The notes under the pieces are model-generated. The model did no database searches, was not told the DNA's origin, and was given only the letters and a program-made list of their open reading frames with translations. The position numbers and the translations under genes were made by a program. A DNA stretch of 38,795 nt. Origin: Nitrospinota bacterium (GTDB lineage Bacteria; Nitrospinota_A; UBA7883; JACRGQ01). Location of the stretch: NCBI GenBank assembly GCA_016217735.1, contig JACRGQ010000053.1:1-38795 (forward strand). The letters are read 5' to 3'. Position 1 is the stretch's first letter; each line of letters opens with the position of its first letter. Shown in pieces: positions 1-38,795 of the stretch.

Positions 1-26
1 CCGCTATGCGCTTCTTGAAATCGCAT
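1..26 (-). CDS. Start of a transposase gene, cut by the window edge
   Basis: Only the first eight codons are visible, reading leftward from an ATG at 26-24 (MRFQEAHS). A strong ribosome binding site, AGGAGGTG on the minus strand at 40-33, sits six bases before the ATG. The MRF(E/Q)EA opening is, from memory, typical of IS transposases of the ISNCY type whose N-terminus carries a helix-turn-helix. The tandem repeats at 91-133 just upstream would fit the end of such an element. The identification rests on eight residues plus context, so another gene beginning the same way cannot be excluded. Confidence 0.4.
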
Positions 27-90
27 GAGTAACACCTCCTGCCCGAACATCGTCTTTCTCATAAAACGCCTCCATGGACGTTTTATATAA

Positions 91-133
91 CCGGACAGGT
101 AATGTGCTCCTACACCGGACGGTTAATGTGCTC
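91..133. repeat. Two tandem 19-bp repeats, probable insertion-element end
   Basis: CCGGACAGGTAATGTGCTC (91-109) recurs with two mismatches as CCGGACGGTTAATGTGCTC (115-133), 24 bases apart. They lie between the leftward transposase-like start and the first complete gene. Repeated binding sites inside an element end are known in several IS families. A tandem operator is the alternative, but nothing else suggests regulation here. Confidence 0.7.
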
Positions 134-157
134 GCAACACATCATGCCATGTACTGT

Positions 158-186
158 TTGACAAAGCATCGCACGTCTGTTAACGT
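158..186 (+). promoter_or_regulatory. Possible sigma-70 promoter
   Basis: A perfect TTGACA at 158-163 is followed 17 bases later by TAACGT (181-186), a weak -10 box. If real, transcription would start close to the ATG at 199, which has no clear ribosome binding site. It lies next to the putative IS end and could be an outward-facing promoter. Confidence 0.25.
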
Positions 187-198
187 TAATCCAATCTG

Positions 199-687
199 AT
201 GTTTCGCAAAAATAATTCACGCCAAAATAACCGGAGTTCCGCGCAGAAGCAAGGTTCGCCGGGGCACCGCGGCAGCGGTCAGCCGAAATCCGTATCGCCA
301 AACTATCGCGTGGACTTGATGGCCCACACCTTTACGCCGCAGACCGGCGGCGGCGCGCAAAGCTACGGCCCCCGGCAGGGGAGTGCCGGTTTCGGCGGCC
401 AGCCCGCCCGTCCGCAACAGCCGCGCCATCAACAGCCGCGTCCGCAGCAGCAACACCAGCAGCCGCGTCCGCAGCAGCATCAACAACCGCGCCCGCAACA
501 CGCTCCCCCGCGCCCCCCGGCCCAGCATATCCCCCCGGCAAGGAAGGGATACACCAATATCACCATGGAAGTGCGCGACGACCTGCTGGCCGCGTTCAAG
601 GAAAAAACCGCGGGCGGCGGCAAGACCGGGAACGAGGTCATCAATCAGCTCATCGATTTTTACAACATGGGCAAGGTGACGGTTTAA
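199..687 (+). CDS. Pro/Gln-rich protein with ribbon-helix-helix-like C-terminal domain
   Basis: 162 residues; I recognise no named family over the whole length. Residues about 65-115 are very low complexity, made of Pro, Gln, His and Arg with recurring QQPRPQ units, and are probably disordered and positively charged. The last 47 residues look folded: a short strand (NITMEV), a helix (RDDLLAAFKEKT) and a second helix (GNEVINQLIDFY). This order fits an Arc/MetJ-type ribbon-helix-helix DNA-binding domain, although its usual Arg/Lys-rich strand is not obvious. The ATG has no good Shine-Dalgarno. addB begins 50 bases downstream on the same strand. A nucleic-acid binding or regulatory role is inference from composition and the C-terminal pattern only. 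Confidence 0.6.
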   Translation: MFRKNNSRQNNRSSAQKQGSPGHRGSGQPKSVSPNYRVDLMAHTFTPQTGGGAQSYGPRQGSAGFGGQPARPQQPRHQQPRPQQQHQQPRPQQHQQPRPQHAPPRPPAQHIPPARKGYTNITMEVRDDLLAAFKEKTAGGGKTGNEVINQLIDFYNMGKVTV

Positions 688-737
688 CCCTCCCCTTTCT
701 TCTCCCGCCCTCCGCGATATGCGGTTAAAATGGCGGC

Positions 738-3700
738 ATGGCGGATACCCTGCACATCTATCCCACCCGGATAAAGGCGGAAGCCGAAATGACGCGGCTG
801 CTTGCCCTGGAAAAAGCGGGTGTGCTGCTGGGAACGCCGGTGATGAGCTTTCAGGAATTCGAAAGCTCCCTTGAACATCTTCTCTGCCCCGGCGGGGCGG
901 CGGACGCCATCGCCCGCGAGCTGCTGTTGCACGAGGCGGTGACGGCCGACCCCGCCTTCCGCAAACGGCCCCACCTCGCGCTGCTGACCGGCACCGAGGG
1001 ATTCATCCGTTCGCTGGGGGATCTGGTGCAGCAGCTCAAGCTGGGTTTGGTGACACCGGACGGGCTGGATGCCATCACCGGCTACGCGCCGGGGAAAGAA
1101 GAGTGGATAGGCACCGTCTTCCGCCGCTACCAGCGTCTGCTGGACCGCCACGGCCTGCGCGACACCGCCGACGTGACACGGATGCTGCTGCAATCGCTGG
1201 CCGCCGCGGATGCGCTCCCCCGCCCGTTCCACGCGCTGGAGGCGCTGCACATACACGATGTTTTCCACTTCGCCCCTTCGCGCTTCGAGATGCTGCGGCT
1301 CATCCAGCGGCTGGTGCCGGTGGTGATCCACTTTCCGCTTCCCGACGACCGCCGCAAGGTATTCGATTTCGTGGAGCGCGACATCCAAAAATTCCAGGGC
1401 CTCGAAGACGACGCGGGGCGGATAGAGCTTTCCTTCGGCGAACCCTCCGGCGAAAACGGCGGGCCGCTGGCGCGCTTCGCCGCCGCGCTGTTTGGCGAAG
1501 GGAAGCCCGCGCCGATAGACGGCCTCGAACGCCACGCCGCCGTCATCCGCCACGCCGGGCGCTACCGCGAGATCGAAGAAATCGCCGAGGCCATCCTCAA
1601 GGCCAAGGGGGAAGGGGAATGGTCGGATTTTTGCCTCGTCTTCCGCGACATCGAGAAATACGGCGGCATTGTGGAAGACGTGTTCCGCCGCGCCCGGATT
1701 CCCATCTACCTCCGGCGCGGGGTGCCGCTGACGGACAACCCGCACATAAAAACGGTGATGGCCGTCTTCACCGCCATCGAAACGGATTTCGCGCGCGACG
1801 AGGTGAGCCGCCTCGCCGGATCGGATTACTTCGCGTTTCTCCCCGCCGGGGTGGCGGCACATGCCGCCGACCGGCTGCTGATCGACGCGGGCATCACCGG
1901 CGGGCCGTCCGCCATGGGGAAGGAAAAGCTGCGGCACCCCCGGCACACGGGGATGAAAAAAACCGCCGCGCGGTTCATAACGCTGGTGGAAGCGCTGGAA
2001 AAGCTGGCCCGCGCCGGCCGCGCCGCGCAGTGCATCGAACAGTTCGAAGCGGCGCTGGAACTGCTGGATCCCGCCCCGCTCCGGCCCGATCAGCCCTTCG
2101 CCATGCGCGATTATCACGCCCGCGCCCGCCTCGAGGAAACGCTGAAGCTGTTGAGCGGCGCGGTGGACCATCTCGCGATGCGCGACGCCGCGTTCACTTG
2201 GCGCGACCTGCGCCGCGTCATCGCCGAATCGCTGGGGAACGCCGCCGTGCCAACCCGTTCCAGCCGTAACGATGTTTACGTGCTCAACGTCAACGAGTTG
2301 CCGGGGCTGACGTTTCCGCACGTCTTTATCTGCGGTTTGCACGATGGCGAATTTCCCCGCCGCGTGCTGCGCGGCGCGGTGCTGGGCGAAGGGGAAAAAC
2401 TGGCCTTCAACCGCCGCCACGCCGAAACGGCGCTGGAAAAATCGCCGCGCCTGCGCCGGGGTCGCGCCGTGTTCTCCCGGCTGGGGGAATCGTGGGAAGA
2501 GGAGTCGTTCCTCTTTTACCTCGGCATGCGCGCCGCCACGCAAAGCGTCACCTTCTGCCACAGCGCGGCGGACCTGGATGGCGCGGAACTGGCGCGCAGC
2601 CCCTTTCTGGACGAGATCACCGCGGCCTTTCCGCAACTGCAAAAGCCGGACACCCCCGCCGTGGCGCTGGAAAAAGATTTCTCCGCGCAGTTGGATGCCG
2701 AGGCGCAACAGGCCAAACTGCTGAGCGAGCTGTTCACGCGGGGGCCGGAATCGGCCGGCGCGCTGAAGGATTACTACCTCCGCTTCGCGGGTGACCGGCG
2801 GTTCGCCCTCTCCTGCGGGAAGAGCGGGATCGAGCTGGAACGTCTCGCGTTCTACGGCGAATTTGACGAAACCAAGCGGGCCACCGCCAGCAACCGCCAC
2901 ACCGGCAGGCTGGACGCCGCCTTCGCGCCGCTGCGCCGCCACTTCGACGAAGGGGTGCGCCGCACGTTCGCGCCCACCACGCTGGAACGCTACGCCAAAT
3001 GCCCCTTCCGCTATTTCGCCGAGAAGGTGCTGGAACTGGATCCGCTGAAACTTCCCGAACCGGGATTGGAACGGACCGAGGCCGGCACCCTTGTCCACCT
3101 GATCCTGGAAAAATACCACGGCGGGGCGCGCGCCGCCATTCCCGCCGCCGCCCACCTCGATCCGCTGGGGGCGCGGGAGCGGCGGATGCGGATCGCGGAG
3201 GATGCGGCATTCGCGGAATACGAAGGGAAAGGGGTCAAGGCGGAACCGGCCATTTGGGAGATCACCCGCGAACAGGTGCGGCAGGCAATGCGCGGCTATC
3301 TCAGGCGTGAAGCGGAAATATTCGGCGAAGACCCTTATAGCGTGCTGGCGGTTGAATACACGTTTGGCGGAGACGGCATTCCGCCGGTGACGATGGAAGG
3401 AAGCGCGCCGTTGCGGCTGAAAGGTTCCGTCGACCGGATCGATTACCTGCACAACAGGCGGATGTTGCGCATTATCGATTACAAGTACAGCGCAAAGATC
3501 ACCGAGTACAAGAAAATGCTCGCCCCGGAGAATTTTTTTGAACGGAGTTTTCAGGTGCCGATATACCTGTATGCGGTGATGAAGGAGTTCGCCCCCTCGT
3601 TGACGCCGCCCCCGGCGGGCGGTTTCGCCGCCTATCTCACGCTGAGAAAGGATCAGGAGATGACCAAACATGCCGCATCCGTCTTTGACGCTTGCGGCGG

Positions 3701-3896
3701 GGAAACGCCGGCGGCGCTTGATGCCGCGCCGGAGTTTGGGGCAAAACTGCGCGCGCTGGTGTCGCGCGTGGAAAACGGCGAGTTCAGCGTTACCCCGGCG
3801 AATGCCCAGGAGTGCCGTTCCTGCGATTTCAGGCGGCTGTGCCGCTACCGCCCGGTGAAAGGAGCCGAAACGGAAGACGATGGAAACGATTCTTAA
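738..3896 (+). CDS. addB: AddB-type helicase-nuclease subunit (PD-(D/E)XK, Fe-S)
   Basis: 1052 residues, subunit of the AddAB enzyme that processes double-strand DNA ends for recombination. The N-terminus has no Walker A motif, as in many AddB-like subunits whose helicase domain is degenerate. The C-terminal RecB-family nuclease is intact: GTLVH near residue 783, GSVDRID near 897 and IIDYKYS near 913, which supply the active-site His, Asp and Asp-x-Lys. Cys755 (YAKCPF) plus Cys1026, Cys1029 and Cys1035 (C-x2-C-x5-C) form the expected 4Fe-4S staple. The ATG at 738 lacks a clear Shine-Dalgarno, and a TAAAAT box ends seven bases before it. The gene overlaps addA by 17 bases, which implies coupled translation and equal amounts of both subunits. 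The family is certain; the AddB name rests on the partner gene. Confidence 0.88.
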   Translation: MADTLHIYPTRIKAEAEMTRLLALEKAGVLLGTPVMSFQEFESSLEHLLCPGGAADAIARELLLHEAVTADPAFRKRPHLALLTGTEGFIRSLGDLVQQLKLGLVTPDGLDAITGYAPGKEEWIGTVFRRYQRLLDRHGLRDTADVTRMLLQSLAAADALPRPFHALEALHIHDVFHFAPSRFEMLRLIQRLVPVVIHFPLPDDRRKVFDFVERDIQKFQGLEDDAGRIELSFGEPSGENGGPLARFAAALFGEGKPAPIDGLERHAAVIRHAGRYREIEEIAEAILKAKGEGEWSDFCLVFRDIEKYGGIVEDVFRRARIPIYLRRGVPLTDNPHIKTVMAVFTAIETDFARDEVSRLAGSDYFAFLPAGVAAHAADRLLIDAGITGGPSAMGKEKLRHPRHTGMKKTAARFITLVEALEKLARAGRAAQCIEQFEAALELLDPAPLRPDQPFAMRDYHARARLEETLKLLSGAVDHLAMRDAAFTWRDLRRVIAESLGNAAVPTRSSRNDVYVLNVNELPGLTFPHVFICGLHDGEFPRRVLRGAVLGEGEKLAFNRRHAETALEKSPRLRRGRAVFSRLGESWEEESFLFYLGMRAATQSVTFCHSAADLDGAELARSPFLDEITAAFPQLQKPDTPAVALEKDFSAQLDAEAQQAKLLSELFTRGPESAGALKDYYLRFAGDRRFALSCGKSGIELERLAFYGEFDETKRATASNRHTGRLDAAFAPLRRHFDEGVRRTFAPTTLERYAKCPFRYFAEKVLELDPLKLPEPGLERTEAGTLVHLILEKYHGGARAAIPAAAHLDPLGARERRMRIAEDAAFAEYEGKGVKAEPAIWEITREQVRQAMRGYLRREAEIFGEDPYSVLAVEYTFGGDGIPPVTMEGSAPLRLKGSVDRIDYLHNRRMLRIIDYKYSAKITEYKKMLAPENFFERSFQVPIYLYAVMKEFAPSLTPPPAGGFAAYLTLRKDQEMTKHAASVFDACGGETPAALDAAPEFGAKLRALVSRVENGEFSVTPANAQECRSCDFRRLCRYRPVKGAETEDDGNDS

Positions 3897-6800
3897 ATTC
3901 GGCGGCGATACGGCGGTTCATGCCTCCGCCGGGACGGGCAAGACCTGGCTGCTGGTGGAAAAATTCCTGCACGAGCTTTCCACCGAAACGGAAGGGCGGT
4001 TCCCCGGCATCGAGAATATCGCGGCAATCACCTTCACCGAAAAGGCGGCGGACGAAATGCGCCGCCGGATCGCCACGCGCATCTTCGAAATAACGGCGAA
4101 GGCGGCGGACGCGCCGATGGATGCCGCCGCCGCGCGGCTTCACCGCCACTTTGCCGCCAGCCGCCGCCGTATGGCGCGCGCCTACGTCAGCACCATCCAC
4201 TCCTTCTGTGCGCGGGTGCTGCGGGAAAATCCGGTGGAAGCCGGGATAGATCCGCTTTTTGAGATCATGGACGAGCGGCGCGCGCGGACGCTGATGGAGG
4301 GGGCGCTGCGGCAGTTCCTCACCCTTAAACTCCGGCGGCGCGACGCGGCGATGATGGATTTGGCGTACCGTTACGGATTCGCGGGAACCGGAAACAACGA
4401 CGGCTCGCTTGCCGCCATCCTGGCGGATATGTTGCCGCTGGCCCGCGCGTCCGGCATGGCGCACGGCGCATTGTTGGCCCCCTACGCCGGTTTTATGCCG
4501 GCACACCGCGCGGTTATCAACGGGCGGTTTGCCGCGTTGCGGCGCGATTTTTCCATCGCGGCATCCCATTCCGGCAACCCGGAGGCGAAGGAGATGTTGG
4601 CGCGCGCGGAACGGCTGCTGCCGGTTTTGGAGGCGGCGCTGGACGCCGATCCCGAAGAAGCGGTGCGGCTGGCCGTGGCGGTGCGCAAAGGGATCAACGC
4701 CGGAAAAATACGAAAGGCGTCCGCCGAACTCAAACAAATCAAGGAGACGCTTGAAGGGATCGAGCACGACGTCGCCGGGGCGCTGTCGCACCGGCAGGCC
4801 GAGGCGCTGACCACGCTGCTGGAAGAGTTCCGCCGCCATTACCAGACCGGCGTGAAAAACCGCGGACGGCTCGATTTCGACGACCTCGAGGAAATGACCA
4901 TCGCCCTCTTCAAGCACAATCCCGATATCCGATCCGCCTACCAGCGGAATTTCCGCAAGGTGCTGGTGGACGAATTTCAGGACGTGAACCATATCCAGAA
5001 AGAGCTTATCTACCTGCTTGCCGCGCCGGGGGAGGGAAAACTCTTCGTGGTGGGGGATCCCAAACAGGCGATATACGGATTTCGCGGCGGCGACGTGGAC
5101 GTGTTTAAGGAAGCCAAAAAGGAGATCACGGAGCGCGGCGGCGAACTTTTCTTCCTGAAAACCAACCGGCGCTCCGTGAAGGAACTGGTCGATTTCACCA
5201 ACGGAGTGATCTTGAAATCAGTTCCGGCGCTGTTTACCGCCGATGACGAATGCGAGACCGCGCCGCCCGCCGCGGGCGGCCGCACCGCGGGCGGCCCCGC
5301 CGTGGAGTTTTTTTTAAACGAAAACAGCGCCTCCGCCGATGAAAACCGGTATCTCGAAGCCCGCCGCATCGCTTCGCGCATCCGCGATATGGCGGCCGAA
5401 GGTGCCGCCTGTTACCGCGACATCGCCATCCTCTTCCGCAAGTTCACCGCGCTGCCGCTGTACGAATCGGTCTTCCGCGCCTACGGTATCCCGCTGGCCG
5501 TACACAAGGGGGCCGGTTTTTACCAAAGCCAGGAGGTGCGGGACCTTGTCTCGCTGCTCGCATTCATCGAAGACCCCGGCGACCTCGTTTCGTGGGCGGC
5601 GGCGTTGCGCTCCCCATACGCGGGCTGTTCGGATGAAACGCTGCTGGCGCTGCGGCGCGGAGCCGATATGAAGCCCGCGCCGCCGGATCGCGCGGACGCC
5701 GGCGCCATAGCCGACGCGGGGGAGCGGGAAAAATACCGCCACTTCGAGGACTGGACGGGGCGGCTGAGGCGCGCGAAAGGGCGGATGACGGTGTCGGAGA
5801 TCATTGAAACGGCGCTGCGCGAAAGCGGGATAACCGGCATCCTCGGCGCGCAGCCGAACGGGTTGCAGCAGGTGGCCAATGTGCAAAAAGTGATTGAGCT
5901 CGCCCGCGCGGAGGACAGGGGCGGCACCGCCGCGCTAAAAAGCTTCACCCGTGAAATATTGGGCATGATCGACGGCGATGAGACCGAGCCGCAGGCGGTG
6001 ATCGCCAATCCCGATATGGATGTGGTGAAGGTCATGACGATACACCAGAGCAAGGGGCTGGAATTCAAGGTGGTCTTCGTGCCGGACGTCACCGCGGCGG
6101 CGCGTGGCCGGCCGTCGCCCGTGGCCTTCCACCTCCGCGCGGGGCTGGGGTTGAAATACATGGACAAAGCGCGGCTCGCCACGCATCAGGGGGCGGTTTA
6201 CAAACAGGTGAAGGCGCTCATCGACGCGAAGGAACGGGACGATGCGGAACGGCTTTTTTATGTGGCCTGCACCCGCGCGAAGGACAAACTCGTTCTTTCC
6301 GGCAGCCTGAAAAAAAAGGGGGCCGAACGGCTCGTGATGCTGCTGGAGGCGCAGGCGCGGCTGCCGCATCTTTTCACGCGGATCACCGGGAGCGCCCCTC
6401 CGCCCGCCGCCGCGCCCCGGCAATCGGCTTGGGATGTCCTGCGAACGCTCCCCGCTCCCCCGGCCGCGCCGGAAATTGCCGAAGCGCCGCGTCCCAACGG
6501 GGGGGGCGTGGTTCGCCTTTCGGTGGGGCAGATCACCGCATTCCGCAAATGTCCCCGAAAATATCTGTTGCGGCACATACACGGCCTGCAACCGCCGCCA
6601 GGCCCGGCGGGCGCACGGCGCACTCCCGCCGCCGAAGCCGGCACCGCCGTACACGCGCTGCTGGAAACGCTCGATTTCACGGCCCCGGAAAAGGAATTCC
6701 GCCGTGCCGCGGAACAGGGGGCGGCGGCACACCTCGCGGGGCTGGACAAAACGACGCGAAAAGAGGCCAAAAGCGCCGTGGTAAATCTGTATGGCCGGGA

Positions 6801-7305
6801 TATTTTCGTAAAACTGCGGCGCGAGGGGCTGCACAGCTTCGGGCGGGAAATCCCTTTCACGCTCGGCTATGCGCGGGGAAAAGAGCGCTGCCTGTTGGCG
6901 GGCACCATGGACGCGCTCGCTTTTACCCGCGCCGGGAACGTTTATGTCATCGACTACAAATACGCCGAAAAACCGGCGCGCGCCAAACTGGACGAGGCGA
7001 TGATGCAGCCGCGCCTGTATGCGCTGGCGGCGGCGCGCGCGTTGCCGGTTACCGGCGGTATCACCTGCGCCCTCGTCTACCTGCGGGGGAAGGACGCCGC
7101 AACGGAAGAGGATTCGGTGACGCCGGACGAACTGGGGCGCATCGAAACGGCGCTGACCGCCGACTCGGAAAAAATCGTGGCGTTCGAGGGGAGCGGAGGA
7201 CGTATGCCGGAATGGCCGGCCGTACCGCCCGCGTCATGTCCCGACCGTTTTTGCGGTTTCCACCGCTTCTGCTTCCCCTTTCAAGGGGATACCCGGGGCG
7301 GATAG
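3880..7305 (+). CDS. addA: AddA-type UvrD-like helicase-nuclease subunit
   Basis: 1141 residues. ATP-driven 3'-5' helicase and nuclease partner of AddB. Superfamily 1 motifs appear in order: Walker A ASAGTGKT (residues 15-22), DEFQD near 363, GDPKQAIYGFRGGD near 391, TIHQSKGLEFKVV near 720 and LFYVACTRAKDKL near 791. The C-terminal nuclease follows with GTAVHALLE near 920 and VIDYKYAEKP near 1022. Unlike textbook AddA, it also has a four-cysteine set: Cys891 (FRKCPRKY) and Cys1120, Cys1125 and Cys1131, spaced C-x4-C-x5-C, so it may carry its own Fe-S cluster. Translation starts inside addB. Downstream is a convergent gene with a short hairpin-rich gap, so the transcript probably ends there. 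Confidence 0.92.
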   Translation: METILKFGGDTAVHASAGTGKTWLLVEKFLHELSTETEGRFPGIENIAAITFTEKAADEMRRRIATRIFEITAKAADAPMDAAAARLHRHFAASRRRMARAYVSTIHSFCARVLRENPVEAGIDPLFEIMDERRARTLMEGALRQFLTLKLRRRDAAMMDLAYRYGFAGTGNNDGSLAAILADMLPLARASGMAHGALLAPYAGFMPAHRAVINGRFAALRRDFSIAASHSGNPEAKEMLARAERLLPVLEAALDADPEEAVRLAVAVRKGINAGKIRKASAELKQIKETLEGIEHDVAGALSHRQAEALTTLLEEFRRHYQTGVKNRGRLDFDDLEEMTIALFKHNPDIRSAYQRNFRKVLVDEFQDVNHIQKELIYLLAAPGEGKLFVVGDPKQAIYGFRGGDVDVFKEAKKEITERGGELFFLKTNRRSVKELVDFTNGVILKSVPALFTADDECETAPPAAGGRTAGGPAVEFFLNENSASADENRYLEARRIASRIRDMAAEGAACYRDIAILFRKFTALPLYESVFRAYGIPLAVHKGAGFYQSQEVRDLVSLLAFIEDPGDLVSWAAALRSPYAGCSDETLLALRRGADMKPAPPDRADAGAIADAGEREKYRHFEDWTGRLRRAKGRMTVSEIIETALRESGITGILGAQPNGLQQVANVQKVIELARAEDRGGTAALKSFTREILGMIDGDETEPQAVIANPDMDVVKVMTIHQSKGLEFKVVFVPDVTAAARGRPSPVAFHLRAGLGLKYMDKARLATHQGAVYKQVKALIDAKERDDAERLFYVACTRAKDKLVLSGSLKKKGAERLVMLLEAQARLPHLFTRITGSAPPPAAAPRQSAWDVLRTLPAPPAAPEIAEAPRPNGGGVVRLSVGQITAFRKCPRKYLLRHIHGLQPPPGPAGARRTPAAEAGTAVHALLETLDFTAPEKEFRRAAEQGAAAHLAGLDKTTRKEAKSAVVNLYGRDIFVKLRREGLHSFGREIPFTLGYARGKERCLLAGTMDALAFTRAGNVYVIDYKYAEKPARAKLDEAMMQPRLYALAAARALPVTGGITCALVYLRGKDAATEEDSVTPDELGRIETALTADSEKIVAFEGSGGRMPEWPAVPPASCPDRFCGFHRFCFPFQGDTRGG

Positions 7306-7375
7306 TGAGCACCATTCCGCCCCTCCCTTCCCCGCCGGGGATTAACGCGCAAACTTCGCCCGAAAAGGGCGGGGG

Positions 7376-7396
7376 AAAAAACCGCCGTTCAGGCGG
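7376..7396 (-). terminator. Intrinsic terminator overlapping the end of the upstream minus-strand gene
   Basis: On the minus strand CCGCC (7396-7392) pairs with GGCGG (7386-7382) and is followed by a run of six T (7381-7376). The loop region contains the TGA stop of the gene at 7389. A second stem, CGCCC/GGGCG at 7357-7371, lies between this and addA and may end addA transcripts. Confidence 0.6.
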
Positions 7397-8585
7397 AGAC
7401 GGAGATAGCCGCGTTGGATTTCAGCAACGGGGCGGCGGCATGGAAATCGGCCACTTTTTCGGGGCGGGCGGTGAGCACCGCCGAAAGGTTCATTCCCATC
7501 ATCGCGGCGACTTCGCCAACCGCTTTGCCGCCAAGGCCGGTATCGGCGGCGGGCTTCATGACGGCATTCGCCGTCATCCCCATTTTTTCGGCCACCACGA
7601 GGGCCGATTCTCCCTTAAGAAGCGTCTCCTTGGGATCGGGGATGTCCGTTTTTTCGGGTGCGGCCGCCTTCGCGGGATCAATCATCCCTTTTTGCATCTT
7701 GGCGCCGCCCAGGATGTTGGCCTCTTTCGGATCGTAGGAAACCATCCCCTCTTTCAGCGCTTTATCGGCCCCGATGAAGTTTTTAGGGGTCTCTTTCGGA
7801 TCGATCAGCCCTTTGGCTATCTTTACCGATTCGGGGGTCATCACCTCCGGTTGCGCCGGGGCTTGCGCGGAATCCGCCATCGCGGCGTCAGGCTGCGCCG
7901 TGACATTCAAATCCCCGGATTGCGGCACGGCCCCTGTTTCCGGCGCGGCGCCGCTGGCGGCGTACTTGCCATAAGCCTGCCGCGTTGCCTGCATATTCTG
8001 CTGGAATTTTATCTGCGAGGTTTTCGACATATATTTCGTCGCGGCGAAATCGTACGGCTCGCGGCTGAATCCGATCCGCGGGCGGCCATACGCGTCATAC
8101 TGCTGGGTGTAATGCGTCTGCTTGGCGTTGTTCGTCTGCCGCCCCTCTTCCTGCGACGCGATGGCGGTAAAGTCTTTTTTCGGCGTCGCGGCGTATTCCG
8201 TTTTCACCAACTGTTCAGGGGCCGCGTAGCTCGCTTTGCCGAACTCGGCGGTAAGACCGTGTTGCCCCAAACTCCCGTAGGAGATGTTCTGGCCGGTTAC
8301 ATCCTGCGCGCCAATCGGTTGCATGACGCCGCCGCCGTTGTCGGTTGCCTGCCCGGGAAGCGGGATCGGTTTTCCGGCGGACTTTCCGCCGCCAAACCCC
8401 ACATTTACTTCGCCGGTGCCGCCGCCGGGGACGTTCACCTTAAAGTCGACCCGCTTGTGCGGCTTGGGGATAAAAACGGCGTCTTCGGCAATGCTGGTGC
8501 GCGCCGGCTTCACCTGCTGCACAGGCGGGGGCGGCGCACCTTTCGCGGTCACATTGAGCCGCGCACTGCCAAGTCCAAGAGCCAT
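7389..8585 (-). CDS. Unrecognised repeat-bearing hydrophilic protein
   Basis: 398 residues from the ATG at 8585, preceded by AAGGAAG seven bases upstream; a TTG six bases earlier (8591) is too close to that site. There is no signal peptide, membrane segment or familiar domain. The N-terminal third is Gly/Pro-rich, and the middle is polar with many Gln, Tyr and Lys. The C-terminal half repeats a short motif built on D-P-(K)-(E): LIDPKETPK, SYDPKEANI, MIDPAKAAA and IPDPKETLL, each following a short Lys/Gly/Ala stretch. The last 75 residues are Ala/Met-rich with weak helical character. It stands alone between convergent addA and divergent apt, and has its own terminator. Function unknown; the composition suggests a filamentous, scaffold or flagellar-type accessory protein, but nothing proves it. 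Confidence 0.7.
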   Translation of the reverse strand: MALGLGSARLNVTAKGAPPPPVQQVKPARTSIAEDAVFIPKPHKRVDFKVNVPGGGTGEVNVGFGGGKSAGKPIPLPGQATDNGGGVMQPIGAQDVTGQNISYGSLGQHGLTAEFGKASYAAPEQLVKTEYAATPKKDFTAIASQEEGRQTNNAKQTHYTQQYDAYGRPRIGFSREPYDFAATKYMSKTSQIKFQQNMQATRQAYGKYAASGAAPETGAVPQSGDLNVTAQPDAAMADSAQAPAQPEVMTPESVKIAKGLIDPKETPKNFIGADKALKEGMVSYDPKEANILGGAKMQKGMIDPAKAAAPEKTDIPDPKETLLKGESALVVAEKMGMTANAVMKPAADTGLGGKAVGEVAAMMGMNLSAVLTARPEKVADFHAAAPLLKSNAAISVSA

Positions 8586-8849
8586 TTCCAAACTTCCTTA
8601 TATCAAAACAACCACTTATCTTTTCAGGCCGAGATACAACACTCCCGGCCATTTCTCCTTTCGGAAGAAAGGCCGGATTCTTTACGGGATAAAAAAGTTT
8701 ATTATGCCCCCCCTATTCGAGGGCGGCTTTTTTATCCCATGTGTAACTTTTCGGCAGGCGGATAAATTATCTTTACGGTGGATATGGTAGACTTGGCGGG
8801 GTCTGAAACGGGGTTTTATATCATTTTGGGGTTATTGAGGAGAAGAACA
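8586..8849. other. Divergent intergenic region with hairpins before apt
   Basis: Two stems are visible. CCGGCC (8645-8650) pairs with GGCCGG (8671-8676), with further pairing inside. An imperfect GC-rich stem at 8706-8727 is followed by TTTTTTT, which looks like a terminator or attenuator reading toward apt. I looked for the conserved core of a purine riboswitch because apt follows and did not see it. No promoter stands out. Confidence 0.4.
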
Positions 8850-9383
8850 ATGCCGCGATTATCCATCGAAGAAATTGAAAGCCGCATCCGGGTGGTTCCG
8901 GATTTCCCCAAGAAGGGAATCATGTTCATGGACCTTACCACCGCCTTCAACGACGCGGAGGCGTTTCGCGGCATCATCGATACCCTGCATGACCGCTACA
9001 AGGGGATGAAGATAGACCATGTGGCGGGGATCGAGGCGCGCGGGCTGATTCTTGCTTCGGCGCTGGCCTATAAGCTGGGCTGCGGCATGACGATGATCCG
9101 CAAACCGGGCAAGCTGCCGGCTGAAACGATATCGGAATCATACGCGCTGGAATACGGCACCAACGAAATCCATGTACATAAGGACGCCTTCCGCCCCGGC
9201 GACCGCGTATTGCTGGTGGACGATCTGCTCGCCACCGGGGGAACGATGAAGGCGGCCGCCAACCTGGTGGAAAAACTGGACGCGAAGGTTATGGGCATCG
9301 CCTTTGTGGTGGAATTGGGCTTCCTGCATGGCATGGACAAGCTCAAGGGCTACGACTGCTACAGCATGATAACGAGCAAATAG
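8850..9383 (+). CDS. apt: Adenine phosphoribosyltransferase
   Basis: 177 residues. Cytoplasmic purine salvage enzyme that makes AMP from adenine and PRPP. The open frame extends 72 bases further upstream, but the ATG at 8850 has GAGGAG eight bases before it and starts exactly where Apt proteins do (MPRLSIEEIES, then VPDFPKKGIMF). The PRPP-binding loop VLLVDDLLATGGTM is intact near residues 122-135, preceded by the GIEARGLI segment near 55. Length matches the family (170-180). It is a single gene: its neighbours upstream and downstream both read on the other strand. Confidence 0.96.
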   Translation: MPRLSIEEIESRIRVVPDFPKKGIMFMDLTTAFNDAEAFRGIIDTLHDRYKGMKIDHVAGIEARGLILASALAYKLGCGMTMIRKPGKLPAETISESYALEYGTNEIHVHKDAFRPGDRVLLVDDLLATGGTMKAAANLVEKLDAKVMGIAFVVELGFLHGMDKLKGYDCYSMITSK

Positions 9384-9427
9384 CGGGGGCAAGCCGCACC
9401 GCGGCGGCCGCGATCAACTGAACCGGG

Positions 9428-9724
9428 CTAACGCCCCGCGATGCGGGCGATGGCCGCCTCGATGGCGCGGCGATGTTCCTCCAGCGGTTCGCACACCACA
9501 TGGTATTTCTGGGCGCCCGCACCGCCGAAGGTAAGCTTGAATCCGTTGACCGCCTGGCTGGAAAGGCGCATCCGGTTTCTGCCGTGGGAGTGGTTGTCTA
9601 TCACATCCGGCACGATGAGCTGGACGAACGGCAGCGTGAGGATTTCCTCCAGGTACGGCATCGCCTCTTTGATGATGGCATGTTTGACCTTAAGGCGGTT
9701 TTTACGGTATTCGTGCCGCGGCAT
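9428..9724 (-). CDS. Small conserved protein, possibly DUF2103-like
   Basis: 98 residues from the ATG at 9724 (MPRHEYRKNRL); an in-frame ATG at 9751 would add nine residues, and neither has a convincing ribosome binding site. It begins with a basic segment, then a helix (HAIIKEAMPYLEEI) and a pattern of LPFVQLIVPDVI, NGFKLTFGGAGAQKYHVV and a terminal helix. The order helix, then a (P)xxxxIVP strand, then GFKL resembles what I remember of DUF2103, a predicted metal-binding family, but the match is from memory and weak. It is the last gene of the proB-to-dksA-like run, 84 bases after the zinc-finger gene, so it may be cotranscribed. No cysteines suggest a zinc ribbon; His5, His17 and His45 could bind metal. 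Confidence 0.55.
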   Translation of the reverse strand: MPRHEYRKNRLKVKHAIIKEAMPYLEEILTLPFVQLIVPDVIDNHSHGRNRMRLSSQAVNGFKLTFGGAGAQKYHVVCEPLEEHRRAIEAAIARIAGR

Positions 9725-9808
9725 GGCGCGGCCTACGCGGCGGCATACCATGCGCCGCGGATACGGCGGCGGGGAAAATTCCTGAAAAATGGCATCAGAC
9801 GGCCGTTG

Positions 9809-10174
9809 TCAACGCACCGACTGCGACTCTTCCCACTTCGTCATGCAATCGATGCAGCGTTCCACATAGGGAACGGAGATAAGGCGCTTGATGGGGATGT
9901 CCCCTTCGCAGTCAATGCAGATGCCGTAGTCCCCCCGCTCCAGCGAATCGAGCGCCTCGTCGATCCGTTTGAGGATGGCGCGGTCCTGTTCGCCGCGCGA
10001 GAGCATCACCTGCCGGCTGTAGGTGCGCGACGCTTCGTCGTTCACGTCCGGCACTTCCGATTCGAACTCGTCGTTGGAGTGTTTGTTGATGTTGTCCACA
10101 TCGTTGACGAGGCTGTTGCGCAGATCGAGCAGTTTCGCCTTCAGAACTTCCCGTTCCTCATCTTTCATCGGCAT
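9809..10174 (-). CDS. DksA/TraR-family C4 zinc-finger protein
   Basis: 121 residues from the ATG at 10174, chosen because GGGGTGAT lies just upstream; the longer frame to 10231 would overlap rsfS. The N-terminal coiled coil (residues 5-80) carries D43-x-x-D46-x-A48, which matches the DxxDxA tip motif that lets DksA reach into the RNA polymerase secondary channel. The zinc finger has Cys86, Cys89, Cys107 and Cys110. These features support a transcription factor that modulates rRNA or stringent-response promoters with ppGpp. It starts five bases after the rsfS stop and so sits in the proline/NAD/ribosome-silencing operon, which would fit a nutrient-response role. Whether it is the main DksA or a paralogue cannot be told from this window. 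Confidence 0.85.
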   Translation of the reverse strand: MPMKDEEREVLKAKLLDLRNSLVNDVDNINKHSNDEFESEVPDVNDEASRTYSRQVMLSRGEQDRAILKRIDEALDSLERGDYGICIDCEGDIPIKRLISVPYVERCIDCMTKWEESQSVR

Positions 10175-10179
10175 ATCAA

Positions 10180-10557
10180 TCACCCCACGGCTCCCAATTC
10201 GCCGGGACTTACCCGCTTGGCGTCCCCCCACAGTCCATCAAGGGCGTAAAACGCGCGCGCGGTCTGATGGAACACGTGCACGACGATGTCGTGGTAATCC
10301 ATCAGCACCCAGTTGGCGGTTTGCTTTCCCTCTATATGATACCCCTTAAGGCCGAGTTCGTGGAGTTTTTCCTCAACGCTGTCGGAAATCGCCCGCACCT
10401 GCCGGTCCGAGCTGCCGCTGCATATGATGAAAAAATCGGCGATGCCCGTGATGCCCCGCAAATCCAGCACCGCGATCTCCTCGGCTTTTTTCTCCGTGGC
10501 GGCCGCATAGCAGGATGCAAGCTGTTGCCGCTGGGCCGTTGTCAGTTCTTTTGCCAC
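10180..10557 (-). CDS. rsfS: Ribosomal silencing factor RsfS
   Basis: 125 residues. Binds ribosomal protein uL14 and blocks subunit joining when nutrients are scarce. Family signatures are clear: IAVLDLRGITGIADFFIICSG (residues about 28-48), the SDRQVRAI segment, GYHIEGKQTANWVLMDYHDIVVHVF and a C-terminal FYALDGLWGDA. The start is a GTG (10557) directly after the nadD TAA. The Shine-Dalgarno GGAG lies inside the end of nadD, so translation is probably coupled. The order nadD-rsfS is conserved across many bacteria and supports the call. Confidence 0.95.
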   Translation of the reverse strand: MAKELTTAQRQQLASCYAAATEKKAEEIAVLDLRGITGIADFFIICSGSSDRQVRAISDSVEEKLHELGLKGYHIEGKQTANWVLMDYHDIVVHVFHQTARAFYALDGLWGDAKRVSPGELGAVG

Positions 10558-11217
10558 TTATTTATACATCTCCATTTTCTTAATATAATGCTCCACCGGT
10601 TCCGGAACAAGGTATTTAACTGATTTGCCGGCCTTGACTTTTTCCCGTACGGTGGTGGAGGAAACATCCATCTCCGGTATGCGGCAGACCGCGATGCGGT
10701 ACGGCGACCCTTCGGCGCGCAGCAGGGCCGCCCGCGCGTCCCCTCCCTTGAGCCGTTTTAGCGGCAGGCCGAGCGCGCGGAATTTTTCCGCCAGCCGCGC
10801 GGCCGCTTCGCCCGGTTCTCCCCCGGGCCGGGAGACGACGATGAAGTTGCAGCTTTGCAGCAACGCGCGCGCGGCTTTCCACAGATGGATATCGCCGAAG
10901 GCGTCGAGCCCCAGGATGAAGTAAAGCTCCCCCGCGCGGTTTTTTTTAAACCACCGCACGGTGTCGATGGTGTAGCTGGGACCGGCGTGGTCCATCTCGA
11001 ACCGCGACGCCTCGAAGAGCGGATGGCCGGCGATGGCGAGTTGCACCATGTTCCAACGGTCGTCGGCCGATGCGCCGCGCTGTTTTTTGTGCGGCGGCAC
11101 GGCGGTGGGAAGAAAATAAACCTTGTCCAGCCCGAAAATATCCGCCGCCTGGTTGGCGCAGTTCAGGTGCCCGATATGAATCGGATCGAACACTCCGCCG
11201 AGCAGGCCGATCTTCAC
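10558..11217 (-). CDS. nadD: Nicotinate-nucleotide adenylyltransferase
   Basis: 219 residues. Adds AMP to nicotinate mononucleotide in the common route to NAD. The nucleotidyltransferase signature GVFDPIHIGHL is at residues 8-18 and the second motif SSTTVR is near residue 188. The PHKKQ loop near 42 is also typical. The start is a GTG at 11217, three bases after the proA stop, with only a short GGA upstream. Length is normal (about 190-220). It lies in the conserved proB-proA-nadD-rsfS order. Confidence 0.95.
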   Translation of the reverse strand: MKIGLLGGVFDPIHIGHLNCANQAADIFGLDKVYFLPTAVPPHKKQRGASADDRWNMVQLAIAGHPLFEASRFEMDHAGPSYTIDTVRWFKKNRAGELYFILGLDAFGDIHLWKAARALLQSCNFIVVSRPGGEPGEAAARLAEKFRALGLPLKRLKGGDARAALLRAEGSPYRIAVCRIPEMDVSSTTVREKVKAGKSVKYLVPEPVEHYIKKMEMYK

Positions 11218-11220
11218 CGG

Positions 11221-12465
11221 CTACGTCCTTACCTGGCCTTCGCCCAAAACGAAATATTTGTAGGTGGTCAGTTCCACCAGACCCATCGGCCCGCGGCAGT
11301 GGAGCTTTTGGGTGGAAATCCCCATCTCCGCGCCGAGGCCGAACTGGCCGCCGTCATTGAACCGGGTGGACGCGTTCACCATCACCGCCGAGCTGTCGCA
11401 ACGGCGGACGAACTCCCAGCCCCGCTCCGCCGAGGGGGTGACAATCGCCTCGGTGTGGTGGCTGCCGTATTGCTCTATGTGGTCCACCGCCTCGTCCATC
11501 GAATCGACCGCTTTCACCGCCATGATGAGCGCGAGGTATTCGGCGCCCCAATCGTCCGCCGTTGCCGGTTTCGCCTTCGGATAGACCGCGCGGATACGTT
11601 CGTCGGCGTGCAGCTCGACTCCTTTTGCCGCCAGCGCGTCCAGCAGCGCCGGGGCGTTGTTCAGCCAGTTTTTGTGTATCAGCAGCGCTTCCGCCGCGTT
11701 GCATACGCCGGGGCGCTGCACCTTGGCGTTGATGGCGATGTTTTGCGCCATCGCAAGGTTGGCCCCCTCGTCGATGTAGACGTGGCAGACGCCGGCGTCG
11801 TGCTTCACCACCGGGATGCGGCTGTTCTCGCTGACCATCTTGATGAGGCCGTAGCCGCCGCGCGGGATGATAACGTCGATATACTTGTCCGCTTTCAGCA
11901 TCTGCATCACCGCCTCGCGGTCGGGGGTGTCGATGAACAGGACGGCGTCCGGCGTGATGTCCGCCCGCCGCAGGCTTTCGGACAAAATGGCGGCGATGGC
12001 CCGGTTGCTGAAAAACGCTTCGCTGCCGCCGCGCAGGATCACCACGTTGCCGCTCTTCAGGCAGAGCGCCGCCGCGTCGGCGGTGACGTTGGGGCGGCTT
12101 TCGTAGATGATGCCGATAACGCCGATGGGGATGCGTATCTTGGCCACCTTCATGCCGTTGGGGCGCACCGTTTCGTCGTAGATGCGCCCCACCGGGTCGG
12201 GAAGCGACGCTATCTGCCGTACGCCGTCCGCCATCTCCGCTATCCGTTTCGGATTCAGGATCAGCCGGTCGATCATCGCGTCATCCAATCCCGCCTTTTT
12301 CGCGGCGGCCACGTCTTTGGCGTTTTCCGCCTCGATGCGCGCGCTTTGGGCCACCAGCGTATCCGCCATCAGGCGCAGCGCATCGTCTTTCTTGGCCGTG
12401 GAAAGCAGCGCCAGTTCCCGCGCCGCCGCCCGCGCCCGTTTGCCGATAACGTCAAAATCGATCAT
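11221..12465 (-). CDS. proA: Gamma-glutamyl phosphate reductase
   Basis: 414 residues. Second step of proline synthesis: NADPH-dependent reduction of glutamyl 5-phosphate to the semialdehyde. It is an aldehyde dehydrogenase superfamily protein. The catalytic cysteine lies in PGVCNAAEALLIH near residue 256, and the substrate region IPIGVIGIIYESRPNVTAD near 111 and the C-terminal GPMGLVELTTYK are intact. Length fits the family (about 415). It begins three bases after the proB stop, so the two proline enzymes are made from one message. These two proteins are known to form a complex in other bacteria. Confidence 0.97.
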   Translation of the reverse strand: MIDFDVIGKRARAAARELALLSTAKKDDALRLMADTLVAQSARIEAENAKDVAAAKKAGLDDAMIDRLILNPKRIAEMADGVRQIASLPDPVGRIYDETVRPNGMKVAKIRIPIGVIGIIYESRPNVTADAAALCLKSGNVVILRGGSEAFFSNRAIAAILSESLRRADITPDAVLFIDTPDREAVMQMLKADKYIDVIIPRGGYGLIKMVSENSRIPVVKHDAGVCHVYIDEGANLAMAQNIAINAKVQRPGVCNAAEALLIHKNWLNNAPALLDALAAKGVELHADERIRAVYPKAKPATADDWGAEYLALIMAVKAVDSMDEAVDHIEQYGSHHTEAIVTPSAERGWEFVRRCDSSAVMVNASTRFNDGGQFGLGAEMGISTQKLHCRGPMGLVELTTYKYFVLGEGQVRT

Positions 12466-12468
12466 TCT

Positions 12469-13626
12469 TCAATTCCCATTCGGAGTTCCCGCGGCGATCA
12501 ATCCCATATTGTCCCGGTGCACCACTTCGTCAAAGCTCTTGTAGCCGAGTATCCGCTCTATCTCGGCGGACTTGCGCCCCATGATCCGCCGCAGCTCGCC
12601 GGCGCTGTAATTCGCCTCGCCGCGCGCCACATCCATTCCTTCCTGATCCCTGATGGCGACCACCTGCCCGCTTTCGAAACCGCCGTCCACCTCCACGATA
12701 CCGCTGGGAAGCAGCGACTTGCCATCCTTTAATATGGCCCGTTTCGCCCCCGCGTCGATAACCACAATCCCCTTGGGACGCGAGATGTGCATGATGCGGT
12801 GTTTTTTCGCCGTCAGTTTTTCGGACGAGGGGTGGAAGAATGTGCCGCCGGTTCCGTCGAAAAACGCTTCGCGGATGGCGCCCGCTTTTTTGCCGGAGAT
12901 GATGAGCGTGGCGACGCCGTAATCGGTGGCGATCTTCGCCGCCACCACCTTCGCGCGCATCCCGCCGGTGCCGCTGCCGGCGCCGCCCTCCCCCGCCTGG
13001 GCCAGCACTTTTTTGCCGATTTTGAAAATATCCGGAATCAGCTTCGCGCCGGGATTTTTCCGGGGGTCGGCGTCATACATCCCCTCCACGTCGGAAAGTA
13101 TCAGCAGCAGGTCGGGCTTGGCGATGGGGCTGATCTTCGCCGCCAGCGAATCGTTGTCGCCGAACTTTATCTCGTCCACCGCGGTGGAATCGTTTTCGTT
13201 GATGATGGGAACCGCGCCCAGCCCAAGCAGCGTGTTCAGCGTGTTTTCGATGTTGTAGTGCCGGTCTTCGATATCGTCGTAGTTGAGCAGTATCTGGCCG
13301 ACCTTGATGCCGCGCTCGCCGAAAAACCTGTCGTAATGCGCCATCAGCTTGGACATCCCCGCGGCGGCCGCCGCCTGTTTTTGGGGAATGGTGAGCTTGC
13401 CGTTGGGAAGGCCGAGATATTTCCGCCCCGCCATGACCGCCCCGGAGGTGACGAGAACGACCTCGCACTTGCGCTCCGCGCGCAGCATGGCGATGTCTTC
13501 CACCAGCCGCCGCATGGTGTCGTGGCACAGTTCGGTTTCGCCGCCGCTTTTCAGCACACCGCTGCCGATCTTGACCACCACGCGCCGCACGCCGCGCAGG
13601 ACGGATAAACGTTGTTCCCTGTCCAT
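12469..13626 (-). CDS. proB: Glutamate 5-kinase with PUA domain
   Basis: 385 residues from the ATG at 13626 (MDREQRLSVLRG). The open frame runs 42 codons further, but that part translates the palindromic repeats and is not protein-like; the chosen ATG has only a weak ribosome binding site. Phosphorylates glutamate as the committed step of proline synthesis, with feedback inhibition by proline in this family. The amino-acid kinase domain shows VVVKIGSGVLKSGG near residue 15, VLVTSGAVMAGRKYL near 56, INENDSTAVDEIKFGDND near 140 and LSDVEGMYDADP near 170. A PUA domain covers about 285-360 (GIVVIDAGAKRAIL). It leads the run of genes to 9428. Confidence 0.95.
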   Translation of the reverse strand: MDREQRLSVLRGVRRVVVKIGSGVLKSGGETELCHDTMRRLVEDIAMLRAERKCEVVLVTSGAVMAGRKYLGLPNGKLTIPQKQAAAAAGMSKLMAHYDRFFGERGIKVGQILLNYDDIEDRHYNIENTLNTLLGLGAVPIINENDSTAVDEIKFGDNDSLAAKISPIAKPDLLLILSDVEGMYDADPRKNPGAKLIPDIFKIGKKVLAQAGEGGAGSGTGGMRAKVVAAKIATDYGVATLIISGKKAGAIREAFFDGTGGTFFHPSSEKLTAKKHRIMHISRPKGIVVIDAGAKRAILKDGKSLLPSGIVEVDGGFESGQVVAIRDQEGMDVARGEANYSAGELRRIMGRKSAEIERILGYKSFDEVVHRDNMGLIAAGTPNGN

Positions 13627-13713
13627 ATCATTCAAAAGTAACAGAAAGAACCGGGAAAACCAACCGTGTGCGCGATGCCCAAATCTCCGGATAAGGAAGA
13701 ACATTGCGTCGGT

Positions 13714-13830
13714 ACAACAGGTTTCAACCTGTTGTTGGCCCGTAAGGGCCAAGAGGGCTTACCCCCTTCGGGGGCAACCGCAGGATGAATCCTGCGGTAC
13801 CAAGCCACCCCCAAATCACCCAATGGGTGA
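13714..13830. repeat. Array of five adjacent hairpins
   Basis: Five stems follow one another: 13714-13735 (10-bp arms around AACAGGTT/AACCTGTT), 13735-13752 (TTGGCCC, GTAA loop, GGGCCAA), 13762-13774 (CCCCC, TTC, GGGGG), 13777-13798 (ACCGCAGGAT, GA, ATCCTGCGGT) and 13816-13830 (TCACCCA, A, TGGGTGA). All arms pair perfectly. The gap 13627-14098 around it holds no gene that I can support: a 63-residue minus-strand frame through it only translates these palindromes. The stems resemble REP/BIME-like clusters and lie upstream of the proB start, so they could also sit in its leader or serve as terminators. Confidence 0.85.
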
Positions 13831-14000
13831 AAATCATGCTGAGTCAGTCAAGTGGCATTGATACCATCAATCATGGTGAGAAGCTATTTCTTTGCACATC
13901 GTGATTGCCCTTAGCCGGAGATTGGGGCGATGGCGGGGGATATTCGCGGAGCATTAAGCGGAGCATTAAATAGTCCTTTCCGCCAAGCATCGATTACGGG

Positions 14001-14030
14001 GTGTCATCCCCGCGAAGGCGGGGATCCAGA
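14001..14030 (+). repeat. REP-like hairpin repeat, copy 1
   Basis: ATCCCCGC (14006-14013), a GAAG loop and GCGGGGAT (14018-14025), framed by GTGTC on the left and CCAGA on the right. The frame GTGTCAT(T/C)CCCGC...GGGA(A/T)TCCAGA returns in opposite orientation at 14319-14372, so the DUF2283 gene is enclosed by an inverted pair. This repeat type is common in many proteobacterial genomes (from memory). Confidence 0.75.
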
Positions 14031-14098
14031 CCGGAATATTGGTGAAATTTATGTCATTACGGCGTATCCTTTAAAAAAGGCGTTCAAGAGGTGATGTT

Positions 14099-14296
14099 AT
14101 GAAAGTACGGTACGATCAGGAAGCAGATGCGGCATACATTGAACTTTCCGCCGGAACACCCGATGGCGGTGTCGAGATTGAGGAGGGTGTTGTCCTGCAT
14201 ACCACCAAAGACCATAAAATCATCAGCATAGAAATTCTCGATGCCAGCCGCAAATTCCCCGTCGCCAGCCTCGACACGCTGGAAAAAGCCTCCTGA
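14099..14296 (+). CDS. DUF2283 family small protein
   Basis: 65 residues. The whole protein matches the DUF2283 pattern: an opening MKVRYDQEADAAYIEL, an acidic middle (VEIEEGVVLHTT), a DHKIISIEILDASRKF strand-helix segment and a short tail. The ATG at 14099 follows AGAGGTGAT, a usable ribosome binding site. The function of the family is not established; members often sit beside DUF4258 or other small accessory genes and have been suggested to be antitoxin-like. No partner is present here. The gene is isolated and bracketed by inverted copies of one repeat (14001-14030 and 14319-14372), which suggests it arrived as a small cassette. Confidence 0.85.
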   Translation: MKVRYDQEADAAYIELSAGTPDGGVEIEEGVVLHTTKDHKIISIEILDASRKFPVASLDTLEKAS

Positions 14297-14318
14297 CGAA
14301 TTAAGCAAGGCGAGCTTT

Positions 14319-14372
14319 CTGGATTCCCACCGGAGGTTACCCCGAACTTGATACGGGGCGGGAATGACACCC
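14319..14372 (-). repeat. REP-like hairpin repeat, copy 2, inverted
   Basis: Read on the minus strand it begins GGTGTCATTCCCGC and ends GGGAATCCAGAAAG, the same frame as the copy at 14001-14030. The centre differs and holds its own stem, CCCCG/CGGGG (14340-14344 with 14354-14358). The outer ATTCCC/GGGAAT arms pair (14323-14328 with 14360-14365). It starts 22 bases after the stop of the DUF2283 gene and may end its transcript. Confidence 0.75.
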
Positions 14373-14430
14373 TTTATAATCATCACCTAAATATTCTCAA
14401 CCCAATACACTACCCAAATCTCTCTATCCT

Positions 14431-14459
14431 TTAATGCAGCAAGGGTTTCAGAGTATAAT
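14431..14459 (+). promoter_or_regulatory. Probable sigma-70 promoter of aspS
   Basis: A perfect TATAAT at 14454-14459 has TTAATG (14431-14436) 17 bases upstream as a weak -35 box. Transcription would start near 14466, giving a leader of about 27 bases that contains the CAGGAGAA ribosome binding site of aspS. Confidence 0.55.
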
Positions 14460-14492
14460 CGCCGTTTCAAACTCAGGAGAATTTTAAAAGTA

Positions 14493-16274
14493 ATGGAACA
14501 CAAGAAACGGACTCATAACTGCGGCCAGTTGCGGAAAGAGAACGCGGGCCAGACCGTCACCCTCAAGGGCTGGGTGCACACCCGCCGCGACCACGGCGGC
14601 CTCATCTTTATCGACCTGCGCGACCGGCACGGCGTCACGCAAGTGGTGCTGAACCCGGACATCGGCAAGCAGGCGTTCGACGCGGGGCAGGAGATACGCT
14701 CGGAGTACGTCATCGCCATCACCGGCGCGGTGCATGCCCGCCCCGACGGCACGGTGAACAAAAATCTCGCCACCGGCGCGGTGGAGGTGTACGCCGCCAC
14801 CCTTGAAATCCTCAACCGCAGCAAGACGGTGCCGTTCCCCATCCACGAATTCGGCGGCGACACCACCGAGGCGATGCGCCTGAAATACCGCTACCTCGAT
14901 ATGCGCCGCCCGGAGATACAGCAAAAGCTGATCACCCGCAGCATGATCGTCCGGAGCATCCGCAACTTCCTCGACGGCGAAGAGTTCCTCGACATCGAAA
15001 CCCCCATACTGACCAAGAGCACACCCGAAGGGGCGCGCGACTACCTCGTCCCGTCGCGCCTCTATCCGGGCAAATTTTTCGCGCTGCCGCAGTCGCCGCA
15101 ACTGTTCAAGCAGATACTGATGGCGGGCGGTTTCGAGCGGTACTATCAAATCGCCAAATGTTTCCGCGACGAAGACCTCCGCGCCGACCGGCAGCCGGAG
15201 TTTACCCAAGTCGACCTCGAGACCTCGTTCCTCTCCGCCGAGGAGGTCATGCAGATCGTGGAACGGCTGATGGCGAAGATTTGGAAAGAGTTCAAGGGGG
15301 CCGATGTTGCGTTGCCGCTGCCCCGGCTGGGCTGGCACGAGGCGATGCTGAAATACGGCAAGGACGCGCCGGACACCCGCTTCGGGCTTTTGATAAGCGA
15401 TGTTTCGGAACTCGCGGCGAAGAGCAGCTTCAACGTTTTCACCGGCGCGCTCGGCATGACGGGGGGCGTGGTGCGCGGCATCGCGGTGCCGGGGACGACC
15501 GGCTACAGCCGGAAGGATATGGACGATCTCACCGAAGAGGTGAAAATCCACGGCGCGAAGGGGTTGGCATGGATAAAGATCATGGAGACCGGCGAATACC
15601 AATCGCCCATCACCAAGTTCTTCACGCCGGAACTGCTTAACGCCATCAAGGAAAAACTCGGCGCGAAGAACGGCGATACCATGATGTTCCTGGCCGATAA
15701 CGAAAAGGTGGTCTGCGCCGGACTGGCGCACCTGCGGCTGGTGCTGGGCCGCCGCCTGAACCTCATCGACGAGAACAAATTCAACTTCCTCTGGGTGGTC
15801 GATTTCCCGCTGGTGGAGTGGAGCGCGGAGGACAAGCGGTGGGTGGCGCTGCACCACCCCTTCACCGCGCCGCGCGCGGCGGACATCCCGCTGCTGCAAA
15901 GCGATCCCGGCAAAGCGATGGCGCAGGCGTACGACATCGTGCTCAACGGCACCGAGATCGGCGGCGGCTCCATCCGCATCCACAACCCGGAGGTGCAGGA
16001 ACAGCTTTTCACCGCGCTTGGCATCGGCAAAGAGGAGGCGCGCGAAAAATTTGGCTTCCTGCTGGAAGCGCTCGAATTCGGCTGTCCGCCGCACGGCGGG
16101 CTGGCGCTCGGCCTCGACCGGCTGGTGATGATCGTCACCGGCTCGCCGAGCATCCGCGACGTTATCGCCTTCCCGAAAACGCAGCGCGCGGTCGATCTGA
16201 TGTGCGACGCGCCGAACGAGGTGGACTTCAAGCAGTTGCGCGAGCTGCACATCAAAGTGACGGGGCAGCAATGA
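14493..16274 (+). CDS. aspS: Aspartyl-tRNA synthetase (bacterial type)
   Basis: 593 residues. Class II synthetase that charges tRNA-Asp. The N-terminal OB-fold anticodon-binding domain ([23 protein letters not shown]) covers residues 20-105. Class II motif 2 is at about 218-235 ([16 protein letters not shown]) and motif 3 at about 535-552 ([16 protein letters not shown]). A GAD insertion domain fills about 290-420, which marks the long bacterial form. A good CAGGAGAA site and a TATAAT promoter precede the ATG. It overlaps gltX by four bases (ATGA), so the two synthetases are translationally coupled. The short bacterial form of the enzyme in some lineages is non-discriminating (also charges tRNA-Asn); this cannot be settled from the sequence. 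Confidence 0.97.
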
Positions 16275-17665
16275 CCGTCCGCACCCGCTTCGCGCCGTCC
16301 CCCACCGGCACGCTGCATCTGGGGGGCGCCCGCACCGCTCTTTTCAACTGGCTCTGGGCGCGCAACCAAGGGGGAAAATTCATCCTCCGCATAGAAGACA
16401 CCGACAAGGAACGCTCCACGCTGGAATCGGTGGACGAAATCCTCGCCTCGCTGAAATGGCTCGGCCTCAATTGGGACGAAGGGCCGTTCTTCCAGAGCCA
16501 ACGCACAGCCTTGTACGAAGAAAAAGTGGAAAAGCTGCTGCGCGAGGGGAAGGCGTACCGCTGTTACTGCACGAAAGAAGAACTGGATGCCAGCCGCGCC
16601 GCGCTGGAGGCGGCCGGCAAAAAGCCGATGTACAACCGCGTCTGCCGCGAGAAGACAGGCGGCGACGCATCGCGGCCGAATGTGGTGCGCCTGAAGGCGC
16701 CGCTCACCGGCGTCACGTCGTTCACCGATTCGTTGCGCGGCGTGGTGGAATTTAATAACACCGAGTTGGACGACTTCATCATCCGCCGCACCGATGGCGG
16801 GGTGATGTACAACTTCGTGGTGGTGGTGGACGACGCCGAGATGGGGATCACCCACGTCATTCGCGGCGACGATCATCTGGCCAACACCCCCAAACAGGTG
16901 CAGCTTTACAAGGCGCTCGGTTATGACACCCCGCGCTTCACGCACGTATCGATGATACTGGGGCCGGACAAGAAGCGGCTTTCCAAGCGGCACGGGGCGG
17001 AATCGGTGATGGCGTACCGCGACATGGGATACCTGCCGGACGCGATGCTGAACTGCTTCGCGCGGATGGGCTGGGGGTTTGGCAATCAGGAAATATTCGC
17101 CCGGCAAGAGCTGATCGAAAAGTTCTCGCTGGATAAGATCACCATGTCGCCCGCCGTGTTCGATATCACCAAGCTGGAATCGATAAACATGCAGCATATG
17201 AAGGCCGCGCCGGATGCGGAGCTGGCCCGGTTGGCGTTGCCGTTTTTACACAAGAGCTGCCCGGACGCGACAGCGGAAAAACTGGCGGTCATCGTGCCGC
17301 TGTTGAAAGAGCGCTCACGCACGCTGGTGGAAATGGCCGCCGGGGCCGAGTGGTATTTTGTGAAGGACGTGGTTTTCCAGCCGGAGGCGAAAGCGAAATT
17401 TATCACAGCGGGAACAGCCCCCTTATTGGAGCAATCCGCTGACTTTGTATTGGCGCACTCAACTATCGTTCATGACCAATTAAGCGCGGATTTTAAGGAA
17501 TTTGCGGCCAAGATGGGAAAGAGCCTCAAAGATATTGCCCAGCCGGTGCGCGTGGCGCTAACCGGAAGAACCGTATCGCCTGGCGTATTCGAGATGATGG
17601 AAGCGTTGGGAAAAGAGGAAACGGCCCGCCGTCTAAAAGCTGCCGCTAAATCAGCGGGAGGATAA
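16271..17665 (+). CDS. gltX: Glutamyl-tRNA synthetase
   Basis: 464 residues from the ATG at 16271; the frame is open far upstream inside aspS, but [20 protein letters not shown] is the exact N-terminus of the family. Class I synthetase that charges tRNA-Glu. The HIGH motif is HLGG (residues 16-19) and the KMSKS motif is KRLSKRHG near 236-243. The CYC pair near 98-100 with a later Tyr-x3-Cys (YNRVC) resembles the zinc site found in some members. The C-terminal alpha-helical anticodon-binding domain is complete. The stop is two bases before the next gene, so cotranscription with the downstream HEAT-repeat gene is likely. Confidence 0.97.
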
Positions 17666-17667
17666 TC

Positions 17668-18270
17668 ATGCCCCCACTGTTGAAGGAAACCGGTAAAAAA
17701 CCGGCAAAGTACCTCTGGGGATGCGGCGGCCTGATGGCCGTTTTTCTCGTGGGCGGGCTGCTGATGCTGGCGTACTGGCTCTCCCCGGGCCATCTGGTGA
17801 CCATGCTCAACGACGGCAATCCGGCAAAAAAGCGGTGGGCGGCCGATACGCTCATCGGCAAAGGAGCGGGTGCTGGCGCAACGGTGCTTGACGCGGCCGC
17901 CGACCCGTCGCTTGATCCGGAACTGCGCCGGATGGCTGTCTTCATCCTGGGCGAGATGCATTACACCGCTGCGGAACCGCGGCTCATCGCGCTGATGAAG
18001 GGGGGCGACGCGGTGTTGGGCGGACAGGCGGCCTTCGCGCTGGGGCGCATGGGGGATGACGCCGCGTTGCCGGAACTGTTAGGCGCGTATGACGGAGCGC
18101 CGAAAGGGCTCAAACTGAGAATACTGGCGGCGCTGGGTGAATTGGGAAATATGGGCGGCGCGGAGCTCTTGAAAAAAGAGGCGGCGCGCGCCGATGACGG
18201 CCTCATCCAGGACACCGCGCATCAGGCTGTGCTGAAGATGAAGGAAAAACACCCGGACTGCTGCGGCTGA
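17668..18270 (+). CDS. Membrane-anchored HEAT-repeat protein
   Basis: 200 residues. A single membrane segment at about residues 17-40 (YLWGCGGLMAVFLVGGLLMLAYW) follows a short Lys-rich start, so the rest should face the periplasm. Residues 50-195 form at least four HEAT or PBS-lyase-type helical repeats, such as DPELRRMAVFILGEM and GGQAAFALGRMGDDAALPEL. Such repeats bind other proteins. GGGAGGA lies before the ATG, and the gene starts two bases after the gltX stop. No catalytic motif is visible. It may be a scaffold in the envelope, perhaps connected with the bactofilin three genes later, but that is only a guess from proximity. Confidence 0.75.
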   Translation: MPPLLKETGKKPAKYLWGCGGLMAVFLVGGLLMLAYWLSPGHLVTMLNDGNPAKKRWAADTLIGKGAGAGATVLDAAADPSLDPELRRMAVFILGEMHYTAAEPRLIALMKGGDAVLGGQAAFALGRMGDDAALPELLGAYDGAPKGLKLRILAALGELGNMGGAELLKKEAARADDGLIQDTAHQAVLKMKEKHPDCCG

Positions 18271-18275
18271 CGGCA

Positions 18276-18647
18276 ATGATGATAATTTCGGATATCGATT
18301 ACCATTTCGTCCTGCCGCTCAGCATTGACGAGTTCTTCACCGCCAAAATGAAGAGCGACCTTGCCCTCATCATTCCCGACGTGCTGCTGCAATACCGCGC
18401 GGGGGTGAAGCGGCTCGACGTGGCGAAAAACCGGATTTACCTGCACGTCAGCGCGCCGCCGGATCAGCCGCCGAAAAAGATCGCCGAAGACATGATGTGG
18501 GAAACATCGTTGCGGCTGATCCGGGTGAACAACGAACTCAAAGGATTTGTCAGCGTGTTCGATGGCCGCATGTTCATCAAAACCGGCGCGAAGCCGACGA
18601 AAAAGCAGGTTAATGATTTTGTAACGCTTAGTAACACAGGCATTTAA
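18276..18647 (+). CDS. Y1 (IS200/IS605 TnpA)-like protein lacking catalytic residues
   Basis: 123 residues. I see no exact family name, but the whole chain can be laid on IS200-type TnpA transposases without large gaps. DYHFVLPL matches the opening strand, about 43 residues follow, then NRIYLHVSAPPDQPPKKIAEDMMWETSLRLIR lines up with the DHVHLLVS-PP...KG-SSR segment, and MFIKTGAKPTKKQVNDFV with FISTVG...V-YI. The catalytic HUH pair becomes Arg53-Ile-Tyr55 and the nucleophile Tyr becomes Phe115. If the alignment is right, the protein binds nucleic acid but cannot cut it, implying domestication or decay. Codon use and GC look like the neighbours, and the frame is intact. It starts five bases after the HEAT-repeat gene with a poor ribosome binding site. 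Fold assignment is inference and was not tested by a search. Confidence 0.5.
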   Translation: MMIISDIDYHFVLPLSIDEFFTAKMKSDLALIIPDVLLQYRAGVKRLDVAKNRIYLHVSAPPDQPPKKIAEDMMWETSLRLIRVNNELKGFVSVFDGRMFIKTGAKPTKKQVNDFVTLSNTGI

Positions 18648-18690
18648 CCGTGTGACACTGACGATTTTTTATTCCGTTTTTCCCCATTGC

Positions 18691-18699
18691 TGATATACT
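18691..18699 (+). promoter_or_regulatory. Extended -10 promoter of the bactofilin gene
   Basis: TGATATACT matches the extended -10 form TGnTATAAT in eight of nine bases. There is no good -35 box, as expected for this class. Transcription would begin near 18706, just ahead of the AAAAGGGG ribosome binding site at 18711-18718. Confidence 0.45.
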
Positions 18700-18723
18700 A
18701 TAAAAAAATTAAAAGGGGTGGTC

Positions 18724-19146
18724 ATGAGCAATAAAAAAATGGTTGACCAAGGGCAAATCCGGGCATTTCTTGGCGATGGCACCGAGTTTGAAGGGCTGTT
18801 GAGTTTCGACGGCACGGTTCGCATTGACGGCCGGTTCAAAGGGGAAATACAGACCAACGACACCCTCATCATCGGCGAAAGCGGCCATATCGAGGCCGAA
18901 GTGAAGGCTGGCTACTGCATCATCATGGGCAGCATGGTGGGGAACGTCAGGGCGGCCGGCAAGGTGGAAATCGCCAACACCGGCAAAATCACCGGCAATA
19001 TTTTCACCCCCGCGCTCACCGTACAGGAGGGGGGCGTGATCGAGGGGAGTATTTCCATGAAGAAGGAAGCCGATCAGCCCCACAAGGCGGTACCCCCGCG
19101 AGATGTGGCCTCCAAACCGGCCGTGGCGGATCAACGCCCGCACTAA
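18724..19146 (+). CDS. Bactofilin (polymer-forming cytoskeletal protein)
   Basis: 140 residues from the ATG at 18724; a GTG at 18718 is in frame but overlaps the ribosome binding site AAAAGGGG. Bactofilins form nucleotide-free filaments on the inner membrane that shape cells or place cell-wall enzymes. The beta-helical core (residues 14-112) shows the typical turns: FEGLLSFDGTVRIDGRFKG, LIIGESGHIEAEV, GYCIIMGSMVGNVRA and KVEIANTGKITGNIFTPAL. Both ends are short, polar and probably disordered. It has its own promoter and intrinsic terminator, so it can be expressed separately from the synthetase genes. No peptidoglycan hydrolase gene is adjacent, unlike in many bactofilin loci. Confidence 0.93.
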   Translation: MSNKKMVDQGQIRAFLGDGTEFEGLLSFDGTVRIDGRFKGEIQTNDTLIIGESGHIEAEVKAGYCIIMGSMVGNVRAAGKVEIANTGKITGNIFTPALTVQEGGVIEGSISMKKEADQPHKAVPPRDVASKPAVADQRPH

Positions 19147-19168
19147 TTGTTGTTCTTTTTGGATTGAT

Positions 19169-19200
19169 AAAGGCTGGCATCCGCCGGCCTTTTTTATTTT
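19169..19200 (+). terminator. Intrinsic terminator after the bactofilin gene
   Basis: A ten-pair stem (AAAGGCTGGC at 19169-19178 with GCCGGCCTTT at 19183-19192, one G-T pair) has an ATCC loop and runs into a T-rich tail. It lies 22 bases after the stop codon. Confidence 0.88.
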
Positions 19201-19242
19201 GTCTCCGTACCATTTGCGCGGCATACTGGTGGCAGTCCTTGA

Positions 19243-19318
19243 GCGCCCGTAGCTCAAAGGATAGAGCGACTGACTTCGGATCAGTAGGTTGGGGGTTCGA
19301 GTCCCTCCGGGCGCACCA
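19243..19318 (+). tRNA. tRNA-Arg, anticodon TCG
   Basis: 76 bases with CCA encoded. Acceptor arms GCGCCCG (19243-19249) and CGGGCGC (19308-19314) pair fully. The D arm is GCTC/GAGC. The anticodon stem ACTGA/TCAGT encloses CTTCGGA, so the anticodon is TCG, reading CGA. The T arm GGGGG/CCCTC has one G-T pair and the normal TTCGAGT loop. Its 3' end is repeated at 19485-19505. Confidence 0.97.
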
Positions 19319-19357
19319 ATAAATAACCGGTTCATTCTTGAACCGGTTATTTATTGG
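19316..19357 (+). terminator. Long perfect hairpin beginning in the tRNA CCA end
   Basis: Nineteen perfect pairs: CCAATAAATAACCGGTTCA (19316-19334) with its complement at 19339-19357, closed by TTCT. The stem uses the tRNA's own CCA bases. TTTGTT follows. Its position and the weak T-tail suggest a terminator or processing signal for the tRNA transcript. Similar stems directly after tRNA genes occur in other proteobacteria (from memory). Confidence 0.7.
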
Positions 19358-19358
19358 T

Positions 19359-19505
19359 TTGTTCACGGGACTCGAAGCGAACGAGCGGCCCGACCGGAGA
19401 GGGAGGGCATTTTGCACGTGATGTGCAAAATAGCGAGTGAGGCGGGCCGTGCAAGCCGGAGCGTGATGCGACGGCGCGTGTGGCCGAGTCCCTCCGGGCG
19501 CGCCA
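19359..19505 (+). other. Folded element ending in a second copy of the tRNA 3' end
   Basis: Three nested stems are visible. The outer GGGACTCG (19367-19374) pairs with CGAGTCCC (19485-19492). The middle CGGCCCG (19386-19392) pairs with CGGGCCG (19443-19449). The inner ATTTTGCAC (19409-19417) pairs with GTGCAAAAT (19423-19431) around GTGAT. No protein-coding frame is credible; the long frames here are antisense to the tRNA. The right edge is the duplicated tRNA 3' end. It could be a structured RNA or a small tRNA-targeting mobile element. Confidence 0.65.
19485..19505 (+). repeat. Partial duplicate of the tRNA-Arg 3' end
   Basis: CGAGTCCCTCCGGGCGC (19485-19501) is identical to 19298-19314 of the tRNA. 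The final bases read GCCA, where the tRNA has ACCA. Direct repeats of a tRNA 3' end are the usual footprint of integration at a tRNA attachment site. No integrase gene lies within the 187-base interval. Confidence 0.85.
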
Positions 19506-19541
19506 TTCATGATTGGCGGTGATGTCAATATGGGCCATCTT

Positions 19542-19549
19542 GACTTTTG
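19542..19549. repeat. Target site duplication, left copy
   Basis: GACTTTTG directly abuts the left inverted repeat of the element at 19550-19700 and is repeated exactly at its right edge (19701-19708). Confidence 0.85.
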
Positions 19550-19700
19550 GGTAGTGGGTCAGTTTGAATTATCCCGTTTTTTTCCTCCCCTTGCAGTGCA
19601 AGGGGAGGTGCAGGAGGGGTTAAAAACCTCCCCTGTATCCCCTCCTTGCAAAGGAGGGGACTACTCTGTTACCAAGTTAATTTCAAACTGACCCACTACC
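19550..19700. mobile_element. 151-bp MITE with 19-bp terminal inverted repeats
   Basis: GGTAGTGGGTCAGTTTGAA (19550-19568) is a perfect inverted copy of 19682-19700. GACTTTTG occurs immediately outside both ends, an 8-bp target duplication. The element encodes nothing. Inside are two more palindromes: CCTCCCCTTGCA, G, TGCAAGGGGAGG (19584-19608) and TCCCCTCCTT, GCA, AAGGAGGGGA (19638-19660). Perfect ends and perfect target duplication point to a recent insertion, moved by a transposase encoded elsewhere. Several IS families make 8-bp duplications, so I do not assign the parent. Confidence 0.9.
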
Positions 19701-19708
19701 GACTTTTG
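19701..19708. repeat. Target site duplication, right copy
   Basis: GACTTTTG, identical to 19542-19549, directly follows the right inverted repeat of the MITE. It lies 43 bases before the sensor kinase start. Confidence 0.85.
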
Positions 19709-19751
19709 TCATCCATTCCGCGTTTTCCGCTTGTTCTGATAGAATAAACCG

Positions 19752-21605
19752 GTGGAGAGGCTTGAGAATTCCGACATTAAAAAAGTCATCTGGGTTCTGT
19801 TCGCCGTCTGGACCGCCGGCATCGGCCTCGCGCTTGCCGCGGAATTCCAGCATCACCTTAACGCCGCGCGCGAGTTGGCCCGCGCCGAGGTGAGGACGCA
19901 GTACGACTGGATGGTCACTCTCCGCTCGTGGCTTGCCTCGCATGGCGGCGTCTACGTGCCGATGACGGAGCGGACACCATCAAACCCCTGGCTGGACGTG
20001 CCGGAGAAGAACATCCGGACGCCATCGGGAAAGAAGCTGACGCTGATGAACCCCGCTTACGTAACCCGCCAGATATACGCCGAGTTCTACGATAAAATAG
20101 GGATGAAAGGGCATCTCACCAGCCTCATGCCGCTCAACCCGAACAACGGGCCGGACGAATGGGAACGCGCGGGGCTGGAGGAGTTTAAAAAAGGCTCCAT
20201 CGAAAAATTCGAGTTCGCCGACATCGGCGGCATACAGCACCTGCGCCTCATGCGCCCGCTTTTCGTGGAAAAATCCTGCGTCCCGTGCCACGAGAAACAG
20301 GGGTACAAGCTGGGGGATATCAGGGGAGGCCTGAGCCTTTCCGTGCCGGCGGAAAAATTTTTCGTGCAAGCGCGGGAAGGGATACGGAACAGCCTGTTGA
20401 CCTATGCCGCCATCTGGCTGGCCGGGGCGGCGGCGCTTTACCTATTCTCGCTGCAGATGCTCAAAGGCGCGCGCGAGCGGATGCTCATGCAAAATGAAAA
20501 CACGCGGCTGGCGGGCGCGGTGATGCACGCCGCCGACGCGGTTGTCATCACCGACGCCGAAGGGAACATCGAATACGCCAACCCGGCATTCGAGGAAGTA
20601 ACCGGCTACCGCGTGGACGAAGTCCGCGGCAAGAATCCGCGCGTGCTTAAAAGCGGCCGCCATGACCGCGCGTTCTACGAAGATATGTGGCGGACCATCA
20701 AGGCGGGCCGGGTTTGGCGCGACAAGATCATCAACCGAAAGAAAGACGGCTCCCTCTACGATGAGGAAATGACCATATCGCCCATTGCGAACGCGGCCGG
20801 CGCGGTTGTGAACTTTGTCGCGGTGAAGCGCGACATTACCCGTGAGACCGCCCTGCAAAAATCCCGCGCTTATTTCACCGACATCACCGCGCACGAGCTC
20901 CGCACCCCGCTGGCGAAACTGCATCTGGCGGAAAACCTGCTCAAGCAGTTCGAGACCGCCAATCCTGGAGGGCAGTTGGGGGATGTGCGCGGCGCGCTGC
21001 TCGAATCAATGACATTGTTCGACCGGATCGTCAATGCCACCGCCCTGATTTCAGACATGACCCGGACCGGCGCCGAAAGGCCGTTCGTCAGGGATTTTAT
21101 TTACTACGACATCTCGGCGGCGCTGGAAACCGCGCAGGCCAATATTGGGGACGCGCGGCGTAATATCAAGGTGGAGGCCGACATGGCCGGACTCCCGCGC
21201 CATGCCGTCGTGATGGGAAACCGCGGCATGATTCAGCAGGCGCTGGACGAAGTGCTTTCCAACGCCATTAAATTCACTCCGGATGGCAAAGCCATCCGCG
21301 TCCGGGCATATTCCGGCGGCGGTTCGATCCGCATCGAGGTGGCGGACGAAGGGAAGGGGATACCTGAAGACAAGCTGCGGGATGTGTTCACTCCCTACTT
21401 CTCCCTTGAAAACCCCCTAACCCACTCGACGGGCCGCTATAAATTCCGGGGCGGCGGGCTGGGGCTGGGGCTGACCATGGCCAAACTGATAATGGAATAC
21501 CACAACGGCACACTGGTAATCGGCAACCGGCCCGACCGCGCGGGAACGCTGGTTGCGTTGAGTTTCCCCCTGGCTTCCGACGAGATGCCGCCAACGGCGG
21601 CGTAA
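19752..21605 (+). CDS. Heme-binding (Tll0287-like) PAS sensor histidine kinase
   Basis: 617 residues. Membrane segments at about 12-30 and 217-238 enclose a periplasmic domain with Cys176-Val-Pro-Cys179-His180, a c-type heme site in a region that resembles Tll0287/DUF3365 domains (CHEKQGYKLGDIRGGLS). A PAS domain follows (about 252-365, VITDAEGNIEYANPAFEEVTGY). The dimerisation helix has the phosphoacceptor in TAHELRTPL near 380. The ATPase shows the N box EVLSNAIKFTP, a G1 box DEGKGIP and G2 GGGLGLGLTMAK. The role is probably redox, NO or O2 sensing at the membrane. The start is a GTG with no Shine-Dalgarno; an extended -10 (TGATAGAAT, 19737-19745) ends seven bases earlier, so the message may be leaderless. 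No response regulator is adjacent. Confidence 0.88.
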   Translation: MERLENSDIKKVIWVLFAVWTAGIGLALAAEFQHHLNAARELARAEVRTQYDWMVTLRSWLASHGGVYVPMTERTPSNPWLDVPEKNIRTPSGKKLTLMNPAYVTRQIYAEFYDKIGMKGHLTSLMPLNPNNGPDEWERAGLEEFKKGSIEKFEFADIGGIQHLRLMRPLFVEKSCVPCHEKQGYKLGDIRGGLSLSVPAEKFFVQAREGIRNSLLTYAAIWLAGAAALYLFSLQMLKGARERMLMQNENTRLAGAVMHAADAVVITDAEGNIEYANPAFEEVTGYRVDEVRGKNPRVLKSGRHDRAFYEDMWRTIKAGRVWRDKIINRKKDGSLYDEEMTISPIANAAGAVVNFVAVKRDITRETALQKSRAYFTDITAHELRTPLAKLHLAENLLKQFETANPGGQLGDVRGALLESMTLFDRIVNATALISDMTRTGAERPFVRDFIYYDISAALETAQANIGDARRNIKVEADMAGLPRHAVVMGNRGMIQQALDEVLSNAIKFTPDGKAIRVRAYSGGGSIRIEVADEGKGIPEDKLRDVFTPYFSLENPLTHSTGRYKFRGGGLGLGLTMAKLIMEYHNGTLVIGNRPDRAGTLVALSFPLASDEMPPTAA

Positions 21606-21616
21606 GGGAAAAAGAG

Positions 21617-21886
21617 TTACGGGCCTTCGGCCGGTTTCACCATCTCGAGCGCCACCGCTATCGCCACGCCGTCCGGCTCGATGATGAATACCGCCTCGTT
21701 TGGCCGGTCTATTTTTTTGACTTTATACTTCTTGTCAAACCAAATAACGTACCCGCTTTTCTCGATGGCATCCATCTTCTCCTCGCGGTTTGTGCAGGCA
21801 ACGGCAAAGACAAGAACTGTCAGCCCCGTGAAAAGCAGGCGGCGCGGCGGCGTTTTCCTTATAAATCCAAAAAAGATATTTAACAT
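21617..21886 (-). CDS. Small putative lipoprotein or anchored protein
   Basis: 89 residues from the ATG at 21886, which I prefer over an ATG at 21904 because it puts a basic start (FIRKTPPRR) right before a hydrophobic stretch, LLFTGLTVLVFAVAC. The Cys after AVA could be a lipidation site, although Ala at -3 is not the best lipobox. The mature part is about 55 residues, with alternating polar and hydrophobic residues (YVIWFDKKYKVKKI, EAVFIIEPDGVAIAVALE), probably a small beta fold. No family recognised. It converges on the sensor kinase gene with an 11-base gap. Confidence 0.5.
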   Translation of the reverse strand: MLNIFFGFIRKTPPRRLLFTGLTVLVFAVACTNREEKMDAIEKSGYVIWFDKKYKVKKIDRPNEAVFIIEPDGVAIAVALEMVKPAEGP

Positions 21887-22078
21887 TAACTCAGTATCAC
21901 ACATTTTGCGGAAAAAATCCAATTGCAATAAACATCTCAAGTAGATAGAAACATTTCAACGTGTTGTTTGTAATTTTAAAATGTAACGTTAAGAACCTGA
22001 AAAAATACAAATATTTCTGTGCCGTTTGCCCGGAAACGGATATTATTGGCGGGGATGAAAAATGGGGTTGCGTAACCG

Positions 22079-22606
22079 ATGATTGGCAAACAGGTTATTC
22101 TCGGCTTGATGATCGGCGTCTCCGCCACGGTGGCGGTGGTCGGCCTTGGCGTCGGTTATTTCGGACTGGGGAAGCCGCGCGGAGGAGAACGATCCCCCGC
22201 GCCAGCGGAAGTCCACGCGCCCGCTCCGTCCAAGGCGGCGACGATAACCCTGTCCGGCCAGTTCAAAAAAGACCTCGCCAAGCACCCCGTTTTCGTATTG
22301 GGTGATCGCCCCATACCCTTTGAGGCGGACGAAGAGGAGCAGAAATCGTTTCTCGCCGGAGGGACTGTCGAGATCGTTTCGCTTGATGGTGACGTGGTCG
22401 CGTCCGGCGATATCGCGGAGAACGGCACGTTTACCCTCAAAATCCCCCCTGCCCCCAAATATATCGTCCGCGCCAAAAACGATGTGGTGTCGGTCAGCTA
22501 TGCGGTGATAACCGGCGGCCTTCCCGACATGAAACAAATCCCCGCCGCCCGGACGGATGCCCCGAAAAGCGGCGGAGCCGGCCACGGCGGGACGGCCGCG
22601 CACTGA
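22079..22606 (+). CDS. Membrane-anchored protein with a beta-sandwich-like domain
   Basis: 175 residues. An N-terminal hydrophobic helix (residues 5-29, VILGLMIGVSATVAVVGLGVGYFGL) anchors or exports it. A Pro/Ala-rich linker (38-52) leads to a domain at about 55-150 in which GTVEIVSLDGDVVASGDIAENGTFTLKIP resembles carboxypeptidase-regulatory or Ig-type repeats that give strand pairs. The tail is Gly/His-rich (GGAGHGGTAAH) and could bind metal weakly. The ATG has no clear Shine-Dalgarno. No specific family is recognised. It lies 60 bases before the ABC binding-protein gene, which has a candidate promoter of its own. Confidence 0.6.
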   Translation: MIGKQVILGLMIGVSATVAVVGLGVGYFGLGKPRGGERSPAPAEVHAPAPSKAATITLSGQFKKDLAKHPVFVLGDRPIPFEADEEEQKSFLAGGTVEIVSLDGDVVASGDIAENGTFTLKIPPAPKYIVRAKNDVVSVSYAVITGGLPDMKQIPAARTDAPKSGGAGHGGTAAH

Positions 22607-22666
22607 ATTTTCAGTTCCGCCGATTTTCGTCATGGGCGTGGGTTATCGGGGTACAATCCGGGTTTA

Positions 22667-24193
<1,527 letters not shown>

Positions 24194-24194
24194 G

Positions 24195-25118
24195 ATGCAA
24201 CGGTATATGACATCGCGGCTGGCAATGCTCCTGCCAACGTTGTTTGGCGTGGTGACCGCCGTTTTCCTCGTCATCCACCTTATTCCCGGCGACCCGGTGG
24301 AGGCAATGCTGGGGGAGTCGGCGATGGCGGCGGAGAAAGAGGCGCTGCGGCAAGAGTTGGGGCTGGATCGCCCGCTTCTTACGCAGTACGGCGGCTATCT
24401 CGCGGGGCTGGCGCGGGGCGATCTCGGCGCCAGCATCGCCACGCGGCGGCCGGTATTTGTTGAGATCGCGGCCCGCTGGCCCGCAACGCTGGAGCTGGCG
24501 GCGGCGGCGCTGCTGCTGGCGGCGTTGACCGCCGTTCCGCTTGGCGTATTGGCGGCGGCGCGGCGCGGCGGCGCGCTGGATAACGCGACTCTTTTCTTTT
24601 CCCTCATCGGCGCGGCGGTGCCGGCGTTCTGGCTGGGGCCGCTGCTCATCATTGTTTTTTCCATCGGGCTGGCGTGGCTGCCGGTGTCGGGCCGCGATGG
24701 CGCCGCCAGCATCATCCTCCCGGCGGTGACATTGGGCGCGGGGATGGCCGCCATCCTGCTCCGGCTCACCCGGAGCGCGGTGCTGGAGGCGGCGGAGGAT
24801 GACTACGTCCGCGCCGCGCGGGCGCGGGGCCTGCCGGAGTGGCGGGTTTACCTGAAGCACGCGCTGGGGAACGCGCTGTTGCCGGTGGTGACCATGATGG
24901 GCCTGCAGCTCGGCGCGCTTCTTTCCGGCGCGGTGATAACCGAGACCATCTTTTCGTGGCCCGGCGTGGGGCGGCTGATGATCGAGGCGATTGAGAAGCG
25001 CGACTATCCGCTGGTGCAGGGGTGCGTGCTGAACATCGCCCTCTGTTATGTTTTTGCCAACTTCGCCGTGGATATTCTCTACGCATGGCTCGACCCCCGG
25101 ATACGGTTGGAACGGTGA
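24195..25118 (+). CDS. ABC transporter permease, DppB/OppB type
   Basis: 307 residues with six membrane segments. The N-terminal MTSRLAMLLPTLFGVVTAVFLVIHLIPGDPV is typical of the DppB group. The EAA loop that docks the ATPase is near residues 198-222 (DYVRAARARGLPEWRVYLKHALGNALLP). Length fits (about 305-340). The ATG is two bases after the binding-protein stop, and its own stop overlaps the next gene by one base (TGATG), so the three are one operon. It forms the channel together with the DppC-type partner. Confidence 0.95.
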   Translation: MQRYMTSRLAMLLPTLFGVVTAVFLVIHLIPGDPVEAMLGESAMAAEKEALRQELGLDRPLLTQYGGYLAGLARGDLGASIATRRPVFVEIAARWPATLELAAAALLLAALTAVPLGVLAAARRGGALDNATLFFSLIGAAVPAFWLGPLLIIVFSIGLAWLPVSGRDGAASIILPAVTLGAGMAAILLRLTRSAVLEAAEDDYVRAARARGLPEWRVYLKHALGNALLPVVTMMGLQLGALLSGAVITETIFSWPGVGRLMIEAIEKRDYPLVQGCVLNIALCYVFANFAVDILYAWLDPRIRLER

Positions 25119-25912
25119 TGAAACTGAAAGCCGGGTTTTTCCTGCTGGCGTTTTTCGGGGCGGTTGCCGCCGCCGCGCCGCTGATCGCCCCATACAGCCC
25201 GTACGCGCAAGACCTGTTGCGCGGCCTCGACGCCCCCACCGCCGCGCACCCGATGGGGCTTGACCTGCTGGGACGCGATATATTGAGCCGCGTCATGTAC
25301 GGCGCGCGGGTCTCATTCGCCGCCGGGTTCACGGTGATTGCCGTCAGCGGCCTCATCGGCGTGTTGATGGGCGGCATGGCCGCGGTATGGGGCGGGCGGA
25401 CGGATATGCTGCTGATGCGCGTTGTCGACGTGGCGCAGGCGTTCCCCGGCATCCTTCTCGCCATCGCCGTGATGGCGGTGCTGGGGCCGGGCTTCGGCAA
25501 CCTGCTCATCGCGCTCTGCCTCACCGGCTGGGCCGGTTTCGCGCGGCTGACGCGGGGGCAGATTCTATCGCTGCGCGAGCGGGAGTATGTGACGGCGGCG
25601 GTGGCGGCGGGGGCGGGAAAATGGCGCATCCTGACGCGCCACCTGCTGCCGAACGCCGCCGCGCCGCTGCTGGTGGAGGCCGCCTTCGGCGTGGCCTCGG
25701 TGATCGTGGCGGAAGCGGGCCTAAGCTTCCTCGGCCTCGGCGTGCAGCCCCCCGCGCCGAGTTGGGGCTCGATGCTGAACGAAGGACGCGCCTTCCTGCT
25801 GATCGCGCCGCGCCTCACCGTTTTTCCCGGCCTCTGCCTCATGCTGCTGGCGCTGGCGGTGACGCTGGTGGGGGACGCCCTGCGCGACCGCCTCGACGTG
25901 AAACGCCGCTAA
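25118..25912 (+). CDS. ABC transporter permease, DppC/OppC type
   Basis: 264 residues from the ATG at 25118; the frame is open earlier inside the preceding gene. The start of the mature pattern is normal (first membrane segment 5-22, then SPYAQDLLRGLDAPTAAHPMGLDLLGRDILSRVMYGAR). The EAA loop is near residues 162-186 (REREYVTAAVAAGAGKWRILTRHLLPNAAAPLL), followed by VIVAEAGLSFLGLGVQPPAPSWG, a hallmark of DppC proteins. No ATP-binding subunit gene follows, although one or two usually do. The ATPases must be elsewhere, or the system borrows them. Confidence 0.95.
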   Translation: MKLKAGFFLLAFFGAVAAAAPLIAPYSPYAQDLLRGLDAPTAAHPMGLDLLGRDILSRVMYGARVSFAAGFTVIAVSGLIGVLMGGMAAVWGGRTDMLLMRVVDVAQAFPGILLAIAVMAVLGPGFGNLLIALCLTGWAGFARLTRGQILSLREREYVTAAVAAGAGKWRILTRHLLPNAAAPLLVEAAFGVASVIVAEAGLSFLGLGVQPPAPSWGSMLNEGRAFLLIAPRLTVFPGLCLMLLALAVTLVGDALRDRLDVKRR

Positions 25913-26698
25913 TCGTGATACGTTTGTGAGTCGGGAACCAGCGCATACCAAGAATAAACCGCTTGCTATATAATTTGAGACGGCAGGACTGCTTCCTTTT
26001 AATTTTTGCAACCTTTGCCTCTAAAGTTGCATCAAAAGAGTGACGCTTGTGAGAGTTTAGTGCATTACCAGGATTTGCTTTTATTAAATCTACAATTTGA
26101 TATTTAATCTTTGATTCTAGCGGAGCATTCCAAACCTTGCCTGAATTTTTAAATAGAAAAAACAGTACGCGCTTGAAACAGGCAAAGATGTGAGGGAAAT
26201 AACTGAGCAGTTAAAGGGGCTATTGAATGATCAATGAATTGCCTCAACCGGGAAAATAGGATGTCATGCCGGGCTTGACTTGGGAGCGGTGGAATAATCA
26301 TGCGGCGGCGAAGCCTGCGGAAGGAAGAGCGGAGTATGTTTTCTTCCGCCCTGGAAATCCTCGAAAGAGGGCGCCAGCCGCGTACAGACCACCGCGGAAG
26401 CACCCTTCAAGGGGGCGGCACCCAGAAATATTTTCAAAGCTTTCCTCGTCGGCCTGAATGGCCGATGTACATGCTGAGAGCACGTACCCGCCGGGAAGGG
26501 GAAGAGTCGGCCCCTTTGCCCTGGCAGGGCAGGCAATCATGTCTGCCATTGGTGCATCAGCGCCAAACATGGTCGGCCCTGCGGGCCGATTGTGCGACAT
26601 CCCCGCCCCTTGCATCTACCAGAAACAGGAGCCGCGCAAAATTCCCGGAGGCGCGGTTTTAGTGTATTCTGGGGGGCGATTGCAGGAAAGGAACCCGG
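25913..26698. other. 786-bp gap without an intact gene
   Basis: 25960-26230 is clearly more AT-rich than the rest of the window. A minus-strand frame there is open for about 90 codons after a TAA near 26205 and reads protein-like (KIKYQIVDLIKANPGNALN) but has no usable start, so it may be a gene remnant of foreign origin. 26261-26285 looks like a decayed GTCAT-type repeat. 26286-26640 is GC-rich with short stems (26449-26465, 26574-26588). Frames through it lack start signals and domain patterns. A TATTCT box at 26665-26670 may be the -10 for the next gene. Confidence 0.5.
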
Positions 26699-28840
26699 AT
26701 GAATAAAGCGTATTTGATGATCGGCCTCCACAACCACCAGCCGGTCGGCAACTTCGATCACGTCTTCAGCGAATCCTACGACCAGTGTTACCTCCCCACG
26801 CTGGAGACGCTGGAACGGTACCCGCACCTGAAAATTTCGCTGCACCACTCCGGGCCGCTCATCGAGTGGATAGAGCGCCACAAACCGGAATACATCAAGT
26901 GGATGCGCGGCATGGTGAAGCGCGGCCAGGTGGAAATCCTTTCCGGCGGCTTTTACGAGCCGATACTCTCCTCGCTGCCGGAGCGTGATGCCGTGGGGCA
27001 GCTGGAAATGATGAACCGCTGGGTGGAAAAAAACTTCGGCGTCCGCCCGCGCGGCGCGTGGATGGCCGAGCGGATATGGGATCCCTCGCTCCCCAAAATA
27101 CTCGCCGCCGCCGGCATCGAATACACCCTGCTGGACGACACGCACTTTTTCTATGCCGGGCTGGGGCAAAAAGACATGTACGGCTACTGGGTCACCGAAA
27201 AACACGGCGACGCCGTGGCGGTGTTCCCCATCGACAAGGAACTGCGCTACGCCATCCCCTTCAAACAGCCGGAGGAGACGCTGGCCTATTTCCGCGCCAC
27301 CGTCGCCGCGCAGGGCACCACGGCATTTGCCTATGGCGACGACGGCGAAAAATTCGGCGTCTGGCCCGAAACCCATGAATGGGTCTTCGGGAAAAAATGG
27401 CTTGAGCGTTTCCTCAATATGCTCACTGAAAACGCCGGTTTCGTGGAAACCGTCACCTATTCGCAATATTTGGACCGGTTCCCCCCCCGCGGCCGCATCT
27501 ACCTGCCGATGGCCTCCTACGAAGAGATGATGCACTGGACGCTCCCCACGGAGGCCGCCATCGAGCACACAAAGCTCGTGCATCAAATCGAAGGGGAGGG
27601 GCGCAAGGAACAGTTCAAAAAATTCCTGCGCGGCGGATTGTGGGACAACTTTTTGGCCAAATACGCCGAGAGCAACCAGATGCACAAGCGGATGCTCTAC
27701 GTCAGCAAACGGGTGGAAAAGGCGCTGGAAAAATCGAAGAAGGGGGGCGGCGCCATCACCGCGGCCCTGTACCGCGGGCAGTGCAACTGCCCCTACTGGC
27801 ACGGACTTTTCGGCGGCCTCTACCTCAGCAACCTGCGCCACGCCGTTTATTCCAACCTCATAGACGCGGGCCGCGCCGCCGACGCCGCGCTGCACAAAGG
27901 GAAAGCGTGGGCCGAAGTGAACACCGGCGACTACCTGACGGAGATGCGCAAAGAGGTGGCGGTGGAGACCCCCGCCCTTTTCGCGCTCTTCACGCCCGCC
28001 GAGGGGGGCGCGCTGGCGGAGCTTGATTTCAAACCGGCGCTTTTTAATTTGAGCAACGTCATGGCGCGCCGCCCCGAGGAATACCACCAGAAAATACTGG
28101 ATGCCGCCGGAAAATCCGCCGCGAAGAAAGACGAGATACTCTCCATCAACGACCGGGTGGTCATCAAGGAACCGGGGCTTGTGGAAAAACTGGTGTTTGA
28201 CCGCCACCCGCGCTATTCGTTCATCGACCACATTCTCGCCGCCCCCGTCACGGCGGACGATTTGCGGGCGCAGAACTTCGTTGAAGCGGGCGATTTCGCC
28301 GGCCAGCCGTATGCGCTGGTTTCGGCCAAGACGAAGGGGCAAAACGCCGTGGTGGTGATGGAGCGCGAGGGGCAACTGTCGCGCGACGGCAAGGTGGCGC
28401 CGCTCAAGATACGCAAAACCGTCACGGTGGGCGGCAAGGATGCCGGAATCGCCTGCGCATATGAAATAACCAGCATGGGCGGGCAGGCCGCTGAATTTAC
28501 CCTCGGCGTGGAATGGAACTTCACGCTGCTGGCCGCCGACGCGCTGGACCGCTACATCACCGTGAACAACGAAAAGTACCGGATGAATCACAAGGGGGAA
28601 AACGCCGCCGTGGAAAAGTGGTCCATGACCGACGAATACTTCCGTTTCACCACGGCCTTCGGGGCCGATGCGCCGGTATCGCTGCTCCGCTATCCCATAG
28701 AAACCGTCTCGCAATCGGAAGGGGGCTTTGAATCGACTTATCAGGGAATCTGTTTTACCGCGCTCGCGCCGCTGAAACTGGCGGGAGGCGAAACCGCGCG
28801 CCGCGCGTTTACCATTCATTGCAGGATGTGGAATGATTAA
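26699..28840 (+). CDS. GH57 4-alpha-glucanotransferase / alpha-amylase-like enzyme
   Basis: 713 residues. Glycoside hydrolase family 57 enzyme acting on alpha-1,4-glucans, probably storage glycogen. The family's conserved regions are in order: HNHQPVGNFD (11-20), SGGFYEPIL (82-90), WMAERIWDP with the nucleophile Glu124, and YGDDGEKFGVWP with the acid/base Asp214. These numbers closely match the Thermococcus litoralis 4-alpha-glucanotransferase as I remember it (Glu123, Asp214). C-terminal beta-sandwich regions (about 390-713) are like those in the same enzyme. No signal peptide, so cytoplasmic. CAGGAAAGGAA precedes the ATG. It overlaps hisD by eight bases. Confidence 0.93.
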   Translation: MNKAYLMIGLHNHQPVGNFDHVFSESYDQCYLPTLETLERYPHLKISLHHSGPLIEWIERHKPEYIKWMRGMVKRGQVEILSGGFYEPILSSLPERDAVGQLEMMNRWVEKNFGVRPRGAWMAERIWDPSLPKILAAAGIEYTLLDDTHFFYAGLGQKDMYGYWVTEKHGDAVAVFPIDKELRYAIPFKQPEETLAYFRATVAAQGTTAFAYGDDGEKFGVWPETHEWVFGKKWLERFLNMLTENAGFVETVTYSQYLDRFPPRGRIYLPMASYEEMMHWTLPTEAAIEHTKLVHQIEGEGRKEQFKKFLRGGLWDNFLAKYAESNQMHKRMLYVSKRVEKALEKSKKGGGAITAALYRGQCNCPYWHGLFGGLYLSNLRHAVYSNLIDAGRAADAALHKGKAWAEVNTGDYLTEMRKEVAVETPALFALFTPAEGGALAELDFKPALFNLSNVMARRPEEYHQKILDAAGKSAAKKDEILSINDRVVIKEPGLVEKLVFDRHPRYSFIDHILAAPVTADDLRAQNFVEAGDFAGQPYALVSAKTKGQNAVVVMEREGQLSRDGKVAPLKIRKTVTVGGKDAGIACAYEITSMGGQAAEFTLGVEWNFTLLAADALDRYITVNNEKYRMNHKGENAAVEKWSMTDEYFRFTTAFGADAPVSLLRYPIETVSQSEGGFESTYQGICFTALAPLKLAGGETARRAFTIHCRMWND

Positions 28841-30119
28841 GCTTGATACCAGGGCGAAGGACTTCGCCAAAAAATTCACGCGGCTGACCGGCCGTTTCAG
28901 GGAGAGCGATCCCGCGATTGTCAAAGCCGCCGCCGCCATTGTGGATGACGTTCGCAAGAACGGCGACCGCGCGCTGTTCGCGTACACCAAAAAATTCGAC
29001 CGGCTGGCGCTGACACCCAAAACGGTGAAAGTACCCGCCGCCGCCTTCAAAAAAGCCGAAAAGGAGATTTCCCACGGACTGAAAGAGGCGATATACCTCG
29101 CCGCCTCGAACATCGTGCATTTTCACGACCTGCAAAAAGAGGAGAGCTGGGCCGCGAAAACCGGCAGCTCGCGCATCGGCCAGCTCATCCGCCCGCTCAG
29201 GCGGGTGGGGCTGTATGTGCCGGGGGGCAAGGCGTCCTATCCCTCATCCGTGCTGATGAACGCCATCCCCGCGCTGGTCGCCGGCGTGGAGGAGATCGTC
29301 ATCTGCTCCCCCGCGCCGGACGGCCAGATAAACCCGGCGGTGCTCTTTGCCGCCGACATCTGCGGCGTGCGGGAGTTTTATACCGTGGGCGGGGCGCAGG
29401 CGGTGGCCGCCATGGCCTTCGGCACCAAGACCATCAAGCGGGTGGATAAAATCGTCGGCCCCGGCAACGCCTTCGTGGCGGAGGCCAAGCGGTTGGTGTT
29501 CGGCCACGTCGACATCGACATGATCGCGGGTCCCAGCGAAATATGCATTGTGGCGGATGATACGGCCGACCCCGCCTGGTGCGCGGCCGATATCCTCTCG
29601 CAGGCGGAGCATGACGAGTTGGCCTGGCCGGTCTTCGTCTCCCCCTCGGCGAAGATGTGCGCCGCTGTGGATACGGAAGTGGCCCGCCAGGCCGAACTGC
29701 TGCCGCGCAAGGATATCGCGAAGAAATGCCTTAAAGGCCGGTTCCACATTATCAAAACCCGCTCGCTGGACGAAGCGCTTTCGCTGGCGAACGACGTGGC
29801 GGCGGAGCATCTCCAGCTTGCCTTCGACGGCGCGGCGGAACACCTGCATTCCATCCGCAACGCCGGGGCCGTTTTCGTGGGACACTACACCCCCGAAGTG
29901 CTGGGGGACTATATGGCCGGCCCCAACCATGTGCTCCCCACCGCCGGCTCCGCCCGCTTTTTCTCGCCGCTGGGGGTGTACGATTTTTTCAAGCGCTCCT
30001 CGCTGATCGAATACTCGGAAAAGGATTTTTCCGCCGTGGGGGAGATGGTGGCGCTCTTCGCGGACGCCGAAGGGCTTTCGGCCCACGCCCGCGCCGCCCG
30101 CATCCGCCTGGGGAAATGA
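28833..30119 (+). CDS. hisD: Histidinol dehydrogenase
   Basis: 428 residues. Zinc enzyme that oxidises L-histidinol to L-histidine with two NAD, the last step of histidine synthesis. Landmarks are RVGLYVPGGKASYPSSVLMNAIPA near residues 125-148, VGGAQAVAAMAFGT near 184, IVGPGNAFVAEAKRLVFGHVDIDMIAGPSEI near 208-238 and the metal and catalytic stretch SQAEHDE near 258-264. AEHLQL near 332 supplies a further conserved His. Length is standard. The ATG lies eight bases inside the end of the GH57 gene, giving coupled translation, and no other his gene is near. Confidence 0.97.
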   Translation: MIKLDTRAKDFAKKFTRLTGRFRESDPAIVKAAAAIVDDVRKNGDRALFAYTKKFDRLALTPKTVKVPAAAFKKAEKEISHGLKEAIYLAASNIVHFHDLQKEESWAAKTGSSRIGQLIRPLRRVGLYVPGGKASYPSSVLMNAIPALVAGVEEIVICSPAPDGQINPAVLFAADICGVREFYTVGGAQAVAAMAFGTKTIKRVDKIVGPGNAFVAEAKRLVFGHVDIDMIAGPSEICIVADDTADPAWCAADILSQAEHDELAWPVFVSPSAKMCAAVDTEVARQAELLPRKDIAKKCLKGRFHIIKTRSLDEALSLANDVAAEHLQLAFDGAAEHLHSIRNAGAVFVGHYTPEVLGDYMAGPNHVLPTAGSARFFSPLGVYDFFKRSSLIEYSEKDFSAVGEMVALFADAEGLSAHARAARIRLGK

Positions 30120-30167
30120 GCGGCCGCGGCGGCGGCACTATAGCCGCGGCGATTACCCGGGACGTGG

Positions 30168-30193
30168 CGCCGGGAGGCAACTCCCGGCGGTAC
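30168..30193 (-). repeat. GTACCGC-edged palindrome
   Basis: CGCCGGGAG (30168-30176), a GCAA tetraloop and CTCCCGGCG (30181-30189) form nine perfect pairs. On the minus strand the element opens with GTACCGC, the same edge as the hairpin at 13778-13800, while the stem differs. It lies between hisD and the NtrC-type regulator and may end hisD transcripts. Confidence 0.7.
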
Positions 30194-30250
30194 GAACAGC
30201 ATCCCGATGCCGTACAATATCCCCATGCGAATAATTGAGAGGGTCTTGCG

Positions 30251-31612
30251 TTGAGCACAATACTGGTGGCCGACGACGAACGGAGCATGGTCGAAATGCT
30301 GGAGATCATGCTGACCGCCGAGGGGCATCAGGTGGTCACCGCGGGCGGCACGGACGAGGCGGCGCGGCGGCTGGGAGAGGACGCCATCGACCTCGTGATC
30401 TCCGACATGAAGATACCGAAAGACGGCGGCATCGCCGTGCTGCGCGCTTCGCTGCAAAAGGACCGTGACCGCCCGGTCATCATGCTCACCGCCTACGCCT
30501 CGGCCGAAAGCGCCGTGGAGGCGATGAAACTGGGGGCCTACGACTACATCACCAAGCCGTTCAACGTGGATGAACTGAAGCTGGTGGTGCGCAACGCGCT
30601 GGAGCGGCGCGGCCTCATCCTGGAAAACCTGAACCTGAAGAAGGAACTGCGCTCCCGCGGGGGGTTGGCGGAACTCATCGGCGGATCGGCGGCGCTGGCT
30701 AACGTGAAAAACCTCATCGCCCGCGTGGCGGAAAGCGCCAGCACGGTGTTAATCACCGGCGAGAGCGGCACCGGCAAAGAGTTGGCCGCCCGCGCCATCC
30801 ATGCGCTCGGCCCCCGCGCGGCAAAACCGCTCCTTTCCATCAACTGCGGCGCCATGCCGGAGCAACTGCTGGAAAGCGAACTCTTCGGCCACAAAAAGGG
30901 GGCGTTCACCGGCGCGGTGACCGACAAGCCGGGGTTGCTGGAAGCGGCGCGGGGCGGCACCTTCTTTTTCGACGAAGTGGGGGAAATGCCGCTCTCCCTG
31001 CAGGTGAAGCTGGTGCGCGCCATCCAGGAACGCGAAATCCGGCGCGTGGGGGACGTGGCGAATATCAAGGTGGATGTCCGCTTCATCGCCGCCACCAACA
31101 AGGATTTGGCGGCGCTGGTGAAAGAGGGCCTGTTCCGCGAAGACCTCTTCTACCGCCTGAACGTGGTGAACATCGAAATGCCTCCGCTGCGCACGCGGCG
31201 CGAGGACATACCGGTGCTGGCGAAACATTTCCTCCAAAAATTCACCGCCGCCGGCGGACAGGGAATACAGGGCATCAGTCCCGAAGCGATGCGCCTGCTG
31301 GAGGAGTACGGCTGGCCGGGTAATGTGCGCGAGATGGAGAACGCAATCGAACGCGCCGTGGTGCTGGAGACCGGCAAATGGATTTCCGCCGAGAACCTCC
31401 CCGAAAGTTGCCGCGCCCCCTCACCCGGCGGGATGCGCATCACGCTCCCCCCCGGCGGCATCGATTTGGAGAAGAAAGTGGGAGAAATAGAAAAACAGAT
31501 GGTCATTGGCGCCCTTGCCACGGCCGGCGGCTCGAAAAAAGAGGCGGCCCGGCTTTTGAATATGAACCTCCGCCAGTTTCGGTATAAACTTGTAAAATAT
31601 GACATCAAATAG
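30251..31612 (+). CDS. NtrC-type sigma-54-dependent response regulator
   Basis: 453 residues. The receiver domain (1-118) has Asp8-Asp9, the phosphoacceptor Asp52 (VISDMKIP), Thr near 80 and Lys near 102 (YITKPF). The AAA+ domain (about 140-370) has Walker A GESGTGKE near 169, the sigma-54 contact loop GAFTGA near 217 and Walker B FFFDEVGEMP near 237. A Fis-type helix-turn-helix ends the protein (KKEAARLLNMNLRQFRYKL). It should activate sigma-54 promoters when phosphorylated by a kinase not encoded next to it. The start is a TTG with GAGAGGG just upstream; no closer ATG fits the receiver. It overlaps the next gene by 14 bases. Confidence 0.95.
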   Translation: MSTILVADDERSMVEMLEIMLTAEGHQVVTAGGTDEAARRLGEDAIDLVISDMKIPKDGGIAVLRASLQKDRDRPVIMLTAYASAESAVEAMKLGAYDYITKPFNVDELKLVVRNALERRGLILENLNLKKELRSRGGLAELIGGSAALANVKNLIARVAESASTVLITGESGTGKELAARAIHALGPRAAKPLLSINCGAMPEQLLESELFGHKKGAFTGAVTDKPGLLEAARGGTFFFDEVGEMPLSLQVKLVRAIQEREIRRVGDVANIKVDVRFIAATNKDLAALVKEGLFREDLFYRLNVVNIEMPPLRTRREDIPVLAKHFLQKFTAAGGQGIQGISPEAMRLLEEYGWPGNVREMENAIERAVVLETGKWISAENLPESCRAPSPGGMRITLPPGGIDLEKKVGEIEKQMVIGALATAGGSKKEAARLLNMNLRQFRYKLVKYDIK

Positions 31613-33707
31613 CCGTTTTGCCGGAATGTTCGCGGGAATGCTCGCGGTTTTTTTTCTCGTCCTCGCCGTGCCGCGCGCATCCGCGGAACCGCCCGCCCGC
31701 CCGCGCCAGCAACTGCCCAAGATGCCGTTGGGCGATCTGCTCAAAAAAGCGGACGAGGCGAAAAAAGCGGCCGACCGCGGCGCCGAGCTGGATGTCTGGC
31801 AGGCAATCGTGGAGCAGTACCCGAAAGACCCGCGCAGCGACGGCGCCTACTTTCATTTGGCCAACCACCACTTTGAAAACCGCAACTACGGCTACGCCAA
31901 TGCCTACTACGGCGCCGTGGCGGATCAGTTCCCCAATTCGTCTTACGCAACCGAGGCGATGACCGGCCTGGGAGCCTCGCTTACCGCGCTGCGCCGCTAC
32001 GACGAAGCCGGCTCGGCCCTGCAAGCCGCGCTGGCGAAGGCCTCCACGCCGCCGCAAAAAGGGGCCGCCCTTTACTATATCGGCGACAACCATCACCAGG
32101 CGGGCCGGGCCCAAAAAGCGGTGGAAGCCTTGGTGGAGTGCGTCAAACTCAATACCTCCCACCGCGAACCGGCCGACCGGAAAATAAAAGAAATCCTGCA
32201 CGTCACCGCCAACGATACCGACCTGCTTGCCGTGGCGGAAAAATACGGCGCGGCCTATCCGGCGCAGTTTGCCCTCATGGAGCTTGCCCGCCACTACGGC
32301 AAGAAAAGCGACATCCTGAACCTGGAGAAGATCAAGGCGCGCCTTGAGCACGACTTCCCCGGCCTCGCGGCGCCGGCCGATATTTTTACCGTTGCCCCGC
32401 CGGCGCCCCCTCCGGCCGCCTCCGCGGCCGTTTCCGAGGCCGTTTCCGAGGCCGTCGATCACCTCACGGTCGGCGCCGTGCTGCCGCTTTCCGGCGATAA
32501 TGCCGATATGGGCGCGCAAGCGTTGAAAGGGATACAACTGGCCATTTCCATGAAAAGCTCTTTGGTGGAGCGGGCGCATCTGAAACTCGTTATCAAGGAT
32601 GCCGGCGGCAACCCGCAGGCGTCGGCAACCGCCATGCGCGAACTGGCCGCCGACAACGCCGTGACCGGGGTGGTGGGGCTTTTCTCCCCGGCCACGCTGG
32701 ACGCCGCGCTTGCCGAATCGCACCGGTTCGCCCTGCCGGTGCTTTCCGTCTCCAACGACGACGCCACCGACCTGGCCCCGGATCAGAAACGCTTTTTTTA
32801 CCAGATGGGATCGACCCCGCGGGACCAGGCCCGGTTCATCGCCGATTACGCCCTCCGCTCCCTCAACCTCAAAACCTTCGCGATGATCTACCCGTCCGGC
32901 AAGAAGGGCGAGGAAATGCGGGCGGCGTTCATCAGCGCGGTGGAGGCTGACGGCGGCACGATGCTGGAAAGCCGCCCCTACGAACGCAGCCAGACCGATT
33001 TCCGCGCCCAACTCGAAGGAATCGGCGGCCTCGACGACAACGCCCTGCGCAAGCTGATTTTCAGTTATGTGCAGGAGAACATCGATAAATCGCTGGACAG
33101 CCTCAACGACGGCTTGCGGATACTGTATCAAGGCGCGCTTTCCTATCCCATCATCACCAAGGTGAAAAGCCTGCCGATAACCCGCACCAATTTCTCCTTC
33201 GCGCTGAAAACCGCCTACGAAGCGGTCTTCATCGCCGGAAATTATGAGCAGGTCGGGCTCATCCTGCCGGCGCTTTCTTTCTATAACATCACGCAAGTGC
33301 GGGTGCTGGGTACCGACAGTTATCTGCACCCCAGCTTCATCTCCATCGCCGGGAAATACGCCGAAGACGCTGTATTCCCCGGCGAATTCGCCCCTTCCAT
33401 CAAGCGCCCGGATGTGAAAAATTTCGTGGAAACATACGACTCGGCGTTGGGGGGAATGCCGGACGCCGTAACGGCGCGCTACTACGACGCGATGATGTTG
33501 CTGCTCTCGCTCATTGAAAGCGGGAATGATTCCAAGAGCAAGGTGACCGCCGCGCTCGACGCATTGCCGTACTACAGCGGCGTCAGCGGCGGGGTATACG
33601 CCACCTCCGGCGGAGTCTTGGAGAAAATCCCCTCCATCTTCACAATCAAAAACGGCGCGGTGACGGAACTCCAGCCCCCCGCACCCCCGGTGAAACAACA
33701 ACCATGA
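31599..33707 (+). CDS. Exported TPR plus periplasmic-binding-fold protein (LpoA-like architecture)
   Basis: 702 residues. A signal peptide (1-29, FAGMLAVFFLVLAVPRASA) with an AxA cleavage site and no lipobox Cys. Residues about 40-250 are tetratricopeptide-type repeats (DPRSDGAYFHLANHHFENRNYGYANAYYGAV). A Pro/Ala linker with a small internal duplication (AVSEAVSEAV) leads to a type 1 periplasmic-binding fold from about 288 on (LTVGAVLPLSGDNADMGAQALKGIQLA), as in LivK. TPR plus this fold is the layout of LpoA, the outer-membrane activator of penicillin-binding protein 1A, so a role in cell-wall synthesis is plausible, but amino-acid or other ligand sensing is equally possible. Translation is coupled to the response regulator. 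Confidence 0.85.
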   Translation: MTSNSRFAGMFAGMLAVFFLVLAVPRASAEPPARPRQQLPKMPLGDLLKKADEAKKAADRGAELDVWQAIVEQYPKDPRSDGAYFHLANHHFENRNYGYANAYYGAVADQFPNSSYATEAMTGLGASLTALRRYDEAGSALQAALAKASTPPQKGAALYYIGDNHHQAGRAQKAVEALVECVKLNTSHREPADRKIKEILHVTANDTDLLAVAEKYGAAYPAQFALMELARHYGKKSDILNLEKIKARLEHDFPGLAAPADIFTVAPPAPPPAASAAVSEAVSEAVDHLTVGAVLPLSGDNADMGAQALKGIQLAISMKSSLVERAHLKLVIKDAGGNPQASATAMRELAADNAVTGVVGLFSPATLDAALAESHRFALPVLSVSNDDATDLAPDQKRFFYQMGSTPRDQARFIADYALRSLNLKTFAMIYPSGKKGEEMRAAFISAVEADGGTMLESRPYERSQTDFRAQLEGIGGLDDNALRKLIFSYVQENIDKSLDSLNDGLRILYQGALSYPIITKVKSLPITRTNFSFALKTAYEAVFIAGNYEQVGLILPALSFYNITQVRVLGTDSYLHPSFISIAGKYAEDAVFPGEFAPSIKRPDVKNFVETYDSALGGMPDAVTARYYDAMMLLLSLIESGNDSKSKVTAALDALPYYSGVSGGVYATSGGVLEKIPSIFTIKNGAVTELQPPAPPVKQQP

Positions 33708-33806
33708 CCATATACGAATTGCTGGACGAAGTTCTGCGGGAGGCTGTTCCGGTATGAGACGTGATGCCGACTGGCTGCTCGACATTCTTGAAGCCAGGGC
33801 AAACAG

Positions 33807-33810
<4 letters not shown>
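33704..33810 (+). other. Two overlapping micro-ORFs linked to ruvB
   Basis: An ATG at 33704 overlaps the previous stop (ATGA) and encodes MTIYELLDEVLREAVPV, ending at 33757. A second ATG at 33754 overlaps that stop (ATGA) and encodes [18 protein letters not shown], ending at 33810. The ruvB GTG at 33807 overlaps this one (GTGA). Three successive start-stop overlaps could pass ribosomes along to ruvB. Alternatively the two peptides are one small gene split by a frameshift. Confidence 0.35.
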
Positions 33811-34818
<1,008 letters not shown>

Positions 34819-34820
<2 letters not shown>

Positions 34821-34838
34821 CCCGCAGGGGCGGGTTTT
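34819..34838 (+). terminator. Terminator hairpin starting in the ruvB stop codon
   Basis: AACCCGC (34819-34825) pairs with GCGGGTT (34830-34836) around AGGG, and TT follows. The first two bases belong to the ruvB TAA. The T-run is short, so ending of transcription may also depend on the next palindrome. Confidence 0.6.
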
Positions 34839-34867
34839 GTACGGGCGGGTTTGAAACCCGCCCCTAC
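34839..34867 (-). repeat. GTAG-edged palindrome covering the psd stop codon
   Basis: GGGCGGGTTT (34843-34852) and AAACCCGCCC (34854-34863) pair perfectly, with outer GTA/TAC pairs and one mismatch. Read on the minus strand it starts GTAG, the tetranucleotide that precedes REP hairpins in enterobacteria. The psd stop codon (34866-34864) lies inside it, so the element doubles as the 3' boundary between converging ruvB and psd. Confidence 0.75.
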
Positions 34868-35490
34868 CGCAGCAGGGCCAGAATGGTGGAACCGGCTTGC
34901 ACCTTGTCCCCCACTTTCACCTTGATTTCGGCGCTGGAGGGAACGGTAACGTCCATCCGGCTGCCGAAGCGCATGAGGCCGTAGCGTTCCCCTTTCACCG
35001 CATCCTGTCCCAACCGGGCATGGCAAACGATGCGGCGGGCGATAAGCCCAACGATCTGTTTCACCCCCACCCGGCCATACGGCGAATCGATCACCAATAC
35101 CACCTGCGCGTTATCCTCGGAAGCGAGATGGTTGAACGCGGCGAGAAATTTCCCTTCGCGGGCTTCCCGCTTGATTATCTTGCCCGAAACCGGGAAGCGG
35201 TTGACATGCACGTTGAACACCGAAAGGAAGATGGAAACGCGGGTGCGCTTCTCCCCCGTTTCGGGATCGAACCAGTCGGTGTCGATCTTATGCAGCAGGC
35301 CGTCGGCCGGCGAGACCACCGCATTCGGCTCCGCCGGTATCACCCGCTCCGGGTCGCGGAAGAAAAAGAGAATGAACGCCGCCATTATCAAGGCGGCGCT
35401 TCCCATGACAGGCATTCTCCCCAAAAAAAAGCCAACGGCAATGCCGGCAACGGGAATAAAGAACATCCATGCGTCCGATGCTATTTTCAT
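34864..35490 (-). CDS. psd: Phosphatidylserine decarboxylase (short form)
   Basis: 208 residues from the ATG at 35490, which follows AGGA near 35505 and lies eight bases after the ilvC stop. Makes phosphatidylethanolamine at the inner membrane. Two hydrophobic helices at about 9-45 anchor it. It is the short, self-processing type: MRFGSRMDVTVP near 170-181 contains the Gly-Ser cleavage site that yields the pyruvoyl group on Ser. VSPADG near 60 and NVHVNRFPVSG near 90-100 are conserved. No pssA gene follows, although in related gene orders one often does. The stop codon lies within the palindrome at 34839. Confidence 0.94.
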   Translation of the reverse strand: MKIASDAWMFFIPVAGIAVGFFLGRMPVMGSAALIMAAFILFFFRDPERVIPAEPNAVVSPADGLLHKIDTDWFDPETGEKRTRVSIFLSVFNVHVNRFPVSGKIIKREAREGKFLAAFNHLASEDNAQVVLVIDSPYGRVGVKQIVGLIARRIVCHARLGQDAVKGERYGLMRFGSRMDVTVPSSAEIKVKVGDKVQAGSTILALLR

Positions 35491-35497
35491 CACCCGT

Positions 35498-36505
35498 TCA
35501 GTCCTGGATCTTCTTGCCAACCCAGGGCATCATGGAACGCAGGTTTTCGCCCACCTTTTCGATGAGGTGGTCGGCGTCTTTTTTCACCAATGCGTTGAAC
35601 ATCGGGCGGCCGACGCGGTTTTCCAGTATGAACTCGCGGGCAAATTCGCCGCGCTGGATTTCGGAGAGGATTTTTTTCATCTCCTTGCGGGTCTCGGCGT
35701 TCACCACGCGCGGGCCGCGGGTCACGTCGCCGTAGCGGGCGGTGTCGGAGACGGAGTAGCGCATATTGGCGATTCCCCCTTCGAACATGAGGTCGACGAT
35801 CAGCTTAAGCTCGTGGAGACATTCGAAGTAGGCCACTTCGGGCTGGTAGCCCGCTTCCACCAGCGTATCGAAACCGGCGCGGACCAGTTCGGACGCCCCG
35901 CCGCACAGTACCGCCTGTTCGCCGAAGAGATCGGTTTCGGTTTCTTCCTTGAACGTGGTCTCGATGATGCCGGCGCGCGCGCCGCCGATGCCGCGCGCGT
36001 AGGCCAGCCCCACATTCATCGCGTCGCCGGTGGCGTTTTGGTACACGGCGATGAGGCACGGCACGCCCCCCCCCTGCTGGTACTGGCGGCGGACCAGGTG
36101 GCCCGGCCCCTTGGGGGCGACCATGAAGACGTCGATATCCGCCGGCGGCACGATCTGGCTGAAGTGAATGTTGAAGCCGTGGGCGAAGGCCAGCGCCGCG
36201 CCCGCCTTCATGTTCGGGCGCACCTCTTCGTGATACAGGCCGGCGGCCACGTGATCCGGCACCAGCATCATGATTACCTGCGCGGCCTTGGCGGCCTCGG
36301 CGACGGTTTTCACTTCGAGGCCGTCGCGCTTCGCCAGCGCTTCAAAGCGGCTGCCGGGGCGCAGACCGACCACCACTTTCACGCCGCTCTCCTTGAGGTT
36401 CAGCGCGTGCGCATGCCCCTGCGATCCGTAGCCAATAACCGCCACGGTCTTTTTGGCGATATATTTGAGGTCGGTGTCTTTTTCGTAGTACATCTTCGCG
36501 GCCAT
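35498..36505 (-). CDS. ilvC: Ketol-acid reductoisomerase (class I)
   Basis: 335 residues from the ATG at 36505, which has AAGGAGAA eight bases upstream; an in-frame TTG six bases before is too close to that site. Second step of valine and isoleucine synthesis: Mg-dependent alkyl shift and NADPH reduction. The Rossmann motif [13 protein letters not shown] is at about 26-38, followed by [11 protein letters not shown], whose Arg and Ser fit NADPH preference. The catalytic region has [15 protein letters not shown], the metal-binding [12 protein letters not shown] near 188 and [17 protein letters not shown] near 224. Length marks the short class I form. It sits between ilvN and psd. Confidence 0.97.
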
Positions 36506-36562
36506 TAACAATTCTCCTTGGTTAAAAATGCGTGTCGTTGTTTCTTTTTATTCCTGAATCCG

Positions 36563-37081
36563 TCAGCCGCCACTTTTCGGCTTTTTGGCTTTGGGCGCCG
36601 ATGCGCCCGTCCCGCGCGGGAGGGCGATTTTGCCGCTGCGGGCCATCTCCTGCATCCCCAGCGGGCGGACCATCTCGATAAAGGCTTCGATTTTGCGGTC
36701 GCCGCCCGATATCTCCACGGTGTAACTCTTCGCCGAAACATCGACGATCTTCCCGCGGAATATCTCCACCATGCGGAGTATCTCCGCGCGGTTTTTTTCC
36801 TCCGCGTTCAGCTTCACCAACAGCAGTTCGCGCTCCACATGCTCCTCGGCGGTGACATCCACCACCTTGATCACGTCTATCAGCTTGTTGAGCTGCTTGT
36901 TGATCTGTTCGATGATCCGGTCCTCGCCGCGCGTGACGATGGTCATGCGCGAGACCGCCGCATCCTCCGTTTCGGCCACGGTGAGCGATTCGATGTTGAA
37001 GCCGCGGCCGGAGAACAGCCCCGCCACGCGGGCCAGCACGCCGAACCGGTTTTCCACAAGCACGGAAATGGTGTGTTTCAT
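36563..37081 (-). CDS. ilvN: Acetolactate synthase small (regulatory) subunit
   Basis: 172 residues. Binds the catalytic subunit and confers activity and valine feedback inhibition. The ACT domain (2-77) begins KHTISVLVENRFGVLARVAGLFSGRGFNIESLTV, the classic effector-site pattern. The C-terminal domain follows (LLLVKLNAEEKNRAEIL, GDRKIEAFIEMVRPLG). The last 20 residues are a Lys/Gly/Pro-rich tail (GASAPKAKKPKSGG) that is probably disordered and longer than usual. The ATG has GGAGG upstream; another ATG five bases earlier is out of frame. It starts 13 bases after ilvB. Confidence 0.96.
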   Translation of the reverse strand: MKHTISVLVENRFGVLARVAGLFSGRGFNIESLTVAETEDAAVSRMTIVTRGEDRIIEQINKQLNKLIDVIKVVDVTAEEHVERELLLVKLNAEEKNRAEILRMVEIFRGKIVDVSAKSYTVEISGGDRKIEAFIEMVRPLGMQEMARSGKIALPRGTGASAPKAKKPKSGG

Positions 37082-37094
37082 GGCATGGCCTCCT

Positions 37095-38786
37095 TCACAG
37101 CAACATCATTTCTTTTACGGTGCCGCCCGCGGGAACCATCGGAAACACTTTTTCCTCTTTTTCCACGACGAAGTCCATCAGCACCGGCTTGTTGATCCGG
37201 TACGCCTCTTCCAGCGCGGGGCGCACGTCGGCTTCCTTCGTGATGCGCATCCCCACCGCGCCGTACGCCTCGGCCAGCTTCACAAAGTCCGGATTCATCT
37301 GGAATTCGCTGCTCGAATAGCGTTTGCCGTGGAACAACTCCTGCCATTGATGCACCATGCCCAGCACGCCATTGTTCAGGATGACGGTCTTTACGGGCAA
37401 GCTGTATTGCACCGCCGTGATCATCTCCTGAATGTTCATCTGAATCGAACCGTCGCCGGCGATATTCACCACCAGCCGGCCCGGAAACGCCGCCTGCGCG
37501 CCAATGGCGGCGGGCAAGCCGTAACCCATCGTGCCCAGCCCGCCGGAAGAGAGGAACGTCCGCGGCCCATCAAACTGGAGGAATTGCGCCGCCCACATCT
37601 GGGCCTGCCCCACCTCGGTGGTCCAGATCGGGTCGCGGCCTTTCGCCGCCTCCCACGCCTGTTCCACCACGAACTGCGGCTTGATGATTCCCGTTTCGCT
37701 TTTTCCGTAGCGCAGCGGATAGAGCGATTTCCACTCCTCCAACCGCGTGAGCCAGGGGCGGTGCTTGTCGTCCCAGTCAATGGCATCCTTCTCCGCCAGC
37801 GCGTTAAGCTTTTTCATCACGTCCAGCAGGTCGGCCACCACCGGAATGTGCGCCGTCACGTTCTTGCTGATGGAGGTCGGATCGATGTCCACATGGATGA
37901 CCGTGCAGTTTTTGGCGAAGGCGTCCAGCCGCCCGGTCACCCGGTCGTCAAACCGCGCGCCGAGGCAGACCATCACATCGCACTCGTGCATCGCCATGTT
38001 GGCCGCGTAGGTGCCGTGCATGCCAAGCATTCCCAAAAAGAGATCATCGCGCGTGGGATACGCCCCCATCGCCATCAGCGTGGTGGTCACCGGCATCCGG
38101 GTTTTTTTGGCGAACTTCGCCAGTTCGGCGCTGGCGTTGGCCAAAATCATGCCGCCGCCGATGTAGAGCACCGGCTGTTTGGCCTGCTTCATCGCCTCGA
38201 AAGCGCGTTTCACCTGCGCCGGGTGTCCCTCCACGGTGGGATTGTAGCTGCGCAACGAGACCGTCTTCGGATATTCGAATTCCGCCGCGGCGTTGAGCAC
38301 GTCCTTGGGGAGGTCGATCAGCACCGGGCCGGGCTTGCCGGTGGTGGCGATGTAAAACGCCTCCTTGATGGTCCGCGCCAGGTCGTTCACGTCGCGCACC
38401 AAATAGCTGTGCTTGGTGCAGGGACGGGTGATCCCCACGATATCGGCTTCCTGGAAGGCGTCGTTGCCGATCAGCCCCACCGGCACCTGGCCGGTAAGAA
38501 TCACCATCGGAATGGAATCCATATACGCCGTGGCGATGCCGGTTACCGTGTTGGTGGCGCCGGGGCCGCTGGTGACCAGCGCCACGCCGCAACGGCCGGT
38601 GGCGCGGGCATAGCCGTCGGCCATGTGCGCCGCACCCTGCTCGTGCCGCACCAGAATGTGCTTCAGTTTCGCGCCGTAGAGCGCGTCGTAGAGCGGCAAC
38701 ACCGCCCCGCCCGGAAAGCCGAAAATGGTATCCACCCCTTCGGCGATAAGGCTTTCCACAACAATTTGCGCGCCTTTAAGTTTCAT
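37095..38786 (-). CDS. ilvB: Acetolactate synthase large (catalytic) subunit
   Basis: 563 residues, complete. Thiamine-diphosphate enzyme that joins two pyruvates (or pyruvate and 2-oxobutyrate) at the first common step of branched-chain amino acid synthesis. The catalytic Glu49 is in [18 protein letters not shown]. The FAD-binding middle domain is present ([16 protein letters not shown] near 281). The thiamine-binding motif [11 protein letters not shown] near 440 with [12 protein letters not shown] is intact. The ATG at 38786 is nine bases from the window edge, where a partial GGTAAT is seen, so the promoter and any leader attenuator are outside. It leads the ilvB-ilvN-ilvC-psd operon. Confidence 0.97.
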
Positions 38787-38795
38787 ATCATTACC

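Follow-up and report, generated by a model that had tools for sequence, protein, structure and literature searches.

The closest described systems are the transposases (TnpA) of the IS200/IS605 elements and the RAYT proteins (TnpA-REP). In IS608 the metal ligands are H64, H66, D61 and Q131, the attacking residue is Y127, and helix alpha-D is swapped in TnpA (PMC5934647). The RAYTs are the known domesticated Y1 transposases; they retain the HUH and Y---NP motifs and cut REP hairpins (PMC6006769, PMC8266576). A survey of the superfamily states that the HuH and Y motifs are common to all its sequences (PMC6006769), and our searches of the open-access literature turned up no report of a Y1 family that has lost its catalysis. 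The protein analyzed here, ORF X, is a domesticated TnpA without catalytic activity, and such proteins have so far come to light in one bacterial class only.

The window, that is the whole stretch of 38,795 nucleotides that was analyzed, carries X on the forward strand at 18276..18647, encoding a TnpA-like protein of 122-123 amino acids. Upstream lie aspS (14493-16274), the glutamyl-tRNA synthetase gene gltX (forward strand, 16265..17665; Pfam tRNA-synt_1c and Anticodon_2) and, directly before X, a HEAT-repeat gene (forward strand, 17668..18270; Pfam HEAT_2); downstream follows a bactofilin gene (forward strand, 18718..19146; Pfam Bactofilin, 97 bits). Synteny agrees with the assignments of gltX and of the HEAT and bactofilin genes. 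An earlier sequence-only reading of this DNA had described an intact frame in a housekeeping setting, which is what we find (123 codons in the order aspS-gltX-HEAT-X-bactofilin), and had taken the composition of X to be that of its neighbours. This is right for GC3 (0.73, similar to gltX and bactofilin) and wrong for overall GC (0.527 compared with 0.58-0.64). Judged against the orthologues, translation more likely begins at the second ATG (18279) than at 18276. A limited look at the flanks for subterminal hairpins of the kind that lie at both ends of a mobile element showed, on the downstream side, inverted repeats that were all AT-rich or short and, on the upstream side, a coding gene within 5 nt. 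Farther downstream the window contains a tRNA-Arg gene (19243-19318) whose 3′ end, CGAGTCCCTCCGGGCGC, recurs some 190 bp farther on, at about 19485-19505; such a repeat could have been left by an earlier integration event at this tRNA gene.

In a single-sequence search X matched the Pfam family Y1_Tnp (PF01797) with 25.8 bits, the cut-off being 23. The NCBIfam model NF033573 was matched over residues 4-115 with an E-value of 1.8e-6, the score of 28.2 bits lying below the equivalog cut-off of 55. Across the 14 members of the X family, Y1_Tnp was matched by 12, the NCBIfam model by 13 and one phage transposase family by 11. A search of the PDB with the profile of the 14 members retrieved solved TnpAs at E-values of 4.8e-8 to 2e-4 and no other significant match, the sole non-TnpA under E 1 being a beta-glucosidase at 0.69. 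AlphaFold models of the window protein and of a distant family member reached pLDDT values of 90.5 and 88.5, and for each of these two models the top 29 Foldseek matches in the PDB were TnpA chains. The closest superposition was on 2fyx, with an rmsd of 2.0-2.6; the swap of helix alpha-D, which is invisible in a single-chain model, may explain why the rmsd is larger for other TnpA chains. X thus combines the Y1 sequence profile with a predicted HUH ferredoxin-like fold and is, judged by profiles and models, a member of the Y1 (IS200/IS605 TnpA) superfamily by descent. The near full-length alignment with TnpA that had been proposed from the letters alone is borne out by the profile matches and by the predicted fold.

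For the comparison of residues the 14 family members were aligned against 13 canonical TnpAs. In the window protein the catalytic histidine pair is replaced by Arg53 and Tyr55 with Ile54 in the middle, the nucleophilic tyrosine by Phe115, the metal-binding glutamine by Ser119 and the signature tryptophan by Phe95. Across the family the first histidine position is occupied by Arg, Gln, Glu, His or Tyr, and the second by Tyr in the window's own family f1 (with one His) and by Leu or Val in family f4. None of the 14 members has a tyrosine at position 115, which is always Phe or Leu, and position 119 is Ser, Ala, Cys or Val in all of them; the conserved tryptophan of TnpA has become Phe or Tyr throughout. 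A His-Val-His motif at the HUH position occurs only once (G010, L010 1501-1866), in a protein with neither the tyrosine nor the glutamine and with close relatives that lack the motif, and is either a leftover or a return. The f4 members, which also have neither the tyrosine nor the glutamine, carry a conserved histidine in the middle of the HUH site, at position 54, and if a one-residue bulge is allowed this residue might count as the second catalytic histidine. Some members may thus have an altered metal site. Judged from the aligned residues, the active site is dead as a property of the whole family. The earlier calls of Arg53-Ile-Tyr55 and Phe115 agree with our alignment, and the check proposed there, whether the homologues lack the histidine pair and the tyrosine as well, comes out positive for all members save G010, which has the pair and no tyrosine. 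As a control, the other full-length Y1_Tnp proteins of the phylum retain the HxH and Y motifs, the exceptions being short or cut-off frames. Outside the class no X-like dead protein was found in several hundred genomes, a sample of species; the matches there carry HxH except L052 and L097. These two proteins from outside the phylum are otherwise TnpA-like and have the second catalytic histidine changed to tyrosine, the same change as in the X family.

Among the 24 genomes of the phylum that were surveyed, 15 contain exactly one copy of X, namely ten of the eleven f1 genomes and five of the seven in f4, and it is absent from families f2, f3 and f5 of the class, which speaks against an essential role in the class. 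In the remaining f1 genome, G001, X was not found; since gltX is missing there too, this absence is uninformative. The copy of G009 is truncated by the contig end and its upstream genes differ. In nine f1 genomes X is found downstream of gltX, with a HEAT gene called in between in six of them and bactofilin as the next gene in seven; in two genomes the stop codon of the HEAT gene runs into the start of X, and in four the distance between them is 5-8 nt. No HEAT gene was called beside X in G004, G005 and G006, and no bactofilin gene lies beside it in G005 and G010. In f4 X is located elsewhere, and aspS-gltX is followed, where the contig continues, by a gene that we call thyX-like from its sequence alone.

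Within a genus the identity of X (84%) is that of gltX (83-85%), and dN/dS of X is about 0.06-0.11 for the closest pairs, dS being near saturation for more distant ones. All 14 members cluster in a single clade with 100/99 support, whose long stem arises among the IS200-type TnpAs and apart from the RAYT-like proteins, and within f1 the trees of X and of gltX have the same sister pairs. On the gltX tree f1 stands apart from the other families; X therefore either dates back to the ancestor of the class and was lost in f2, f3 and f5, or moved a single time between f1 and f4. A mobile gene would be expected in several copies or at variable locations. Instead we find one copy per genome and, in nine f1 genomes, a fixed site behind gltX. 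The single copy, the vertical inheritance and the purifying selection all speak for domestication, as the sequence-only reading had suggested. Two outcomes had been named that would speak against that reading, namely no profile match together with an unlike fold, or homologues that are decaying copies of an active element; neither came true. That X is a dead domesticated TnpA is highly probable.

The DNA-handling basic residues, which are invariant or almost invariant in active TnpAs, have changed as well. The lysine of the KYR motif is Ser, Thr, Val or Cys in f1 and still basic in f4, the arginine of this motif has become Asp, Glu or a small residue, and the lysine of the LKG motif is Met, Ile, Val or Ala, with Arg in two f4 members. 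The basic residue preceding the TnpA tyrosine is Asp or Glu at position 114 in every member. Whereas active TnpAs have net charges of +2 to +16, the f1 proteins lie mostly between -0.2 and +3.8, G006 is at -12 and the f4 members are at -8 to -10. Newly invariant in the X family are Pro66, Lys102 and, nearly, Gly104, together with the acidic residue at 114; these positions point to a new function.

We propose that an IS200/IS605-type transposase acting on single-stranded DNA was captured once in the ancestor of the class, or shared once between two families, lost its chemistry and was retained as an ordinary chromosomal gene. The protein would have kept the HUH ferredoxin-like fold without the ability for HUH-tyrosine cleavage. 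Possibly the old pocket was turned into hydrophobic packing by Tyr55 and Phe115, and Pro66, Lys102, Gly104 and the acidic residue at 114 would serve the new function. Because one copy has been kept across a bacterial family, mostly behind the same tRNA-synthetase genes, X has probably been put to a new use. A role as a non-catalytic binding module, whatever its ligand, seems the better bet. Since the basic residues of the active TnpAs are gone, a protein is a somewhat likelier ligand than a DNA hairpin, and we slightly favour a protein over nucleic acid in general. To this overall account, in which a dead former TnpA now serves as a binding module without catalysis and its ligand is likelier a protein than a DNA hairpin, we give a probability of roughly 0.6. 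In a more far-reaching version, to which we give somewhat less than even odds, neither catalysis nor DNA binding would be left: the fold would have been wholly turned into that of a cellular protein which passes vertically through part of the class and whose function is linked to the gltX operon.

The strongest competing explanation is that X still binds DNA or RNA hairpins, for instance to regulate its own operon or to compete at palindromic repeats. The predicted fold is indeed that of hairpin-binding proteins, several f1 members including the window protein are mildly basic with a pI of about 9, so that these could carry a basic patch (net charge being a crude guide), and the genome of the window is rich in palindromic repeats. 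One of them, a dispersed MITE-like element at 19548-19712 of the window, has an 80-nt double-hairpin core inside the terminal inverted repeats GTAGTGGGTCAGTTTGAA...TTCAAACTGACCCACTAC. This genome contains nine near-full copies, about ten further copies of the core and additional short matches; its full or partial matches number about 30. Most f1 genomes contain matches to this palindrome, among them G001 with about 30, the genome in which X was not found; in contrast, there is none in G004, in G009 or in any family other than f1. X is thus carried without this palindrome, the only one sought, by G004 and by all five f4 carriers. Two canonical RAYT-like Y1 proteins with HxH are encoded in the genome of the window, L002 (G000:C23:17570-17818) and L100 (G000:C57:18705-18950), and would fit the palindromes better; neither of their contigs bears a listed palindrome copy. 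Positions at which every active TnpA is basic have lost the basic residue in X or turned acidic, and six of the 14 members, i.e., the f4 members and G006, are strongly acidic with net charges of -8 to -12. For these reasons we find no support for the earlier suggestion of a nucleic-acid-binding protein acting on the scattered palindromes, and an action of X on the local palindromes was rejected for lack of co-occurrence. With the basic residues gone, the charge acidic in six members and the palindromes not tracked, the substrate side seems to have been lost together with the chemistry. We consider hairpin binding unlikely, though it is the best of the alternatives.

Less likely still is a specific partnership with the operon neighbours, X modulating glutamyl-tRNA synthetase or forming a bridge between the membrane-anchored HEAT protein and the cytoskeleton of bactofilin. 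The conserved site behind gltX, the close or overlapping junction with the HEAT gene and the bactofilin gene that follows in seven genomes would fit such a role. The arrangement is, however, broken in the f1 genomes named above that have no HEAT or bactofilin gene beside X, the f4 copy lies elsewhere with the thyX-like gene following aspS-gltX, and co-transcription is no proof of interaction. If X is a binding module without catalysis, as we prefer to read it, the candidates to consider first as its partners are its neighbours in the operon.

That X is unrelated to TnpA, a ferredoxin-like protein with a chance resemblance, is very improbable. The single-sequence Pfam score lies barely above the cut-off, but the family profile retrieved TnpAs from the PDB and nothing else below 0.69, which led us to reject convergence; TnpAs rank first for independent models of two distant members, and three transposase libraries are matched by most members. 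Least probable of all is a decaying copy of a formerly active insertion sequence: isolated TnpA-like proteins with the second histidine changed to tyrosine do exist elsewhere (L052, L097), but the frames of X are intact in 14 genomes, there is no active parent element in the same genome, and the low dN/dS, the synteny, the gltX-like identity and the congruent tree refute it. A phage or viral origin was dismissed as well, there being no relatives among phage records or viral contigs, and so was a defence system, there being no PADLOC match.

As the X family shows, the smallest of the transposase folds can be put to another use. Automatic labels such as 'IS200-like transposase' would misname genes of this kind, and the residues lost and gained in X are direct targets for experiments.

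Compared with the IS200/IS605 TnpAs, such as those of IS608 from Helicobacter pylori, ISDra2 from Deinococcus radiodurans and Sulfolobus, X is alike in size, order of strands and helices, sequence profile and predicted core fold. It differs from them by the missing HUH, tyrosine, glutamine and signature tryptophan and by the loss of the invariant basic residues, and it is a single-copy gene at a fixed place that is inherited vertically. With the RAYT proteins (PMC6006769, PMC8266576) X shares the use of the Y1 fold in a non-mobile, typically single-copy chromosomal gene. In contrast to them X is catalytically dead, with neither the tyrosine nor the NP in any of the 14 members and without the HUH and Y---NP motifs that RAYTs keep; in the tree it falls with the IS200-type TnpAs, away from the RAYT-like proteins that its own genome encodes, and it does not track the palindrome of the window, so that the association with REP sequences is lacking for that palindrome. 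If the conversion to a protein that no longer binds DNA is true, X would be a transposase exaptation that, unlike the RAYTs, has kept neither chemistry nor substrate. To sum up, the known domesticated Y1 transposases keep their cutting chemistry, whereas the X family, dead, conserved and present in single copy, does not.
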